Assembly (NCBI GenBank): GCA_002839095.1
Contig: PGXL01000010.1
Span: forward strand, 62,001-126,000
Reading direction: 5' to 3'
DNA: 64,000 nt
Origin: Tenericutes bacterium HGW-Tenericutes-2
GTDB lineage: Bacteria > Bacillota_I > Bacilli_A > Acholeplasmatales > Acholeplasmataceae
Shown: one piece after another, positions 1 to 64,000 of the stretch
How positions within the stretch are numbered: position 1 is the stretch's first letter
How the letters are laid out: every line of letters begins with the position of its first letter
Program-made: the position numbers and the translations under genes
Notes under the pieces: model-generated
Told to the model about the DNA's origin: nothing
The model's database searches: none
What the model saw: the letters and a program-made list of their open reading frames with translations, nothing else

Positions 1-228
1 AAGTTTTACTATCTCTTAGATTATTTCTATTATTATACAGCATTAGCATATTACCGATTAGGTGAAATGGAAAAGTATCAAGTAACATTAATAAAGTGTT
101 TCAATGTATTGCAAACCGAAGGTAATCAGAAAAAAATTGATAAATTCACACTTTTAATCAATCAAGATTTCAATATAAATTTCAAAGAATTCGTAGTCAG
201 TTATTATCAAAACCAAACTCAAGAATGA
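1..228 (+). CDS. 3' end of a gene, probable TPR-type protein (partial)
   Basis: An open frame enters from the left edge and stops at TGA 226-228, giving 75 residues. The visible part is helical and rich in Tyr, Leu and Lys, with a segment reading LDYFYYYTALAYYRLGEMEK that resembles a TPR-like helix pair. Such tails are common in helix-turn-helix regulators with C-terminal TPR repeats (Rgg/PlcR type), but the DNA-binding half is outside the window, so this is only a guess. A hairpin terminator follows four bases after the stop. There is no start codon in the window. Confidence 0.6.
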   Translation, partial: KFYYLLDYFYYYTALAYYRLGEMEKYQVTLIKCFNVLQTEGNQKKIDKFTLLINQDFNINFKEFVVSYYQNQTQE

Positions 229-231
229 TAC

Positions 232-258
232 AAGAGCATCCATAAAATGCTCTTTTAT
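232..258 (+). terminator. Rho-independent terminator of the partial gene
   Basis: Arms AAGAGCAT (232-239) and ATGCTCTT (247-254) form an 8-bp stem with a short A/T loop, followed by more T residues. It directly follows the stop at 228. Confidence 0.85.
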
Positions 259-281
259 TTTCAATTGCAAACTACGAATTA

Positions 282-290
282 TGCTATAAT
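282..290 (+). promoter_or_regulatory. Extended -10 promoter of the rRNA methyltransferase gene
   Basis: TGCTATAAT is a perfect extended -10 box about 20 bases before the ATG. The nearest -35-like hexamer (TTGCAA, 265-270) is only 14 bases upstream, so the extended -10 probably carries the promoter. The same 9-mer recurs at three other promoters in this window. Confidence 0.7.
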
Positions 291-309
291 GAATTGAGGA
301 GTTGATTAC

Positions 310-1485
310 ATGGAATCCTGTAAAATTTATCTAAAACCAAAAGAAGAAATTCGTATTATTCAAGGTCATCCTTGGGTTTACAATAATGAAATTGAACGCA
401 TCGATGGGTCAATAAAAAGCGGTGATATCGCTTATGTTTATAGCAACAAAAAACAGTTCATTGGAAAAGGTTTTTTAAACACTTCTTCAAAGATTTTTGT
501 TCGCATATTGTCAAGGGATGAATCTGAAATTATTGATGAAAATTTCTTCACTGAAATCATAAAAAGAGCTAATCAGTCTAGACTTGATTTAGGCTACAAA
601 AATAGCTATCGAGTACTCTTTGGAGAAGCAGATGGTATACCTGGTTTTATCGTAGATAAGTATCAAGACTATCTATCAATTCAGATTTTATCTCTAGGAA
701 TTGATTTACGAAAAGAGATGTTTGTCAAAATTCTTACCTCTATTTTTAGTCCAAAAGGCATCTATGAACGCAGTGATGTCCCTGTTAGAAAGAAGGAAGG
801 GCTTGAACTTTTTAAGGGTGTTTTGTATGGAGATGTCCCCGATATAATCACCATAAAAGAGAACGATTTATCCATGGAAATTGACTTAAAAAATGGTCAA
901 AAAACTGGTTCTTTTCTTGATCAGCAGGATAACCATAATGCTATCAAACCCTACGTAAAAGGTAAGTCTGTTCTAGATTGCTTCTCACATATTGGAGGGT
1001 TTGGATTGCATGCTGCTTACCATGGAGCTAGCGAAGTGACATGTCTAGATATTTCAGAACATGCTGTAGCTCAGATAGAAAAGAATGCAAAATTAAATCA
1101 TTTAAATCAAGTTAAAACTGTAAAATCTGATGTCTTCGATGCATTAAGAAATTATCAAAATATCGATCAAAAGTTTGATATGATCATCCTTGATCCACCT
1201 GCTTTCGCAAAAAAGGCTGATGACTTAAAAAAGGCATATCAAGGCTATAAAGACATCAATTTGCAAGCACTTAAAATAATCAATCCAAATGGATATTTAA
1301 TGAGTTGTTCTTGCTCTCATTATATGTCACCATCACTATTTCTTGAAATGCTAATGGATGCTTCAAATGATGCAAAAAGAATCACTCAAATGGTTGAATT
1401 TAGGATTCAAGGTAAGGATCATCCAGCTCTTTTAGGTTCTGATGAATCTCTATATTTGAAGTGTGTTATTTTACGTGTTAAGTAA
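310..1485 (+). CDS. Class I SAM-dependent rRNA cytosine methyltransferase (RlmI/RlmK-like)
   Basis: Cytoplasmic enzyme expected to methylate C5 of a cytosine in 23S rRNA with S-adenosylmethionine. The 391 residues show an N-terminal PUA RNA-binding domain (roughly 1-75, with the HPWVY signature near residue 20), the family motif GSFLDQQDN near 200, the SAM-binding loop LDCFSHIGGFG near 222-232, and the catalytic LDPPAF near 293-298, followed by SCSCSH. Length is normal for the YwbD/RlmI family. It has its own extended -10 promoter and an SD (GAGGAG) eight bases before ATG. It is monocistronic and ends at a terminator shared with the convergent MFS gene. The target base is inferred from the family and was not determined here. 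Confidence 0.9.
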   Translation: MESCKIYLKPKEEIRIIQGHPWVYNNEIERIDGSIKSGDIAYVYSNKKQFIGKGFLNTSSKIFVRILSRDESEIIDENFFTEIIKRANQSRLDLGYKNSYRVLFGEADGIPGFIVDKYQDYLSIQILSLGIDLRKEMFVKILTSIFSPKGIYERSDVPVRKKEGLELFKGVLYGDVPDIITIKENDLSMEIDLKNGQKTGSFLDQQDNHNAIKPYVKGKSVLDCFSHIGGFGLHAAYHGASEVTCLDISEHAVAQIEKNAKLNHLNQVKTVKSDVFDALRNYQNIDQKFDMIILDPPAFAKKADDLKKAYQGYKDINLQALKIINPNGYLMSCSCSHYMSPSLFLEMLMDASNDAKRITQMVEFRIQGKDHPALLGSDESLYLKCVILRVK

Positions 1486-1559
1486 CATTTTTTAAGACAA
1501 ATAATCCTTCTTATTTTAATCGATAAATATTGTTAAAATTTAAAAATAAATATAAAAAA

Positions 1560-1586
1560 ATGCGATATTTTATCGCATCTTTTTTT
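1560..1586. terminator. Bidirectional terminator between rlmI-like gene and MFS gene
   Basis: ATGCGATA (1560-1567), loop TTT, TATCGCAT (1571-1578), with a run of A before and a run of T after, so it can work for both convergent genes. Confidence 0.85.
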
Positions 1587-1609
1587 ACTACTTTTTTGTG
1601 TGTTTTTAA

Positions 1610-2839
1610 TTAGATATCTGCGTTATATATTTTCTTAAACTCATTTTTCATACGTAGTGGGATAAGAATAATTGCTGTTATTGAAACACTTGCTGTTAAT
1701 AGCATTATAAGGCGATAATCGTAAGTTGAGTATTCTGCTACATACCCAATAATTAATGCTCCAAATATAGCTCCAATGTTCCATAATAATCCTTGAGATG
1801 AGTTGACTCTACCTCTCATATGATTTGGAATGTAAACCTGTGTTGCAGTCATGCGAATATTGAATGAAGTTACTGACAAAAGTCCCACTAAAAAGCTAGC
1901 TGAAATCATTAAGAAATAGGGCATATAAAGCATGGTAGCACTTAAGGCTTCTACCGTGAAATAAACGATGATTGCTATCATATATCTCTTGTGTGGTGGG
2001 TACTTAAATGTGTAATGAATGATACCACCAACAATTCTTCCAATTGAGCTTGCTGTAATTAGGAAGGAAAAGTCCTGCAAGGTGAACTGATCACTGTTGA
2101 TAAAGTATGGCATTCGAAGCAAATCATGCGAGGTATAAACAAATGAAAATGCAGCAAACAATATACCAATACCTAAGATACCTTTTTCTACTTTATAATA
2201 TCTAAAGCCTTCTTTTAAGTCTTCAATAAATTGTAGACCTTTCATCTTCTTTTGATTCAACACTTCATCTAATTTAATGGTTGTTTCCATAATGGCTGCA
2301 ACCAAGAATGTAGCTGCATTAAAGATCATTAGTATCGCGACACCAAACTCAAAGTTTTCTATCATAAATGCTGCTATCGGAGCCATTATAGCTGCCGAGA
2401 TTGGCCAGATCAAACTAGATAAAGAATATGCCTTGGAATGCTGCCCTTTTTCAATAACCTCAGGGAACATACTCATGAATGCAATTTGATAAATTGTATC
2501 CATAATTCCAAATAACATTGCTACAATTGTAAATACTATTACATTAAAGAATCCAGTAAATAGAACGAGTGCCATGGCTGTAAAAAATACAGTAGATAAG
2601 AAGTCCAGAGAATAGATTATTTTTCTTCTTGAATGTCTATCTACAAATGGTCCTGCAATAAAGCCTGTAATCATTCTTGGAATGATGTTAGCTACTGTAA
2701 ATAAAGCAAGTGTTAAAGGGGATCCTGTTCGCTGATATATGAGTATACCAAAAGCGACCCCAGCACCGATGCTTCCTAATGCTGAGATAAAAGATCCAAG
2801 TGTTAATATTGTAAAATTTCTAGTCCATAATTTTGTCAT
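1610..2839 (-). CDS. MFS transporter (drug-efflux-like)
   Basis: Integral membrane secondary transporter, 409 residues with about twelve hydrophobic segments. The cytoplasmic loop after TM2 carries a clear motif A (GPFVDRHSRRK, near residues 63-73), placing it in the major facilitator superfamily, closest in feel to the macrolide/tetracycline exporter-like branch of Firmicutes. The substrate cannot be read from sequence. It stands alone, transcribed leftwards towards the rlmI-like gene, with an SD GGTGA just before ATG and a terminator of the upstream gene separating it from the GNAT gene. Confidence 0.85.
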   Translation of the reverse strand: MTKLWTRNFTILTLGSFISALGSIGAGVAFGILIYQRTGSPLTLALFTVANIIPRMITGFIAGPFVDRHSRRKIIYSLDFLSTVFFTAMALVLFTGFFNVIVFTIVAMLFGIMDTIYQIAFMSMFPEVIEKGQHSKAYSLSSLIWPISAAIMAPIAAFMIENFEFGVAILMIFNAATFLVAAIMETTIKLDEVLNQKKMKGLQFIEDLKEGFRYYKVEKGILGIGILFAAFSFVYTSHDLLRMPYFINSDQFTLQDFSFLITASSIGRIVGGIIHYTFKYPPHKRYMIAIIVYFTVEALSATMLYMPYFLMISASFLVGLLSVTSFNIRMTATQVYIPNHMRGRVNSSQGLLWNIGAIFGALIIGYVAEYSTYDYRLIMLLTASVSITAIILIPLRMKNEFKKIYNADI

Positions 2840-2880
2840 TTTTTCGTCACCGAAATAAGTATATCATACTTTATTTATAA

Positions 2881-2904
2881 AAAAAGCAGTTCTTGGTGAA
2901 CTGC
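2881..2904 (-). terminator. Terminator after the GNAT gene
   Basis: GCAGTTC (2886-2892) and GAACTGC (2898-2904) with loop TTGGT; on the minus strand the stem is followed by a T run. It ends the leftward transcript containing the gal genes and the GNAT gene. Confidence 0.85.
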
Positions 2905-2929
2905 ATAAATTTTCGGATAAAATGCTTAT

Positions 2930-3457
2930 TTATTTTAATCTCATTCCGAATTCTAATCTTACTTCCTTCGCTTCAATATCGTTATTGGTATAGCTCATTG
3001 TGTCCATACCAACAAAATGTAAACCCTGCTTGATATAAAAACTAATCGCAGGCTCGTTACACGACTGTACTTCAAGGATTAATGCTCTCGCACCTTCCTT
3101 TTTGGCGATTGCTACAACATGAGAAAATAGTTCCTTTCCATATCCTTCCTTACGATATCTTTTATCGACAACAAAATTCCATACTCTATATCTTTTACTC
3201 CATGATTCAAGTGATCCTTCAATGACACCAATCATCTTCTTCTTATCAAATATTGCATAGGCTTTTGGATCTTCGATATAATCAGCGAAAAGAGAATCCT
3301 TAAACTTTTTCTCAGTTTTTTTTATTTTCTTTTTCTTAATCGAGATAACAATATCTTTCTTCTTTTTGATGACAACTGCATAGTGAAATCGAGTCATATA
3401 CTCATACTCAAGTTCATATCCTTTGTATTCAGTTTTACTCAGTTCGACTACTTTCAT
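2930..3457 (-). CDS. GNAT family N-acetyltransferase
   Basis: Acetyl-CoA-dependent acetyltransferase of unknown acceptor. The 175-residue protein has a lysine-rich first third and then the GNAT core, with the acetyl-CoA pyrophosphate-binding loop RYRKEGYGKELF and the later strand-helix LEVQSCNEPAISFYIKQG typical of RimI-like enzymes. SD AAGGATG precedes the ATG. It lies 28 bases downstream of galT and shares its terminator, so it may be the last gene of the gal transcript, though no link to galactose use is evident. Confidence 0.85.
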   Translation of the reverse strand: MKVVELSKTEYKGYELEYEYMTRFHYAVVIKKKKDIVISIKKKKIKKTEKKFKDSLFADYIEDPKAYAIFDKKKMIGVIEGSLESWSKRYRVWNFVVDKRYRKEGYGKELFSHVVAIAKKEGARALILEVQSCNEPAISFYIKQGLHFVGMDTMSYTNNDIEAKEVRLEFGMRLK

Positions 3458-3485
3458 TTAAACACATCCTTACTATAAGTAAACT

Positions 3486-4973
3486 TTATGATTCAGAAGA
3501 AATATTTCTAATCACTTGTAATATAAATTGGTGAATCCCTATGAGACCAATTCTATCTTGCTTAAAAACACCTGAATGCTCAATGACTTTTTCAAATTTT
3601 TTCGCTACTTCATCTAAAAGAAATTTTTGATTGATATCCTTTATTCCCCTGGATTGAATATCTAATATCCATTCCTTGTGCTTTTCGATTTCTTCAGGAA
3701 ACTCAATATCTTTCTTCAAAAAGTCTTCGATTAATTTTAACTCAGATCTTAATCTTCCTGGTAATATAGCAAGACCCATCGCTTCTATTAATCCTATATT
3801 TTCTTTTTTAATATGATGTACTTCCTTGTGTGGATGAAAAATACCATCCGGATATTCACTCGATGTTCGATTATTTCTTAGAATAATATCCATTTCATAT
3901 AAATCATCCAATTTTCTTAATATAGGTGTAATCGTTTGATGAGATACACCATTTGTTGAATTAATTATATTAAGCTCTTTATTCTCGTATGTTAACCACT
4001 CATCATAAAACTTGGTTGCTACCTCATATAATGATTTTCGATCAATTGATTTAAGTCTAATCGTGGATAGTGGCCAAAACAAGTGACTGACATGAACGTT
4101 ATGTACTTTTCCGAAATCTCTTATTTCCTTAGCTTGCTCAATTGGAAAATTGTGCTTACCACCTTGAAAATGATCATGATTTAATATTGAACCACCAACT
4201 ATTGGTAAATCTGCATTCGATCCAATGAAATAGGATGGAAACAAATCAACAAAGTCTAGTAGATAGTTGAAGGTTTGATGACATATCTTCATCGGCTTAT
4301 GGATGTCATGTAAAATAATGCAATGCTCTGGATAATAAAGGTATGGCGAATACTGAAAATGCCACTTTTCATTTCCTAAAATGATTGGGACAATTCTTAA
4401 ATTCATACGTGCATTATGATAATTTTGCTCATTTTCCTTACAAATGACACATAAAGGTATACCTTGCTGATAATGAGTAACTTTATTTTTTAATAATGCA
4501 ATTTCTTTTGGATCCTTTTCTGGCTTTGATAAATTGATGGTTAACTCTAATTTTCCATAAAGACCTTGATAAGTCCAATGCATATTTTTTTCTAATCTTT
4601 TCGTCTTTATATAATTTACATCCTTAGAAAGCTTATAAAGGTAATTCGTAGCCTTTGATGGAGATTCCAAATAAAGCTGACTAAATTCTTCTTTGACTTC
4701 CTTTGGTGTAGGCATAACACAATCAAAAACACTTGCCTCATAGGCATCTCTTTCGTCAATATTGTTTTCTGGAATCCATTGATTTGCTACAGCATAATCG
4801 ATGATGCGATTTAAAACATGCTCAATTTCTTCCTGTATTTCATTTTTTTCATAGGGAAAAATATCGATATGCATCAATTTAGATAGCATAGCAATTGCTT
4901 GATTGATTTTACTTTCATCCATAAGTTGATGCGAAATCGCATAATCTATGAGTTGAATCAATTCTTTTTCCAT
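3486..4973 (-). CDS. galT: UDP-glucose--hexose-1-phosphate uridylyltransferase (Firmicutes type, class II)
   Basis: Cytoplasmic Leloir enzyme exchanging UMP between UDP-glucose and galactose-1-phosphate. At 495 residues it matches the long GalT2 form of Firmicutes rather than the 350-residue E. coli form. A His-rich segment GGSILNHDHFQGG near residues 258-270 contains the family signature. It follows galM by 22 bases. There is no strong SD before the ATG at 4973, and the frame is closed by a TGA 24 bases upstream, so this ATG is the only reasonable start; translational coupling to galM is likely. An inverted repeat (ATGATT, AATCAT) sits in the galM-galT junction. Confidence 0.95.
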   Translation of the reverse strand: MEKELIQLIDYAISHQLMDESKINQAIAMLSKLMHIDIFPYEKNEIQEEIEHVLNRIIDYAVANQWIPENNIDERDAYEASVFDCVMPTPKEVKEEFSQLYLESPSKATNYLYKLSKDVNYIKTKRLEKNMHWTYQGLYGKLELTINLSKPEKDPKEIALLKNKVTHYQQGIPLCVICKENEQNYHNARMNLRIVPIILGNEKWHFQYSPYLYYPEHCIILHDIHKPMKICHQTFNYLLDFVDLFPSYFIGSNADLPIVGGSILNHDHFQGGKHNFPIEQAKEIRDFGKVHNVHVSHLFWPLSTIRLKSIDRKSLYEVATKFYDEWLTYENKELNIINSTNGVSHQTITPILRKLDDLYEMDIILRNNRTSSEYPDGIFHPHKEVHHIKKENIGLIEAMGLAILPGRLRSELKLIEDFLKKDIEFPEEIEKHKEWILDIQSRGIKDINQKFLLDEVAKKFEKVIEHSGVFKQDRIGLIGIHQFILQVIRNISSES

Positions 4974-4995
4974 AGGTTCACAAATGATTTGTCAA

Positions 4996-6036
4996 TCATT
5001 TATCCTTTCTAAAAAATTGAAATACAATACGTTCTTGATATGGTTTATTTCCTCTTAAAATAGAAGGATTGACCTCATTCGGGGTAACACACTCAGGCGC
5101 ATATTCACCTTCAAAGGTAATACCTCTATATGCTCCATCATCATCAATCCCAATTAGTTTCTTATTTGTTGAGTATTGATAGGTATAGATCACGACACTT
5201 GGATAGGTTGTAAATATGTCTAAACCAATATTTGATTGCGGATGTTCAAGTCTAGCAGCGTAATTCGATCCTTTTTGCAGTAAAAAGATAGTGTCAATAC
5301 CCTTTTGCTTCGTTGATTTTAGCGCATTACTTAGCTCAGATGGCGATTTTTTAGCTCTAAAGTCGAATAGTGAGCCTTCTACATCATTAACCCTTTTAAA
5401 ACGAAATTCTCCATCTAATTCAACATATTGATTTGAATTGATCATCAGCTCATGAGAATCAATCGTTTCAAAGGAATCTGATAGATTAAAATAAACGTGA
5501 TTGGTCATGTTTAAAAGCGTATCTTGATCAGATATGGCATCATAATCGATGACGATCTGATTTTCATTATTGAGCTCATAGGTTACATAAACCTTTAAAT
5601 TACCTGGAAACCCTTCCTCTTGATCATGACTTTCATAGAAAAATACGACACTGGCAGAATCATCTGTAATGCTTTCACTAAGAAATTCAAAATTTTGAAA
5701 GGAGAACCCTTTTTTCCCACCATGAAGCATTGAAGTTTCTCCTTTGGCAAGCTTTAGAGGGTATGTTTGATCGAGTATTTTAAAATTAGGACCAAATAAA
5801 CGTCCACTTACTCTGCCAACCGTTTTTCCAAAATAGGCTGGTGACACTAAAAAGTCTTCAATATACTCCGGTGTTAAATTGAGCAATTGTTCTACACCAT
5901 CATCATTTGTGTATATAACCTGATATATAGATGCTCCATAGGAACAAAGAACAAGCTTAAATCCTTGATTGTTTTCTAAAGTTACAAATAATATTTCTCC
6001 CTTAGAAGTGATAATAGATGATTTACTAATCAACAT
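4996..6036 (-). CDS. galM: Aldose 1-epimerase (galactose mutarotase)
   Basis: Interconverts alpha and beta anomers of galactose and glucose before phosphorylation by GalK. The 346 residues are of normal family length; the TNHVYFNLS motif near residue 179 contains the conserved active-site histidine, and the C-terminal GEYAPECVTPNEVNPS region is typical for the family. The ATG lies inside the last codons of galK (11-base overlap), so the two are translationally coupled. It is the middle gene of galK-galM-galT. Confidence 0.92.
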   Translation of the reverse strand: MLISKSSIITSKGEILFVTLENNQGFKLVLCSYGASIYQVIYTNDDGVEQLLNLTPEYIEDFLVSPAYFGKTVGRVSGRLFGPNFKILDQTYPLKLAKGETSMLHGGKKGFSFQNFEFLSESITDDSASVVFFYESHDQEEGFPGNLKVYVTYELNNENQIVIDYDAISDQDTLLNMTNHVYFNLSDSFETIDSHELMINSNQYVELDGEFRFKRVNDVEGSLFDFRAKKSPSELSNALKSTKQKGIDTIFLLQKGSNYAARLEHPQSNIGLDIFTTYPSVVIYTYQYSTNKKLIGIDDDGAYRGITFEGEYAPECVTPNEVNPSILRGNKPYQERIVFQFFRKDK

Positions 6037-7219
6037 AGATGTCTACCCCGTTTTCAAAAGTTATATGATAAAATTCTGCTTTGAGTCCTGTTTGATTCAA
6101 ATATTCTTTTTCGACCTGTTGATCAAAGTCTTCAAGCATGTGATTAGGTACAAGTGCGATTGCACATCCACCAAATCCAGCTCCTGTGACTCTGGCACCT
6201 ATCGCACCAAATTGGTGTGCTAAATTAACAATTGTATCTAAATGAAACCCTGTCACTTCATAATCATTTTTAAGTGACTCATGTGATTGGTTCATTAAAG
6301 TAGCAAACATAATAGGATCATTTTTTTCCATAGCGTATTGAGATTGAACTGTTCTTAATTGCTCACTTACAGCATGCTTTGCTCGATTAAAGATGACTTC
6401 ATCTTGAAAATGTGGTTTTATTTCTAACAGTTCTTTTTCACTTAATTCACAAAGGTATTTAACATCTTTGTGTTTTCTGATAATTGATAATGCTTTCTCA
6501 CATTCACTTCGGCGTTCATTGTATTTAGAGTCTGTTGTTTTTCTTGGATACTTTGTATTCATAATGACCCAAGTGTATCCCTCAAAATTCGCATTGGCGT
6601 CTATAGTTTCTAGTGTTGCAGTATTCATCAATAACGCTCTATTTTTTATACCCTTGGCAATTATCAATTGATCCATAATTCCACAATGCATTCCCATATA
6701 GTTGTTTTCTACATGCTGGGAGAGTAAAGCTAAATATTCTCGAGATAGATTGAACTGATAAATATCATTACAAATCCACGCAGTAAGCAATTCAAGTGAT
6801 GCACTGCTCGATAATCCAGATGCAGTAGGAAGCGTTCCAAAAACCAATAAATCAAAGCCATGTTGAATAGCGTATTTTCTTGATTTTAATTCTGCAATAA
6901 TTCCCTTTGCATAATTTGCCCAATGATGTTTTTTATCATAGGTAAGTTGATTAATTCCAATTTCAATGATTCCATCTTCAACAAAGTTTAAAGAGAAAAA
7001 ACGAAATGTCAAATCTTTTCTAGGAATAACAACTCCATAGGTTCCAAGATTAATAGCTGCAGGAAAAACAAAACCACCATTATAATCAATGTGCTCTCCT
7101 ATTAGGTTTACTCGACCAGGTGAAAAAAAGGTCTTTACATCTGATGTCAAATAACCATATACCTTATAAAATTCTTCCTTTAAATTGAATGTCAAATCAT
7201 TCACCATTTCTTTTTTCAT
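6026..7219 (-). CDS. galK: Galactokinase
   Basis: Phosphorylates alpha-D-galactose at C1 with ATP, the first committed step of the Leloir pathway. The 397 residues show all three GHMP/galactokinase signatures: PGRVNLIGEHIDYNGG near 34-49, the phosphate-binding GLSSSASLELL near 134-144, and GAGFGGCAIAL near 347-357. First gene of galK-galM-galT, behind a well-formed promoter with an 18-bp palindrome upstream. No galE was found nearby, so UDP-galactose epimerisation must be encoded elsewhere. Confidence 0.95.
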   Translation of the reverse strand: MKKEMVNDLTFNLKEEFYKVYGYLTSDVKTFFSPGRVNLIGEHIDYNGGFVFPAAINLGTYGVVIPRKDLTFRFFSLNFVEDGIIEIGINQLTYDKKHHWANYAKGIIAELKSRKYAIQHGFDLLVFGTLPTASGLSSSASLELLTAWICNDIYQFNLSREYLALLSQHVENNYMGMHCGIMDQLIIAKGIKNRALLMNTATLETIDANANFEGYTWVIMNTKYPRKTTDSKYNERRSECEKALSIIRKHKDVKYLCELSEKELLEIKPHFQDEVIFNRAKHAVSEQLRTVQSQYAMEKNDPIMFATLMNQSHESLKNDYEVTGFHLDTIVNLAHQFGAIGARVTGAGFGGCAIALVPNHMLEDFDQQVEKEYLNQTGLKAEFYHITFENGVDIYVD

Positions 7220-7230
7220 CTATTGAATTC

Positions 7231-7259
7231 ATTATATCAAACAATACAAAAAGACTCAA
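7231..7259 (-). promoter_or_regulatory. Promoter of galK-galM-galT
   Basis: On the minus strand TTGAGT (7259-7254) and TATAAT (7236-7231) are separated by 17 bases, a near-consensus sigma-A promoter 11 bases before the galK start region. Confidence 0.8.
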
Positions 7260-7263
7260 TATT

Positions 7264-7281
7264 TAGAACACAAGTGTTCTA
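7264..7281. promoter_or_regulatory. 18-bp palindromic operator upstream of galK
   Basis: TAGAACACAAGTGTTCTA has perfect 8-bp arms around AA. It starts five bases upstream of the galK -35 box, a position that favours an activator. It lacks the central CG of LacI/GalR operators, so the binding protein is unknown. The pcp gene diverges on the other side, so it could serve both. Confidence 0.6.
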
Positions 7282-7367
7282 TTTCGTTATACACATCATT
7301 TGCATTTTAATTCTAGAAATCACTAGCTATTTAATGATAAAATATGAGTAAAGAGGTGTTGAAATCT

Positions 7368-7976
7368 ATGAAAAAAGTACTAATCACTGGCTTTGAACCA
7401 TTTGGAGGAGAACTCATCAATCCTTCATATGAAGCAATTAAAAACATCAATAGAAGTCATGTAGATTGTGAACTTTTTATATTGGAGGTTCCAACTGAGT
7501 TTTATACCAGTTCAAAATTGGTGATTGAAAGCATACATAAAATTGAACCTGACGTCGTTATTTTAGTAGGTCAAGCAGGAGGTAGAAAAGAGATATCAAT
7601 TGAACGAGTAGCTATTAATATTGATGACTCAAATGTTCCTGATAATCGCGGAATAAAGCCAATAGACAACCCAATATCAGTCTTTGGTGAAAGCGCATAT
7701 TTCTCAACTTTACCTATAAAGAAAATACTCGAATCACTAAAAAAAGAATTTATTCCTGCTGGCATTTCTAATAGTGCAGGGACGTATGTTTGTAATCATT
7801 TAATGTATAGTATACTACATGAGCTTAAAGATCGAGAACTCAATCATATTCAGGCTGGATTCATTCATGTGCCATATATTCCTGATCAAACATACAATAA
7901 ACAAAACCTATTTTCACTTGACTTAAATATCATAACTAGAGCCTTGGAAATTATTATTCAATCAACTTTAGACTAA
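7368..7976 (+). CDS. pcp: Pyroglutamyl-peptidase I
   Basis: Cysteine peptidase removing N-terminal pyroglutamate from peptides in the cytoplasm. From the chosen start the protein has 202 residues and begins MKKVLITGFEPFGG, the conserved family N-terminus. The expected triad is visible: Glu79 (SIERVAIN), Cys142 (AGTYVCNHLMY) and His167 (GFIHVPY). An upstream in-frame ATG at 7344 is rejected because the SD AAGAGGTG (7351-7358) lies between it and 7368. Monocistronic, divergent from galK, with a TGATAAAAT extended -10 at 7335-7343 and a strong terminator after the stop. Confidence 0.93.
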   Translation: MKKVLITGFEPFGGELINPSYEAIKNINRSHVDCELFILEVPTEFYTSSKLVIESIHKIEPDVVILVGQAGGRKEISIERVAINIDDSNVPDNRGIKPIDNPISVFGESAYFSTLPIKKILESLKKEFIPAGISNSAGTYVCNHLMYSILHELKDRELNHIQAGFIHVPYIPDQTYNKQNLFSLDLNIITRALEIIIQSTLD

Positions 7977-7987
7977 AAAAATAAGAC

Positions 7988-8036
7988 AGCCAATTCATGT
8001 TATTTTTAACATAATTATTAGAGTTGGCTTTTTTAT
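7988..8036 (+). terminator. Terminator after pcp, with an inner hairpin
   Basis: Outer arms AGCCAA (7988-7993) and TTGGCT (8024-8029) enclose an inner hairpin ATGTTA/TAACAT (7997-8012); a T run follows. Confidence 0.75.
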
Positions 8037-8088
8037 TTGCAGTTTATAATAAATAAGTATATTTTAAAGGTGTAAGGAGATGATAAAC

Positions 8089-9165
8089 ATGTCTAAGCTT
8101 TTTATTGTAACTGGTGGTAACGGCCACTTAGGAAACACTATCGTTCGTATGCTAAGAAATCAAAATTATGAAGTAAGAGCGTTGATACTTCCAACAGATT
8201 CTAATAAGCTCCTTAAGTCGCTTAAGGCTGATGTTTATTATGGAGATATTCGAAAGATTGAAACACTTGAACCTCTTTTCGATTTGAGTCAAACATCATA
8301 TACAATGCAAGATGTCATAGTGATTCATACTGCAGGTATTGTATCTATATCAGCAAAAAAACATCCAATCCTTGAAAGCGTTAACGTACAAGGAACTAAA
8401 AATATAGCTGATTTATGCTTAAAATATAATGTGTCTAAACTCATTTACGTAAGCTCAGTCCATGCTATTCCTGAGCTTGAAGGAAGTCAAATGATTGCTG
8501 AAGTTAGTCATTTCGACCCAGATCTAGTCGTTGGAGCATACGCGAAATCAAAGGCTAAAGCTTCTCAATATATCCTAGACTTAATTGAAAAAGGATTGCA
8601 TGCAATTATCATTCATCCTTCTGGAATTATCGGTCCTAACGATTACGGTCATGCACATATGACAATGATGATTGAAGATTATTTAAATGGTTTTTTAACA
8701 TCAAGAATTAATGGTGCTTATGATTTTGTCGATGTAAGAGATGTAGCAAGTGGAATTATTCAATCAGCTGCGTCTGGAACAATTGGTTGCTGTTATATAC
8801 TTTCAGGTCATCGAATTGATTTAGACATATTATTCGATCAATTACGTGCACTTAGTGGTAGAAAAAGAAAGATTCACGTTCTTCCTATGTGGTTTGCAAA
8901 AATAACTGCACCGCTTGCTGAATTGTTTTATAAAATGAGAAAACTACCACCTATTTATTCATCCTACTCGCTATATACACTCAAAAGTAACTCTTTCTTT
9001 TCACATGAAAAGGCTAGAATCGATTTAAATTATCATCCGAGATCACTAGATGAAACACTTTTTGATACAGTGAAATGGTTAGTGAAGCAAAATCGAGTAA
9101 AAAGATTACGCATTTTGAGATTCATCAATCAACTCAAACCAATGAGAAAGAACAAAGGAAGCTGA
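8089..9165 (+). CDS. NAD(P)-dependent epimerase/dehydratase family protein (extended SDR)
   Basis: Oxidoreductase or epimerase of unknown substrate. The protein (358 residues from this start) opens MSKLFIVTGGNGHLGNTIV, the Rossmann glycine motif TGGxGxxG, and has the catalytic YxxxK (AYAKSK, near residues 150-155) and an Ile-His-Pro-Ser strand after it. The overall pattern is that of the dihydroflavonol-reductase-like/3-beta-HSD-like branch, not of GalE. The ATG at 8080 touches the SD AAGGAG (8074-8079), so 8089 with a nine-base spacer is preferred. TATAAT occurs at 8045-8050. Its stop codon lies inside a terminator hairpin. Confidence 0.85.
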   Translation: MSKLFIVTGGNGHLGNTIVRMLRNQNYEVRALILPTDSNKLLKSLKADVYYGDIRKIETLEPLFDLSQTSYTMQDVIVIHTAGIVSISAKKHPILESVNVQGTKNIADLCLKYNVSKLIYVSSVHAIPELEGSQMIAEVSHFDPDLVVGAYAKSKAKASQYILDLIEKGLHAIIIHPSGIIGPNDYGHAHMTMMIEDYLNGFLTSRINGAYDFVDVRDVASGIIQSAASGTIGCCYILSGHRIDLDILFDQLRALSGRKRKIHVLPMWFAKITAPLAELFYKMRKLPPIYSSYSLYTLKSNSFFSHEKARIDLNYHPRSLDETLFDTVKWLVKQNRVKRLRILRFINQLKPMRKNKGS

Positions 9166-9180
9166 CAAAGCTTCCTTTTA
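9154..9180. terminator. Terminator shared by the SDR gene and the DUF2087 gene
   Basis: AAAGGAAGCT (9154-9163) and AGCTTCCTTT (9169-9178) form a 10-bp stem with loop GACAA; the SDR stop codon is inside it. Confidence 0.85.
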
Positions 9181-9184
9181 TTAT

Positions 9185-9508
9185 CTATAAATTTCTAATA
9201 TCAAATTGTTTATATTCTTCTAGGTTAGCAACTAACCAATACGCTTTCCCATCAGTTGTTCGATCTAAAAAGTTATAGTCAACTAAATATCTTCTCATCA
9301 TGACGAAATCCTCAAACATAGGCTTTAAAATCTCATTGACTTCCTTTTCCGAGTATTTCTTATCTTTCTCAAAATAGTGAATAATCATACAAAGAATAAT
9401 ATATTTCTTCTTTTCTCTAGCTGGTATCATACTAAAAACTAAAGGGTCTTTAGATATGACAATTGTTTCTACGATTGCATTAATTTCTTCTTGAGTTATA
9501 TCAAACAT
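9185..9508 (-). CDS. DUF2087 domain-containing protein
   Basis: Small protein of 107 residues of unknown function. The second half matches the DUF2087 pattern: a helix ending KEVNEILKPMFEDFVMMRRYL followed by a V-D-Y-x-F-L-x-R turn and a G-x-A-Y-W-L end, resembling a winged-helix fold. In Firmicutes this domain often appears alone or behind a helix-turn-helix regulator, so nucleic-acid binding is a guess. SD AAGGTGA precedes the ATG. No partner in its operon. Confidence 0.75.
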   Translation of the reverse strand: MFDITQEEINAIVETIVISKDPLVFSMIPAREKKKYIILCMIIHYFEKDKKYSEKEVNEILKPMFEDFVMMRRYLVDYNFLDRTTDGKAYWLVANLEEYKQFDIRNL

Positions 9509-9545
9509 AAAATCACCTTCTTCTTATACATATTAGCACAAAATA

Positions 9546-9569
9546 AAAAAAAAGTCAGCAGTTGCTGAC
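9546..9569 (-). terminator. Terminator of the mhq-like operon
   Basis: GTCAGCA (9554-9560), GT, TGCTGAC (9563-9569); on the minus strand the stem is followed by nine T. Confidence 0.88.
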
Positions 9570-10166
9570 CTATAGTTTTTCATACCAAATCTTTGCTTGG
9601 TCAATTTCTTCCTTGTTTAATTGATGTCCATGATCTGTCCAAAAGACTATTGTTTTAGCTTCAGACCGGTCAAACATAGCATTTAACTCTTCAATCTCTC
9701 CATCTGGGACCATTTGATCATTTTTTCCTGCTCCAATAAAAATAGAAATATTTTTTAGATTTGTTTTTTCTAAATTTCTTATCGGAACCATCGGATGGAA
9801 TAGCATTGCTGCATAAAAAGGCTTATCGTAATGAAGAAGAATACTTGCAGCGATATTCGCACCATTTGAATATCCTAAAGCGATTACTTTAGACCTGTCA
9901 AAATTGTATTGATTTGCTGAATCATCTATGAATTTATAAAGGTTTTCTGTTTCTTCAATCAAACTATCCATGTCAAAAACACCCATAGCTAATCTCTTGA
10001 AAAAGCGTAGCATCCCATATTCTAACACATTTCCTCTCACACTTAACACATTTGCAGTTGGATCTATATGCTTCGCAAGATCTAATAAATCAAATTCATT
10101 TCCACCTGTTCCATGTAATAATAACAGGGTTATTCCACTGGTTCCTGGCTGGTATAAATGCTTCAT
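9570..10166 (-). CDS. Alpha/beta hydrolase, MhqD-like carboxylesterase
   Basis: Cytoplasmic serine hydrolase of the phospholipase/carboxylesterase family. The 198 residues show the oxyanion region LLLHGTGGNEFD (16-26), nucleophile elbow GYSNG with Ser100, Asp150 (GKNDQMVP) and His181 (DHGHQL), a complete triad. It overlaps the MarR gene by four bases and is the last gene of a dioxygenase-marR-esterase operon. In Bacillus subtilis the MhqR regulon contains the same three families (MhqO/MhqE, MhqR, MhqD) and responds to quinones and other electrophiles; the same role is inferred here. Confidence 0.88.
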   Translation of the reverse strand: MKHLYQPGTSGITLLLLHGTGGNEFDLLDLAKHIDPTANVLSVRGNVLEYGMLRFFKRLAMGVFDMDSLIEETENLYKFIDDSANQYNFDRSKVIALGYSNGANIAASILLHYDKPFYAAMLFHPMVPIRNLEKTNLKNISIFIGAGKNDQMVPDGEIEELNAMFDRSEAKTIVFWTDHGHQLNKEEIDQAKIWYEKL

Positions 10167-10612
10167 TTTTTTGCACCATTCATTTCCATTGCTCTATATC
10201 CAATTTTCTTTAAACTCTCAATCAAAGCTGTTAACTCTTCTGGTGTTAAACACTGATAAATATTGGATAAAGTTTGAACATGATTAGGAAAAATAGAACT
10301 AAAAAATTGATGTCCTTCTTTTGTTAAATCAATCATTGTGCTTCTTTTATCAACTTCATCTTGAGTTCTCGAAATCATCTTTTTATCTTCAAGTTTGTCA
10401 ATGACATAAGTCATACTAGAATTGGCCATTAACATTCGATTTGCTATCGATTGAATGGGTTGTTTTCCTCGGTTGTATAAGAGTTCCAAAACACCGAATT
10501 CAGAAGTGTTTAATTGATAGGATGAAATGTCATTTTTAATGACTGCTTCGACATTTTGCATTGAACGAAATAATACTGTGGTTAACTTTAAATATTCCTT
10601 GTTATGATTCAT
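10163..10612 (-). CDS. MarR family transcriptional regulator (MhqR-like)
   Basis: Dimeric winged-helix repressor, 149 residues, with the MarR core: recognition-helix region RMLMANSSMTYVIDKLEDKK and wing residues ISRTQDEVDKRSTMIDLT, where D-x-R-S is a hallmark. It lies between the dioxygenase (11-base gap) and the esterase (four-base overlap), so it is co-transcribed with its likely targets, giving autoregulation. The likely operator is the TTCGAATTCGAA palindrome upstream of the dioxygenase gene, whose core agrees with the reported MhqR box of B. subtilis. Confidence 0.9.
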   Translation of the reverse strand: MNHNKEYLKLTTVLFRSMQNVEAVIKNDISSYQLNTSEFGVLELLYNRGKQPIQSIANRMLMANSSMTYVIDKLEDKKMISRTQDEVDKRSTMIDLTKEGHQFFSSIFPNHVQTLSNIYQCLTPEELTALIESLKKIGYRAMEMNGAKK

Positions 10613-10623
10613 GAACTCACCAC

Positions 10624-11613
10624 CTAATCTATATACTCTTTATTATACACTTTATCACTACGCTTCGTCTCAATATGTCTTACAAGTTTCTCTATTTTAT
10701 CACGCATATCTCTAAATTTTGGAGGTAGCGCTAGTGTTTCACCAAGTGTTTCATAATCCTCTTCATCATCGATAAATCCTGGGCCTTCAGTTGCGAATTC
10801 AAAGAGCATTCCTGGGTATAGTCTTGTATATAGGGATTTGAAGTAAAAACGGTCTACATGGCCTGAATGAGGCGCTCTTAGCTTGTTTAAGACTTGAATC
10901 CAGTCATCTAAATCAGTTTTCTCATTGACTCTAAATGCGACATGATGGATACCACCATATCCTTGTCTACCATTTGGTAAATCTGGTCTATATTCGACAA
11001 TGACTCCTGCACCATTCCCACCTAAGCCAGTTTCGTATAATGTAAACTGATTTTCAACAGTGATTTGATCAAACAAAAGAAATTCTCTTAATACTTTATC
11101 CATGAGCTCTTTATTATTAACTCTAAAGAATATAGGTCCTAATCCAGTAATGCCAAATTCATTTGGAACAGGTCCCTTTAGCCATGGCGTACCTGAAGCT
11201 ATACCATCAACAAATTCATCTGAAAAAAGCACATATTCAGCATCATCAAAGTCTCTAAATTCTAATGTCTTTCTTCCAAACATATCCTTGACTTCATAAT
11301 GATTAACTTTATATTTTTCAAACCTTTTTTTCCAGTAATAAATCGCTTCGTCTGTAGGTACTCTAAAGGATGTTTTTGATATTTCGTTTGTTCCTTTGAT
11401 CACCTCTGATGCACCATTGAAATCGAAGAATGTCATATCTGTTCCTGCACTACCTTTATCATCAGCAAAAAAGAGATGATAGGTGTTTATGTCATCCTGA
11501 TTAATGGTCTTTTTGACTAGTCTAAGACCTAATACATTTGTAAAAAAATCATATATTTTTTCTGCACTACTCGTGATTGCAGTCACGTGGTGAATTCCAT
11601 TTAATTTTTTCAT
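10624..11613 (-). CDS. Ring-cleaving dioxygenase, MhqO-like (two VOC domains)
   Basis: Predicted metal-dependent extradiol-type dioxygenase acting on hydroquinone or catechol-like compounds. The 329 residues hold two vicinal-oxygen-chelate modules: the first starts GIHHVTAITSS (metal-ligand His8/His9 region) and the second GGIHHVAFRVN; the C-terminal LYPGMLFEFATEGPGF supplies the conserved glutamate. Length is typical of the MhqO/MhqA family. First gene of the operon with MarR and MhqD-like genes. Substrate is inferred from family and context only. Confidence 0.9.
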   Translation of the reverse strand: MKKLNGIHHVTAITSSAEKIYDFFTNVLGLRLVKKTINQDDINTYHLFFADDKGSAGTDMTFFDFNGASEVIKGTNEISKTSFRVPTDEAIYYWKKRFEKYKVNHYEVKDMFGRKTLEFRDFDDAEYVLFSDEFVDGIASGTPWLKGPVPNEFGITGLGPIFFRVNNKELMDKVLREFLLFDQITVENQFTLYETGLGGNGAGVIVEYRPDLPNGRQGYGGIHHVAFRVNEKTDLDDWIQVLNKLRAPHSGHVDRFYFKSLYTRLYPGMLFEFATEGPGFIDDEEDYETLGETLALPPKFRDMRDKIEKLVRHIETKRSDKVYNKEYID

Positions 11614-11634
11614 ACTATACCTCCATACATGCTT

Positions 11635-11663
11635 ATTCTACTTCATTCATTTCATCATCGCAA
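11635..11663 (-). promoter_or_regulatory. Promoter of the mhq-like operon
   Basis: On the minus strand TTGCGA (11663-11658), a 17-base spacer and TAGAAT (11640-11635). Confidence 0.65.
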
Positions 11664-11672
11664 GCAATATGT

Positions 11673-11684
11673 TTCGAATTCGAA
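11673..11684. promoter_or_regulatory. Palindromic operator, probable MarR/MhqR box
   Basis: TTCGAATTCGAA is a perfect 12-bp palindrome with weaker outer symmetry, about ten bases upstream of the -35 box of the dioxygenase gene. The published B. subtilis MhqR box has a CGAATTCG centre within ATCT/AGAT arms; the core is shared here, the outer arms are not. Confidence 0.65.
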
Positions 11685-11792
11685 GTATTATTGGTTTTTT
11701 TAATATTTATCGTTTTTAATCTGAGCCCTTTTGATGTATAATAAATGGTAGACATTTCAAAACATCGTTGTGTCTCTTAAGGTCGTGATCTA

Positions 11793-13073
11793 TTGAAAAA
11801 GAAAAGATATTGGTACAAATTAGATAATGCCGCAAAGATATTCCCAGCAGTCTCAAAAGATGACCGCAGTAACGTCTTTAGACTATCGTTTTATATAGAT
11901 GAAGTTGTAGATAAAGACATACTAGAGGAAGCAGTAAATAAGGTTCTCAAACGATTCGAAACCTTTGCAGTCCAGCTTAAAAATGGACTTTTTTGGAATT
12001 ACTTCGCATCGAATGAAAGACATTTTGAAGTTGAACCTGAGCCATCTGAGCTTTGTAGATATTTCAAAAGTAATAATAATCAAGGCTATTTATTCAAGGT
12101 CTATTATTTTCAAAATAAAATAACATTAGAAACGTTCCACTCGCTATCTGACGGGACTGGAGCTCTTCATTTTATCAAATCAATTGTTTACCATTATTTC
12201 AAAATTCGTGGCTTCAAAATTGAACACGAAGGAAAAATACTTTCAGAAAAGCCTTCCTCTAAGAAGGAAAGTGAAGATAACTTTATTACAAACTATGATA
12301 AATCGTCTAGAAGAAATCTTAAAGAAGAGCATGCATATCACTTAGAGGGTGAAAGATTTAATCAGCACTGGGTCTTATTTTTAAAGGCTAGAGTGAATGC
12401 AAAACAATTAATTGATTTGGTTAAAACGAAATATCAATGTACAATTACACAATACTTTACTGCTCTCAATGCATGGAGCGTTTATAAAGAAACTGTTGAT
12501 TTTGTTGGTAATAAAAAGCCACTTAAAATCTTCGTTCCTGTAAATTTAAGACCTTATTTTGACTCAGTTACGTTAAGAAACTTCTCCTTATATATCAAGG
12601 CTACCTATGATAGTGAAAGAACTGACTGGACATTTGAAAATATGTTAGAGCTTACGAAGGAGCAATATAAGGATCAACTGGATAGAGATAAATTACAATC
12701 CAGAATCAGTTCTCTCGTAGGATTTGAGAAGAATCCATTGATTCGTGCGCTTCCTTTAGTTTTAAAGCAAATCGCATTCAAAGTAGGCTATAAAATATTG
12801 GGCGAAAGTATTTCATCTTGTTCTATATCCAATTTAGGTAAGGTCGATCTTCCATCAGGATTCAAGGGTAAGGTTACCGATATTGACTTTGTCAATGCTG
12901 GTTACGGATTAGCTATGACTTTAGTATCAATTGATGATCACATCAATATGATCCTAAGCTCACCACTTAAAGACTTATCGATTATGAATCATATGATATC
13001 CTTCATGGTAAAAGACGGTCTAGACCTTGTTTTAGACACCAATTATAAGGAGGGTTATGATGAAATATTGTAA
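11793..13073 (+). CDS. Condensation-fold acyltransferase (alcohol acetyltransferase-like)
   Basis: CoA-dependent acyltransferase-fold protein, 426 residues, acceptor unknown. The HxxxDG active-site motif is visible as His116-S-L-S-Asp120-Gly121, and the N-terminal YWYKLDNAAKIFPAV is the usual start of a Firmicutes family annotated as alcohol acetyltransferase. TTG at 11793 is the only start giving this N-terminus; a TATAAT lies at 11737-11742. The stop overlaps the next gene by 14 to 17 bases, and the same gene pair (with a DUF6320 protein) recurs in other Firmicutes, so a joint envelope-lipid or glycan role is inferred. Confidence 0.8.
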   Translation: MKKKRYWYKLDNAAKIFPAVSKDDRSNVFRLSFYIDEVVDKDILEEAVNKVLKRFETFAVQLKNGLFWNYFASNERHFEVEPEPSELCRYFKSNNNQGYLFKVYYFQNKITLETFHSLSDGTGALHFIKSIVYHYFKIRGFKIEHEGKILSEKPSSKKESEDNFITNYDKSSRRNLKEEHAYHLEGERFNQHWVLFLKARVNAKQLIDLVKTKYQCTITQYFTALNAWSVYKETVDFVGNKKPLKIFVPVNLRPYFDSVTLRNFSLYIKATYDSERTDWTFENMLELTKEQYKDQLDRDKLQSRISSLVGFEKNPLIRALPLVLKQIAFKVGYKILGESISSCSISNLGKVDLPSGFKGKVTDIDFVNAGYGLAMTLVSIDDHINMILSSPLKDLSIMNHMISFMVKDGLDLVLDTNYKEGYDEIL

Positions 13074-13722
13074 AACATGTCATGTACATTATGATAATAC
13101 TCTAGAGCATTGTATACTTTGTAATGGTGAATTAGAAAAAACAGGTGAGGTTGAATCCACCTATAAATTCCCGGAAGCAAAAAAGAGATCAAAATCAAGA
13201 TTTTTCTATAGACTCTTTATATTTTTAAATCTAGTATCCGTTTTAGTTTCATTATATATTGATTTTGCTGACGGTCTACCATTAACTTGGTCACTCATCG
13301 TTGGTATCACCAATATTTACATCGTTGTGATGTTTCTAGTTTTAGCGGTTCCTACCATATGGACACATCGAATAACAAAGAGTGTGATCATTACAGTAGG
13401 CAGCTTAATTTTAATAGGATTAGCAATCCGCGATGTGGATTGGGCATTAGATTATGTATTTCCATTTGCAATTATGAGTAATACTTTCTTTATCACACTC
13501 TTGATTCTTGTCAATAAGAAAAAATGGTTTGACTACTTCTCAAGTTTAATATTTATTACCATTTTCGGGTTAATCCCTGGTTTATTGAATGTGTTGAACT
13601 TAACAAATGTTCAATGGCCGAGTCTAGTGTGCTTTGCATTCTCAACATTTACATTATTTGGAATTATCATTCTACCATCTAAGTCAAGTCGTGAAGAATT
13701 TAAAAGAAGATTTCATATCTAA
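13060..13722 (+). CDS. DUF6320-type zinc-ribbon membrane protein
   Basis: Polytopic membrane protein of unknown function, 220 residues. An N-terminal zinc ribbon is built from Cys4, Cys7, Cys18 and Cys21, followed by a linker and about five or six hydrophobic helices from residue 47 on. Two adjacent ATG codons exist (13057, 13060); the SD AAGGAGG (13047-13053) is three bases from the first and six from the second, so the second is preferred. It overlaps the acyltransferase gene and probably works with it. Confidence 0.8.
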   Translation: MKYCKTCHVHYDNTLEHCILCNGELEKTGEVESTYKFPEAKKRSKSRFFYRLFIFLNLVSVLVSLYIDFADGLPLTWSLIVGITNIYIVVMFLVLAVPTIWTHRITKSVIITVGSLILIGLAIRDVDWALDYVFPFAIMSNTFFITLLILVNKKKWFDYFSSLIFITIFGLIPGLLNVLNLTNVQWPSLVCFAFSTFTLFGIIILPSKSSREEFKRRFHI

Positions 13723-13746
13723 AAGACGAGCAATCGTCTTTTTTTT
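13721..13746 (+). terminator. Terminator after the DUF6320 gene
   Basis: AAAAGACGA (13721-13729), tetraloop GCAA, TCGTCTTTT (13734-13742), then more T. Confidence 0.9.
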
Positions 13747-13750
13747 ACAT

Positions 13751-13778
13751 AAAAAAAACACCAGCGATATGCTAGTGT
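13751..13778 (-). terminator. Terminator of the CBS gene
   Basis: ACACCAGC (13758-13765) and GCTAGTGT (13771-13778), one G-U pair in the RNA; eight T follow on the minus strand. It overlaps the CBS stop codon. Confidence 0.85.
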
Positions 13779-14212
13779 ATTTGATGATGATTACCATTTG
13801 CATTTCCATTATTTGGTGCCATTTGTTTGACCATATAATTGAAAATGTCTTTTCTTGTAATGATTCCGATAAATGCACCAAAATCATCAAGCACAGGTAC
13901 AAAGTTCTGTTTTGTAGCTACTTCAATAATATCTTCCATATTGGTATGAATAGGTACTGACACGTTATCCTTATTTCTAGGTACTGCTGAAACCGGTGTG
14001 GTTTCTGTCTTATCAAAATTCATCTGGTGATCTTTAATGTACCACAGTAGGTCACCTTCACTCAATGTACCAACATAATCTCCCTTTTTGTTTAAAATAG
14101 GAATAGAATTGTAGCGATAGACTTGCATTTTTTCAAGCGCTTGTCTAATGGTGTAATCACTAAAGATATACGCTACCTTCTCTTTAGGTGTTAAGCAAAA
14201 TAATACGTTCAT
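13772..14212 (-). CDS. CBS-pair domain protein (CbpB/DarB-like)
   Basis: Soluble protein of 146 residues made of two CBS repeats (about 8-60 and 85-128) and a His/Asn-rich tail. CBS pairs bind adenine nucleotides; a stand-alone pair of this size in Firmicutes (for example DarB/CbpB) can bind c-di-AMP, which is a possibility here, not something the sequence proves. The ATG at 14212 is chosen because SD AAAGGGG lies directly upstream; a longer frame starting at 14269 would put the SD inside the gene. It has an unusually long upstream region. Confidence 0.82.
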   Translation of the reverse strand: MNVLFCLTPKEKVAYIFSDYTIRQALEKMQVYRYNSIPILNKKGDYVGTLSEGDLLWYIKDHQMNFDKTETTPVSAVPRNKDNVSVPIHTNMEDIIEVATKQNFVPVLDDFGAFIGIITRKDIFNYMVKQMAPNNGNANGNHHQIH

Positions 14213-14504
14213 TGTTTTCCCCTTTAATTCGAAATGATAATTTTTTTTGTTACGATGTAGCAGATTCACTTATAATAGATCATAATTCTCGAATACAAAC
14301 AAGGTCAATAAATCATCTGAAAAGATGAAAATAACTTTTGAATATATCATCAAAATCGTTGACTGCTTTTTTAATTAACTATGTATTTGAATTTGATGTA
14401 TCTAATGAGTTATTCATTTTTTTAGCCCATCTTTTTCCGCATTTATATTATATCATAGATATAATGATTTGTACAGTGAAAATGATAACGCTTCCATTTA
14501 ATAT
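14213..14504 (-). promoter_or_regulatory. Long upstream region of the CBS gene with two candidate promoters
   Basis: No gene seen in these 290 bases. Proximal promoter: TTGACC (14308-14303), 18 bases, TATGAT (14284-14279). Distal promoter: TGTACA (14475-14470), 17 bases, TATAAT (14452-14447). Seven bases upstream of the distal -35 lies TGATAACGCTTCCA (14483-14496), which fits a catabolite-responsive element with one mismatch and is placed where CcpA would activate. A transcript from the distal promoter would have a leader of more than 200 nt. Confidence 0.5.
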
Positions 14505-14536
14505 AAAAAGGACCAATTTGATAATCAATTGGTCCT
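14505..14536 (-). terminator. Terminator of gltS
   Basis: AGGACCAATT (14509-14518) and AATTGGTCCT (14527-14536); on the minus strand TTTTT follows. Confidence 0.88.
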
Positions 14537-14547
14537 AAATATATAAG

Positions 14548-15993
14548 TTAAGCCTTCGGATTTTTCTTAAGCAGAATGAAAACGAATGTAATAAAGAGCA
14601 CTATACATATTCCTAATGTGATTAAGGCTTGCATAATACCATTTGGAGCGAAGCTAGCTAAAAGTAGAATTGGGAACCCAAATAGAATCGCAGTTGTCGT
14701 TCCTGTTACTAAATCAGTTGCTGCAGGTGTTTCATATTGTGGATCTACTTCTCTAAGTAATGCAATACCAGTAGATGCTGTACCTGTCATGGTTCCATAC
14801 ATACCAGCAAATGCTTGTAAAGTGTATTCTTTATATACTCTTTTTGTAATCTTATGAATAAAGAACATCGTTGCTGCCCCTGCTACTGCAGTAATAATAA
14901 GGAATGTAATCCAAACCTGAGCAGATGCAAGATCTTGAACATTAATCGAAATAATCGATGCGACGACCATGAAATCAAAGACGACCCCAGCAATACGGTT
15001 TAACATATAATTGTTTGGATATTGTCTTGTCATAATATTTTTTGATCTTAAATAATTGAATAGCTTTTTCATCAACAATGCAATAACCATACCAAAGATA
15101 AAGTTAAAGCCCCAGATGAGTGAATTGACCATGCGATAAATACCTTCATTGAGTGATGCAAGCTTAGATAATCCAAACATAGTAAGGAATGTTACTCCAT
15201 AAACAAGTAGAATCAAACTAATTTGAACGGTTAGCTTATCAATAGATTCAGCAACTGGAATTTCATCTGGTGATTCAACTTCTTGTACACTTGTTAAGTG
15301 AACTGTTGATTCTTCACCAGTAACCTTTTTATTATAAACCTTGTTTAAATAAATGACCCCACCAATACATGCCCAGATAAAACCCATGGATGCAATCGCT
15401 AAGCCATAAGATTGTCCACCGACAAATCCAGTAACAACACCTTGAGCATTTTGGAAGTTTTCATAGACGATACCAAAGTTATTTGCTTGCCCTGGACCTT
15501 GTCCAAATCCAAATGGAACGAGTAAACCAGTGGCTAACCCTGGACCTGTCTTAAAGACTGGGAAAATAGTAAACGCTAAAATCGCAGTGATACTAATACC
15601 TATAATCCCTTGAAGTAAATATGAGGATACGATAACCATACCGTTATAATAGCTATGTGCACGTTGCGTTTTAATTTTAAACTTCTCATTTACCTTCAAT
15701 CCCATTGCAATAAATCCTAATGCAATCGTATGATAGGTTACAAGATTTAAAAATGAATTGAACTTATCAATTTCACTTCCATCCATAAACCATGATAATC
15801 CAGTCATTGGACGCACAATAGCTTCCTTAATAATTAATCCGACCAAACCAGCTATTACAGAGGTTGGTAATAAAGATTTCCTTAAAATAGGGATTTTTCT
15901 TCGAATAATGTTTCCAAGTAATAATAATGCACTCAAAATTAAAACGTAAATAATGACTCCCCAAATAGCTAGTGATTCGTAGTTTGATATCAT
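14548..15993 (-). CDS. gltS: Sodium/glutamate symporter family protein
   Basis: Integral membrane protein of 481 residues with about eleven hydrophobic segments, of the ESS (GltS) family that imports glutamate with Na+. Glycine-rich inner repeats typical of GltS are present, for example GFGQGPGQANNFG near 170 and a symmetric stretch GTMTGTASTGIALLREVDP near 400. It is longer than E. coli GltS (about 400 residues) because of a central cytoplasmic loop. It follows ald with a terminator between, and has its own promoter (TATAAT complement 16041-16046). SD AAGGAG precedes ATG. Substrate inferred. Confidence 0.88.
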   Translation of the reverse strand: MISNYESLAIWGVIIYVLILSALLLLGNIIRRKIPILRKSLLPTSVIAGLVGLIIKEAIVRPMTGLSWFMDGSEIDKFNSFLNLVTYHTIALGFIAMGLKVNEKFKIKTQRAHSYYNGMVIVSSYLLQGIIGISITAILAFTIFPVFKTGPGLATGLLVPFGFGQGPGQANNFGIVYENFQNAQGVVTGFVGGQSYGLAIASMGFIWACIGGVIYLNKVYNKKVTGEESTVHLTSVQEVESPDEIPVAESIDKLTVQISLILLVYGVTFLTMFGLSKLASLNEGIYRMVNSLIWGFNFIFGMVIALLMKKLFNYLRSKNIMTRQYPNNYMLNRIAGVVFDFMVVASIISINVQDLASAQVWITFLIITAVAGAATMFFIHKITKRVYKEYTLQAFAGMYGTMTGTASTGIALLREVDPQYETPAATDLVTGTTTAILFGFPILLLASFAPNGIMQALITLGICIVLFITFVFILLKKNPKA

Positions 15994-16020
15994 AGTTACT
16001 CCTTGTGCTTAATTTATGTT

Positions 16021-16046
16021 AGAGTTTTACTCTTAATGCCATTATA
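16021..16046 (-). promoter_or_regulatory. gltS promoter with inverted repeat in the leader
   Basis: TATAAT (16046-16041 on the minus strand) is preceded by a weak TTTTCA -35 at 17 bases. Downstream of it, AGAGTTTTACTCT (16021-16033) forms a 5-bp inverted repeat in the first transcribed bases, a place where a repressor could act. Confidence 0.45.
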
Positions 16047-16070
16047 CTAAAAAGAAATATAAATGAAAAG

Positions 16071-16098
16071 AAAAAAAGGGTAAAGATTTCCTTTACCC
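16071..16098 (-). terminator. Terminator of ald
   Basis: GGGTAAAG (16078-16085), loop ATTTC, CTTTACCC (16091-16098); seven T follow on the minus strand. Confidence 0.9.
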
Positions 16099-16110
16099 CT
16101 AAAGTTTGAA

Positions 16111-17211
16111 TTACATTTGTAAATAATCTAAATTAAATGCTTCACATACACCTTCGCAGGTGCATTGACCATACCAAACATTGACACCCATTTTTAATGC
16201 GTTGGATTGATTAATTGCAGTATCTAATCCTAGATCAGCAATCATAAGTCCATATTTTAATGTGGCATTGTTTAGTGCGATTGTTGATGTTCTAGGAACA
16301 GCACCAGGCATGTTTGCTACACTATAATGAATCACTCCATCCACTTCATAAATTGGATTGTCATGATAGGTTGCTCTAGCATGTTCAGTAGATCCACCTT
16401 GGTCGATTGCGACGTCAACGATGACGCTTCCTGGTCTCATCTTCTTGTAGAAGGATTGCTTAATTAGCTTAGGTGCTTTTGCTCCTGGTAAAAGAATTGC
16501 ACTCACAACTAAATCAGAATTGATTACGGTTCTTTCGATGTTATCAGCACTACTATATAAAGTCTTAATTCTATTGCCATAAATATCATCTAAATAAGTT
16601 AATTTCTTTAAATTGATATCAAGGATAGTTACATCTGCTCCAAGACCAACAAGCATCTTTAAGGCATTTTCTCCAACTACACCAGCTCCAATAATACAAG
16701 CCTTAGCTGGTTCAACTCCAGGAACACCTGAAACAAGGACACCTGAACCACCAAATGGTTTTTCTAAATACTTAGCACCTTCAATAGCACCAAGTCTTCC
16801 AGCAACCTCACTCATTGGCTTTAAGCAAGGAAGTGAGCCATCAGCAAGGGTGATGGTTTCATAAGCAATCGATTGAGTTTTAGTTTCAATCAATCGTCTA
16901 GTGAGCGCTTCGTTTGCTGCTAAATGAAGGTATGTGTATAAAATTAAGCCTTCTCTTAAAAACTCAAATTCTGATTCTAAAGGTTCTTTAACCTTGACAA
17001 TCATTTCTGATTTTGCCCAAACCTCTGCCGCGGTTTTCAAAATCTTGGCTCCTGCATTTTCATAGTCCTTATCACTAAAACCAGAACTAATCCCTGCCAT
17101 GGATTCAACAATCACTTGATGCCCGTGACTTACATATTCTTTCACTGCACTTGGCGTCAAGCCCACACGGTACTCTTTGTTCTTTACTTCTTTGACTGTT
17201 CCAATAATCAT
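16111..17211 (-). CDS. ald: Alanine dehydrogenase
   Basis: Catalyses reversible NAD-dependent oxidative deamination of L-alanine to pyruvate and ammonia. The 366 residues align well with the family: N-terminal MIIGTVKEVKNKEYRVGLTP, substrate-lysine motif MIVKVKEP near 73, HLAANEALT near 96, and a Rossmann loop ACIIGAGVVGENALKMLVG near 170. The C-terminus has extra cysteines (QCTCEGVC). SD GAGGAG precedes ATG by seven bases. Sits upstream of gltS, suggesting linked amino-nitrogen metabolism, although each gene has its own terminator. Confidence 0.95.
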   Translation of the reverse strand: MIIGTVKEVKNKEYRVGLTPSAVKEYVSHGHQVIVESMAGISSGFSDKDYENAGAKILKTAAEVWAKSEMIVKVKEPLESEFEFLREGLILYTYLHLAANEALTRRLIETKTQSIAYETITLADGSLPCLKPMSEVAGRLGAIEGAKYLEKPFGGSGVLVSGVPGVEPAKACIIGAGVVGENALKMLVGLGADVTILDINLKKLTYLDDIYGNRIKTLYSSADNIERTVINSDLVVSAILLPGAKAPKLIKQSFYKKMRPGSVIVDVAIDQGGSTEHARATYHDNPIYEVDGVIHYSVANMPGAVPRTSTIALNNATLKYGLMIADLGLDTAINQSNALKMGVNVWYGQCTCEGVCEAFNLDYLQM

Positions 17212-17249
17212 TTTTTTCTCCTCTTAAATTAATCGTGTCTGATACGTTT

Positions 17250-17278
17250 ATTGTAACATATATTTATATGTTTTTTAA
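17250..17278 (-). promoter_or_regulatory. ald promoter with a palindrome filling the spacer
   Basis: Minus strand: TTAAAA (17278-17273), 17-base spacer, TACAAT (17255-17250). The palindrome AACATAT-N4-ATATGTT (17255-17272) covers the whole spacer, so a repressor bound there would block RNA polymerase directly. Confidence 0.6.
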
Positions 17279-17285
17279 CCCCTAA

Positions 17286-17912
17286 TTACACTTTATTTTT
17301 ATTATTCTGATAATGATGAAAAATAAGTGATTTGATCTCATTTTCATTTTTTAAAAGTTGGTGAATTCGAGATAAACCTTCTCTATTTTTATTAGTTTCT
17401 AGCCATAGTTTTAAATAACCACTTGGTCCATATTTTTCTTCAATATGATCATATGCTCTATGATAGTGTTCTTCAAATTCTAGTTCTGGATAATGCTTTA
17501 GACCGTATTGCACAGTTCTTAATATAACGATATCTGGATCAATATCTCGATCCGCTTCAGCTATTATCTTTCCATAAATCGTTCTTGGTTCATGATCATT
17601 TGATGCTCTATGGTCTTCAACCGCTTCTTTCATTATTGTTCTTTGTTCTTCTGTGAAATACTTTTTTAATTCTTCATCTTCATACAAAAATAGACCACCA
17701 GTTAAATGGTGATCGCTTCGACCGAATTTTATACCGATATCGTGAAAACAAGCAATCACGTAAACCATGTCCATATCCACATCATAATCCTTAGCTATTT
17801 CTAAGGAATTGATAATGATGGCTTCTACATGATCCATTTGATGTGCTTGATCAAAATGACGATAGATTGGAATGATTTGTTGGTATAGATATGTAAGTAG
17901 TGATTTTTCCAT
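17286..17912 (-). CDS. HD domain-containing phosphohydrolase
   Basis: Metal-dependent hydrolase of 208 residues of the HD superfamily, substrate unknown (nucleotide or phosphoester likely). Metal-ligand residues are visible: His28 in the HQMDHVEAI helix, His57-Asp58 in CFHDIG, a further His in VEDHRASND and Asp in EADRDID. Located seven bases after the Nudix gene, so the two form a pair of small-molecule-clearing hydrolases. SD GAGG precedes ATG. Confidence 0.87.
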   Translation of the reverse strand: MEKSLLTYLYQQIIPIYRHFDQAHQMDHVEAIIINSLEIAKDYDVDMDMVYVIACFHDIGIKFGRSDHHLTGGLFLYEDEELKKYFTEEQRTIMKEAVEDHRASNDHEPRTIYGKIIAEADRDIDPDIVILRTVQYGLKHYPELEFEEHYHRAYDHIEEKYGPSGYLKLWLETNKNREGLSRIHQLLKNENEIKSLIFHHYQNNKNKV

Positions 17913-17919
17913 TCAAACC

Positions 17920-18342
17920 TCAGATAATAATATTGGCTTTTTTTGAGAGTGATAAAAACATTTTTTTATCGGATTTATAAGATAGTTTAGATAGGACTTC
18001 AGAAGCATCAACCCAGACTGCATCTGCTATTTCTTCTTCTTGAGGCTTCAATTCAATTGTTTTAGCCTTTGCTAGAAAGTAAACAACGCTTTTAATGACG
18101 CCTTCTTTTGGATAGTATTTTGTTTTTTCCTTGATGTGTCCATATATTTCTACATCAAGCCCTGTTTCCTCTTTGACTTCACGAACTGCTGTCATTTTTT
18201 CAGACTCGTTATATTCGACATGTCCCTTTGGAAAGCCGAATCTTAAGCCATGACGCTGCTGAACTAATACAAATTGAAATCTGTTTTGGTGTTTTCTAAA
18301 GATGACTGCCCCACATGATTTTTCTTTGGTCAAAATCATCAC
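17920..18342 (-). CDS. Nudix hydrolase
   Basis: Hydrolyses a nucleoside diphosphate linked to another moiety; substrate unknown. The 140 residues carry a full Nudix box from GHVEYNES to REVKEETGLD near residues 40-64, and begin with SCGAVIF, typical of the Ap4A/MutT-like group. The frame opens with GTG at 18342 next to an ATG at 18339 and a TTG at 18333; the SD AAGAAGG is so close that the later codons may be the real start. First gene of a two-gene unit with the HD hydrolase, divergent from glgA. Confidence 0.88.
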   Translation of the reverse strand: MMILTKEKSCGAVIFRKHQNRFQFVLVQQRHGLRFGFPKGHVEYNESEKMTAVREVKEETGLDVEIYGHIKEKTKYYPKEGVIKSVVYFLAKAKTIELKPQEEEIADAVWVDASEVLSKLSYKSDKKMFLSLSKKANIII

Positions 18343-18436
18343 CTTCTTCTTTATACTAATTAAAGTATATCATAATCTTCTTTGATTACATCAAATAACG
18401 TTTTAAATTTTGCGTTTTTTTTACATCATCGTTGGA

Positions 18437-18465
18437 TTGATAAAACCGTTACCATCATGTATAAT
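18437..18465 (+). promoter_or_regulatory. glgA-glgC promoter with a cre-like site
   Basis: TTGATA (18437-18442), 17 bases, TATAAT (18460-18465). Between them TAAAACCGTTACCA (18441-18454) resembles a LacI-family/catabolite-responsive operator with two mismatches to the CcpA consensus. Confidence 0.75.
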
Positions 18466-18512
18466 AGAGATAACAAACAGGGTTTAAAGTCTATAAATAG
18501 AGGTGAGGATGC

Positions 18513-19940
18513 ATGAAAATCTTATTCTGTAGCTCAGAAGCATTTCCTTTCAGTAAAACCGGCGGTTTAGCAGACATGGCCCTTTTTTTGCCTAAATCCT
18601 TAACTCAGATTGGTCATGAGGTCAGAATAATTACCCCATATTATAAAAATATCGGTAAGCATCATAAGGATATGAAGTATTTAGGTGCAGCAACAATTGG
18701 AATGGGTGGCATTGAAACGATCGTTCAATACTATGAGCTAATGTATCAAGAAATATCTTATATATTCGTTCAAAATATGCATTACTTTGAAAGAGATAAT
18801 CTTTATGGATATAACGATGATGCTGAAAGATTTGCCTGCTTCTCCTATGCAATTCTTGAAGGCTTAAAGGTTTTCAACTTCTATCCTAACATATTGCATC
18901 TAAACGATTGGCAAACAGGTATCGTTCCATATCTTTTAGATGAACATTACAGACATAAAAATGATCAATATTTTTCTATCCACACCTTATTAACAATTCA
19001 TAACTTAGAGTATCAGGGTTCATTTGATACTTATGTCAGTCGATTTTTCAATACCAACTTCAATTACACATACATACACTTTGATCGCGTCAATTTCCTA
19101 AAGGCAGGAATTGAAAGAGCAACGAAGATTAATACAGTGAGTCCAACCTATAGAAATGAAGTCTTAACTGGAGAATACGGATTCACCTTAGATGGAGCGT
19201 TAGAGCGCAGAAAAGCTGATTTTATCGGTATTTTAAACGGTATTGATGATCATGTCTTTAATCCAGAAACAGACCATATGATTGTCTCTCAGTTTAATGA
19301 TGTAAAAACGAAAACAAATAAAAATAAAAATAAGGAAGATATCTTATATCATTTCAATTTAGATGTTGACCTAAAAGTTCCACTAGTTACCTATATTGGA
19401 AGACTTGCTACACAAAAAGGAATCAACTTAATGACTGCTACTTTAGAAGAGGTTGTTGATTATAGTGATGCGAGATTCATACTGATGGGATCGGGAAATG
19501 ATTCATATCAGGATTACTTTAGATATTTATCTGCTAAGTACCCAAATCGGGTCGCACATTATATTGGGTTTAATGAAGAACTAGCACATAAGCTTTATGC
19601 AGCCTCTGATATATTTTTAATGCCATCAAGGTTTGAGCCATGCGGATTAGGGCAGCTAATCGCGATGCGCTATGGTGCCTTGCCAGTTGTAAGAGAAACC
19701 GGAGGATTAAAGGATACAGTCATCCCCTATAATCAATATACTGGTGAGGGAACTGGATTCAGCTTTTCAAACTACGATGCATATGAGTTTAAAGAAAAAC
19801 TATTTGAAGCAATCAAGGTATATAACGAAAATCCAAGAATTTGGAATAAGCTTGTCAAACAAGCAATGAAGCAAGATTTCAGTCTTGAAAAAATGGCTTT
19901 AGCATACGAATCGATTTACCAAATCATATTAGGAGTGTAA
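18513..19940 (+). CDS. glgA: Glycogen synthase (ADP-glucose type, GT5)
   Basis: Transfers glucose from ADP-glucose to the growing alpha-1,4-glucan. The 475 residues carry the N-terminal ADP-glucose motif KTGGLADM (Lys15) and the C-terminal GT-B signature RFEPCGLGQLIAMRYG near 372-387 with the catalytic glutamate. Normal length for bacterial GlgA. SD GAGGTGAGG before ATG; strong promoter upstream. It precedes glgC by three bases, so the two are one operon. No branching enzyme, phosphorylase or glgD is adjacent. Confidence 0.95.
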   Translation: MKILFCSSEAFPFSKTGGLADMALFLPKSLTQIGHEVRIITPYYKNIGKHHKDMKYLGAATIGMGGIETIVQYYELMYQEISYIFVQNMHYFERDNLYGYNDDAERFACFSYAILEGLKVFNFYPNILHLNDWQTGIVPYLLDEHYRHKNDQYFSIHTLLTIHNLEYQGSFDTYVSRFFNTNFNYTYIHFDRVNFLKAGIERATKINTVSPTYRNEVLTGEYGFTLDGALERRKADFIGILNGIDDHVFNPETDHMIVSQFNDVKTKTNKNKNKEDILYHFNLDVDLKVPLVTYIGRLATQKGINLMTATLEEVVDYSDARFILMGSGNDSYQDYFRYLSAKYPNRVAHYIGFNEELAHKLYAASDIFLMPSRFEPCGLGQLIAMRYGALPVVRETGGLKDTVIPYNQYTGEGTGFSFSNYDAYEFKEKLFEAIKVYNENPRIWNKLVKQAMKQDFSLEKMALAYESIYQIILGV

Positions 19941-19943
19941 AAC

Positions 19944-21170
19944 ATGGAAACCTTAGCATTGATACTAGCAGGCGGTAAAGGTAGTAGATTAGATATCCTA
20001 TCTCAAAGACGTAGTAAACCAGCAATGCCATTTGCTGGAAAATTTAGAATTATTGATTTCACATTGTCAAACTGTACGCAATCCAATATTTACGATATTG
20101 GTATTTTGACTCAATACCTTCCACTCTCATTAAACGAACATATTGGAAGTGGAAAGCCTTGGGATTTAGACAGAAGAGATTCCGGTGTGACTTTACTTCA
20201 ACCACATAACTACTGGTATTTAGGTACAGCGGATGCTGTCTTAAAGAATTTAGAGTTTATCGCTAGAAGAGATCCTAAATATGTTTTAATTCTTTCAGGT
20301 GACCATATTTACAAAATGGATTATCGTAAGATGATTGCTCTACATAAAGAAAAAAATGCGACGCTTACCATAGCTACTCAACCAGTTCCTGAATCTGAGG
20401 TCAGTCGATTTGGAATTATGAGCATCAATAAGGATGGCGAAATTATTGAATTTGAAGAAAAGCCAAAGAAGTCAAAGTCAAATTTAGCTTCTATGGGTAT
20501 TTATTTGTTTAACTTTGATTTGCTGAAAAAAGTGCTACTTGACATCAAGCAAGACGATTTAGATTTCGGAAAGCATATAATCCCTCATTTGATTAAAACA
20601 ACCTCTAAGGAGGTATTTGCATATCAATTCGGCGATTATTGGATGGATGTTGGTACCTATGATTCCTATCTAGACACAAATCTCGCAATGACAAAGGATT
20701 ATACAGAGCTTGACTTATATGATCCAACCTGGAAGGTTTATACAAAAAGTGAGGATCTCCCACCTGTTAAGGTAGGTAGTGAAGCTGTAATTCATAATTC
20801 GCTTGTCTCTAATGGTTGTGTCATTGAAGGAAGTGTTATGAATTCAGTTTTAAGTCCTGGTGTTCGTGTCGGTAAAGGTTCTGTTGTTAAAGATTCTGTA
20901 ATCTTAAATAACGTAATTATTAGCACGGATGTAACCATCAATAAATGTATTTTAGATAAGAAAGTAACTGTTGGTAGAAATGCTTATTTAGGATATGGTG
21001 ATGACTATACTCCTAATATTGAAAAGCCTGATTTGCTAAAAACTGGTATCACTGTAATTGAAAAAAATACAATCATTCCGGGAGATACAATGATTGGAAG
21101 AAATTGCAGAATATTTAAAACTGGTGTATTCACATCAAAGGTCGTTAAAAGTGGTTCAACAATACAATAA
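19944..21170 (+). CDS. glgC: Glucose-1-phosphate adenylyltransferase
   Basis: Makes ADP-glucose from ATP and glucose-1-phosphate, the committed step of glycogen synthesis. The 408 residues contain the nucleotide-binding AGGKGSRL (10-17), KPAMPFAGKFRIIDF, the catalytic-region SGDHIYKMDY near 118, and YWMDVGTYDSYLD near 232, followed by a left-handed beta-helix C-terminus. These motifs are those of catalytic GlgC rather than of the GlgD-like subunit. Second gene of glgA-glgC; a strong terminator follows. Confidence 0.94.
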   Translation: METLALILAGGKGSRLDILSQRRSKPAMPFAGKFRIIDFTLSNCTQSNIYDIGILTQYLPLSLNEHIGSGKPWDLDRRDSGVTLLQPHNYWYLGTADAVLKNLEFIARRDPKYVLILSGDHIYKMDYRKMIALHKEKNATLTIATQPVPESEVSRFGIMSINKDGEIIEFEEKPKKSKSNLASMGIYLFNFDLLKKVLLDIKQDDLDFGKHIIPHLIKTTSKEVFAYQFGDYWMDVGTYDSYLDTNLAMTKDYTELDLYDPTWKVYTKSEDLPPVKVGSEAVIHNSLVSNGCVIEGSVMNSVLSPGVRVGKGSVVKDSVILNNVIISTDVTINKCILDKKVTVGRNAYLGYGDDYTPNIEKPDLLKTGITVIEKNTIIPGDTMIGRNCRIFKTGVFTSKVVKSGSTIQ

Positions 21171-21178
21171 ATAATAAA

Positions 21179-21214
21179 AACTGGGAGAAATTGACTTCTC
21201 CCAGTTATTTTTTT
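21179..21214. terminator. Terminator after glgC, shared with the convergent ywaF-like gene
   Basis: AACTGGGAGAA (21179-21189), loop, TTCTCCCAGTT (21196-21206), an 11-bp stem followed by T-rich sequence and preceded by A-rich sequence. Confidence 0.92.
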
Positions 21215-22019
21215 ACGCGTTTTCTAACACTGCTTCTTTTCTAGGTTTTAGATTCTTAAAGAATATACCACCAAGCAACATGATATAGGCACATAATGAA
21301 AATCCAAATATATAAATCAAAATAAAGATTGGTGCTGGAACTAAAGGTTGAAAAAGTCCTAATATAGGTAATCCGTTTTCAAATCGTGGATTGATGAAAA
21401 ACATATTGAATGTTCCATCATGAATCCATGCATTAAAGATTGTGTTCATCAATAGTGCAATTCCAACTAAAATAGAGAAAACAGCAGATGCCTTGAAAAT
21501 CGATTTGGATTCTAGCTTGATATGATTAGCGATTAAACCCAATCCTATGATAGCCATCCCGCCATGATGCACCATGGTTTGAATGTTTATTCCAATCGTT
21601 GAGACAAAGACAGTCATTGGGTAAAGCATTACTGCTAAACCTGCAAAAAGCCCAAATGTTGCTAAAAATATTTTTAGAGCTTCAAAAACCTTTTTATTTT
21701 TAGTTAAACCAGCAGCAAGTGCAACATACATTGGTGTTGAACAAAACTGGAATGGAAAGATATACCACTGATAATCCCAATTTGCCTGATAAGAAAAAAT
21801 AAGTTGTTTGTAGATTTCAAATAGGATTAAAACTCCTGCGAAAATAAGTAAAACCTTTTTTAATTTAGCATCACTCATATTTTTCATACGTGTGATGGAA
21901 ATAATAGATCCTATAATAACTAAAACAAGGGATAGGTAGTGAAACCAGCCTTGGCTAAGAGTTCCATAAGGAAGTGGACGGTTCATTTCACCGTTTAAAA
22001 ATTCAAGTATTTCATTCAT
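21213..22019 (-). CDS. YwaF/TMEM164-family integral membrane protein
   Basis: Membrane protein of 268 residues with about seven hydrophobic helices, of the TIGR02206/YwaF group. Conserved family features visible here are the FPFQFCSTPMYVALAA stretch near 92 with its cysteine and the MVHHGGMAI histidines near 145. The eukaryotic relative TMEM164 is a cysteine-dependent phospholipid acyltransferase, so a lipid-acyl role is possible, but no bacterial member's function can be read from sequence. Transcribed leftwards from its own TGCTATAAT promoter; weak SD. Confidence 0.75.
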   Translation of the reverse strand: MNEILEFLNGEMNRPLPYGTLSQGWFHYLSLVLVIIGSIISITRMKNMSDAKLKKVLLIFAGVLILFEIYKQLIFSYQANWDYQWYIFPFQFCSTPMYVALAAGLTKNKKVFEALKIFLATFGLFAGLAVMLYPMTVFVSTIGINIQTMVHHGGMAIIGLGLIANHIKLESKSIFKASAVFSILVGIALLMNTIFNAWIHDGTFNMFFINPRFENGLPILGLFQPLVPAPIFILIYIFGFSLCAYIMLLGGIFFKNLKPRKEAVLENA

Positions 22020-22053
22020 GTTGATAACCAGCTTTCATTATTCATCAAGAAAA

Positions 22054-22062
22054 ATTATAGCA
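22054..22062 (-). promoter_or_regulatory. Extended -10 of the ywaF-like gene
   Basis: The complement reads TGCTATAAT, about 35 bases before the ATG. Confidence 0.65.
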
Positions 22063-22102
22063 CGAATGATATGCAGGATGTATCAACATTTGTGCAAGAT
22101 AT

Positions 22103-22927
22103 CTAAATTATTTGTCTTTTCTTAAAAAGAATAAAACTAAATACAATAGAAGCTAAAGTTAGTGAGACAAAAATGATAAAGTTAGTCGTTTCGAAATTGA
22201 CTTGTTCCTTTAACCAACCAACAGGTTCGACAAAGGTAAATGGTGAAATATACTTTAATGACTTCAAAAATGCATTATCTGTTGCATAGGCGATGGTAGT
22301 GATAATATACAAAGGAAATGGAATCGCGACTGCGATAAAGCTGGATTGATTTGGTTTAAGCATTAAGGCTAAGAACATACTTAAATATGCAAGCATTAAA
22401 AACATGATATAGTCAAAAAGTCCAAACATCCAAATCGCAGAAATATCCTCATTAGGAGCAACAATTAAAAATCCTAAATCAACCATCAAAACTTGAATTG
22501 ACATAAAGATAAATAAATTAACTGCAACAACCATCATTTTAGTGAATAAAAGCTTTTGTCTGGAAATTGGAAGTGTATAAATCACTTCTACTGTTTTCTC
22601 TTTTTCATCTCTATTGATGATACCAAATCCAACAAGGGCTGCAAATATTCCACCTAAGAGCTGAAGAAACATCGCTCCTTCAGTTGCGAAATATTCGATT
22701 CCACTATCAGGAATACCACCATATAAATCAAGCAAGCCTACAAATCCACTATCGATTGATTCTAGATACTCAATCATTTGCTCTAAGGCCTCAAACATGT
22801 CTTTTGCCATTGGATAAACAATGATGACTAAAAGTAGAGATAGTGCTAGGGATATTGACCATATCATTAAGCTTTTGAAGCTTCTTTTAAATTCTAATTT
22901 AAATAATTTTCTAGAGAATATGTTCAT
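22103..22927 (-). CDS. ABC transporter permease (ABC-2 type)
   Basis: Six-helix membrane subunit, 274 residues, of the ABC-2 family. A hydrophobic helix near residues 20-40 is followed by an extracytoplasmic loop to about 80, then the remaining five helices; the cytoplasmic motif DEKEKTVEVIYTLPISRQKL after TM2 is the typical coupling element of such exporters. It overlaps the ATPase gene by four bases, so together they form a two-gene exporter. Substrate unknown. Confidence 0.88.
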   Translation of the reverse strand: MNIFSRKLFKLEFKRSFKSLMIWSISLALSLLLVIIVYPMAKDMFEALEQMIEYLESIDSGFVGLLDLYGGIPDSGIEYFATEGAMFLQLLGGIFAALVGFGIINRDEKEKTVEVIYTLPISRQKLLFTKMMVVAVNLFIFMSIQVLMVDLGFLIVAPNEDISAIWMFGLFDYIMFLMLAYLSMFLALMLKPNQSSFIAVAIPFPLYIITTIAYATDNAFLKSLKYISPFTFVEPVGWLKEQVNFETTNFIIFVSLTLASIVFSFILFKKRQII

Positions 22928-23793
22928 GACAAATCCTCCTTAATATAATAGACTGCGAAAAGCTCTTCCAATCCAATATTTCTTAAAACAACATCCTTAA
23001 ATTTATATTGGCTTAAGTAGTTGATTAATAGATTGACATCCCCGTGATAGGTATAATGAGATGAGCCATTGAAATCATTGATATAGCTTAACCCTTCTAA
23101 AACAAGGTTTTGATAATTTGGTGTTACCATTAATCTCTTATGCTCATCTTTTCTAATATCTTCCATGGATTTAGTAAATAAAATTACACCTTCCTTGATC
23201 AGTGCGACTCTATCACAAACCTTTTCAATTTCACTTAAAACATGAGATGATAAAAGAATAGTCGTACCATTTTTTTTAGCTTCTAATAAAAGATCTAAAA
23301 ATCTAGATTGAATGAGTGGATCGAGTCCTGAGGTTGGTTCATCTAAAATCAGTAATTTGGGTTGATGCATTAATGCGACAACAATACCAATTTTCTTTTT
23401 ATTCCCAAAGGACAATGCACCAAACTTTTTAGTTAAATCGATATCAAGATTTTCAATTAATAGCTTTAAATACTCTGGATTCACCTTTCGCATACTTTGA
23501 AAGAAATCTAGAACACCAGAAACCTTCATTTCATTAAAAAAGTAGGATTCACTTGGCATATATCCTATATCTTGATTGATGAAATGACTTCCTAATTTCA
23601 CTTCCTTATCCATGATAAAAGCATGCCCGTCCTGAAGTTCAAGTAAGCCTAAAAGAATTCTAATTAATGTTGTTTTACCTGAACCATTTGGTCCAACAAA
23701 GCCAAAAATCTCACCCTCTTTAACGTCGAGTGTGACTTGATGTATACCTCTGGATCTTCCATAATATTTTCTAGCATCAGCTACATGAATCAT
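22924..23793 (-). CDS. ABC transporter ATP-binding protein
   Basis: Nucleotide-binding subunit, 289 residues, with Walker A GPNGSGKTT near 34-42, an unusual signature loop LSFGNKKKIG (Phe in place of the second Gly), Walker B LLILDEPTSGLDP and the H-loop SSHVLSE. Partner of the overlapping ABC-2 permease. SD GGAGG precedes ATG, and the gene follows recD2 by 12 bases, so it may ride on the recD2 transcript. Confidence 0.92.
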   Translation of the reverse strand: MIHVADARKYYGRSRGIHQVTLDVKEGEIFGFVGPNGSGKTTLIRILLGLLELQDGHAFIMDKEVKLGSHFINQDIGYMPSESYFFNEMKVSGVLDFFQSMRKVNPEYLKLLIENLDIDLTKKFGALSFGNKKKIGIVVALMHQPKLLILDEPTSGLDPLIQSRFLDLLLEAKKNGTTILLSSHVLSEIEKVCDRVALIKEGVILFTKSMEDIRKDEHKRLMVTPNYQNLVLEGLSYINDFNGSSHYTYHGDVNLLINYLSQYKFKDVVLRNIGLEELFAVYYIKEDLS

Positions 23794-23805
23794 AATAATC
23801 CTCCC

Positions 23806-26025
23806 TTACATGAAATCATATGGAGATAACTCCTCCAAAGGATCCTCACTTTCAAATTCATTATCTATTGTGTGGTTTAAACGAAGAGCTAACGTGGTTT
23901 GTCTTTTTTCTGAAATATGGTTTGCTGCATAAACAAGCAAATTCATATCACCTAGTAAAATTAAAAATCTTTTCGCTCTCGTAATTGCTGTATAAATCAA
24001 TTCTTTTTTTAGCATATGCATATAGCTTCTAACCATTGGGATCATCACTATCTTATATTCAGATCCTTGAGATTTATGAATACTAATTGCGTATGCAAGA
24101 TTTAATTCATCTAAGTCACTCTTGTCATACATGACATCATTATCATCAAATGTAACTACCATATATTGTTCATCTTGGCTGTTGACCTTGATGTCTTTAA
24201 CGATACCGATATCACCATTCATAATTAATCTTTCTGGATCATTAACAAGTTGGATGACCTTATCTCCTACATAATAGGTTTTATCTCCATATTTGATTGA
24301 AACAGAACGATTTTTATTGAATTCTTCTTGTAAAATCTTGTTAAAGTTATCGATACCTAAATCTCCCTTATACATTGGAGCGAGTATTTGAATATCATCA
24401 ATCATTGAATAGCCTTCATTCAGTGCACCTTGAACCTGCTTAATAATGACTTCCTTAATCTTATCTGCATTCGCACGGTAGAGATAAACGTCTTGATCAC
24501 TGTTTAAATCCTCAGATGATAAATCCTGATCGTTTACTGCTCTTGCGAGACTGATAATTTTAGAATCTTTTGCTTGTCTATGGATTTCCTTTAGCCTAAC
24601 GGTCGTAATCACTTTAGAATCAATCAAATCAGCTAAGACTTGTCCAGGACCTACCGATGGTAGCTGGTCTACATCTCCTACAATAATGACCTGAGCACCT
24701 GGTTTAATTGCAGAAAATAATTTTTTAGCGAGAAATAAATCAATCATTGATGCCTCATCAATAATGATTAAATCCTGTGGCATTAAATGATTTTCATCAT
24801 AGGTAAACAATCCATCATAGCTATAGCCTAGATGTCTATGAATGGTTTTCGCATCCATATCTAGAAGTTCTTTCATGCGCTTCGCAGCTCTACCAGTTGG
24901 TGCCATTAAGGCGATTTTTTCATAGATCAAAGGATTTTTATAATTGAGTTTATTGTATATTCTATAAACCTCGAGTAGGCCATCAATAATTGTTGTTTTA
25001 CCAGTACCAGGACCACCGGTAATAATTGATATAGGGCTTGATAAGGCCTTTAAAATGGCTTCTTTTTGGACTTGGGTATATTGCATGTTCTTCTGAATTT
25101 CTACAGCATCTAAAAGTGTTTTTAGATAGTTCATGTCATATATAACTGCACTAGATTCGGAAAGTTCAATTACCTTTTCTGCTAATGAAATTTCTGTGAA
25201 ATAGGATAGTGATAAATAGAATCTATCCTCTTCAATAATAATTCTTTTTTCCTCGATTAAATGATCGATTGCAGTGGATAAATCTAGGCCATCTCCAAGT
25301 ACAGATGCTGCGTAATTTTCTACTTGTTCTTTGGTTAAGTAAACATCACCATTTTGATAGGCGATATATTGCATTGCGTAGATGATTGCCGCTTTAATTC
25401 TTCTTAAATCATCTTTTGGAATGGATAGCTTACTTGCTATCTCATCAGCCTTAATAAAGCCTATACCCTCAATATCATCAATTAAACGATAGGGGTTTTC
25501 CTCTAATTTTTCTAGTGTAAGCATTTGATATTTTCCAAGTAGCTTCATCGCGAGCTTACCAGATAGGTTATAGCCATATAATGCAACCAAGATATGCTCA
25601 TTGGTTTGGTTTTCAATCAATTGCTGATGGAACTTTTCAATGCGTATCGCAGTTAAGCCAACTTCCTTCAAAACCTTTTTATCACTTAATATAATTCTGA
25701 TTGCGTCATTTCCAAAATGATTGACTATTTTTTCAGCTGTTTTTGGACCAATCCCATGAAAAAATGAACTGGAAAGATAGGAAATAAGTCCAGATGCACT
25801 TTGTTCTTCACATTTCTTAAAGGATTCAATTTTGAATTGGTCACCATAGCTATTATGCTTTACCCATGATCCAGTAAATTCATACATTATATCTTCGCTG
25901 ACTATTGGAAAATAACCAACGATTGTAATAATTTCATCAGATTCATTGGTTATCCTTGCGATTGAGTAGCTATTTTCTTCATTATGAAATACATAATTTT
26001 TGACTTTACCGATGATGGTTTCCAT
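23806..26025 (-). CDS. recD2: ATP-dependent RecD-like DNA helicase
   Basis: Superfamily 1B 5'-3' DNA helicase acting in DNA repair without RecBC. The 739 residues contain the RecD2-specific N-terminal domain with helix-hairpin-helix elements (GIGPKTAEKIV, near 91), Walker A GGPGTGKTT near 338, DEAS box IIDEASMID and the C-terminal UvrD-like end with SIHKSQGSEY and YTAITRAKRFLILLG. Normal family length. SD AAGGAG precedes ATG; promoter in the 70-base gap after mnmA. Confidence 0.95.
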   Translation of the reverse strand: METIIGKVKNYVFHNEENSYSIARITNESDEIITIVGYFPIVSEDIMYEFTGSWVKHNSYGDQFKIESFKKCEEQSASGLISYLSSSFFHGIGPKTAEKIVNHFGNDAIRIILSDKKVLKEVGLTAIRIEKFHQQLIENQTNEHILVALYGYNLSGKLAMKLLGKYQMLTLEKLEENPYRLIDDIEGIGFIKADEIASKLSIPKDDLRRIKAAIIYAMQYIAYQNGDVYLTKEQVENYAASVLGDGLDLSTAIDHLIEEKRIIIEEDRFYLSLSYFTEISLAEKVIELSESSAVIYDMNYLKTLLDAVEIQKNMQYTQVQKEAILKALSSPISIITGGPGTGKTTIIDGLLEVYRIYNKLNYKNPLIYEKIALMAPTGRAAKRMKELLDMDAKTIHRHLGYSYDGLFTYDENHLMPQDLIIIDEASMIDLFLAKKLFSAIKPGAQVIIVGDVDQLPSVGPGQVLADLIDSKVITTVRLKEIHRQAKDSKIISLARAVNDQDLSSEDLNSDQDVYLYRANADKIKEVIIKQVQGALNEGYSMIDDIQILAPMYKGDLGIDNFNKILQEEFNKNRSVSIKYGDKTYYVGDKVIQLVNDPERLIMNGDIGIVKDIKVNSQDEQYMVVTFDDNDVMYDKSDLDELNLAYAISIHKSQGSEYKIVMIPMVRSYMHMLKKELIYTAITRAKRFLILLGDMNLLVYAANHISEKRQTTLALRLNHTIDNEFESEDPLEELSPYDFM

Positions 26026-26071
26026 AGCTTCTCCTTTGATTTTATAGTTACTTAAATTATACCATGTATCG

Positions 26072-26101
26072 AATAAAAAAAAAGGAACCGAAGTTCCTTT
26101 T
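26072..26101 (-). terminator. Terminator of nadD-nadE-mnmA
   Basis: Arms 26080-26088 and 26093-26101 form a 9-bp stem; on the minus strand the loop is UUCG and a run of nine T follows. Confidence 0.92.
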
Positions 26102-27230
26102 AACTATAAAGTCTAGTCTTTTTATCCATATAAGCTTCAGAAATAAAACCAGAACCTAAACAGACTTCACCTTGATAAAATGCACAAACCTGACCTGGAG
26201 TAATCGCACGAATCGTTTGATGATAGCTAACTAAAATGGTTTCATCATCAATCCATTTCACGATTACATCATTATCCTTTTGACGATATCTAAATTTAGC
26301 AGTCATCTTTCCATCTATCTTTGGACCTCTCCAAATGACATCTGTAATTAATGCAGAATCACTATATAAATGAGGGTGATCAAAATCTGGTTCGACATAA
26401 AGTGTATTGGTTTTTAAATCCTTTCCAACAACATACCATGCACCAAGTTCATCCTTTGATCCACCAATACCAAGACCTTTTCTTTGTCCGATTGTATAGT
26501 TCATTAAACCATGATGATCCTTTAGGATGGTACCATCTAATCTTTTCATTTTTCCAGGCTGTGCTGGAAGGTAATTCGATAAAAATTGATTAAAATGGCG
26601 TTCACCGATAAAGCAAATACCGGTTGAATCCTTTTTGGTGGCTGTGGCTAGGTCTTGTTCTAATGCGATTTTTCTAACTTCTTTTTTATCGATATTTCCA
26701 ATTGGAAACATGACATTTTTAAGCTGTTCTTCCTTGAGTTGTGATAGGAAGTAAGTCTGATCTTTATTATTATCTAATGCTCTAAGTAGCTTTGGATAAT
26801 CTCCAGTTAAGTCAATTCTCGCATAATGTCCCATCGCTATGTAATCTGGATTAAACTTTTTAGCATAATCGACAAATGCCTTAAACTTAATTTCATTATT
26901 GCATAGGACATCTGGATTTGGAGTTCTGTTCTTTTTATATTCGTCTAGAAAATAAGAAAATACGCGATCCCAGTAATCCTCGATGAAATCAACCTTGTGT
27001 AGCTTAATTCCTAGTTTATCAGCGACGAGCTGAGCATCCTGGAAATCCTTTTCTTGTTCGCAGATTTCATCATATGTCGTTGGATTTCCCTTATAATCAT
27101 GATTGGTAGCACTATCCCAATTACGCATAAAAACGGCTTCAACATCGTAGCCGTCTTTTAGAAGTAAATATGCAGCAACGCTACTGTCTACTCCTCCGCT
27201 TAACCCTATAATGACCTTCTTTTTCTTCAT
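26100..27230 (-). CDS. mnmA: tRNA-specific 2-thiouridylase MnmA
   Basis: Inserts sulfur at C2 of U34 in tRNA for Lys, Glu and Gln using ATP and a relayed persulfide. The 376 residues have the PP-loop GLSGGVDSSVAA (9-20), the catalytic cysteine pair in NPDVLCNNEIKF and DSTGICFIGER, and the AMRNW-type motif FMRNWDS near 34. It follows nadE by six bases in a nadD-nadE-mnmA operon. The organism's tRNA-Lys gene is found later in the window. Confidence 0.96.
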   Translation of the reverse strand: MKKKKVIIGLSGGVDSSVAAYLLLKDGYDVEAVFMRNWDSATNHDYKGNPTTYDEICEQEKDFQDAQLVADKLGIKLHKVDFIEDYWDRVFSYFLDEYKKNRTPNPDVLCNNEIKFKAFVDYAKKFNPDYIAMGHYARIDLTGDYPKLLRALDNNKDQTYFLSQLKEEQLKNVMFPIGNIDKKEVRKIALEQDLATATKKDSTGICFIGERHFNQFLSNYLPAQPGKMKRLDGTILKDHHGLMNYTIGQRKGLGIGGSKDELGAWYVVGKDLKTNTLYVEPDFDHPHLYSDSALITDVIWRGPKIDGKMTAKFRYRQKDNDVIVKWIDDETILVSYHQTIRAITPGQVCAFYQGEVCLGSGFISEAYMDKKTRLYS

Positions 27231-27236
27231 TTAAAA

Positions 27237-29093
27237 TCACTTTCTTTTTACATCACTAGGCATCCTGTATTGACCCCTCGGTGATAATGATATACCTAGG
27301 ATTTTTGGTCCTTCAGGTAATGTTTGACGCTTAAATTGCTGTGAATAGAAACGCTTAAAGAAGCGTTTCACATAGTGGTTGGCCTCTTCTTTAGAGAAGT
27401 CAAAAGCGTTTCTAATTAGGAACTCAATCTTTTCTTCATCTGCACCATGTTCAAGATGATGGAATAAGATGAAATCATTGACGTCATATCTTCCAATTGA
27501 TTTTTCCGTATCTTGATTTTCTAATAACTCAGGTGTTATTGGTGCTTGTAATATTTTATTTAAGGTTTCCCCAATATTTGTATAGAGGTTATTTGCATGG
27601 TATCCAATCAGTAGTTGAACCCAAGTCTTTGGTAATCCAGCATTGACTGCATACATACTCATTTGATCACCGTTATAGGTCATCCAACCTAAAGCAATTT
27701 CAGATAAATCGCCGGTGCCTAATACAAATCCACCATACTTATTTGCTAAATCCATTAAAACCATCGTTCTCATTCTTGCTTGTGCATTTTCATAGGTCAC
27801 ATCCTTTTCGATGTGCGATATCGACTTCAAATGAAGATCGACTGATTTTGCTATCGGAATTTCAAGCTTGGTAACATCTAAACCATCCATCAATTTAATT
27901 GCTGCTGATTTGGACTGCTTCGATGTTGCTTGAGCAGGCATAGTGACTGCAATAATATCCTTTGTGTCTCTACCAAGCTTTTTCATTGCTTGATGACTTA
28001 CAAGTAATGCTAAAGCAGAATCTAATCCACCAGAGACACCAATCACGATTTTATTTGATGATTCAGGTAGTGATTCAAGTCTTTTAATTAACGCGAAAAC
28101 TTGTAGGTTATTTGCCAATTCGATTTCTTCATTAATATTTTGTTCAGGAATAAATGGTTTTTGTGAGATTTTATGCTCAAATTCAAAGGTTTCAGATTCC
28201 TCGAATTTAACTGGTACAAATTGATATTGATTTTGAATCATCATATGCATATCACGATATGTAGAATCCTGTCTTTTTTGGTAATTAATTGCTGAAATAT
28301 CAATATCAGCAGTTAAAACAGATGAATCCATTGAAAATGCTTTATCCTCTGCAACCATGGATCCTTGATTTGCAATCAACTTATGACCTGAAAAAACAAC
28401 CTCTGAGCTCGATTCAAAATGACCTGAGCTTGTATAAATATATGCTGCCATTTGCTTTCTTGAGTGATCTAAAACTAAATTTCTTCTCACCTCAAGCTTT
28501 CCAACTCTCTCTGGAGATGCAGACAGATTGAAAAACATATTTGCTCCAGCAAGACTCATATCGTCTGAAGGACTATATGCAGCCCATAAATCCTGACAAA
28601 CCTCAACACCGATTCTTATATTTTGATCAGCATCTTCAAAGATTAAATAACCAAATGGAACTTGTTCTCCAAAGAGCTTAATATTCTTCATGGTTGTTTT
28701 ATAGCCAGTATGGAACCATCTCTTCTCATAAAATTCATGATAATTAGGTAGATAATGCTTAGGAATAACCCCAATCACTTTCTTTTGTTTAATTACAACA
28801 GCACAATTGTATAAAATACCATATAAATCTAGGGGAGCACCAATAATAAAGATCCCCTTATAGGTAGTTTCATCCATAATTTCCTTCAAGGCTTGTTTTG
28901 CTTCAGAAATAAATGCTTCCTGGTAAAAAAGATCACTTGCTGTATAACCTGTGATGGAAAGCTCAGGAAAAACAATAACACTGGATTTTGTTTCTTTAAG
29001 AATGGAAAGAATTTCTTTCTTATTATGCTGGATATCACCAACACTAATTTTTGGTGTTGCTGCAGCAACTTTAATTAAACCATACTTAAACAT
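27237..29093 (-). CDS. nadE: Glutamine-dependent NAD+ synthetase
   Basis: Final step of NAD synthesis, amidating deamido-NAD. The 618 residues contain an N-terminal nitrilase-type glutaminase domain (about 1-300, with Glu in FPELSITGY, Lys in IPKHYLPNY and the nucleophile Cys in GVEVCQDLW) and a C-terminal synthetase domain with the PP-loop GVSGGLDSALALL. The ATG overlaps the end of nadD by eight bases; SD GAGGAG. Co-transcription with nadD makes a complete nicotinate-mononucleotide-to-NAD module. Confidence 0.96.
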   Translation of the reverse strand: MFKYGLIKVAAATPKISVGDIQHNKKEILSILKETKSSVIVFPELSITGYTASDLFYQEAFISEAKQALKEIMDETTYKGIFIIGAPLDLYGILYNCAVVIKQKKVIGVIPKHYLPNYHEFYEKRWFHTGYKTTMKNIKLFGEQVPFGYLIFEDADQNIRIGVEVCQDLWAAYSPSDDMSLAGANMFFNLSASPERVGKLEVRRNLVLDHSRKQMAAYIYTSSGHFESSSEVVFSGHKLIANQGSMVAEDKAFSMDSSVLTADIDISAINYQKRQDSTYRDMHMMIQNQYQFVPVKFEESETFEFEHKISQKPFIPEQNINEEIELANNLQVFALIKRLESLPESSNKIVIGVSGGLDSALALLVSHQAMKKLGRDTKDIIAVTMPAQATSKQSKSAAIKLMDGLDVTKLEIPIAKSVDLHLKSISHIEKDVTYENAQARMRTMVLMDLANKYGGFVLGTGDLSEIALGWMTYNGDQMSMYAVNAGLPKTWVQLLIGYHANNLYTNIGETLNKILQAPITPELLENQDTEKSIGRYDVNDFILFHHLEHGADEEKIEFLIRNAFDFSKEEANHYVKRFFKRFYSQQFKRQTLPEGPKILGISLSPRGQYRMPSDVKRK

Positions 29094-29661
29094 GATTTTG
29101 CTCCTCGTAGAGATGATTTTTTAATATATATTGATAGACCTCAGGGGTCAAATGTCCAGAATGTTTTTTCAAGCTTTTTCTTATTGCTGACGATGAAATG
29201 TTTTCATTAAATTCAAGGTAAGTGAAATGATGCTTAACATTCTTAAACATTTCTTCAAACTCTTCCTTTGAAATTGAACCTTCTCTTGTCATCACAATAA
29301 ATGGGTATGACTCTAATAACTCTTCATAATTAATCCATGTTTTAAAATCCTTCAATTGATCGGAACCAATGACAAAATACAAATCATCATGCATTTTATT
29401 GATTTCCCTTAGGCTTGCTAATGTTCCCTTGTATTCTCTTCTTGATTCTATATCTAATACTGTAGCATTGTTTATTTTTTTTACTAATAATTCAAGCATT
29501 AAGTATCTATGAGAAAATGGAATTAGCTCAGGCTTCTTATAATCATCACCTACAGGAAGCAATAGAACCCGCGCACCTTTATAGGTAGACAGTAGTTTTT
29601 TTATAATATTTTGATGTGCGATTGTGGGTGGATTAAATGATCCCCCAAAGACTAAATGCAT
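29086..29661 (-). CDS. nadD: Nicotinate-nucleotide adenylyltransferase
   Basis: Adenylates nicotinate mononucleotide to deamido-NAD. The 191 residues start MHLVFGGSFNPPTIAH with the nucleotidyltransferase GxFNPxxxxH motif, and have ISSSAIRKSL (ISST-like motif) near 160. First gene of nadD-nadE-mnmA. The promoter carries a palindrome over its -10 box. Confidence 0.94.
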   Translation of the reverse strand: MHLVFGGSFNPPTIAHQNIIKKLLSTYKGARVLLLPVGDDYKKPELIPFSHRYLMLELLVKKINNATVLDIESRREYKGTLASLREINKMHDDLYFVIGSDQLKDFKTWINYEELLESYPFIVMTREGSISKEEFEEMFKNVKHHFTYLEFNENISSSAIRKSLKKHSGHLTPEVYQYILKNHLYEEQNHV

Positions 29662-29677
29662 GCTATCACCACCTTTT

Positions 29678-29706
29678 ATTATATCATTTTTTAAATGATA
29701 TGAAAC
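29678..29706 (-). promoter_or_regulatory. nadD promoter with overlapping palindrome
   Basis: TATAAT (29683-29678, minus strand) lies beside and partly under the palindrome ATATCATTT-TTT-AAATGATAT (29681-29701). The -35 (GTTTCA, 29706-29701) is weak. A repressor binding the palindrome would block the promoter. Confidence 0.5.
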
Positions 29707-29804
29707 TAGAGGGTCCTTAAAAAACTTAAAGATGCGTAAAAATACGATTAAACCCTAAATAATCCATTGATATGAGCGTTATTCTTTAAATCATTTATAA
29801 ATAC

Positions 29805-29813
29805 TGTTATAAT
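29805..29813 (+). promoter_or_regulatory. Extended -10 promoter of the Fur-like gene
   Basis: TGTTATAAT at 29805-29813; the -35 region TTTAAA at 29785-29790 is weak. Confidence 0.6.
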
Positions 29814-29862
29814 TAACATGTATCGAAATAACAATTCCGGTTTCCCAAAGGAGAGCGAACAT

Positions 29863-30285
29863 ATGGACTTAAAAGAACGTTATTATCATAAAATCAGATT
29901 AGATAAGATGCGCTTAACAAAGAGCAGAAAAGCGATGATTGAAATCTTAGAAAATCAACATCTTACATTCAAAGAAATACAGAAAGCATTAGCTTCTCGT
30001 GGTTTTTATAATGTGTCAACTATTTATAATAATCTTGAATTCTTAATTGATCAAAAGATTGTCGTAGAAATTTATATCAATGATACGAAGTATTATGATC
30101 TATCTATGGGTAACCCAATGCACTCAGCAGATAGCCATATTCATATCATGAATAAGGACACCAATGAAATCACTGAAGTCAATAGCCCTGATATTTTTGA
30201 CTTTCTGTCGAATCACCAAGCATTCAAGCATTTAGATCTTGAATACATTAGAATTATCATTTCAGCTCAAAACAAGAAAAAATAA
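29863..30285 (+). CDS. Fur-family transcriptional regulator lacking cysteines
   Basis: Winged-helix metalloregulator-like protein, 140 residues from the start at 29863, chosen because SD AAAGGAG lies nine bases upstream; a longer frame from 29818 places the SD inside the gene. The DNA-binding half (TKSRKAMIEIL, NVSTIYNNLEFL) is typical of Fur/PerR, and HIHIM matches the HxH metal-site motif of the family. The usual CxxC pair after it is replaced by NKDTNE and there is no cysteine in the whole protein, so the structural zinc site must be absent. Monocistronic and divergent from nadD. Confidence 0.85.
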   Translation: MDLKERYYHKIRLDKMRLTKSRKAMIEILENQHLTFKEIQKALASRGFYNVSTIYNNLEFLIDQKIVVEIYINDTKYYDLSMGNPMHSADSHIHIMNKDTNEITEVNSPDIFDFLSNHQAFKHLDLEYIRIIISAQNKKK

Positions 30286-30309
30286 GCACATTCATTGTGC
30301 TTTATTTTT
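30284..30309. terminator. Terminator between the Fur-like gene and mgsA
   Basis: AAGCACA (30284-30290), loop TTCAT, TGTGCTT (30296-30302), then a T-rich run; shared by convergent genes. Confidence 0.8.
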
Positions 30310-30667
30310 TTTCAAATTTCATAAAAAGCTTAGCAGTTTCAATATTAGTTGCTAAAGGAACCTTATAGACATCACTTAATCTAAGTAATGCAGAAACATC
30401 TGGTTCATGTGGCTGTGCTGATAATGGATCTCTAAAGAAAAATACCATGTCAATCTTACCATTTGCGATCATTGATCCAATTTCCTGGTCTCCTCCAAGG
30501 GGTCCAGATTTTTTTAAGCTTATTTTTAGACCTGTATGTGAAATTAATATCGAGCCTGTAGTCCCTGTCGCGTAAAGATCATGCATTCTAAAAAAATCAA
30601 CGTGCTTAAAAACAAAATCCTTAAGCTCATCCTTCTTCTTGTCATGTGCAATCAGTGCAATTCTCAT
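30302..30667 (-). CDS. mgsA: Methylglyoxal synthase
   Basis: Converts dihydroxyacetone phosphate to methylglyoxal and phosphate, a glycolytic bypass. The 121 residues show the family core: [10 protein letters not shown] at the N-terminus, TGTTG phosphate loop near 38, the [13 protein letters not shown] motif with the catalytic Asp near 60, and [15 protein letters not shown]. Last gene of rsmH-mgsA (five-base gap). Confidence 0.95.
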
Positions 30668-30672
30668 GATTT

Positions 30673-31569
30673 TTATCTCCTTTTTAGTGCTCTAAGTTTT
30701 GCTGATTTACTTCTAGAGTTTCTATTCATTTCTTCCTCTGTTGGATATACTGGTTTTCTGGTAACAACCTCAAAATCAGAAAGATCCTTATTGATAATTG
30801 GTAGGTTTTTTGGAATGTCAGTTGTGCTCTCATCCTTAAAGAAATGCTTAACGATTCTATCCTCTAAGGAATGGAAGGTTATAACAACTAATCTTCCGTC
30901 AGGGTTTAAAATATCTACAGCATCCTTTAATACAGTTTCTAGAACAGTAAGTTCATCATTAACCGCTATACGAAGCGCTTGAAAGACTCTTTTTGATGAA
31001 TGACCCTTTTCTTTATAATTGACTGAGTCACAGATTTTTACTAAATCCATTGTTGTTTTTAAAGGTCTTCTTTCAACTATTCTTTTCGCGATTTTAAATG
31101 AGTTTTTCTCTTCGCCGTAGACAAAAAATATACGAGCAAGCTCACTTGCTTCATAGGTATTTAGGATAAACTCTGCAGTTATTTCTTGGTGCTGATCCAT
31201 GCGCATATCTAGTGAGGTATCCTTTAAATAGGTGAACCCTCTTGTTTCATCATCAATTTGAAAAGAGGATAGACCTAAATCTAGTAGAAGTCCATCAATT
31301 TTATAGATTCCTTCTTCAGCTAATTTTTGCTTTAAATTTTTGAAATTGCTTTTGATAATTTTATAGTTTTTATAGTTTTTTAAAACTTCATTTGCATATT
31401 GAATCGCGAAATCATCTTGATCAAATGCATATAAAAAACCATCTTTTAGATGATCTAAAATCAATTTTGAGTGCCCAGCACCACCAAGTGTACCATCAAC
31501 ATAGATACCATTAGGCTTTATATTTAAATAGCTAATTGCTTCTTCTTTAAGTACAGTTTCATGCTTCAT
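30673..31569 (-). CDS. rsmH: 16S rRNA (cytosine1402-N4)-methyltransferase
   Basis: Methylates N4 of C1402 in 16S rRNA (old name MraW). The 298 residues begin [34 protein letters not shown], written here as two conserved blocks: HxxVLxxE and [10 protein letters not shown] (SAM-binding). [12 protein letters not shown] and [13 protein letters not shown] near the C-terminus are also diagnostic. In walled bacteria this gene heads the dcw cluster; here it lies between rpmF and mgsA. Confidence 0.96.
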
Positions 31570-31640
31570 ATGTTATCAATCCTTTTTTATAGTTCATCTC
31601 TATTATATATGATAAATTTATATATTTTCATTTTAAAGAA

Positions 31641-31663
31641 AGAAAAAGGTGCCTGTTGGCACC
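31641..31663 (-). terminator. Terminator of the DUF177-rpmF operon
   Basis: GGTGCC (31648-31653), loop TGTT, GGCACC (31658-31663); TTTTTC follows on the minus strand. Confidence 0.88.
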
Positions 31664-31668
31664 CTTCC

Positions 31669-31860
31669 TTAATCCTTCTTGGATTCCTTCTTGGTTAAAA
31701 CCTGTTGTCCTTTGTAATAACCACTGTTTGGTGTAACACGGTGTGGTAATGTGAATTCACCAGTCTGTGGGCAAACAACTAATGCAGGAGCAGTAAGTTT
31801 GAAGTGTGTTCTTCTCTTTCTCTTTGCAGTTTTACCCGTTCTACGAAATGGAACAGCCAT
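31669..31860 (-). CDS. rpmF: 50S ribosomal protein L32
   Basis: Large-subunit protein of 63 residues with the typical start [19 protein letters not shown]. Of the zinc-ligand cysteines of some L32 forms only one remains (VVCPQTG), so this is a zinc-free type. It follows the DUF177 gene by 11 bases, the standard bacterial pairing. Confidence 0.95.
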
Positions 31861-31871
31861 CTGTTCACCTC

Positions 31872-32303
31872 CTATTTTTTCACTATCTTATCTAAATCAG
31901 CAAATGCAGGATGTGGGCTTTTCTCTGGTTCAAAAGAAGCTTCATTAGCATCTGGATGATAGATGGTATAAGGTTTTTCGGATAGTATGTATCCGAAGAT
32001 TATGTCTTCAAGCTCTAAAGGATCTTCGAATGGAAAATCAGCTTCTTCAGTAGTTCCAAATATAATGACTTCATCGAAGCTCATTTCATAAGGTACTGGC
32101 TTTAATGTCTTTGAGCATGCTAGCTCCATATTGACATCGACATGAATGTTCATTGTGAGCTCATCATGTTTAAAAAATATATCCGCTTTAACTTTTGCTG
32201 GTTCAATAGATAATACCTCTACTGAATCTTTAATCATTTTCGAATAATCAATGACAAGATCAATTGAGGTTTTCTCTTTTAACTCATGGATTGAATATTT
32301 CAT
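31872..32303 (-). CDS. YceD/DUF177 family protein
   Basis: Protein of 143 residues in the DUF177 family, which in bacteria is nearly always encoded next to rpmF and has been linked to 23S rRNA or large-subunit assembly. The family core [12 protein letters not shown] near residue 67 is visible, as is an acidic middle section. No catalytic motif. SD GAGGTGA precedes ATG. Confidence 0.88.
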
Positions 32304-32367
32304 AATATCACCTCAACGAAAGTATTATACATAATAATTTGATAAAAGTCAATCAATTGAATACATT

Positions 32368-32388
32368 TTAAAAAACCCCAGTGGGGTT
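32368..32388 (-). terminator. Terminator after the 242-residue gene
   Basis: AACCCC (32374-32379), loop AGT, GGGGTT (32383-32388), then a T run on the minus strand. Confidence 0.85.
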
Positions 32389-32389
32389 C

Positions 32390-33118
32390 TTAAAGTTTAC
32401 GGCTTGTACGCACTTTGCTCTTTAAAATTTCTAGTATTTTGGATTCTGTTTCAGTGAGTAAAGTATTTAATTCATATTCAGAATGTATATGGTGATTTCT
32501 TAGGTGGAATGGGACGATTGTTCCATCAGCTAAGCCAATCTCAAGATCTAACATGATATATTTCGGATGGTCATTGTTATCATATTTTATCGAGGTTTCC
32601 ATGTGAACAACATCAAAATAATTGAATTCTCCAGCGACATCGAATGCTATATGTCCATTTCTATGATCGACATTTGCTTGATGGTAAAATAAAGAGTCTA
32701 ATCCAAAGAATAAAACGGTAACAAGTGCTTGGTCATAAAGTAATGTATAAGTTCCATCAGGTTTTTTATCTAAACGATATGAAACCTTTCCTTTATGATC
32801 AAATGCATCAGGCACTGTAATCACTATTAAGGATTCATAGTCTGATTCTTTGATTGAAGAGAGCTGGTGTGCACGATTGATGACATGCTTATAGTCTTCA
32901 TGAAGCATATCCTCATAGGAATCCTCTGCACGTCCTGAAAATTTCTTAAAATATTTAGATGTGTATTTAGAACGGTTTTTAGGTTTTTTAGGTTTTTTTT
33001 CAACGGGTTCTTTGATCTTATCAGCTTTGACTTTCTTGCCTTTAGGTTCTTCAGTCAATTCATCTTCAATAAATTCTTCATTTTCGATAGATTGATTCTT
33101 ATTCTTCTTTTCTTTCAT
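32390..33118 (-). CDS. Unrecognised protein with Lys/Glu-rich N-terminus
   Basis: A 242-residue protein I do not recognise. Residues 1-62 are highly charged low-complexity sequence (KEKKNKN, EDELTEEPKGKK, KKPKKPKNRS) and probably disordered. The rest looks like a compact alpha/beta domain, with beta-rich stretches such as SYRLDKKPDGTYTLLYDQAL and YIMLDLEIGLADGTIVPFHL. No signal peptide and no membrane segment, so it is likely cytoplasmic. It has its own promoter (TTGACT, 18 bases, TAAAAT) and terminator. No functional clue from neighbours (DUF177-rpmF downstream, lplA upstream). Confidence 0.75.
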   Translation of the reverse strand: MKEKKNKNQSIENEEFIEDELTEEPKGKKVKADKIKEPVEKKPKKPKNRSKYTSKYFKKFSGRAEDSYEDMLHEDYKHVINRAHQLSSIKESDYESLIVITVPDAFDHKGKVSYRLDKKPDGTYTLLYDQALVTVLFFGLDSLFYHQANVDHRNGHIAFDVAGEFNYFDVVHMETSIKYDNNDHPKYIMLDLEIGLADGTIVPFHLRNHHIHSEYELNTLLTETESKILEILKSKVRTSRKL

Positions 33119-33146
33119 GGCAATACCACCTTTCGCCTTCTATTCT

Positions 33147-33176
33147 ATTTTAACAAATATTTAAAATACTAGTCAA
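33147..33176 (-). promoter_or_regulatory. Promoter of the 242-residue gene
   Basis: Minus strand: TTGACT (33176-33171), 18 bases, TAAAAT (33152-33147). Confidence 0.7.
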
Positions 33177-33195
33177 CTTTTCGTATGCTTTTGGA

Positions 33196-33214
33196 TGATA
33201 TTTATCAAATATCA
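33196..33214. repeat. Inverted repeat between lplA and the 242-residue gene
   Basis: TGATATTT-ATC-AAATATCA, perfect 8-bp arms, 20 bases upstream of the -35 box. No T run, so a protein-binding site or transcript-end hairpin rather than a canonical terminator. Confidence 0.5.
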
Positions 33215-33227
33215 CGCATGTTTAATG

Positions 33228-34217
33228 TTATTCTCCTAAAATGCCTTCAAATAACAGGTTTTTAAAGTCTTCTGTCTTGGAATCCAATATATAATCTTCT
33301 ATTGAATGTTCGCTTAATATGCGGGAAATGTTTGCTTTATCATAGGGTAAATCAATAAATTTCTCTTCAAACTCTAATAATTGTTTTTTGTCAAAAAAAT
33401 CTCCTTGGATCGCCAAGTTTTTAATGACTCCTTCTGCTAAATCAAGCTTAATCTCAAATAGACCACCTGGTATTCTCTTTTTAAGTATTTTAGTATAGGC
33501 AGGTTGTTTTTTATAAATCCATTCCTTTGTCTGATATTTTTTTGATAATTCGTGGATTTCTTTAATCTCTTGGTCACTTAAAACGTAGGTTTGATTGGTC
33601 AATGTATTTTCAAAATGCTTAATCAACTGTTCTTGAGTGAGTCCCTTCAAATAAGGCTTTAGATTGGTCACTCTAGATCTTACAGAATCTATACCTTTAG
33701 ATACTAATTTTTCATCACTTGGCGAGATTGCTCTAACCATCGTCTCTAAATCACAATCATAAAGAAAAGTTCCATGCATTAGCATGCCATACTTATTTTG
33801 TAAAAATGCATTTCCAGATATTTTTTTTCCATCGAATAACAAATCGTTCCGACCTGAAAACTCGATATTTATATCAAGCAATTTCATTGATTCGATAATC
33901 TTTGATAAATAGGTTTTAAATGTGAATTCTTTATTTGTTCTTTTAGTAACAATTGAAAACATCGTATTTCTGTGATCGGCATAAACACAACCACCACCGG
34001 TAGGTCTACGATACACATCAATATTGTTCTCTTTTAGAAAATCTAAATTCACTTCATTTTCTATGACTTGATTTTTCCCAATGACAACTCCGTGGATTTC
34101 CCAAGTAAAGAAAAATGTTTCATCATTTTTAAGTAATTTTGTTAATACATATTCCTCTAGTGCGAAATAAAAATATGGCTTCAAATTTCCTTCATTATTA
34201 TGTCTAATTAGAATCAT
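33228..34217 (-). CDS. lplA: Lipoate--protein ligase
   Basis: Activates lipoate with ATP and attaches it to E2/H-protein lysines. The 329 residues have the RRxTGGGxVxxD-type motif RRPTGGGCVYADHRN near 71, the lysine-region motif FDGKKISGNAFLQ near 128 and the HGTFLYDCDLETM segment near 147, plus the C-terminal accessory domain of the two-domain ligase (from about 245). SD GGAGG precedes ATG. Monocistronic, with a TATAAT box on the minus strand upstream. Suggests dependence on scavenged lipoate. Confidence 0.93.
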   Translation of the reverse strand: MILIRHNNEGNLKPYFYFALEEYVLTKLLKNDETFFFTWEIHGVVIGKNQVIENEVNLDFLKENNIDVYRRPTGGGCVYADHRNTMFSIVTKRTNKEFTFKTYLSKIIESMKLLDINIEFSGRNDLLFDGKKISGNAFLQNKYGMLMHGTFLYDCDLETMVRAISPSDEKLVSKGIDSVRSRVTNLKPYLKGLTQEQLIKHFENTLTNQTYVLSDQEIKEIHELSKKYQTKEWIYKKQPAYTKILKKRIPGGLFEIKLDLAEGVIKNLAIQGDFFDKKQLLEFEEKFIDLPYDKANISRILSEHSIEDYILDSKTEDFKNLLFEGILGE

Positions 34218-34367
34218 AAATTTCCTCCAAAAAGGTATTTTTCTAAATTAATTATAACATGGTTGCTCATGATAATGAAACATAGAGACTTTTATAGAAG
34301 AAATAATTAAAAATGAGCATATTTTCACGATTAACAAGTTAGCAAAATAGAAAATCTAAAGTAATAA

Positions 34368-34376
34368 TGATATAAT
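34368..34376 (+). promoter_or_regulatory. Extended -10 promoter of the DUF2177-DAK2/DegV-DUF1295 unit
   Basis: TGATATAAT, 25 bases upstream of the first ATG, with SD AAAGGAGGG following. Confidence 0.65.
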
Positions 34377-34400
34377 GAATATAAATAAAGGAGGGTTCTT

Positions 34401-34802
34401 ATGCTACTTTTTCTAAAGCTTTATGCAATTTCATTTGTTATCTTTTTTGCTATTGATTTACTCTGGTTAGGTATTATTGCTAAAAACATTTATCAAAAAT
34501 ACATAGGTGAGTTATTAAAACCAGATGTCAATTGGGTTGCAGCAATTTTATTCTATCTTTTATTTATTGGAGGGCTTGTAATATTCGTCTTAATGCCCGC
34601 CGTAGATGCTGGTTCATGGGTAAAAGCACTTCTACTTGGTGCCTTGTTCGGATTCATTACATATGCGACCTATGATTTAACAAATCTTGCTACATTAAAG
34701 GGTTGGCCAATTCAAATAACAATTATTGATTTAATTTGGGGAACATTCCTTGGTGCTTCAACAAGCACATTGTCCTATTTAGTTTATAAACTTATATTTT
34801 AA
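34401..34802 (+). CDS. DUF2177 family membrane protein
   Basis: Small membrane protein, 133 residues, four hydrophobic helices. It matches the DUF2177 pattern closely: FAIDLLWLG near 20, PDVNWVAAILFYLLF near 46, and the strongly conserved ATYDLTNLATLKGWP near 92. Function unknown; the family is often found near lipid or cofactor genes. First of three co-oriented genes (seven-base gap to the next), so a membrane-lipid connection to the DAK2-DegV and DUF1295 genes is a reasonable inference. Confidence 0.88.
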   Translation: MLLFLKLYAISFVIFFAIDLLWLGIIAKNIYQKYIGELLKPDVNWVAAILFYLLFIGGLVIFVLMPAVDAGSWVKALLLGALFGFITYATYDLTNLATLKGWPIQITIIDLIWGTFLGASTSTLSYLVYKLIF

Positions 34803-34809
34803 GAGGTGA

Positions 34810-36588
34810 ATGATGACTACATCCGTGTTAACAAATGAATTAATCTACAAATCATTTATTATTGGTGCTAAAAATGTTATTCAAGAAAAAAACAGCTTGA
34901 ATGCCATCAATGTGTTTCCAGTACCCGATGGAGATACAGGAAGTAATCTTGCATCCATGATGACAAGCATTATTGAAAAATCAGTTTTAGGTGAGACAAG
35001 TGAAGAAACTATTCAATCCATCGCTGATGCAGCGATTGTTGGTGCTAGAGGTAACTCTGGTATTATCTTTGCACAATACATCCATGGGTTCTCAAAGGGT
35101 GTAAAAAATGATGTCCTCGATACCGATACATTCGTTGAAAATGCATCCAGTGCTGCAGATTATGCATATCAGTCTATTTCAAAGCCTGTTGAAGGTACGA
35201 TGATTACAGTCATGCGCACATGGGCAAATGCACTCCGTGAATTTAAGCATGCGGCATCATCCTTTTTAGATCTTCTTAATCATGCCTTTGAATCAGCGAA
35301 AGAGGAGCTTGCAAGAACACCTGAAAAGCTAGCTGTTCTAAAGGAAAATAAAGTTGTTGATGCTGGTGCTAAAGGCTTTGTACACTTTATTGAAGGCTTT
35401 GTTAAAGCACTTAAGGGTGAAGATGTCGAAATTCATACTGAAGTTGAAAAAATTAATGAGCTCCATGTAGAACATTTAGAAGATTCACTCCACAGATATT
35501 GTACAGAAGCATTACTTAGAGGTAAAAATCTAAATTTAGAACAAATGAGAGCTGAATTAGAAAAGCTTGGTGATTCACTGGTTGTTGCAGGTAGTGAAAG
35601 AACTGCTAGAGTTCATATTCATACCGATCACCCTGATGAAGTATTTGCATATATTGCTAGTATGTCAAATATTAGTGAACAAAAGGTCGATGATATGAAG
35701 CGTCAATTTGAAGCAGCAAATCATCGTAAATATCCTATTGCTATCGTCACTGATTCCATCGCAGATTTACCTGATGAAATGATTGATAATTATCAAATCC
35801 ATCAATTCCCTATAAGTTTACTCATCAATGATACAACCTATTATGATAAGGTCACGATTAGAAGTGAAAGATTCTATAAGATGATGGATTCATTAAAGGT
35901 TTATCCAACGTCAAGTCAACCAAATGCGAAAAGCTTGGAGAACTTCTTCTCATTTTTAACAACATATTATAAGGAAGTTGTTGTTTTAACTGTTTCTAAG
36001 GAAATGAGTGGAACCTATCAAGCATTTGTGGAAGCTGCATCTAAGTTTAATGATGCGAAGATTCATGTAATCAACACAAAACAAAACTCTGGAGCTGAAG
36101 GCTTACTTGTTTTAAAAACTGCTGAGCTTATCCAAAGTGGAAAATCCTATGAGGAAGTCATTGCTGAAGTTGAAAAATTAAGAGAACAAACCAAAATACT
36201 TGTTAGCGTTAAAACATTAAAATATATGGTTAGATCTGGTAGAGTGTCTAAAGTTACTGGAATTGCAGGAAAAATCATGAATTTGAAGCCTGTAATTTCA
36301 ATTGATAATGATGGAAAAGGGATTATATTTGATAAGGGATTAAGCATTAAATCCAGCAATAAAAAGATTTTCAAGCATGTTAAAGAAGTTCAAGATACTT
36401 ATGGTATTGAATCCTATGCAATCGTTCATGCGAATGCTTGGGATAGAGCTAAGGATTATGAAGAAATATACACATCCTTAATAGGCAAGAAGCCTACTTA
36501 TGTGATGGATATTTCAACAGTTGTAGCAATGAGCGCTGGTATAGGAACAGTTGCGATTGCCTACATCAGAAATGAGGATAAAAAATAA
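34810..36588 (+). CDS. DAK2-DegV fusion protein, probable single-chain fatty-acid kinase
   Basis: The 592-residue protein joins two modules. Residues 1-200 are a DAK2/DhaL kinase domain with the ADP-Mg motif [10 protein letters not shown] near 38, GARGNSGI near 79, PVEGTMITV near 123 and VVDAGAKGF near 181. Residues 310-592 are a DegV/FakB lipid-binding domain: [11 protein letters not shown] near 316, [25 protein letters not shown] and the [12 protein letters not shown] end. In staphylococci FakA (kinase) and FakB (acyl carrier) are separate proteins that phosphorylate fatty acids; here both are in one chain. The second ATG (34813) fits the SD slightly better. Confidence 0.9.
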
Positions 36589-37367
36589 TGTTATTTTTAG
36601 TCAATGCAGTTGCATTGTTCGTATTTTTTAATATATTTTTCGTTATTGCTCAACTCAAAAAGAATAATGGGATTGCTGATATGGCATGGGGTTTAGGATT
36701 TGTAGTTGTTGCAATCACTTCACTTATTTTCACTGGAAATTACTCGGTTCAAGCCTTAGCAGTCACATTACTTGTTCTATTATGGGGATTTAGACTATTC
36801 TTCTACATTGGTCTAAGAAACTGGTCTAAGCCTGAGGATTTCAGATATGTTGAAATGCGTAAGAAATGGAAAACAAATGTAGCACTCAAGGCATATCTCA
36901 TTGTCTTTATGCTTCAAATGTCATTTTTATATATCATTTCACTTCCAATCCAGCTTGTTAATTTTGTTGAAGTTACTCTAGATTTAACTGGTTATATTAT
37001 TGTTGGATTAGGAGTATTCCTATGGTTGATTGGATTCTATTTTGAAGCAGTTGGCGACCAACAGCTTAAGAATTTCAAGAAAAATCCTGAAAATAAGGGA
37101 AAGATTATGAGCTCGGGATTATGGAAATATACAAGACATCCAAATTACTTTGGTGAAGCTTTGATGTGGTGGAGTGTATGGGTTGTTTCTATGTCAACAC
37201 TATCAATAACTAGTCTTTATGGAATTGTAGGTCCTTTATTTATTACTTACTTACTACTTTATGTTTCAGGTGTTCCATTACTTGAAAAGAAATACAAGAA
37301 TAATGAAGCTTTTCAAGCCTATGCGAAAAAAACTTCGATTTTCTTCCCGCTACCACCTAAAAAATAA
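36588..37367 (+). CDS. DUF1295 family membrane protein (steroid-reductase-like fold)
   Basis: Membrane protein of 259 residues with about six helices and the family's C-terminal signature [18 protein letters not shown] near 182-199, shared with isoprenylcysteine methyltransferase-like and steroid 5-alpha-reductase-like enzymes. An NADPH-dependent lipid reductase or SAM-dependent activity is possible but unproven. Its ATG overlaps the stop of the DAK2-DegV gene (TAATG), so the two are translationally coupled. A strong terminator follows. Confidence 0.87.
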
Positions 37368-37373
37368 TAAAGA

Positions 37374-37402
37374 AAAAAACCAGAAAAAATCTGGTTTTTT
37401 TT
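37374..37402. terminator. Terminator between DUF1295 gene and dnaJ
   Basis: AACCAGA (37378-37384), loop of five A, TCTGGTT (37390-37396), extended by flanking A and T runs; serves both convergent transcripts. Confidence 0.9.
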
Positions 37403-37418
37403 ATCTTCTTTCATCAAA

Positions 37419-38543
37419 TTAGTTTTTAAACATATTTTTGAATTTTTCCCAATTTGATTCTTTATCCTTTTTTTCTAATCTTTCTAAATCTTCATAAAGC
37501 TTCTTTTCAGCATTGGAAATATTCTTAGGTGTTTTCACTTGAATCACAACCTGTTGATCACCTTTTCGTTTAGATCGAACGTTTGCTACACCCTTTTCAC
37601 GCATTCTAAGAATGGTTCCATGCTCAATGCCCGCTGGAATTTTTAAATCAACGTCACCATAAATGGTAGGTATTTCAACAGTGGCTCCTAATACTGCTTG
37701 CGTAAATGTTATTGGAACCTCAAGGATGATATCATCACCTTGTCTTTGGAATACTTTATGAGGTCTAACTCTGAAGTTAAGGAATAAATCTCCTTTTTCT
37801 CCACCCTTAGTTCCTCCTGAACCATATCCAGCAACCTTTAAGGACATGTTATTATCGACACCTGCTGGAATATTAACATCCACAGTTTTCTGATTTTTAA
37901 CTCTACCTTTACCGTTACATGTATTACAACGTTTTTTAATAATTTTACCAGCACCACCGCATTTTGGACAAACCTGTTGTGTACGCATCGCACCAAACAT
38001 CGTGCGCTGCTCTACATTGATAAATCCATCTCCATGACAGCGGTCACAGGCTTCGATATCCTTGCTGGATTCAGCTCCTGAGCCGTGACAAACATGACAT
38101 TCTTCATCCACTTCAACATTGATGGTTTTTTTAGTACCTAAAACAGCATCCATAAAATCAATGGTCATTGTGCGTTCTAAATCATCACCGCGCTGTGGTC
38201 CATTGTAGTTTTGTTGCGAACGAGTTCTTCCTCCACCACCAAAAAATTGGCTGAATATATCGGAGAATCCTCCCATATCACCAAAGCCACCAAAGCCCTG
38301 TCCACCAGCTCCACCAAAAGGATTACCTTGGTGACCATATTGGTCATATCCAGCTCTCTTTTGTGGATCGCTTAATGTATCATAAGCTTCTTGAACCTCT
38401 TTAAATTTAACTTCCGCATCATGTTCCTTAGAAACGTCTGGATGATATTTCTTCGCTAATCCACGATACGCTTTTTTTATTTCATCATCTGACGCACTCT
38501 TGGAAATCCCAAGGACGTCATAGTAATCTCTTTTATCTGCCAT
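37419..38543 (-). CDS. dnaJ: Chaperone protein DnaJ
   Basis: Hsp40 co-chaperone that stimulates DnaK ATPase. The 374 residues have a J domain with HPD (KKYHPDVSKE, near 33), a Gly/Phe-rich linker (GGAGGQGFGGFGDMGGF), four CxxCxGxG zinc motifs (CHVCHGSG, CDRCHGDG, CPKCGGAG, CNTCNGKG) and the substrate-binding C-terminal domain. Last gene of hrcA-grpE-dnaK-dnaJ, separated from dnaK by 50 bases containing a perfect hairpin. Confidence 0.97.
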   Translation of the reverse strand: MADKRDYYDVLGISKSASDDEIKKAYRGLAKKYHPDVSKEHDAEVKFKEVQEAYDTLSDPQKRAGYDQYGHQGNPFGGAGGQGFGGFGDMGGFSDIFSQFFGGGGRTRSQQNYNGPQRGDDLERTMTIDFMDAVLGTKKTINVEVDEECHVCHGSGAESSKDIEACDRCHGDGFINVEQRTMFGAMRTQQVCPKCGGAGKIIKKRCNTCNGKGRVKNQKTVDVNIPAGVDNNMSLKVAGYGSGGTKGGEKGDLFLNFRVRPHKVFQRQGDDIILEVPITFTQAVLGATVEIPTIYGDVDLKIPAGIEHGTILRMREKGVANVRSKRKGDQQVVIQVKTPKNISNAEKKLYEDLERLEKKDKESNWEKFKNMFKN

Positions 38544-38563
38544 AACATCAACTCCATAGTTTA

Positions 38564-38585
38564 AAGTAGGACAAAAGTCCTACTT
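38564..38585 (-). other. Intercistronic hairpin between dnaK and dnaJ
   Basis: AAGTAGGAC (38564-38572), loop AAAA, GTCCTACTT (38577-38585). On the transcribed strand only three U follow the stem, so it is a poor terminator; it may instead stabilise the dnaK 3' end or lower dnaJ expression. Confidence 0.7.
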
Positions 38586-38593
38586 AATTATTT

Positions 38594-40976
<2,383 letters not shown>

Positions 40977-40988
40977 TGTTATCATCCT

Positions 40989-42002
40989 TTACTTTTTATA
41001 TAATTTGCCTATGTTGCTTGCGATGTATTCCACTAAAGGGATGACCTTGCTGTAATCCATTCTAGTCGGTCCTAAGACGGCAATTGTGCCATGCTCTAAA
41101 TCGCTAATTCGGTACGGAATTGAAATCATGGTGCAATTTTCCATCGGTATGAGCTGTAAGTCACTGCCAAACCTTATACTTAATCCTTCGTGATCACCAA
41201 TTAATTTAACTAACTCTCTTCGATCAAGCATTTCAACAAAGTTCTTGATATGCCTTACATTATGAAACTCAGGCTGTTCAAAGACATTGGTAACACCAGA
41301 TAGATAGAAATTTTCTTCAGCAAATTTAGAAAACGCGTGAATAAATGAGTGGACAAGCTGTGTTTGATACTCAATAAATGACTCGATTTCAGTTTTCGCA
41401 AATTCTGCTTCTAAAATATCCTTAGCTTCTGTAATCAATCGATCTCTTAATAAATCATCTAATGTCTTAATGACTTCCTTTAAATCATTAATCTTCATCG
41501 TATCAGGGATTGTAATATTTTGGTGTTGAACATGTCCTTGATCGGTAACAATTAAGATAACTGCATCATGCTCTCCGAGCGGAATGAAATCAATTTTCTT
41601 AATCGTAGACATTTGATGTGTTGGACCAACTGCCATCGCAGTATAGTTTGTAAGCTCTGATAATAAATGAATTGCTTCTTCAACCGCTTGTTCTCTACCA
41701 AGTTTATTCTTGAAAAATATTTCATCAATCAAAGGAAATTTATCGACAACCTCAGAATCTCTTGTTACTAAATGCTCGACATAATAGCGGTAGCCCATTT
41801 CAGAGGGAACGCGACCACTTGATGTGTGCGTTTTTTCTAAATAACCTAAATCTTCGAGTTGCGCCATGTCATAACGTAATGTTGCACTAGAAAAATTCAG
41901 ATAAGGCATCTGGGTGAGTGCTTTTGATCCTACTGGTTGGGCATCCTTGACATAAGTTTCAATGATGGCTTTCAGTATCAGTTTTTGTCTGCTGGTAATC
42001 AT
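40989..42002 (-). CDS. hrcA: Heat-inducible transcription repressor HrcA
   Basis: Represses class I heat-shock genes by binding CIRCE; its folding depends on GroEL. The 337 residues have the N-terminal winged helix (RQKLILKAIIETYVKDAQPVGSK written in part: LKAIIETYVKDAQPVGS) and the family motif GYLEKTHTSSGRVPSEMGYR near 52-71, and VLGPTRMDYSKVIPLVEYI near the end. First gene of hrcA-grpE-dnaK-dnaJ behind a promoter flanked by two CIRCE-like elements, so it is autoregulated. Confidence 0.96.
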   Translation of the reverse strand: MITSRQKLILKAIIETYVKDAQPVGSKALTQMPYLNFSSATLRYDMAQLEDLGYLEKTHTSSGRVPSEMGYRYYVEHLVTRDSEVVDKFPLIDEIFFKNKLGREQAVEEAIHLLSELTNYTAMAVGPTHQMSTIKKIDFIPLGEHDAVILIVTDQGHVQHQNITIPDTMKINDLKEVIKTLDDLLRDRLITEAKDILEAEFAKTEIESFIEYQTQLVHSFIHAFSKFAEENFYLSGVTNVFEQPEFHNVRHIKNFVEMLDRRELVKLIGDHEGLSIRFGSDLQLIPMENCTMISIPYRISDLEHGTIAVLGPTRMDYSKVIPLVEYIASNIGKLYKK

Positions 42003-42015
42003 TCGTACACCTCAT

Positions 42016-42089
42016 TTAGCACTCATTTGGGTTTTGTGCCAACTTTATTGTATTATAATTGATTGGCACTGTCAAGTATTATGTGCTAT
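42016..42089 (-). promoter_or_regulatory. hrcA operon promoter with two CIRCE-like elements
   Basis: Promoter on the minus strand: TTGACA (42075-42070), 17 bases, TACAAT (42052-42047). Proximal CIRCE: TTAGCACTC (42016-42024), nine bases, TTGTGCCAA (42034-42042); the left arm is perfect, the right matches six of nine. Distal CIRCE-like: TTGGCACTG (42063-42071), nine bases, ATGTGCTAT (42081-42089), overlapping the -35 box. The conserved nine-base gap is kept in both. Confidence 0.85.
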
Positions 42090-42094
42090 TTTCC

Positions 42095-42124
42095 ACAAAA
42101 AAATAAAAGACACTTAAGTGTCTT
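42095..42124 (-). terminator. Terminator after the MBL-fold gene
   Basis: AAGACAC-TTAA-GTGTCTT (42107-42124); on the minus strand TTTATTTTTTT follows. It overlaps the stop codon of the gene. Confidence 0.85.
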
Positions 42125-42737
42125 ATTTTTGTGATTGCTTTACCCACTTCAAATAAAAGGGATTATTCTTTGTTTCATAGCGGATGGTTGATATCTCATC
42201 ATGCCCTGGATATATTTTGATGTTTCCTGGCAGACTACAAAGCATTAAAATACTTTTTCTAAGCTCTACTAAATTACCTGAATATAAATCATGTCTACCA
42301 ACAGATTCCTTAAATAGTGTGTCTCCCGTAAAAAGTCTTTGTTCATATAGGAAGCATAAACCACCCTTTGTATGACCTGGCGTATAATAAACAGTGACGA
42401 AATGATCTGCAAGGGGTATTTTATCTAAGTGCTTTACATAAATAAAATTCAAGTTTTTTCTTTTATAAGGATGTGCCTTTGGTGCATATCCATTGTACTG
42501 ATCTTCAAATAAGAGATGCGCGTCATCCGTATGCATGTAAATAGGAACATCAAATTCTCCAATTAAATGGATATGATCCTGATGTGCATGTGTTAATAAG
42601 ATTCCAAGTAGTGTTCTACCCATTAGCGCTGCTATAATATCCTCATAGTCATGCGAAGGATCGATTAATAGGCAGGAATCGAATCTACAGATTAAATAGC
42701 TATGGGCAAAATCATTTTTTTCTTTAAATGTATTCAT
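42123..42737 (-). CDS. MBL-fold metallo-hydrolase (glyoxalase II-like)
   Basis: Zinc-dependent hydrolase, 204 residues. The metal motif THAHQDHIHLIG (HxHxDH) near 51-57, a further His in YYTPGHTKGGLCF near 123, Asp in FTGDTLF and a terminal His in YPGHDEIST define the fold. Substrate unknown; the presence of mgsA elsewhere makes a glyoxalase II-like role imaginable, but many such proteins act on other thioesters. Sits between rpmG and the heat-shock operon, with its own terminator. Confidence 0.88.
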   Translation of the reverse strand: MNTFKEKNDFAHSYLICRFDSCLLIDPSHDYEDIIAALMGRTLLGILLTHAHQDHIHLIGEFDVPIYMHTDDAHLLFEDQYNGYAPKAHPYKRKNLNFIYVKHLDKIPLADHFVTVYYTPGHTKGGLCFLYEQRLFTGDTLFKESVGRHDLYSGNLVELRKSILMLCSLPGNIKIYPGHDEISTIRYETKNNPFYLKWVKQSQK

Positions 42738-42750
42738 ATTTTCTTATAGA

Positions 42751-42774
42751 AAAAAAACTATTCCAAGAATAGCT
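42751..42774 (-). terminator. Terminator of rpmG
   Basis: CTATTC (42758-42763), CAA, GAATAG (42767-42772); eight T follow on the minus strand, partly preceding the MBL-fold gene start. Confidence 0.8.
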
Positions 42775-42923
42775 TATTTCTTTTCTTTATGGGTTGTAGC
42801 TTTTCTTTCACGTGGGCAGTACTTCTTCATTTCCAAGCGCTCTGGATGAGCTTTTTTATTCTTGGTAGTATGATAGTTTTCTTCGCCACATTCTGTACAA
42901 ACCAATTTGACTAGGTCTCGCAT
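42774..42923 (-). CDS. rpmG: 50S ribosomal protein L33
   Basis: Translation of the minus strand from ATG 42923 to TAA 42774 gives 49 residues starting [17 protein letters not shown] and containing [18 protein letters not shown], a classical L33 of normal length. Three cysteines are present (CTEC and YC), the usual pattern of the three-Cys L33 variant. SD GGAGGG lies before the ATG. It is too short for most ORF cut-offs. A terminator follows directly. Confidence 0.95.
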
Positions 42924-43071
42924 GATATTCCCTCCAAACGTACGAATACATTATAACAAAACAATATCATTATTTCAATCATTTAAAATATTATTTTTTT
43001 ATTGTTGACTAAATATGCAAAAATAAGGATTCAATCAAGCATTTCAACTACCAATTTAACGTATTCTACTA

Positions 43072-43077
43072 TATAAT
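43072..43077 (+). promoter_or_regulatory. -10 box of ispG
   Basis: TATAAT 19 bases before the ATG; -35 (TACCAA) is weak. Confidence 0.5.
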
Positions 43078-43095
43078 CTATGTAGGTGATAAAAA

Positions 43096-44163
43096 ATGTT
43101 AATTAGAGAGAAGTCTAGACCAGTTCAGGTAGGACCCTACCAACTTGGTGGAAATAATAAGGTCTACATACAAAGTATGACCAATACGCACACAAAGGAT
43201 GTTGAAGCAACCGTTAAACAAATTAAAGCTCTTGAAGAAGCTGGTTGTGAGATTATCAGAGTTGCTGTTTTAGATATGGTGGATGCACAGTCCTTAGGTG
43301 AGATTAAAAAGCAGATTAATATACCATTAGTCGCAGATATCCATTTTGACTATCGTCTTGCTTTAGAAGCAATCAATCAGGGTGTTGATAAGATTAGATT
43401 GAACCCAGGAAATATTCCAAAGCGTGAACATGTGATGGAAGTTGTTGAAGCATGTAAAAAGAAAAATATTCCAATTCGCATTGGTGTAAATTCTGGATCA
43501 CTACCTAACCGTATGGCTCCTACTGCTGAAAACATGGTAGAAACTGCTAGACATCATGTAGAGATTTTAGAATCCATGGGATTTTATGATATTGCGCTAT
43601 CCCTTAAGGCTACCGATATGAAGCTAATGATTGAAGCGTATCGTTTAGCTGCTAAGACCTTCCCATATCCATTACACTTAGGTGTTACTGAAGCAGGAAC
43701 TGCATTTTCTGGTGCTATTAAGAGTGCGATGGGCATCGGTATTTTACTTGCTGAAGGCATTGGAAATACAATTCGAGTGTCTTTAACTGATAATCCAGTT
43801 TTAGAAATTCAAGCAGCGAAAGAGATTTTAAAGAACTTAGGTTTAAAGGATAAGGTTCCTAACTTAATTTCTTGTCCAACCTGTGGAAGAATTCAATATG
43901 ATATGATCGATATCGCAAAGAGAATCGAAGAGTATCTATTAAAAATTAATAAAACAATCAATGTAGCAATCATGGGCTGTGCAGTTAACGGTCCTGGTGA
44001 AGCGACACATGCAGATATCGGTATTGCTGGTGGTAAAGGCGAAGCGATATTATTCAGACGTGGAAAAATTATTAAAAAGATTAAAGAATCTGAAGTTTAT
44101 GATGTTTTAGTTGAAGAAATTAATAATTTTGATGATTCAGTTCAAACAAATGGCGAGCACTAA
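43096..44163 (+). CDS. ispG: 4-hydroxy-3-methylbut-2-enyl diphosphate synthase (flavodoxin)
   Basis: Iron-sulfur enzyme of the MEP isoprenoid pathway (GcpE), converting MEcPP to HMBPP. The 355 residues contain the TIM-barrel start [40 protein letters not shown], and the 4Fe-4S cysteines in [12 protein letters not shown] and [11 protein letters not shown]. Indicates that isoprenoids are made by the MEP rather than the mevalonate route. Monocistronic; its stop lies in a terminator hairpin. Confidence 0.96.
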
Positions 44164-44178
44164 GGCTCGCCATTTTTA
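44148..44178 (+). terminator. Terminator of ispG
   Basis: AAATGGCGAGC (44148-44158), loop ACTAAG, GCTCGCCATTT (44165-44175), 11-bp stem then T. Confidence 0.92.
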
Positions 44179-45567
44179 TTAATCATTGGGCATATTGACT
44201 TCCATATATTCAATCATAGGATGCTTCATCAAGAAAAGTGAATCATCGTAATTAAATCCTATCATATCATAATAATTAAATTGTCTGAAATAATCGTAAT
44301 ACTGCAAAACAGAAATAGTATTGGTTTTTCTAGTTAAACCAATGACTTGCTTACCATAGGTATCACTAATAATATTATAGTGAGTATTGTATTGCTGAAC
44401 GGATGCGAGCATCCCTTCAATACCATCTCTTTCATAATACTTGAAAAGATAAAAATATTCTTTTCCCATAGTAACATTTTTCTTTGAATCCAATCTAAAA
44501 CTGTCATCAGTAAAGACATACTGGCTTTCTTTTTTTACTATAGGGTCTACTTCCCTAACAATATCAAGTTTATCTTGATTACGAATAATATCTATATTAC
44601 ACTTATAAGCTCCATTTAATTCTGTATATTTAATTTCAAGTTGATATCCATCTTGATGATAACTTCCAGTACCAACGACATCATTTCTTATTGTTTCTGA
44701 TGCCCCTGGATAAAATGTGGATTTTTCAAGGATGAACCCAAGCGTGTTATTAGGTAGAACACTGACTTGCATATCATAAACAACTTTCATGTATTCAGAG
44801 AGATCTTCACTATTAAAGTCAGGCAAATCTAAACTTTTATGATTTTCAATAAAATATTGATCAGGTATTTTTGAAAAGATTTGTGTTGAAGTCATACCCG
44901 ACTCATTAAAGACTTGGTTTACTTGAAACCTTTCATTAATATATGTATGATAATACTGATTTTCAAACAAAAATATAGAAGCAATCACCATATCAGCCTG
45001 GTACAAAATCAAATTATCATCTGAATCATAGGAAAGAATAATTTTCGTAAGTATCTCTATACTAGTATTTAGTGGTTTTTCATCCTCAAATCGAGTAGCA
45101 TTATATATTTGATAAGGAGTCTCTCCACTTTTAAACTCATGAAAAATGAGAGCAAAATGATCATCTTCATTAGAGATGACAGTTGGTTTTTCACATGTGT
45201 GACTCATTACAGTCTTATAAATAACATTTCCAGTGTGATCCATGTAGGTACAATCATAAGGTATATATTGATTATCATCATAAAGTTTATTTTGAATCAG
45301 TAGAAATGATCCAACAAAAAGAACTAAAAGAATAGGTCTCCATATTTCACTAACAAAAACATATCGATTGGTGTCCTTATTTTGTTTTACCTTTAAATAA
45401 AACGATATGAAAGTATAAAAAACTGCAGCAATAATTGTTAAGTAATATGTTATCTCTTTAGTGAAAACTAAAAAATTAGATGGAAAAGCTTGATTCACAC
45501 TAATCACTGAAACGATGTACATGATGATTGCAAAGTAAAAGATTAAATTCATTTTTTTAAGAGTCAT
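44179..45567 (-). CDS. Unrecognised membrane-anchored protein
   Basis: I do not recognise this 462-residue protein. Three hydrophobic helices lie at about residues 6-26, 38-58 and 75-95, followed by a long domain of some 360 residues that is rich in Asp, Tyr, Asn and Ser and predicted to be outside the cell. ATG 45567 is chosen because SD GGAGGGG lies just upstream; a longer frame begins at 45630. It is the last leftward gene before ispG and is separated from the lipoprotein gene by that gene's terminator. No motif suggests an enzyme. Confidence 0.75.
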   Translation of the reverse strand: MTLKKMNLIFYFAIIMYIVSVISVNQAFPSNFLVFTKEITYYLTIIAAVFYTFISFYLKVKQNKDTNRYVFVSEIWRPILLVLFVGSFLLIQNKLYDDNQYIPYDCTYMDHTGNVIYKTVMSHTCEKPTVISNEDDHFALIFHEFKSGETPYQIYNATRFEDEKPLNTSIEILTKIILSYDSDDNLILYQADMVIASIFLFENQYYHTYINERFQVNQVFNESGMTSTQIFSKIPDQYFIENHKSLDLPDFNSEDLSEYMKVVYDMQVSVLPNNTLGFILEKSTFYPGASETIRNDVVGTGSYHQDGYQLEIKYTELNGAYKCNIDIIRNQDKLDIVREVDPIVKKESQYVFTDDSFRLDSKKNVTMGKEYFYLFKYYERDGIEGMLASVQQYNTHYNIISDTYGKQVIGLTRKTNTISVLQYYDYFRQFNYYDMIGFNYDDSLFLMKHPMIEYMEVNMPND

Positions 45568-45607
45568 GGTCCCCTCCAATACGTCTTCTTTGTTATATTT
45601 TATCATA

Positions 45608-45651
45608 AAAAATAAAAAATGATATATCACTAATTAGCTCTATATCATTTT
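45608..45651 (-). terminator. Terminator of the lipoprotein gene
   Basis: Arms 45616-45626 and 45641-45651 (AAAATGATATA/TATATCATTTT), 14-base loop, with TTTTATTTTTTAT on the minus strand after the stem. Confidence 0.75.
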
Positions 45652-45675
45652 ATATATTGATGTTTTTATACTGAT

Positions 45676-46065
45676 TTACTCTGCTCTTCTAAACTTAGCT
45701 GAAAACGTAATATCATACTCTGCTAGCTCAACATTGTTCATATGGATTTCTCCATCAACATAGTCATAGACTTCCTTGATATTTGTAAATCCAACCTTAG
45801 TAGTGATTGTAATTTTATCACCCTTAATTTTGTAGGATGCTACTTCCTCATAAACCTCAGCACCAACTTGTGAACCCTTTGACTTGACAGCCAGTGAACC
45901 ATCTTCAAATAACTCAATCGTGTAATATTGAAAATTTCCAAGATTAACATCTCCAGTCATTTCATAAAGCTCGTATAATCCAGCTTCCTCCTCGTAGCTT
46001 GGTGTACAGCCATAAAGCATAACTGCAGTTAGGATTACCCCCACCAATAACAACATTTTTTTCAT
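45676..46065 (-). CDS. Small lipoprotein of unknown function
   Basis: 129 residues with a lipoprotein signal: hydrophobic stretch MLLLVGVILTAVMLYGC, the lipobox LYGC, then a surface domain of about 110 residues that reads as a beta-rich fold (YYTIELFEDGSLAVKSKGS, SYKIKGDKITITTKVG), similar in pattern to the small lipocalin-like/DUF-type domains of Firmicutes lipoproteins. The second of two adjacent ATG codons is better spaced from SD AGAGGA. It follows the ABC-F gene by 23 bases, so it may end that long operon. Confidence 0.8.
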   Translation of the reverse strand: MKKMLLLVGVILTAVMLYGCTPSYEEEAGLYELYEMTGDVNLGNFQYYTIELFEDGSLAVKSKGSQVGAEVYEEVASYKIKGDKITITTKVGFTNIKEVYDYVDGEIHMNNVELAEYDITFSAKFRRAE

Positions 46066-46091
46066 CATAATCCTCTTTTCTTTTTTTTATT

Positions 46092-47633
46092 CTAAGTGAC
46101 AAATAAAGTGATCTCGTAGTCACAAATATCCGAATAGAATTCCTTTTCATGCGATACCAAGATTAAGGTGCCCTGATATTTAATCATCGCTTCCTTCAAC
46201 GCTTCTTTAGCATTCACATCTAAGTGATTGGTTGGTTCATCAAAGATTAAGACATTCCCCTTTTGGTGTCTAAGTAGAGCTAGTCTAACTTTCGTTTGTT
46301 CTCCACCAGAAAGTGTATTGATATCACGTGTCGCCATTTCATAATCAATTCCGTGGTTTCCTAATAGAGACATGACTTCCTTTTTAGTGAAATGTGGATA
46401 TTTTATATGGACAACCTGGAATGGAGTGAGTCCATCATCAAATATAGAATCTTGCTCAAAATAGGCAATCTTCGCTGTATCAATCCATTTATATTCTCCA
46501 CCAAGTTTTGGGATAATCCCTAGAACAGTTTTCAAAAATGTGGATTTACCAATCCCGTTTTTTCCCGTTATAGCCACTTTTTCTTCCTTAAGGATTGCTA
46601 TACTCAAAGCTTCTAACAAAGGCTCCTGATAGCCAATTTCAAGGTCTATTGTGGTAAGTACGTCTTTACCTGTAGCTGTAGCGAATGGAAAATTGAAATG
46701 ATAGGTCTTATCATGCTTTGGTGCGACTACTCTTTCTATTTTTTCTAGCATCTTTCTTCTACTTTGTGCCCGTTTAGTTGTCGATGCTCTGACAATGTTT
46801 CTTTGAATGAAATCCTCAGTTTTTTGGATAAACTTTTGTTGCGAAACAAATGCTTTTTCCATTTGACTCATTCTGAGTTCTCTTTCCTTTAAGTAATATG
46901 CATAATCACCCTTATATCTTGTGATATTTCCATTCTCTAATGCAAAGACTGTATTTGCAATTTCCATTAGAAATTCTTCGTGGTGAGATACCACGATATA
47001 GGCTTTTGGATAATTGATTAAAAATTTGGATAACCAATCGATATGTCTTACATCTAAAAAGTTTGTAGGCTCATCTAGAAGTAATACATCTGAATCTCCT
47101 AGTAATAATTTACCTAAAATAATCTTAGCGCGCATACCGCCAGATAGATGCTTAATTGGTTCTTCTAATATATCCATGGTTAAGCCTAGACCGTGTATTA
47201 TATTACCGACTTTTGACTTAATTGAATAAAAATCTGCTTGCAGCAATTGGTCACCTAATTGTGATGCCCAATTGAGCAATCGATCATGGTCTTTTTCTGG
47301 CGCAGTAACTACACTTTCGTATAGTCTTTCCATTTCCCTTTCTTTTTCAAATAAGGGTAAAAAGACGTCATATAAATAATTCTTTACTAACAAATTCGGA
47401 TCAACATTTGCATATTGGTCTAAATAGCCAATCTTTTTATTTGGCACCCAATTGATAAACCCTTGATCGGGTGTTAATGATTTTTCAAGTAGCTTCAGCA
47501 GTGTGGATTTGCCAGTTCCGTTGGGTCCAACTAAAACGGCATGCTCTCCCTCAAAAAGACGCATTGAGGCTTTTTGATAGAGGTTTTCACCACTGTAGCT
47601 AAATACTATATTTTCTACTTCTAAAATGCTCAT
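46092..47633 (-). CDS. ABC-F family ribosome-associated ATPase
   Basis: Cytoplasmic twin-ATPase without membrane domain, 513 residues. Two Walker A loops (GPNGTGKST near 36 and GKNGIGKST near 355), two signatures (LSGGMRAK, LSGGEQTK), two Walker B (LLLDEPTNFLD, LIFDEPTNHLD) and the P-site linker near 255-300 (FIQRNIVRASTTKRAQSRRK) that reaches the ribosomal peptidyl-transferase site. ABC-F proteins either relieve stalled translation or protect against antibiotics; which applies here cannot be told. Starts four bases inside the thioesterase gene. Confidence 0.92.
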   Translation of the reverse strand: MSILEVENIVFSYSGENLYQKASMRLFEGEHAVLVGPNGTGKSTLLKLLEKSLTPDQGFINWVPNKKIGYLDQYANVDPNLLVKNYLYDVFLPLFEKEREMERLYESVVTAPEKDHDRLLNWASQLGDQLLQADFYSIKSKVGNIIHGLGLTMDILEEPIKHLSGGMRAKIILGKLLLGDSDVLLLDEPTNFLDVRHIDWLSKFLINYPKAYIVVSHHEEFLMEIANTVFALENGNITRYKGDYAYYLKERELRMSQMEKAFVSQQKFIQKTEDFIQRNIVRASTTKRAQSRRKMLEKIERVVAPKHDKTYHFNFPFATATGKDVLTTIDLEIGYQEPLLEALSIAILKEEKVAITGKNGIGKSTFLKTVLGIIPKLGGEYKWIDTAKIAYFEQDSIFDDGLTPFQVVHIKYPHFTKKEVMSLLGNHGIDYEMATRDINTLSGGEQTKVRLALLRHQKGNVLIFDEPTNHLDVNAKEALKEAMIKYQGTLILVSHEKEFYSDICDYEITLFVT

Positions 47634-48142
47634 TTTGGTAAGTCGAAGCTAAGTGGAGGTTGATCATCCTCGACATAGATCCATTTCTCCTCGATAAAAT
47701 TATCTCCGTTTACTATTTTTTCAACAGACTGTTTCATATATTTTCCGGTGCAGGTTGCAAGTATCTCGTTATTTTCGTCACAAAGATAGCCCTCACCCTC
47801 AAAAATCATTCTCCTATTGGAAGTGATTTTCCCGACAGCTTTAAGTTCCTGATCAAGAGGAACCGGCTTTAAAAAGCGGATGTTTAAATCCACTGTTACT
47901 CCCCATACAGTCATATCAATCATTTGAATTGCACGACCGATGGTTTCATCTAATAACGCGGTAATAATACCACCATGCATTCTAGATGGGTAGCTTTGAT
48001 GGATATCAGATCCCTTGAATACTCCAAGAATCGTATGATCTTCAAGCTCATAAAAATTGGTATGAAGTCCTGCATCATTATTCATTCCGCAGACAAAACA
48101 CATATCTGAATTATTTTGTTTTCTAGTCACCTTATAGATCAT
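47630..48142 (-). CDS. Hotdog-fold thioesterase (PaaI-like)
   Basis: Predicted acyl-CoA thioesterase of 170 residues. The central helix motif RMHGGIITALLDETIGRAIQ, with the family's HGG and the acidic Asp-Glu, marks the PaaI/YbgC-type hotdog fold. The N-terminal CFVCGMNNDAGLH segment is typical of a Firmicutes subgroup. Overlaps both neighbours by four bases, within the seven-gene operon that begins with the Nudix gene. Confidence 0.88.
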   Translation of the reverse strand: MIYKVTRKQNNSDMCFVCGMNNDAGLHTNFYELEDHTILGVFKGSDIHQSYPSRMHGGIITALLDETIGRAIQMIDMTVWGVTVDLNIRFLKPVPLDQELKAVGKITSNRRMIFEGEGYLCDENNEILATCTGKYMKQSVEKIVNGDNFIEEKWIYVEDDQPPLSFDLPK

Positions 48143-48429
48143 ATGAAATCCAGCTCCAAATGCATATATAGAATAAAGATACTACCAATCAAGGTAATGA
48201 TGAAAAATAAGATCATCATGATGCGATACCAGGTCTTAAACTTGGATTCATTTGAAATGGTATATAAATAACCAAATGAACAAGGTGTAAATAAAACGAA
48301 TAGTGCCTTACTTCCTTCTAGCTTATTCTTTCTTACTGCGATTAATCTTAGGATGAATAAGGTTAATGTTCCTCCAATTAAAGAAATCCAAAAGGAGTTA
48401 ATAAAGATATAGATGAGTAGATCAAACAC
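48139..48429 (-). CDS. Small membrane protein of unknown function
   Basis: 96 residues from GTG 48429, with hydrophobic helices near 8-30 and 65-90 and a positive loop between (AVRKNKLEGSK). GTG is chosen because SD GGAGGTG lies six bases upstream; a longer frame starting at 48468 would place the SD inside. Overlaps the 48-residue gene upstream and the thioesterase gene downstream. No family recognised. Confidence 0.7.
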   Translation of the reverse strand: MFDLLIYIFINSFWISLIGGTLTLFILRLIAVRKNKLEGSKALFVLFTPCSFGYLYTISNESKFKTWYRIMMILFFIITLIGSIFILYMHLELDFI

Positions 48430-48568
48430 GTTTTTCACCTCCAAAGAATAAATAGAGGAGGCTAGCAAGTGGAATTAAAAAGAATAGAAACGAACCAGTT
48501 AAGAACAGTCCTAAAATTGCCCAAAAATATGAAGATAACAAAATTAACAATCGGTCTTTTGGTTTCAT
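48422..48568 (-). CDS. 48-residue single-helix-hairpin membrane peptide
   Basis: A short frame from ATG 48568 (or 48571) to TGA 48422 encodes 48 residues: a charged start MKPKDR, two hydrophobic helices (about 7-24 and 25-42) and the basic end GGEKRV. It fills an otherwise empty 140-base gap in a run of overlapping genes: its ATG overlaps the phosphoesterase stop (ATGATGA) and its stop overlaps the next gene's GTG. SD GAGGTGG is just upstream. Coding is inferred from this tight packing and SD; no homologue is recognised. Confidence 0.7.
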   Translation of the reverse strand: MKPKDRLLILLSSYFWAILGLFLTGSFLFFLIPLASLLYLFFGGEKRV

Positions 48569-49512
48569 CATTCCACCTCACTTCCTAAAATAATATAGGT
48601 TAATAATTCTTTATTCGCTAAAATTTCGATGTGTCTTCCACCCTTTTCAAGGTTTCCATATCCGTTATAGCCAGTTGCTCGACCGTAGGCGAGCATAATT
48701 CCTTCCATCATTAAGTAAAAATCATTTTTATGGTCATGACCAACAAAGAGAGCCTTCGAGCGACCATAGGTCACCATTTTATTAAAGAAGCCAGTATCTA
48801 CACCCTGAGCGTAAACCTTATCCTCGTTAAAAATACCAACGTAGTCGACTGGATCTATAAATTGTCTAAGCGGTATATGCATGAAGACGAGTGAATCCAC
48901 AGTATCTGTTTGAACATGGTCTTCATACCACCAAACCTGACCAAGCGACAAATAGTCATATTCTCCTTCTTCTTCAGTATAATTTTTTCTTTCTGCTTTA
49001 GAATCTAAGAAATAAGCATTATAGAAGGGAAGATTATTCTTCGTGAACTCTATTTTAAAGTTTCCATAGCCACCGTTTGTCATCTCTGGCCCAACCTTAA
49101 ACATCAAATACTCTGTTTCAGGAATAATTGATAAGAAGTCCTCATAGTCATGAAAATCAGTTTCATGATTTCCAAAAACAAACGTCCAAGGAATTTCTAG
49201 AGATTCCATATGTGAAATCAGTGATAAAAAAAGTTTAGGTGCATATGGAGACATTGTCAAATCTCCAGTAATGACGATTAAATCATAGTCATCAGATTTT
49301 GCTAGATTTTTAATCAGTTCTAATGTTTTTCGATCGCGGTAGTCGATTCCATATGCTAGATGCAAGTCCGTGACCTGTAATATCTTTAGGGTATCCCCTT
49401 TGATTTCTAATGTGAAAGGATCATTATCAGTATATTCAATTGTGTATGGCTTACAAGCAGATAACCCAAACACAAGTGTCATCATTAGTAATGCAGTCAA
49501 TAGTCTTTTCAT
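48568..49512 (-). CDS. Metallophosphoesterase lipoprotein (calcineurin-like)
   Basis: Surface-anchored phosphoesterase of 314 residues. The N-terminus is a lipoprotein signal with lipobox LSAC (FGLSACKP, Cys20). The two-metal site motifs are complete: QVTDLHLAYG, ITGDLTM, FGNHETD, FMHIPLRQF and VGHDHKND. Related Firmicutes proteins are annotated as phosphodiesterases of unknown substrate. It sits between an unknown membrane-anchored protein and the 48-residue peptide in the same overlapping operon. Confidence 0.9.
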   Translation of the reverse strand: MKRLLTALLMMTLVFGLSACKPYTIEYTDNDPFTLEIKGDTLKILQVTDLHLAYGIDYRDRKTLELIKNLAKSDDYDLIVITGDLTMSPYAPKLFLSLISHMESLEIPWTFVFGNHETDFHDYEDFLSIIPETEYLMFKVGPEMTNGGYGNFKIEFTKNNLPFYNAYFLDSKAERKNYTEEEGEYDYLSLGQVWWYEDHVQTDTVDSLVFMHIPLRQFIDPVDYVGIFNEDKVYAQGVDTGFFNKMVTYGRSKALFVGHDHKNDFYLMMEGIMLAYGRATGYNGYGNLEKGGRHIEILANKELLTYIILGSEVE

Positions 49513-49976
49513 AGTATGTTTTCCTTTAAAAGCTCAATAAGTTCAAAATGTCTAACAACATACATTTCATAGAAAGGCTTCTTATAGCTCACAAATTCAA
49601 GCTCATTTTCATTAATATATCTTTTTATTTTAACTGTCGTTGGATAAACAACAACAATTTTAGTCTGATTGGACTTTAAAAAATGGGTTTGATCAATTAA
49701 ATTCGATTTGGATGCATCTCTAACCTCCCATATTTTTTTACTATTGATTGTTAGCTCAGCATTGGTTGGGACGTAAAAAAATAGTATCTGATAGGTTTTA
49801 TCATTGATCTTGAATAGGTTTTGTTTATGCTCGTGAGAAAATTCACCATATTGTTTCAGTAATTCAATGGTGGATTGTTTAATTTCTTCACTCTTCTTTT
49901 TTTGATGAAAGCTTGCATATCCGATCACTGCAAGTATAGTTATTACTAAAATAGCTATAATAATTTCAGGTAGCAT
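49509..49976 (-). CDS. Membrane-anchored protein of unknown function
   Basis: 155 residues: one N-terminal transmembrane helix (about 3-23, IIIAILVITILAVIGYASF) followed by a soluble domain with no recognised motif, KIND-x-YQILFFYV and IKRYINENELEFVSYKKPF being the best conserved-looking beta strands. Starts at TAATG overlap with the Nudix gene and overlaps the phosphoesterase gene by four bases. SD AAGGAG precedes ATG. Confidence 0.75.
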   Translation of the reverse strand: MLPEIIIAILVITILAVIGYASFHQKKKSEEIKQSTIELLKQYGEFSHEHKQNLFKINDKTYQILFFYVPTNAELTINSKKIWEVRDASKSNLIDQTHFLKSNQTKIVVVYPTTVKIKRYINENELEFVSYKKPFYEMYVVRHFELIELLKENIL

Positions 49977-50467
49977 TATATTTTCTCCTTCGTTACAGAG
50001 ATTAAGATCTTTTCTTTAAAGGTGCAATGATAATGATATCGATCTTTTTCGAATAAAACAGTTGGTAGGAAGTACGGAATATTATCTGCAATACCATAGT
50101 TGTCAAAATCATTGATCCACTCAATTTTTTTCCAATCCAAAATGCCTTCACTCGTTAATAGTGGAGTTGGAAAATGAAAATCATCACTTAAGGTGATTAA
50201 AAAAATATGTAATCCATTTCCCATAGCATCAAATGAGTTCCAGGTTAAGTATCCCTTATCTTCTATTTGATCATAGGCTACATGAATTCCAGTTTCTTCA
50301 GCTATTTCTCTTTTTATACAATCCTTGATGTCTTCAAGTGGATTTCTTTTTCCACCAACGCCATTCCATGAACCTTTCCAAGGTTTTTTTTCACGATTGA
50401 CTAAGAGAATTTCATCTTTTCTTTTGATAAATCCCAATGTGTATGTATACATTTTGCTATATCCCAT
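49976..50467 (-). CDS. Nudix hydrolase (8-oxo-dGTPase-like)
   Basis: 163 residues with a full Nudix box, from GGKRNPLED to KREIAEETGIHV near residues 38-60, preceded by W-N-G-V as in MutT/YtkD-like enzymes. Substrate not determinable. First gene of a seven-gene overlapping operon. The ATG at 50467 is only about eight bases after the predicted transcript start, so translation may be near-leaderless or may begin at Met6 (50452). Its promoter is overlapped by a 16-bp palindrome. Confidence 0.87.
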   Translation of the reverse strand: MGYSKMYTYTLGFIKRKDEILLVNREKKPWKGSWNGVGGKRNPLEDIKDCIKREIAEETGIHVAYDQIEDKGYLTWNSFDAMGNGLHIFLITLSDDFHFPTPLLTSEGILDWKKIEWINDFDNYGIADNIPYFLPTVLFEKDRYHYHCTFKEKILISVTKEKI

Positions 50468-50481
50468 CTCAAACTAAACTA

Positions 50482-50511
50482 ATTATAGCATATATTGTAT
50501 CTTAAGATACA
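50482..50511 (-). promoter_or_regulatory. Promoter and 16-bp palindromic operator of the Nudix operon
   Basis: The complement of 50482-50490 is the extended -10 TGCTATAAT. The perfect palindrome TGTATCTTAAGATACA (50496-50511) covers the -35 position (50505-50510), a repressor-type arrangement. No regulator gene is adjacent. Confidence 0.65.
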
Positions 50512-50580
50512 GCCTATTCTGTGCTCTAAATAGGAATTAATCTTCTTTTTGCGTTATAATAGGATAAAGAGGTGGATATG

Positions 50581-50931
50581 ATGATTCGTTCAATAGAGGA
50601 TTATAGAGAGACCCTAGATGACTTGGGTAAAGAGTGGCTAGACTATGTTATGGATTACTTGAAGGAAAATCATGGAGCCTATGAGCTTGTTTTATTTTAT
50701 AAGCGTCCTGTTTTAAAAATTACTAGAGAAATATTTTTAATGCTAGGTGGCGGGAAAAATCATTTTTCAATTTATACAACAGATTTTGAATATGTAGAAA
50801 TGATTAAGGCAGAAAAAAATATCGGCTTGAAATTTGGAAAGTCAGCAATTTTATTTCCTTTGCATAAAAAGGAGTATATGGAAAAGGCTTTAAGAATTTG
50901 TGATGAGGTCATTTTTCGAGCAAAAAGCTAA
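50581..50931 (+). CDS. DUF1801-like small protein
   Basis: 117 residues, divergent from the Nudix operon. The pattern (LVLFYKRPVLKI, GGGKNHFSIYTTDFEY, KFGKSAILFPLHKKEYMEKALRIC) resembles the DUF1801/YdhG family, small proteins sometimes called iron chaperones; the match is by eye and not certain. Of the possible starts, ATG 50581 has the best spacing from SD AGAGG (50568-50572); GTG 50572 lies inside the SD. TATAAT at 50555-50560. Confidence 0.7.
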   Translation: MIRSIEDYRETLDDLGKEWLDYVMDYLKENHGAYELVLFYKRPVLKITREIFLMLGGGKNHFSIYTTDFEYVEMIKAEKNIGLKFGKSAILFPLHKKEYMEKALRICDEVIFRAKS

Positions 50932-50942
50932 AATATGAAAGC

Positions 50943-50958
50943 TTGTTATATATAACAA
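50943..50958. repeat. 16-bp AT-rich palindrome
   Basis: TTGTTATATATAACAA, perfectly symmetric, 11 bases after the DUF1801-like stop and about 45 bases before the tRNA promoter. No T run follows. Either a protein site or a weak transcript-end hairpin. Confidence 0.45.
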
Positions 50959-51000
50959 ATGTGAGAGGAAAGAAAACTTAGGTTTTTTGTTATCTGAGTC

Positions 51001-51028
51001 TTGCTTTTTCGAAATGATATGCTATAAT
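51001..51028 (+). promoter_or_regulatory. Promoter of tRNA-Lys
   Basis: TTGCTT (51001-51006), 16 bases, TATAAT (51023-51028) with extended TGC (51020-51022). Confidence 0.8.
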
Positions 51029-51049
51029 AATCAATGCACGGCAATTTAT

Positions 51050-51125
51050 GCACCTATAGCTCAGTTGGTAGAGCAACTGACTCTTAATCAGTGGGTCCAC
51101 GGTTCGAGCCCGTGTGGGTGTACCA
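51050..51125 (+). tRNA. tRNA-Lys (anticodon CTT)
   Basis: A complete 76-base cloverleaf with encoded CCA. Acceptor GCACCTA pairs with TGGGTGT (two G-U pairs), D stem GCTC/GAGC, anticodon stem ACTGA/TCAGT with loop CTCTTAA, so the anticodon is CTT reading AAG. T arm is CACGG-TTCGAGC-CCGTG. Single gene with its own promoter and terminator. Confidence 0.97.
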
Positions 51126-51135
51126 TTCGATAAAT

Positions 51136-51163
51136 AAAACCATTCGGCTGAATGGTTTTTTTA
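51136..51163. terminator. Terminator after tRNA-Lys
   Basis: AAAACCATTC (51136-51145), GGCT, GAATGGTTTT (51150-51159), then T; also usable by the convergent phosphatase-like gene. Confidence 0.9.
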
Positions 51164-51169
51164 TTTTTT

Positions 51170-51925
51170 TTAATCTTCTATTTTGAAAGCTGCGTAGAGT
51201 GGGTAATGATCAGATAGATATTCACCTTTTTTTTCATGATGGATAATTTCAAATTTATCCAGATGAATAGCATTTGAAAAGAAAATATAATCTATTGGTA
51301 AACCAGTAATTTCATCTGAAAAAGCGTGGTAGGTCAAACCTATATTCTTTTTATTATCAAAGACTTGATTATATTTGGTGGATAAAAACTGAATGCCTGT
51401 AGAATCTGGTTTCGTATTAAAGTCACCCATTAAAATAATCTCTGTTCTATATTTGATTTCTAGAACCTTAGTCATGCGGTATACATATTCTAATTGATTA
51501 TAGATGATATCATCATTTGCATAATCAAGATGCGTGTTGATGATGGTAAGAAACCGATTCGGGCTTAATTTTAAAACAATATAGGTTGCTATTCTAGGAA
51601 AATGACTGCCATCAATTTTCGATTCAACATATGGGGTATCTGTTAACCAAAAGGTTTCTGTTTCAACAACCTCAAATAATCCCTTTTTGATAAATATCGG
51701 TGTGTACTCCCCACCATCACTTCTCGGTATGCCATATGAATCATAGCCTTTTAAATTTGCTTGTAGCTCTTGATACATACCAGGACCAGGCTCTTGGAAT
51801 CCCATGACATCAAATTTTTTCTGATTTAAAAACTGAAACACTTGATTTTTTCGATAGTCCCATGCATTTTTCCCATCGACTGCAACGTTGATTCTTAAAT
51901 TGAAGCTTAAAACATTTAGTTTCAT
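51170..51925 (-). CDS. Endonuclease/exonuclease/phosphatase family protein
   Basis: 251 residues of the DNase I-like EEP fold. Visible family motifs are LSFNLRI at the start, GFQEPGPGMY (catalytic Glu near 48), INTHLDYAN near 131, LMGDFNTKPDS near 166 and LSDHYPLYAAF near the end. No signal peptide, so it is cytoplasmic; the substrate could be DNA, a phospholipid head group or a sugar phosphate. Monocistronic, convergent to the tRNA gene. Confidence 0.9.
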   Translation of the reverse strand: MKLNVLSFNLRINVAVDGKNAWDYRKNQVFQFLNQKKFDVMGFQEPGPGMYQELQANLKGYDSYGIPRSDGGEYTPIFIKKGLFEVVETETFWLTDTPYVESKIDGSHFPRIATYIVLKLSPNRFLTIINTHLDYANDDIIYNQLEYVYRMTKVLEIKYRTEIILMGDFNTKPDSTGIQFLSTKYNQVFDNKKNIGLTYHAFSDEITGLPIDYIFFSNAIHLDKFEIIHHEKKGEYLSDHYPLYAAFKIED

Positions 51926-51983
51926 TTCTGTGCTCCTATCATTATCAGTTAATTTGATTATAGCATCAAAATATCATCTATGC

Positions 51984-51989
51984 TAGAAT
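51984..51989 (+). promoter_or_regulatory. Stranded -10 box upstream of the IS element
   Basis: TGC-TAGAAT (51981-51989) points right towards the IS element. In a reconstructed empty site it would lie 7 bases before the GGAGGG ribosome binding site of the SGNH hydrolase gene, suggesting that it is the original promoter of that gene. Confidence 0.5.
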
Positions 51990-51997
51990 ATTTATCT

Positions 51998-52062
51998 AGT
52001 CGTTTCAGAAAACTCCCTCTTCAAAGGATTCAGTGGGAGATGAATGAAACCGACTTTTTTTC
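51998..52062 (+). terminator. Left-end hairpin of the IS element, terminator-like
   Basis: Outer arms AGTCGTTTCA (51998-52007) and TGAAACCGACT (52045-52055) enclose an inner stem CTCCC/GGGAG (52013-52017/52035-52039). Seven T follow. It would stop rightward transcription entering the element. Confidence 0.65.
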
Positions 52063-52104
52063 TTTAAAATATCTATAATTAGGTAATCTTTCTTATATCA
52101 TAAA

Positions 52105-52113
52105 TGATATAAT
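52105..52113 (+). promoter_or_regulatory. Extended -10 promoter of tnpB
   Basis: TGATATAAT 38 bases before the tnpB GTG start, between the left-end hairpin and SD GGGGG (52138-52142). Confidence 0.6.
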
Positions 52114-52150
52114 ATAAGTATAGATTGCGGGTGTAAAGGGGGTATACATA

Positions 52151-53299
52151 GTGAATGAAACTCTAAAAGGTTATGTCTATAGACTGAAACCTACAACTAA
52201 ACAAATCAATCTCATTAACCAAACATTCGGATGCGTTAGAAAAATGTGGAATATACTCCTTTTAGAACGAAAGTCTATCTATGAACTTTACGGGAAATAT
52301 CCAGAGTTACTGAAGAGTCATGACTATCTCAATCCTAAAACCATTAAAGAACAATTTCCATATATGTATGATGTAGACTCACAAAGTCTAACCACTGCTT
52401 GGCTACATTTGAAACAAGCCTACACTAACTTCTTTAACAAGTCTCATGATGAACCTCAATATAAATCGAGACATAACCCTATACAGTCTTATACAACCCA
52501 TACAATAAGTGATAATATCCGTATCGAAGGCACTTATCTGAAACTCCCTAAATTAGGACCTGTTAAGATAAAACTTCATAGAGCGTTACCTCAAGGATCT
52601 ATCATTAAAGCAGCAACCATCAAGAAAGATGGAAAGCACTACTATGTATCTCTTCGTGTTGAGTATAATCAAACTCCATTATGTGAGAAAACATTCGAAA
52701 GAGCAATTGGACTAGATTATACCCTACAAGGTCTTTATATGGATAGTGAAGGACGAAAGGCTGATTATCCAAACTACTATAAGAAAGCACTCAAGAAATT
52801 AGCTAGAGAACAACGGATCTTATCTAGAAGAGTTCAAGGCTCTAGTAACTACTTGAAACAAAAAGAAAAACTAGCTAGTCTACATCTTCATATCAAGAAC
52901 CAACGGAAAGACTTTTTACACAAAGCATCTAGATCTTTAGTGAATACCTATGATTTAATCAGTATCGAGACACTGGATTTAACTGAAATGGCGAAAACCA
53001 AGCATTTCAGAAAATCCATTTCTGATACATCATTTGGTACATTCACAAGATATCTTGAGTATAAAGCAAAGGATGAAGGGAAAACCTTAATCAAGATTGA
53101 TAAGTATTACCCATCCACAAAGACCTGTAGTGTGTGTGGAAGAGAGCAAGATATTAAACTCTCCGAGAGAACATATCACTGTATCTGTGGACATCAGATG
53201 GATAGAGACCTAAATGCAGCAATTAATATTGGTGTTCAAGGTTTAATCCAATATGTAAAAAATGCGTATGGAACAGACGCATATAGCTTGGTAAATTAA
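52151..53299 (+). CDS. tnpB: TnpB, RNA-guided endonuclease of an IS200/IS605 element
   Basis: Predicted RuvC-type nuclease that uses an RNA read from the element's right end to cut DNA next to a target motif, promoting retention of the element. The 382 residues are intact: N-terminal wedge/REC region, RuvC-I Asp189 (AIGLDYTLQG), RuvC-II Glu273 (LISIETLDL), zinc finger Cys326/Cys329 and Cys344/Cys346, and RuvC-III DRDLNAAINIG (Asp351/Asp353). GTG start at 52151 with SD GGGGG eight bases before. No TnpA in the window, so mobility would need a transposase from elsewhere. Confidence 0.93.
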   Translation: MNETLKGYVYRLKPTTKQINLINQTFGCVRKMWNILLLERKSIYELYGKYPELLKSHDYLNPKTIKEQFPYMYDVDSQSLTTAWLHLKQAYTNFFNKSHDEPQYKSRHNPIQSYTTHTISDNIRIEGTYLKLPKLGPVKIKLHRALPQGSIIKAATIKKDGKHYYVSLRVEYNQTPLCEKTFERAIGLDYTLQGLYMDSEGRKADYPNYYKKALKKLAREQRILSRRVQGSSNYLKQKEKLASLHLHIKNQRKDFLHKASRSLVNTYDLISIETLDLTEMAKTKHFRKSISDTSFGTFTRYLEYKAKDEGKTLIKIDKYYPSTKTCSVCGREQDIKLSERTYHCICGHQMDRDLNAAINIGVQGLIQYVKNAYGTDAYSLVN

Positions 53300-53371
53300 T
53301 AGACACTAGTCTGTTTTACCCAAGAAGCCCCCACTTCTAATGATTTTCATTAAGTGGTGGGAGTAGTTCAC
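53300..53371 (+). ncRNA. Right end / predicted guide-RNA scaffold of TnpB
   Basis: Between the tnpB stop and 53371 lies an imperfect hairpin (CCCCCACTT at 53328-53336 against AAGTGG/GGGAG at 53352-53363, inner stem TAATG/CATTA) and the tail AGTAGTTCAC. In this family the guide RNA covers the 3' end of tnpB and this end, and its guide is the sequence that follows, here starting GGAGGGTATGATATG. Transcript and ends are inferred. Confidence 0.6.
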
Positions 53372-53383
53372 GGAGGGTATGAT

Positions 53384-54034
53384 ATGCCAACATTATTTAT
53401 TGCAGGTGATTCGACTGCATCGATAAAAACTGAAGATAAAAGACCAGAAAGTGGATGGGGAGAATTTTTGCATGAATTCATTACGCCAAATATAAAGGTC
53501 GAGAATTATGCTCAAAATGGAAGATCGACAAAGTCTTTTATCAATGAAGGGCTATTAGAGCAAATTGAAAATAAAATCAAGGAAGACGATTACCTACTGA
53601 TTCAGTTTGGACATAATGACGAGAAAATTGAAGATACTTTAAGATATACAGATCCTAGAACAGAGTATAAGGATAACTTGATGAGATTTGTATTGGTTGC
53701 CAAAAAGCATGGAGCAATCCCAATTTTATTAACCTCAATTACTAGAAGAAAATTTGCAGATGGTAAATTAGAGGAGCATACGGTGGGAGATTATCCAAAT
53801 CATATGAAGGAATTTGCAAAAGAAAATCGTATAGATATCATTGATGCCTATAAAATAACGCATAGAATTATTAGTCAATCTGGTGAGGATTACTCAAAAA
53901 AATTCTACTTACATTTAAAGCCAAATGAATCAAAGAATTACCCAAATGGAGTAACCGATAATACACATTTAAGCCCCTTTGGTGCTCAAATGATAGCTTC
54001 ATTAATTGCAGTTGAGCTTAAAAAAATAATTTAA
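53384..54034 (+). CDS. SGNH hydrolase, rhamnogalacturonan acetylesterase-like (CE12)
   Basis: Carbohydrate esterase of 216 residues, no signal peptide. All four SGNH blocks are visible: FIAGDSTAS (Ser nucleophile), NGRSTKS, IQFGHNDEK and DNTHLSPFGA. The order and spacing match CE12 enzymes that deacetylate pectin-type or xylan-type sugars. ATG 53384 follows SD GGAGGG (53372-53377) by six bases; a longer GTG frame starting at 53354 lies inside the IS end and is an artefact. The IS sits right before the SD, cutting the gene from a likely native promoter. Confidence 0.88.
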   Translation: MPTLFIAGDSTASIKTEDKRPESGWGEFLHEFITPNIKVENYAQNGRSTKSFINEGLLEQIENKIKEDDYLLIQFGHNDEKIEDTLRYTDPRTEYKDNLMRFVLVAKKHGAIPILLTSITRRKFADGKLEEHTVGDYPNHMKEFAKENRIDIIDAYKITHRIISQSGEDYSKKFYLHLKPNESKNYPNGVTDNTHLSPFGAQMIASLIAVELKKII

Positions 54035-54036
54035 AA

Positions 54037-54067
54037 AAAATCAGTCAAAAATATGGCTGATTTTTTA
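54037..54067 (+). terminator. Terminator of the SGNH hydrolase gene
   Basis: AAAATCAGTC (54037-54046) and GGCTGATTTT (54055-54064), one G-U pair, T run after. Confidence 0.85.
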
Positions 54068-54101
54068 TTGATTTTTGATTGTTTTTTGATATTGATTTTA
54101 A

Positions 54102-54947
54102 CTATAACTCTAATTCATCAATGACTTCAGTGAGTAAATCACTCATCATAACGTCTCTTATCTTAAATTGCGCTGTTGGGCCATGATACGGTTTTTCAAC
54201 AAGTGTTTTTTTGTTGGTGTGAAGTGCTTGAACAGGACAATGATTAATACAACGGTAGCAAAGTATACAACGATTTCTAACTTTGAGTGAATCATCTTTA
54301 ATAACAAAGTTTTTTGTAGGACAAAGCTCGACACATTTTCCACATAAAATACAGTTAGGCTCAAGCATAATTGCGTGATTCATCATCCTTCTTTCAAATA
54401 AAGTATAGGGAACTCTTTGCGTGAGTCCTAATAGAAGTGAAATAGGATTTGATCCCTTTAAATATTTTTTTTCGAGTAGTATATTTTTTACAAATCTCTT
54501 AATTTTTTTTGTGTTTTTTCGTTCTATTTTTTCATAGTTTATTTCTTTTTTTGATCTAAAAATCTTATAATCAGTTATATTATTTGGCATATTAAAATGC
54601 TCTTGTTCAAGTATTTTATACCCTTTTTTTCTGAGTATTCTAGCTGCATATGCAGCACCATCACCTGAAAACATCATTTGCGTGCAAAAAACAAATCCTC
54701 TTTTATCTGTGCGAAATCTAAGCCCATCCATCCATTTTCGAACAATTCTAGGAATTGATGAACCATAGACTGGATACCCTAATCCAATCACATCATAATG
54801 ATCAACTAAATGATTGGATTCCTTTAAGGATTCAATTGAATATAGATCACAAATAATTCTTTTCTCTCTCATTTCTTCTTGAATGCGCTGACTGATGTAG
54901 TATGTGTTTCCTGTGCCAGAAAATTGAAATATAGCAACTTTAAGCAT
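54102..54947 (-). CDS. EFR1-type flavodoxin-ferredoxin protein
   Basis: Redox protein of 281 residues fusing an N-terminal flavodoxin-like domain (FSGTGNTYYISQRI near 9-22 binds FMN phosphate, GLGYPVYGSSIPRIV near 56) to a C-terminal pair of 4Fe-4S clusters (CILCGKCVELCP and CILCYRCINHCP). EFR1 proteins occur in anaerobic Firmicutes and are thought to shuttle electrons to unknown partners. SD GAGGTG before ATG. Monocistronic. Consistent with an anaerobic or fermentative life. Confidence 0.9.
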   Translation of the reverse strand: MLKVAIFQFSGTGNTYYISQRIQEEMREKRIICDLYSIESLKESNHLVDHYDVIGLGYPVYGSSIPRIVRKWMDGLRFRTDKRGFVFCTQMMFSGDGAAYAARILRKKGYKILEQEHFNMPNNITDYKIFRSKKEINYEKIERKNTKKIKRFVKNILLEKKYLKGSNPISLLLGLTQRVPYTLFERRMMNHAIMLEPNCILCGKCVELCPTKNFVIKDDSLKVRNRCILCYRCINHCPVQALHTNKKTLVEKPYHGPTAQFKIRDVMMSDLLTEVIDELEL

Positions 54948-54990
54948 ATTAACACCTCGTCATTTCAACTTTATTTTATCATTAAGATTA

Positions 54991-55016
54991 AAAAAAAAGC
55001 ACACTTTCGTGTACTT
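54991..55016 (-). terminator. Terminator of the secreted repeat-protein gene
   Basis: AAGCACAC (54997-55004), TTTC, GTGTACTT (55009-55016); nine T follow on the minus strand, GAAA tetraloop in the RNA. Confidence 0.88.
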
Positions 55017-55037
55017 AATGATTAATTCTTATTTGTT

Positions 55038-55352
55038 TTAGGTTGTTGCTGTAACTCTAAGCTCTGCTCTCATATACTGAGCAACAATTACCATATTATA
55101 ATTTGGCATGGTATCAGGAAGCTCAACACTCCAACCCATAAATAAATAACCGCTTCTACTTTCGACCTCTGGTAATAAAAAGTTAGATAGATCAGCACCA
55201 GCTGCTACATACTCTCTATAGATTGTTTGTCCGTCATGATCTTCGAAGACGATTTCATATATTTCAATGCTTGTTGCATATGCTTTTGAAACTTCAAGGG
55301 TGTAAAGACTAGCTGCTACTAAAACTGTAAGTAATATGATTATATACTTCAT
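55038..55352 (-). CDS. Small secreted protein with one InlB B-repeat-like module
   Basis: 104 residues from ATG 55352 (SD AAAGGTGG nine bases before). Residues 1-25 form a signal peptide or anchor (MKYIIILLTVLVAASLYTL, possible cleavage after AYA). The rest is a single module with the InlB B-repeat/Flg_new pattern: F-x-D-H-D-G, a G-x-x-L turn, LPE, SGYLFMGWS, and a closing VAQY. Such modules usually occur as arrays in large surface proteins; a single copy in a small protein is unusual. Its promoter carries the TTCTTAA direct repeat. Confidence 0.75.
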   Translation of the reverse strand: MKYIIILLTVLVAASLYTLEVSKAYATSIEIYEIVFEDHDGQTIYREYVAAGADLSNFLLPEVESRSGYLFMGWSVELPDTMPNYNMVIVAQYMRAELRVTATT

Positions 55353-55406
55353 AAGTCTTTCCACCTTTCTCATACACTTGTATGTGGTTGCTTATTCTAT
55401 GCATAC

Positions 55407-55460
55407 ATTATACTCATCATATCTTACTTAAAAATAATGGATTTCTTAATTAATTCTTAA
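55407..55460 (-). promoter_or_regulatory. Promoter and direct repeat of the secreted-protein gene
   Basis: TATAAT (55412-55407, minus strand), a poor -35 (ATTTTT), and the direct repeat TTCTTAATTAATTCTTAA (55443-55460; shown on the plus strand) made of TTCTTAA twice with an 11-bp period. The near edge of the repeat is 31 bases from the -10 box. The stop codon of the upstream gene overlaps the repeat. Confidence 0.7.
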
Positions 55461-55942
55461 ATCGTCATTTTTCCGAAAATTGTCGATAAATGTGATTTGA
55501 ACTTACTCAATTGGAAATCTGATTCAACTGAGATAATTCTATCTGCTTCCTCTAGGTCTATTTTTACCTGTTTTATATCAGTCTTTGATGATAATAGCGA
55601 CTGATTCATTTTGTGTAGAAATAGATCATCAATCGTTAGGCAATGAAAACCATGATGATCAATTTGACAGATTGCAAGTGTCCTTAAATAGGATTTACCG
55701 TGTGTTGTCTTAAATCTCATGGTTGTATTAAAGGGTCCAGTCATTTTTTGATTTGAAAAATAATCTAGCTTTCTTTGATCATACTTATGAACAAACTCCT
55801 TGAGTTCATTTTCAGTTAAAGTCATGCTATCTAGGGATAACTCTAACATTTGCTTCATTCGATTCGAAAAAAAGATGGTCATTTCCTTCTTTGTTTTTTC
55901 ATATTTCATGTAAAATGCCCATGGAATCGTTAATTCTTCCAT
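55457..55942 (-). CDS. Unrecognised 161-residue protein, possible PAS-like sensor domain
   Basis: No family recognised with confidence. The run IPWAFYMKYEKTKKEMTIFF, a helical LSLDSMTLTENELKEFVHKYDQ and a later strand pair (MRFKTTHGKSYLRTLAICQ, GFHCLTIDDLF) give the strand-helix-strand order of a PAS domain; the C-terminal third is helical. No membrane segment, no kinase motifs. It lies 115 bases after the response-regulator gene, and its own promoter carries the same direct repeat as the next gene, so it is likely a target or partner of that regulator. SD GGAGGGG before ATG. Confidence 0.6.
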   Translation of the reverse strand: MEELTIPWAFYMKYEKTKKEMTIFFSNRMKQMLELSLDSMTLTENELKEFVHKYDQRKLDYFSNQKMTGPFNTTMRFKTTHGKSYLRTLAICQIDHHGFHCLTIDDLFLHKMNQSLLSSKTDIKQVKIDLEEADRIISVESDFQLSKFKSHLSTIFGKMTI

Positions 55943-55970
55943 AAAAAAATCCCCTCCAATCTACTGGGAT

Positions 55971-56024
55971 ATTTTACCAAAAGAATCTATCGAATTCGTT
56001 TCCTATTTCTTAAGAATTTATTAA
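55971..56024 (-). promoter_or_regulatory. Promoter and direct repeat of the PAS-like gene
   Basis: TAAAAT (55976-55971, minus strand), weak -35, and repeat TTCTTAA-GAAT-TTATTAA (56007-56024, plus-strand view), 11-bp period. Near edge 31 bases from the -10, identical to the next promoter downstream. Confidence 0.65.
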
Positions 56025-56025
56025 G

Positions 56026-56048
56026 AAAAAAAGAGCACCTTTGTGCTC
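56026..56048 (-). terminator. Terminator of the response-regulator gene
   Basis: GAGCAC (56033-56038), CTTT, GTGCTC (56043-56048); seven T follow on the minus strand. Confidence 0.88.
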
Positions 56049-56057
56049 CTTGAATGT

Positions 56058-56747
56058 TTAGCTAAAATCTCCTAATTTATATCCAAATCCCCACATAGTA
56101 ATTACAATTTTTGGACTGGATGGGTCATCTTCTATTTTTTCTCTTAATCGTCTTATATGGACATTTATTACATTATCATTATAATAATACTCTTCTCCCC
56201 AAACTGTTCTATACATTTGTTGCTTCGAGAATGTTTGTTCTGGGTGAGTTAATAAAAGTTTTAATATTTCGAATTCCTTCAGGGTTAAATCTACGACTTG
56301 TCCCTTTTTCTTAACCTCGAAATTGCTTAGGTTAACCTCAATGTTACTGACTTCGAATTTAGTCTTTACATCTTTTTCCATTGATTTTTGTGAGCGTCTT
56401 AGAACAGCTTTTACTCTTGCTACAAGTTCAAGCATTGAAAATGGTTTAGCAAGATAATCGTCCGCACCAAGACCTAGATTGACTGCCTTTTCGACATCGG
56501 TATCCTTAGTAGAAATAATAATAACTGGTACGTCACCCTTGGAGCGTATATGCTTTAATACTTCTTCGCCACTTTTAATCGGTAGCATCAAGTCTAGTAA
56601 AACAGCATCATATTTTATTGAATCGAATTGGTTAACAGCATCTTCACCATTGAATACGGCTTTGACTTCAAACATTTCTTCTTTAAGCTTTGATTCAATA
56701 CTACGACTGATTAGTACATTATCTTCAACAATTAAGATTTTTTGCAT
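56058..56747 (-). CDS. OmpR/PhoB-family response regulator (orphan)
   Basis: Transcription factor of 229 residues. Receiver domain 1-115 with the acidic pocket Glu8-Asp9, phosphoacceptor Asp52 (LLDLMLP), Thr80 and Lys101 (YLAKPF); C-terminal winged helix 130-228 with the recognition region YNDNVINVHIRRLREKI. All residues needed for phosphorylation are present, but no histidine kinase gene is in the window. OmpR-type dimers bind two direct half-sites about 11 bp apart; such repeats occur upstream of the next two genes. Own extended -10 promoter and terminator. Confidence 0.93.
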   Translation of the reverse strand: MQKILIVEDNVLISRSIESKLKEEMFEVKAVFNGEDAVNQFDSIKYDAVLLDLMLPIKSGEEVLKHIRSKGDVPVIIISTKDTDVEKAVNLGLGADDYLAKPFSMLELVARVKAVLRRSQKSMEKDVKTKFEVSNIEVNLSNFEVKKKGQVVDLTLKEFEILKLLLTHPEQTFSKQQMYRTVWGEEYYYNDNVINVHIRRLREKIEDDPSSPKIVITMWGFGYKLGDFS

Positions 56748-56814
56748 ATGCTCACCTATCCCAATAATTTAGTGGAAAATCCTTTCATGATGTTGTATTG
56801 TCTTTTATGTTTAT

Positions 56815-56823
56815 ATTATATCA
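56815..56823 (-). promoter_or_regulatory. Extended -10 promoter of the response-regulator gene
   Basis: The complement reads TGATATAAT, about 67 bases before the ATG. Confidence 0.65.
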
Positions 56824-56857
56824 CATAATTTTGTGTTTGAAATCAAATGCTTTTTTA

Positions 56858-56979
56858 AATAAAAGAGCCCTGATGACATGGGGGGGATTAAGTCATCAAG
56901 GCTTACTGATTCTTGGTCCACCACTAAAAATCTCAATAAAAGGAGAAATCTTCAGTTACGGTAAACTAGTTGATCAGCA
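56858..56979 (-). ncRNA. Candidate small regulatory RNA with a C-rich terminator loop
   Basis: A self-contained unit without a frame: a TATAAT box (56990-56985, minus strand) with a weak -35, about 120 transcribed bases, and a 12-bp terminator stem (56892-56903 with 56866-56877, one G-U pair) ending in CTTTTATTT. The 14-base terminator loop reads TTAATCCCCCCCAT. Upstream, CTGAT and ATCAG can close a domain with inner hairpin AGTT/AACT. C-rich loops are a mark of sRNAs that cover Shine-Dalgarno sites (RsaE/RoxS type). No known riboswitch was recognised. The neighbouring regulator gene has its own promoter, so this is not simply its leader. Confidence 0.55.
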
Positions 56980-57048
56980 CCTATATTATAACTGAAAATT
57001 AACTATAAATAAAGACAAATAATCATATGTTTTCATTATTTTTCATCA

Positions 57049-57087
57049 AAAAAAAACGCAGATATGATATTGCATACATATCTACGT
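57049..57087 (-). terminator. Terminator of the GH16 gene and glucan-uptake operon
   Basis: ACGCAGATATG (57056-57066) and CATATCTACGT (57077-57087), one G-U pair, followed by a T run of at least nine on the minus strand. Confidence 0.9.
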
Positions 57088-57096
57088 TGATTTGTA

Positions 57097-58257
57097 TTAT
57101 CCTGAAAAAGTGAATGACAATGACTCGCTCATTTCTGAAACTCGACCAACAAAATCAACTGCTTGAATTTGTACCTGATAGGAATTTCCTACAGTTAAAC
57201 CTGTGAAAATCATTTGATTGAGTGACGCATATTTATGGAATGCTCCATCTAAATAGATCGCATATTTTTCAACACCATAATCATCATTTGATTTATTCCA
57301 AAAAATTGTATTTTTGAGCTGTGCAAGTTGGATATTAGTTGGTTGTGTTGGAGCTTCTTTATCGGTTAATGCATAATCCTGTTTATAGACTCTAACATAA
57401 TCAACTTCCATAGCTGTTGGAAACATTTCAGTATCAATGCCTTGAGCACCACCCCATGTTCCTCCAATAGCAAGATTTAGGATTAAGAAGAATTCTTGAT
57501 CAAAGGGAAATGCATGATGATAGGGAACATCTTGATTAAAATGAGGAACATATGCAAACTCACCAAGCTTATCTCCATCAACAAAAGTATGAATGCTACC
57601 TGGTGTCCAAATCATTTCATAATCTTTAAATGTGGTTTCTACATCTTGATAAAGTCTAGAGTATCCAAGCTGAGTGCCTAGGTTATGATTAAATTTTTCT
57701 GTATGAATTGTAGAATGAATGCGATTGACATCATATCCTACATATTCCATAATATCAATTTCACCACTTCTTGGCCATCCACCATAAACATTCATTAAAG
57801 GCATCATCCATATCGCTGGCCATGTGCCACGACCTGTTGGCATTTTCGCAGATACCACAATTCTTACATATTTAAATGAACCCTTGTATTTAGTGTTTAG
57901 GCGTGCGGATGTATAAAGCTTTCCACCTATGCTTTCCTTATGTGCTGTAATCACTAATTTTGAATCCACAATTTCAGCATTATTTCTAGAATAGTATTGG
58001 ACTTCTTGGTTTCCACCACCAAATCCACCTTCCTCGAAGGTCCATTTGGTTTCATCAACAGCATCGCCATCGAATTCATCTGCCCATATACAAACCCATC
58101 CACCCTCAAGTGATGGTACTGCGCAATCACTAGTTGCACTTAAAGGTAATAAACCATTGGGTACAGATGGAATTTCAGTTTCTATCGGTTCTGTTGGTGT
58201 TGATTCACACCCCACCATCACAAACAATAGTAAGATCAATATAAATAATTTTTTCAT
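57097..58257 (-). CDS. Glycoside hydrolase family 16 lipoprotein (beta-glucanase-like)
   Basis: Surface-anchored endo-beta-glucanase, 386 residues. Lipobox MVGC (Cys17) follows a typical signal; the GH16 domain spans about 45-290, with the catalytic motif GEIDIMEYVGYD (E-x-D-x-x-E) near 166-171, W-x-x-E-G-G-F-G-G-G-N-Q-E-V-Q-Y near 85, and the sandwich end MEVDYVRVY. The motif and length fit laminarinase (beta-1,3) or lichenase-like enzymes; specificity cannot be fixed. Residues 300-386 form a fibronectin type III module. It follows the MalG-like gene by nine bases, linking polymer cleavage to sugar import. Confidence 0.92.
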   Translation of the reverse strand: MKKLFILILLLFVMVGCESTPTEPIETEIPSVPNGLLPLSATSDCAVPSLEGGWVCIWADEFDGDAVDETKWTFEEGGFGGGNQEVQYYSRNNAEIVDSKLVITAHKESIGGKLYTSARLNTKYKGSFKYVRIVVSAKMPTGRGTWPAIWMMPLMNVYGGWPRSGEIDIMEYVGYDVNRIHSTIHTEKFNHNLGTQLGYSRLYQDVETTFKDYEMIWTPGSIHTFVDGDKLGEFAYVPHFNQDVPYHHAFPFDQEFFLILNLAIGGTWGGAQGIDTEMFPTAMEVDYVRVYKQDYALTDKEAPTQPTNIQLAQLKNTIFWNKSNDDYGVEKYAIYLDGAFHKYASLNQMIFTGLTVGNSYQVQIQAVDFVGRVSEMSESLSFTFSG

Positions 58258-58266
58258 TTAAACTCC

Positions 58267-59199
58267 TTATTCACCAGTAATACCCGTACGGTCTATACTT
58301 TCTGTGAAATATCTTTGCGCGATAAAATATAAAACGAGTAAAGGCAAAATCGTAATCATATTACCAGCAAGTAATATAGCTTCATTTAATTCTGAACCCG
58401 GTGATCCTGGTGGGAACAGTGTGTTATAGCTTGCTCTAAACGCTTGAAGCTTCAGTGGTAATGTAACTTGACCACCAACATAAAGAGCTGTTACAAACGT
58501 TTCATTCCAGTACCAAACAAATGAGAATAGGAAAACAATGATGAAGGATGGTATTGCAAGAGGAATCGCTATTTTTAAGAAAATTCTAGTTTGTGATGCT
58601 CCATCAATTTCAGCTGATTCCATAAGTACACCCGGAATTGTTCTAAAAAATTGATAGAAAATTAAAATATAAATAGCCGCATTGATTCCCTGACCAAAAA
58701 TAGCAGGTAGAATCATTGAGTTTTGGGTACTAATTAACCCTAGGTTTTTAAAGATTAGCATGTTAGCAACCATCGTGACTTGAGCAGGTAAAATAAATGT
58801 TGCTAGCATCAATGCAAACATAATCTTCTTTAATGGGAAATTGAATTTAGCAAAACCGTACCCTATAATTGCTGATGAAATTGTAACAGATAAACTCACC
58901 TTTAAGACATAGCTCACTGTACCAAAGATTGCATCAGGAATTTGAAGCACTTGCATTGCGCGTTCATAATTTGAATATTGAAGTGTTGTAGGAATCCATT
59001 TAATCCCTGGATTGATTAGATCATCAACACTCATAAAGCTATTGACAAGCATAAATAAGACAGGGTACAAGTAAATGTAGCTAAAACTGATTAAAAGCGT
59101 GTAGATGACGATTTTATAGATAAAGCCATCTGTGAAGTTCATCCCAAGGAGAAAGCGTTTAGCCTTGATTTTGAATAAATTTCTATCGATATTTTTCAT
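58267..59199 (-). CDS. Carbohydrate ABC transporter permease (MalG-like)
   Basis: Inner-membrane subunit of a CUT1-type sugar importer, 310 residues, six helices. The EAA loop ESAEIDGASQTRIFLKIAIP near 200 contacts the ATPase. Partner of the MalF-like gene (three-base gap). The ATPase and solute-binding protein are not in the window; CUT1 systems often share one MsmK-type ATPase encoded elsewhere, and the binding protein may lie beyond the right edge. Confidence 0.92.
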   Translation of the reverse strand: MKNIDRNLFKIKAKRFLLGMNFTDGFIYKIVIYTLLISFSYIYLYPVLFMLVNSFMSVDDLINPGIKWIPTTLQYSNYERAMQVLQIPDAIFGTVSYVLKVSLSVTISSAIIGYGFAKFNFPLKKIMFALMLATFILPAQVTMVANMLIFKNLGLISTQNSMILPAIFGQGINAAIYILIFYQFFRTIPGVLMESAEIDGASQTRIFLKIAIPLAIPSFIIVFLFSFVWYWNETFVTALYVGGQVTLPLKLQAFRASYNTLFPPGSPGSELNEAILLAGNMITILPLLVLYFIAQRYFTESIDRTGITGE

Positions 59200-59202
59200 G
59201 GC

Positions 59203-60321
59203 TTATTTCTCCTTTCTATGGATGGAAAGTACACCCACAAAAATACTCATTAAGATTACCATAAGGATGAAATAAATCCAAGCAATTGCTGCTGCATAGC
59301 CATATCCAAACCAAAAGGCTGAGTCAGGTGCACCGACTAGCATATGAGTTCTTGCTAAATCAAGAATTCCTCCTGATTCGACAAATAATGACATAGATAC
59401 GACAATATAGATAACCGCTACACTGATCAATGGACTAATGGATGGTAAGGTAATCTTCCAAAAACGATCCCAAGGTGAAGCGCCATCAATCGATGCTGCT
59501 TCATAAATCGATGAATCTATTTTTTGTAAGCCTGCAAGGAAGATTAAAATTGGAATCCCTGCATACCACAACACAAGTAACATCGATGTCAGTAATGATT
59601 CTAAAGGATTAGCAATCCAAGGTCCTAGATTTTCTGTAATATAAGCTAAGGCTGGACTATCTTGAAGTGATGGAAGTGATGTAGCATCCTGATTGGATAA
59701 TTCTGCAATAACTGGACCAGTAGCTATCACCACGGGTAAGAAAAATATAGTTCTCCAAACACCTTTAAGCTTGATCGGATTATTGATTAGAACTGCAATC
59801 ATGATCGAGAAAACTACGACTAAAGGAACAGATAAAACCATTTTACCCAAGTAAGTTCCAAATAATGGAAGTAAAACCTGGCTTCTAAAAACATTTAAAT
59901 AGTTATTAAATCCAATCCAGGTTGTTACGATACCTGTTTCTAAATTATAATACGCTGTGTGAAAGCTTAAGTATAGTGAATAAAACATTGGATAAAGTGT
60001 AAATATCAAATATCCGATTAGCCATAACATAATAAACATATAACCGTAAAAGCTTTCTCTTCTTTTTCTAGTGACTGTAATGTTTATAAAAGAAAATAGG
60101 CGTAATGTGTTTAAGTGTCTACGGATGACAAAATTATGATTTGAAGCGTAAGCCATTTTACTTAATATAGGGCTCACTACTCGAACATAAAACTTACCAA
60201 CTGGCCGAGATATTTTAGTTATAAACGAACCTATGGCACGAAGTACCTTTTTTATAAACTCAGTAATCGGTTGAGTTATTCTCTTAACAAAAGCCTTTGT
60301 AGCATCTATTCTTTGTCTCAT
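59203..60321 (-). CDS. Sugar ABC transporter permease (MalF-like) with N-terminal extension
   Basis: Membrane subunit of the same importer, 372 residues. The core starts near residue 90 (RESFYGYMFIMLWLIGYLIF) and contains the EAA loop EAASIDGASPWDRFWKITLP near 280. The first 80 residues form an unusual extension with repeated amphipathic segments (ITQPITEFIKKV, ISRPVGKFYVRVVSPIL), basic and moderately hydrophobic, likely lying on the inner membrane face. Overlaps the DUF5696 gene by four bases. Confidence 0.9.
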   Translation of the reverse strand: MRQRIDATKAFVKRITQPITEFIKKVLRAIGSFITKISRPVGKFYVRVVSPILSKMAYASNHNFVIRRHLNTLRLFSFINITVTRKRRESFYGYMFIMLWLIGYLIFTLYPMFYSLYLSFHTAYYNLETGIVTTWIGFNNYLNVFRSQVLLPLFGTYLGKMVLSVPLVVVFSIMIAVLINNPIKLKGVWRTIFFLPVVIATGPVIAELSNQDATSLPSLQDSPALAYITENLGPWIANPLESLLTSMLLVLWYAGIPILIFLAGLQKIDSSIYEAASIDGASPWDRFWKITLPSISPLISVAVIYIVVSMSLFVESGGILDLARTHMLVGAPDSAFWFGYGYAAAIAWIYFILMVILMSIFVGVLSIHRKEK

Positions 60322-62711
60322 GATGTCACCACCTTATAGCTTCTGGCAGCTACCACGCCATCGGATAAAAACTTCGATGTATAGGTGTAATTGATATAAA
60401 TAATGACACCATTGGAATAGGTTACCTTAACAAGTCCTGTTTGAAGAACCTCGCGGTTAACCATGTAAGCATTAGTTACATGCTTTAACGCATCATTGAC
60501 ATAATGATATGCTTCTACAACTTCATTTTCGTAGTTTGCTAGTGTTGTTGTGTAGAATACGCTTGAAGGTGTATAACGCATTTCATATGTTCTTTCATGT
60601 GTCAAAATATAGCTTGGATTGATTGCGAAGTCGACCATGGTTAAGAAACGGTCTTCAGCGAGCGCATTAAAGTTTAAATATGGTGTGTAATAGGAAACAC
60701 TTCCCTTTAAAATAATCGGTAATAAGGGCACTAAATCTGAGTAATAGTCGTATTGACTATTTGTAATTTGCATATCTAGGTAACCGTCTATATATGAATA
60801 CATATAGACATTTGGCATCGATAGTAATAAATTATCATATAATGCTGCAATCTCTTGATAGTATGAAACACTATAGCTTCTTCCATAATTACCGGAATCA
60901 TAATAGCTAAATAATGTTCTACCCAGATTACTCATTGATAATCCTGAAACACCCATATCAGAAATGAATCCTAAATCATCCTTTGCCATTTTATAGCTTT
61001 CTGCTGGGTATAGGAAATAAATTTCAGTAAGCTGTCCATTTAAATTTCTTGTATTTCTGACCATCTTTAATCTATTCAAGGCTCTAGCAACATCTCTATT
61101 GTATGAAACTCGATTTGAATCACTTGAGGATATCACGTAATCATTTGCAAGATAGATATCATTTCCATCAGAAATTACATTTTCTGCTAATCTTTGAATA
61201 TCCTTTTTATCCCAAGAATTCGTACGATAAGGATTTGTTCTTAGGTTTCCATCTCTAGAATATCCCATTAAAGTTAATTGCTGATTAAGAATTCCATTTT
61301 CCTTAAACTGATCATAGGCACTTTGAATTTGTTTAGCTGTTGTCATCGTGACACGAGTTGTTCCAATAAATGATGGCTCTTGATCGCTCATTAAATATCC
61401 GAGTTGAATTGGGATGTTACCATCAACTGTTTTCTCGTTTTCACTCAGTACTCCTTGATCAATCAAGTAATCTCTATAATCCTTAGCTATACCTACATAG
61501 GATGCTTCAGTATCAGCTAAAAAGTTAAATTGAATTCTAAAATCAAGGCTTGTAGGATCTTTTGCGATTGTATCGCTACCATCACCAGCCTTATTAATGA
61601 TATTTCTATAAATTTGTCTAACATTATAGCGTGTACCGACACGATGATATCTCGTGCCACTACCCCAAAATGTAGATAGTAATTGAGTGTTCTCTGAGCC
61701 TTCTAAAATATTCGCATAAAATGCATTTCCATTGGGTTCATGAACCATACCATAAATCGGTATCGATAGATTTGGTATCGTTTGTGTTGAATAGCCAATA
61801 TCTGAACCATAAAATCTTGCTTGAAAATAGGTGTTATAGCGTTGATTTGTTCTAACTAAAGCTCCAACTCCATCAGGTATAACAATATATCCTGGAATCT
61901 TATCTTCTCTAGCTGCACCAAAGTAAGGAAATACTTGAATACCTAAAAGACGGAAGATTTCACCAGATTCCTCTAAGGAATCCATTGGGATATGAACTTC
62001 AATCGAACCACCGACTAAGCTGATTTCTACATCAAAGCTAATACTGATTGCTTTAATATCGACATTCACTATAAATGAATTCGCTGTTTCTGAGATGATC
62101 TTGTTTGCTACCTTGCGATAATTATAGCTACCTGCTTCTAGTAGATAAGGTCTTAGGTGGTTAGGTTCTGCTTCTGTAATAGCACCATTGTTTTGATATG
62201 CTACTTCTGCGATTGTATAAATCGATTGTGTTTGAATAGTTGAAGAAGATACATTATTTTGTCTTACATATTCTACCCATAAACCAGAGTTCATTTGGTT
62301 TCTATTTAAGGTGTTATCTTCTCTATCTCCAGAGGTTCCTTGGAATTCTGGTCTACTTGACCAAAAATATCCTGACTCTATGTTTTTAACCATTAAGGAG
62401 AAGGAATCTAATTCAAAATAGACCTCTAATTCAGGAGTGGAAAACATCAGTTCAAAGCCTAGGTTATCTAGCTCCTGTGGTGTATAGGATAATGTATAGT
62501 TGGTTTGATAATCTAAAAGCTTAGCAGGTGAAACAGTATCCACTTGAGTATATCTAGAGCTTTCTAACAATAGCTGATTGATATATGGATAGTTTTGTAC
62601 CTCTTCAAGATCTGAAAAAATATCATTTTGTTGAGTTGCTGCGTAGGCAATGCCAAGTGTAAACATTGAGAATAAGATGATTACAACTACATATTTCATT
62701 ATTTTAGCCAC
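60318..62711 (-). CDS. DUF5696 domain-containing protein
   Basis: 797 residues, N-terminal signal anchor (YVVVIILFSMFTLGIAYA), otherwise extracellular. It matches the DUF5696 proteins that recur next to sugar ABC permeases in Firmicutes and Mollicutes; the central part (about 400-650) has the strand-helix rhythm of a glycosidase-like barrel, including LGYLMSDQEPSFIGTT and NDIYLANDYV, but no catalytic residues can be assigned. A role in handling the imported glycan outside the cell is inferred. GTG 62711 with GGGAG upstream is the likely start; it overlaps the Yip1-like gene by eight bases. Confidence 0.8.
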   Translation of the reverse strand: MAKIMKYVVVIILFSMFTLGIAYAATQQNDIFSDLEEVQNYPYINQLLLESSRYTQVDTVSPAKLLDYQTNYTLSYTPQELDNLGFELMFSTPELEVYFELDSFSLMVKNIESGYFWSSRPEFQGTSGDREDNTLNRNQMNSGLWVEYVRQNNVSSSTIQTQSIYTIAEVAYQNNGAITEAEPNHLRPYLLEAGSYNYRKVANKIISETANSFIVNVDIKAISISFDVEISLVGGSIEVHIPMDSLEESGEIFRLLGIQVFPYFGAAREDKIPGYIVIPDGVGALVRTNQRYNTYFQARFYGSDIGYSTQTIPNLSIPIYGMVHEPNGNAFYANILEGSENTQLLSTFWGSGTRYHRVGTRYNVRQIYRNIINKAGDGSDTIAKDPTSLDFRIQFNFLADTEASYVGIAKDYRDYLIDQGVLSENEKTVDGNIPIQLGYLMSDQEPSFIGTTRVTMTTAKQIQSAYDQFKENGILNQQLTLMGYSRDGNLRTNPYRTNSWDKKDIQRLAENVISDGNDIYLANDYVISSSDSNRVSYNRDVARALNRLKMVRNTRNLNGQLTEIYFLYPAESYKMAKDDLGFISDMGVSGLSMSNLGRTLFSYYDSGNYGRSYSVSYYQEIAALYDNLLLSMPNVYMYSYIDGYLDMQITNSQYDYYSDLVPLLPIILKGSVSYYTPYLNFNALAEDRFLTMVDFAINPSYILTHERTYEMRYTPSSVFYTTTLANYENEVVEAYHYVNDALKHVTNAYMVNREVLQTGLVKVTYSNGVIIYINYTYTSKFLSDGVVAARSYKVVTS

Positions 62712-64000
62712 GGATAATCAACTCCCTTATAACGTCTGCAATTAAGACGTAGACTTCGTTTAGTAATAAATACACAATGAAAAGAACAGCTAAAATCATA
62801 ATTGCCGTAAATAAACTAATCAATATATTAGCAATTGTTGGTTTCATATCATAGTAATGAATTTCTTTAACCATGATAACCATATATAAACCTGTGATAA
62901 ATAATCCAATAAACATTAAAGTTGAATAAATAAATGCTTCATTAAATGATAATGCATTTGAAATCACTGTGACCAGTGGGAGTGTAATAATCATCGGTAG
63001 TAATGTATAGGCTGTTGCCTGATAAACATCCGATAGCTTACCTTCACCATCACGTATACTACAAACTAAGTAGTTTGCGATTACCCATAGGAAGAATGGA
63101 ACGAAGATCGTTGTCATTTGTTGAAACATATTAATTTCAGCTGGAATATAGTTATTGAATAGGAAGCTTGTTTCAAATATCCAATAGATGTATGCTGTAA
63201 AGAATAACAATAAGTAAATCGTTGCTGATAAATTAGAGCCCTTTCCTTCTCTCTTAATACCATAATATCCATCACCTGGATGCTTGATAATATAAAATGG
63301 GAAAATGAGTTCCTGATAAAGCTTGAATTGTGATAAATATGTTTTGAGCTTCTTAAATGGTTTTCTTACATAATCCATGAAGTGGACAAATCTATTAATA
63401 AAATAGAGTAGAATCATTGAAAGTAGGAAGAATATAATAACTTCACCACTATCTAATAGTGCTCTATTTCTAACTTCCCAAAACGCATTAGAAAAGCCTT
63501 CTTGGTCTCTAGCAACCTGATAATACTCCATTGCGGATTCATAATCCATATTTGCGAAATATGCATCACCAATACCTTTATTTGCTAAATCAAATAGTGC
63601 ATTCATTTGGAGTACTTGCTGCCATGGTCCTAGGGACTCAGAGTACTTACCATCCTGATATAAATCAATCGCGTAATGCACAAGATTAGCAAATTCAGTT
63701 GGAATAAAGACCTGAAGTGATGATGTTGTTTTATCAATTGCATAAATATTACTCTTTGAGTCTACTGCAATACCAGATGGAGATTTAAATAATCCCTTTT
63801 GTCCATTTTGATCAAGACCAGAAAAGATAAAGAGCACGGATCCATCAGGACCGTATTCAACAATATAGCCACCAGACTCAATTGAAAATATTGTATTATA
63901 TGGACCTACAAATAAATCTTCAGTTGTTTCAAAGCCCCATACAGAGCGATTATAAACGAAATTAGCAATGTTTAGCTTTAAATAACCAGAGTCACCTTTG
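62704..64000 (-). CDS. NHL-TPR-Yip1 membrane protein (5' end beyond the window)
   Basis: The frame is open to the right edge, so the N-terminus is missing; at least 431 residues are visible. In order: the end of an NHL-type beta propeller (YIVEYGPDGSVLFIFSG, SPSGIAVDSKSNIYAID), a TPR-like helical pair (YQDGKYSESLGPWQQVLQMN, GDAYFANMDYESAMEYYQVA), a transmembrane helix near the sequence ALLDSGEVIIFFLLSM, and a five-helix Yip1 domain with the family block DVYQATAYTLLPMI. The Met at 63837 is not the start. It is the first visible gene of the operon with DUF5696, MalF, MalG and GH16. The propeller-plus-Yip1 mix suggests a membrane sensor or assembly factor; function unknown. Confidence 0.82.
   Translation of the reverse strand, partial: KGDSGYLKLNIANFVYNRSVWGFETTEDLFVGPYNTIFSIESGGYIVEYGPDGSVLFIFSGLDQNGQKGLFKSPSGIAVDSKSNIYAIDKTTSSLQVFIPTEFANLVHYAIDLYQDGKYSESLGPWQQVLQMNALFDLANKGIGDAYFANMDYESAMEYYQVARDQEGFSNAFWEVRNRALLDSGEVIIFFLLSMILLYFINRFVHFMDYVRKPFKKLKTYLSQFKLYQELIFPFYIIKHPGDGYYGIKREGKGSNLSATIYLLLFFTAYIYWIFETSFLFNNYIPAEINMFQQMTTIFVPFFLWVIANYLVCSIRDGEGKLSDVYQATAYTLLPMIITLPLVTVISNALSFNEAFIYSTLMFIGLFITGLYMVIMVKEIHYYDMKPTIANILISLFTAIMILAVLFIVYLLLNEVYVLIADVIRELIIRG

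Follow-up and report, generated by a model that had tools for sequence, protein, structure and literature searches.

A direct repeat with fixed promoter geometry, very probably an OmpR-type operator, is shared by an orphan response regulator locus and c-di-GMP genes in Acholeplasmataceae

Two promoters beside a kinase-less OmpR-type response regulator carry the same direct repeat at the same distance from their -10 hexamers. By computational analysis of the window (the whole stretch of 64,000 nucleotides that was analysed), of its genome and of related genomes, we found these sites, their fixed geometry and their conservation, the sharing of the repeat with genes of c-di-GMP metabolism, and the co-occurrence of the regulator with a PAS-fold protein. 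We are nearly certain that the repeat is real and have high confidence that it is an operator of the OmpR type; our preferred reading, held with moderate confidence, is that the orphan regulator encoded alongside (56058-56747) binds it. The initial annotation had proposed a small signalling unit made of the regulator and the two genes next to it. An operator common to both promoters was borne out, but this is not a closed three-gene unit: the operator also marks GGDEF genes across the group, and the unit is part of a wider regulon linked to c-di-GMP.

The three genes lie on the minus strand in the order regulator (56747-56058), PAS-fold gene (55942-55457) and small secreted-protein gene (55352-55038), where alignment of relatives supports the conserved ATG at 55352 as the start of the last one. 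The features of the locus are as follows.

56860..56990, minus strand: small RNA candidate upstream of the regulator, with its own -10 (56985-56990) and a terminator hairpin (56867-56902) with a C7 loop
56058..56747, minus strand: orphan OmpR-type response regulator (receiver and winged helix), 229 aa; Pfam
56025..56048, minus strand: intrinsic terminator behind the regulator gene, formed by a GAGCAC hairpin and a T tract; sequence, with hairpins at the corresponding position in relatives
56007..56024, minus strand: direct repeat 1, TTAATAA-N4-TTAAGAA, predicted operator of the PAS-fold gene; sequence and relatives
55971..55976, minus strand: -10 hexamer TAAAAT of the PAS-fold gene, with TGG upstream; sequence, aligned in relatives
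55457..55942, minus strand: free-standing PAS-fold protein, 161 aa; alignment, AlphaFold and structure matches
55443..55460, minus strand: direct repeat 2, TTAAGAA-N4-TTAAGAA, predicted operator of the secreted-protein gene; sequence and relatives
55407..55412, minus strand: -10 hexamer TATAAT of the secreted-protein gene; sequence and relatives
55038..55352, minus strand: small secreted protein, signal peptide and one InlB/Flg_new-like repeat; alignment and Pfam (weak match to Flg_new, E 0.01)

The repeats first reported as TTCTTAATTAATTCTTAA at 55443-55460 and TTCTTAAGAATTTATTAA at 56007-56024 are indeed present with an 11-bp period; in the sense direction of the genes they read TTAAGAA-TTAA-TTAAGAA (secreted-protein gene) and TTAATAA-ATTC-TTAAGAA (PAS-fold gene). 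Their distance to the -10 hexamer, said to be identical, is 48 bases from first base to first base in both promoters, leaving a gap of 30 bp, and both -35 boxes are poor, as had also been described. The strict motif is matched 3 times in the window, where chance predicts 0.03; none of 100 shuffles reaches this count, and the third match is one of the same two sites read on the opposite strand. A genome-wide search had been suggested as a check, because many matches at random positions would argue against the repeat; using pattern searches only, we found no such flood in the 2.3-Mb genome, where the motif occurs at 3 places. The sole one outside the module, C47:130929, is upstream of a GGDEF gene, although we rejected it as a third promoter of the module geometry because its -10 is not at 48. 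The composite motif, with the repeat and a -10 at 48, retrieves only the two module promoters from the whole genome, and its reversed control pattern one match. When two mismatches were allowed, matches in the window were at or below chance, so that weak sites are not callable from the pattern alone and the strict form matters.

The module is conserved well beyond this genome. Among the 100 nearest genomes (101 including the window's own), the PAS-like protein occurs in 21 further ones, with identities down to about 26-28%; the named relatives are Acholeplasmataceae, including Peloplasma aerotolerans and Tenericutes bacterium MO-XQ, and most of the relatives keep the order regulator, PAS-fold gene and secreted-protein gene. 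The 48-base offset is kept in 19 of 21 PAS-gene promoters and in all 18 secreted-gene promoters, across two genera, so that the loss of the repeat in relatives keeping the genes, for which we looked specifically, did not take place. Both exceptions (G006 and G007) show an offset of 49 in the PAS-gene promoter, and the secreted-protein gene is absent from them. Direct repeat 2 (55443-55460) shares bases with the stop codon that closes the PAS-fold gene, an overlap that is frequent in relatives too and that alone could preserve part of the repeat; nonetheless, in G016, G008 and G013 the repeat lies past the stop codon and the 48-base offset is kept. Moreover, the sequence between the repeat and the -10 varies while the offset stays constant in two different promoters, and several promoters contain 3-5 repeat units at the 11-bp period. 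The PAS-fold gene still has its own promoter and operator where the regulator is some 5 kb away (G012, G017 and G033), the two genes being separated by a 5-kb potassium-uptake block in G012 and G017 and by other genes in G033.

Several individual loci deserve mention on their own account. The block inserted in G017 (L081 1038-5950) and G012 (L082 6982-11693) resembles a Trk-type potassium uptake system with a kinase and its own regulator. The regulator of G052 (L093 6431-7117) is frameshifted near its C-terminus, from sequencing error or decay, with both operators intact; the PAS-fold gene of G004 (L080 7681-8033), at a contig end, breaks off after 91 aa, and flavodoxin-ferredoxin-like sequence comes next. 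In G039 of genus g8 (L171 3338-4519), where the DNA is richer in GC, hardly any sequence separates the regulator from the PAS-fold gene and no operator stands between them, which is perhaps the older arrangement. Recurrent matches to TTATTAATGGATTCTTAA in G052, G056 and G060 were discarded as promoter sites, being within coding sequence beside a SufS-like gene. Within the window itself, a lone TnpB/IS605 OrfB gene (52151-53299, plus strand) sits between an exonuclease-like gene (51170-51925) and a GDSL hydrolase gene (53354-54034), which directly adjoin each other, with no TnpB between them, in relatives L076, L077 and L078.

To classify the strict sites outside the module by position, we collected them in 25 genomes: 36 of 52 were intergenic, and 21 of these 36 were found 2-171 bp upstream of a GGDEF gene. 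By contrast, with the same half-sites at the control spacings N5/N6, 23 of 30 matches were inside genes, only 7 were intergenic and none of the 30 preceded a GGDEF gene (21/36 vs 0/30, Fisher p 1e-5). As the N4 sites had been chosen by motif, we also ran the reverse test, comparing 56 GGDEF promoters obtained by domain search with 100 other promoters, using a matrix trained on the module only and a score of at least 12. At period 11, repeats were found in 12 of the 56 GGDEF promoters and 2 of the 100 others (p 9e-5), while each of the periods 8, 9, 10, 12, 13 and 14 gave at most one GGDEF promoter; both p values are optimistic, because orthologous promoters are not independent. The GGDEF domains downstream of the sites were confirmed by Pfam where tested, and that of the G056 gene by its GGDEF motif. 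The operator precedes 5TM-5TMR_LYT+GGDEF genes, some of them with HD-GYP (G010, G011, G012 and G017), and PAS_3+GGDEF genes in G012 and G017 and, in the other genus, in G056; in the window's own genome, three GGDEF genes have a site (L004, plus L258 and L256 through the matrix). An offset of 48 or 49 bases recurs in several sense-oriented GGDEF sites. Roughly half of all sites found before GGDEF genes, however, face away from the gene, which is a poor fit to one simple activator geometry. In genus g3, lacking the regulator, we obtained few motif matches in G021 and G034 and none near GGDEF genes.

These mollicutes contain 12-28 GGDEF genes per genome, and we found no paper in the literature on the regulation of their c-di-GMP enzymes. 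A common operator names a regulon, allows a prediction of which cyclases, out of many, would respond in concert, and points to a regulator that is testable in a cultured relative, Peloplasma aerotolerans.

The regulator belongs to the OmpR/PhoB type, with Pfam Response_reg (2.8e-23) and Trans_reg_C (4.5e-27) domains both over cut-off, and reaches no curated NCBIfam equivalog, the best model being YycF at 210 bits, far below its cut-off of 340. It had been described as an orphan, and there is no kinase beside its gene in the window, nor in the relatives, except for the potassium-uptake block inserted in G012 and G017, which has its own regulator. Separate PhoB, VanR-like and serS-linked regulators are encoded elsewhere in the same genome, as are two unpaired hybrid kinases, on C7 (GAF-HisKA-HATPase-REC-Hpt) and C38 (PAS_3-HisKA-HATPase-REC); these kinases or a small-molecule phosphodonor are possible sources of phosphate for the regulator. 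Across three genera the regulator's recognition helix, VINV[HY]IRRLR[EK]KI, hardly varies. The window's genome encodes another orphan of the OmpR type beside exopolysaccharide-type genes (L029 1459-2166; G000 C29); its receiver is degenerate, and a TTAAGAA-N4-GTAAGAA repeat lies some 230 bp upstream of its gene.

Co-occurrence of the regulator (23 of 101 genomes) and the PAS-like protein (22 of 101) is nearly complete; the mismatches involve G019, whose contig ends before the regulator, G010, where the PAS-fold gene runs off the end of its contig, and G048, which is 67% complete. Over three genera, this response regulator has retained a PAS-fold partner and not a kinase. The label 'PAS-like' given to 55457-55942 from the sequence was upheld by structure prediction: no Pfam family scored over cut-off, and the AlphaFold model (pLDDT 88) matches PAS domains in nearly all of its top PDB hits, although these matches are modest (Foldseek E 2.9e-3, VIA Z 7.5). 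The protein alignment contains twelve invariant residues, including H-x-Y-D-x-R-K of the invariant motif H-x-Y-D-x-R-K-x-x-Y-F.

How the operator would work can be proposed from these observations. A dimer of the regulator would occupy two half-sites head to tail, from about -60 to -43, with chains of dimers where 3-5 units stand in a row, reaching about -21, and the bound regulator would recruit RNA polymerase to promoters whose -10 is good but whose -35 is poor. The likeliest protein to do so is the orphan regulator at 56058-56747, which would drive both neighbouring genes, for the PAS-fold and the small secreted protein, as well as, in this species and its relatives, variable sets of GGDEF and HD-GYP genes, whose products make or break c-di-GMP. 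The initial annotation had the orphan regulator activating its two neighbours; what stands firm of this is an operator of the OmpR/PhoB type in two promoters, with a geometry fixed over two genera, beside an OmpR-type regulator without a kinase. We infer that the regulator acts as an activator and that sensing or tuning of the circuit falls to the PAS-fold protein, and the regulator next door probably links sensing, the secreted protein and c-di-GMP signalling. There is no repeat at the regulator's own promoter, which counts against this explanation and led us to reject autoregulation.

Alternatively, another OmpR-type regulator (CiaR-like, VanR-like or serS-linked) might bind the operator, the orphan being a neighbour or a co-regulated partner, a scenario that we consider possible, if on the whole unlikely. 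It draws on genomes that have operators before GGDEF genes and where the orphan regulator was not found: G018 (92% complete, 6% contaminated) lacks both the regulator and the PAS-fold gene in our searches, yet operators are paired with GGDEF genes at several of its loci, in one case as four tandem units, and G009 (81% complete) and G015 (88%) contain one such pair each. The G018 pairs are the reason why we hold the identity of the binder with moderate confidence. All three assemblies are incomplete, however, and several pairs exist in G018 only; the syntenic neighbour of the regulator is missing from them too, so that gene loss is not distinguishable from incomplete assembly, and the absence from G018 is not certain given its completeness and contamination. 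The recognition helices point both ways. Of known sites the CiaR box comes closest, and the CiaR helix (VVEVYVSKVRKKL) is closer to those of other regulators of this genome, such as the VanR-like regulators on C2 and C45 (VIDAYIKNIRRKL and VIDVFIKNIRKKI), than to that of the orphan; the VanR-like helix of G018, on the other hand, differs from those of the window's genome. Finally, the module sites accompany the regulator throughout genera g1 and g15, and the regulator and the PAS-fold gene are inseparable, which favours the orphan regulator as the binder.

It is very improbable that the sites are instead repressor or architectural elements, or a chance likeness of AT-rich sequence kept by shared descent. 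The genome is certainly AT-rich, and several GGDEF sites are in reverse orientation close to the -35; nevertheless, the shuffles and the reversed-pattern control, the absence of the signal at other periods, the intergenic enrichment (36/52 vs 7/30) and an offset of 48 bases that is constant in two promoters while the intervening sequence varies all argue against it. As for the sites being pho boxes, we rejected PhoB of the same genome as the binder and give this hardly any credence: PhoB boxes are likewise 11-bp direct repeats and the genome has PhoB/PhoR with pst genes, but phoB lies elsewhere with phoR, phoU and pst, and the pstS promoter has a different box, TTTACAT-AAAG-TTTACAT-AAGC-CTTACTT, with no TTAAGAA repeat.

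Between a GH16 gene and the regulator there is also a conserved small RNA candidate of about 115 nt, whose -10 aligns in relatives and which we regard as a lead outside the main claim. In its terminator hairpin, the C-rich loop keeps at least five C, and 9 of 11 stem pairs show compensatory changes in the two genera; an Rfam search of the candidate matched no family. Pairing predictions for the genes of the locus rank the G-rich ribosome-binding site of the PAS-fold gene, GGAGGGG, as the best partner of this loop in 8 of the 12 genus-g1 genomes tested, and not in genus g15; judging from sequence, the loop could pair with the PAS message.

Rather speculatively, and with more doubt than conviction, the orphan regulator paired with a free-standing PAS protein might be the transcriptional hub of the c-di-GMP network in free-living wall-less bacteria, where one operator would switch the PAS protein, the surface protein and lineage-specific sets of GGDEF/HD-GYP genes, and the neighbouring C-loop small RNA would add a second layer on the PAS message.

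Among known systems, the nearest site is the CiaR box of streptococci, NTTAAG-N5-TTTAAG (PMC3091779), also used for a Bacillus homologue (PMC4938410), which shares with the repeat described here nearly the same core, the 11-bp period, an OmpR-type regulator and a conserved -10. Both module sites contain TTAAG/TTAAT cores 11 bp apart. The CiaR repeat, however, ends about 10 bases before the -10, whereas the gap is of 30 bases in 37 of 39 module promoters; CiaR has a kinase, CiaH, and here there is none beside the gene, whose helix is VINVHIRRLREKI (the comparison uses the published helix and box of CiaR); and the targets, a PAS-fold protein, a secreted protein and GGDEF genes, are unlike the CiaR regulon.

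PhoP, which has the kinase PhoR, is among the solved-structure relatives of the orphan regulator. In Mycobacterium tuberculosis, PhoP recognizes 7-bp motifs with a strict 4-bp spacer and also binds runs of three and of four such motifs (PMC4832192), and the 7-bp motif, the 4-bp spacer and the tri- and tetra-repeats have their like in our sites, although the PhoP half-site is TCACAGC and its regulon is another. Tandem half-sites with a 10-11 bp period at weak promoters, a hallmark of OmpR/PhoB-type regulators, are represented here by period 11 only, arrays of 3-5 units and a fixed offset.

The CmrRST system of Clostridioides difficile is controlled by c-di-GMP. It is likewise an atypical system with OmpR-type regulators, and it controls motility and biofilm (PMC12548384). 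CmrR, however, binds an inverted repeat, ACAAT-N8-ATTGT, and has no PAS-fold partner, whereas in the present group the operator stands before the c-di-GMP genes themselves. WalR/YycF, whose model scored best with the orphan regulator, binds 11-bp direct repeats as well, but its half-site, TGTWAH, differs from the TTAAGAA-type half-site, and no WalK lies beside the gene here. Set against all these systems, the proposed mechanism is of a known kind and the regulon is new.
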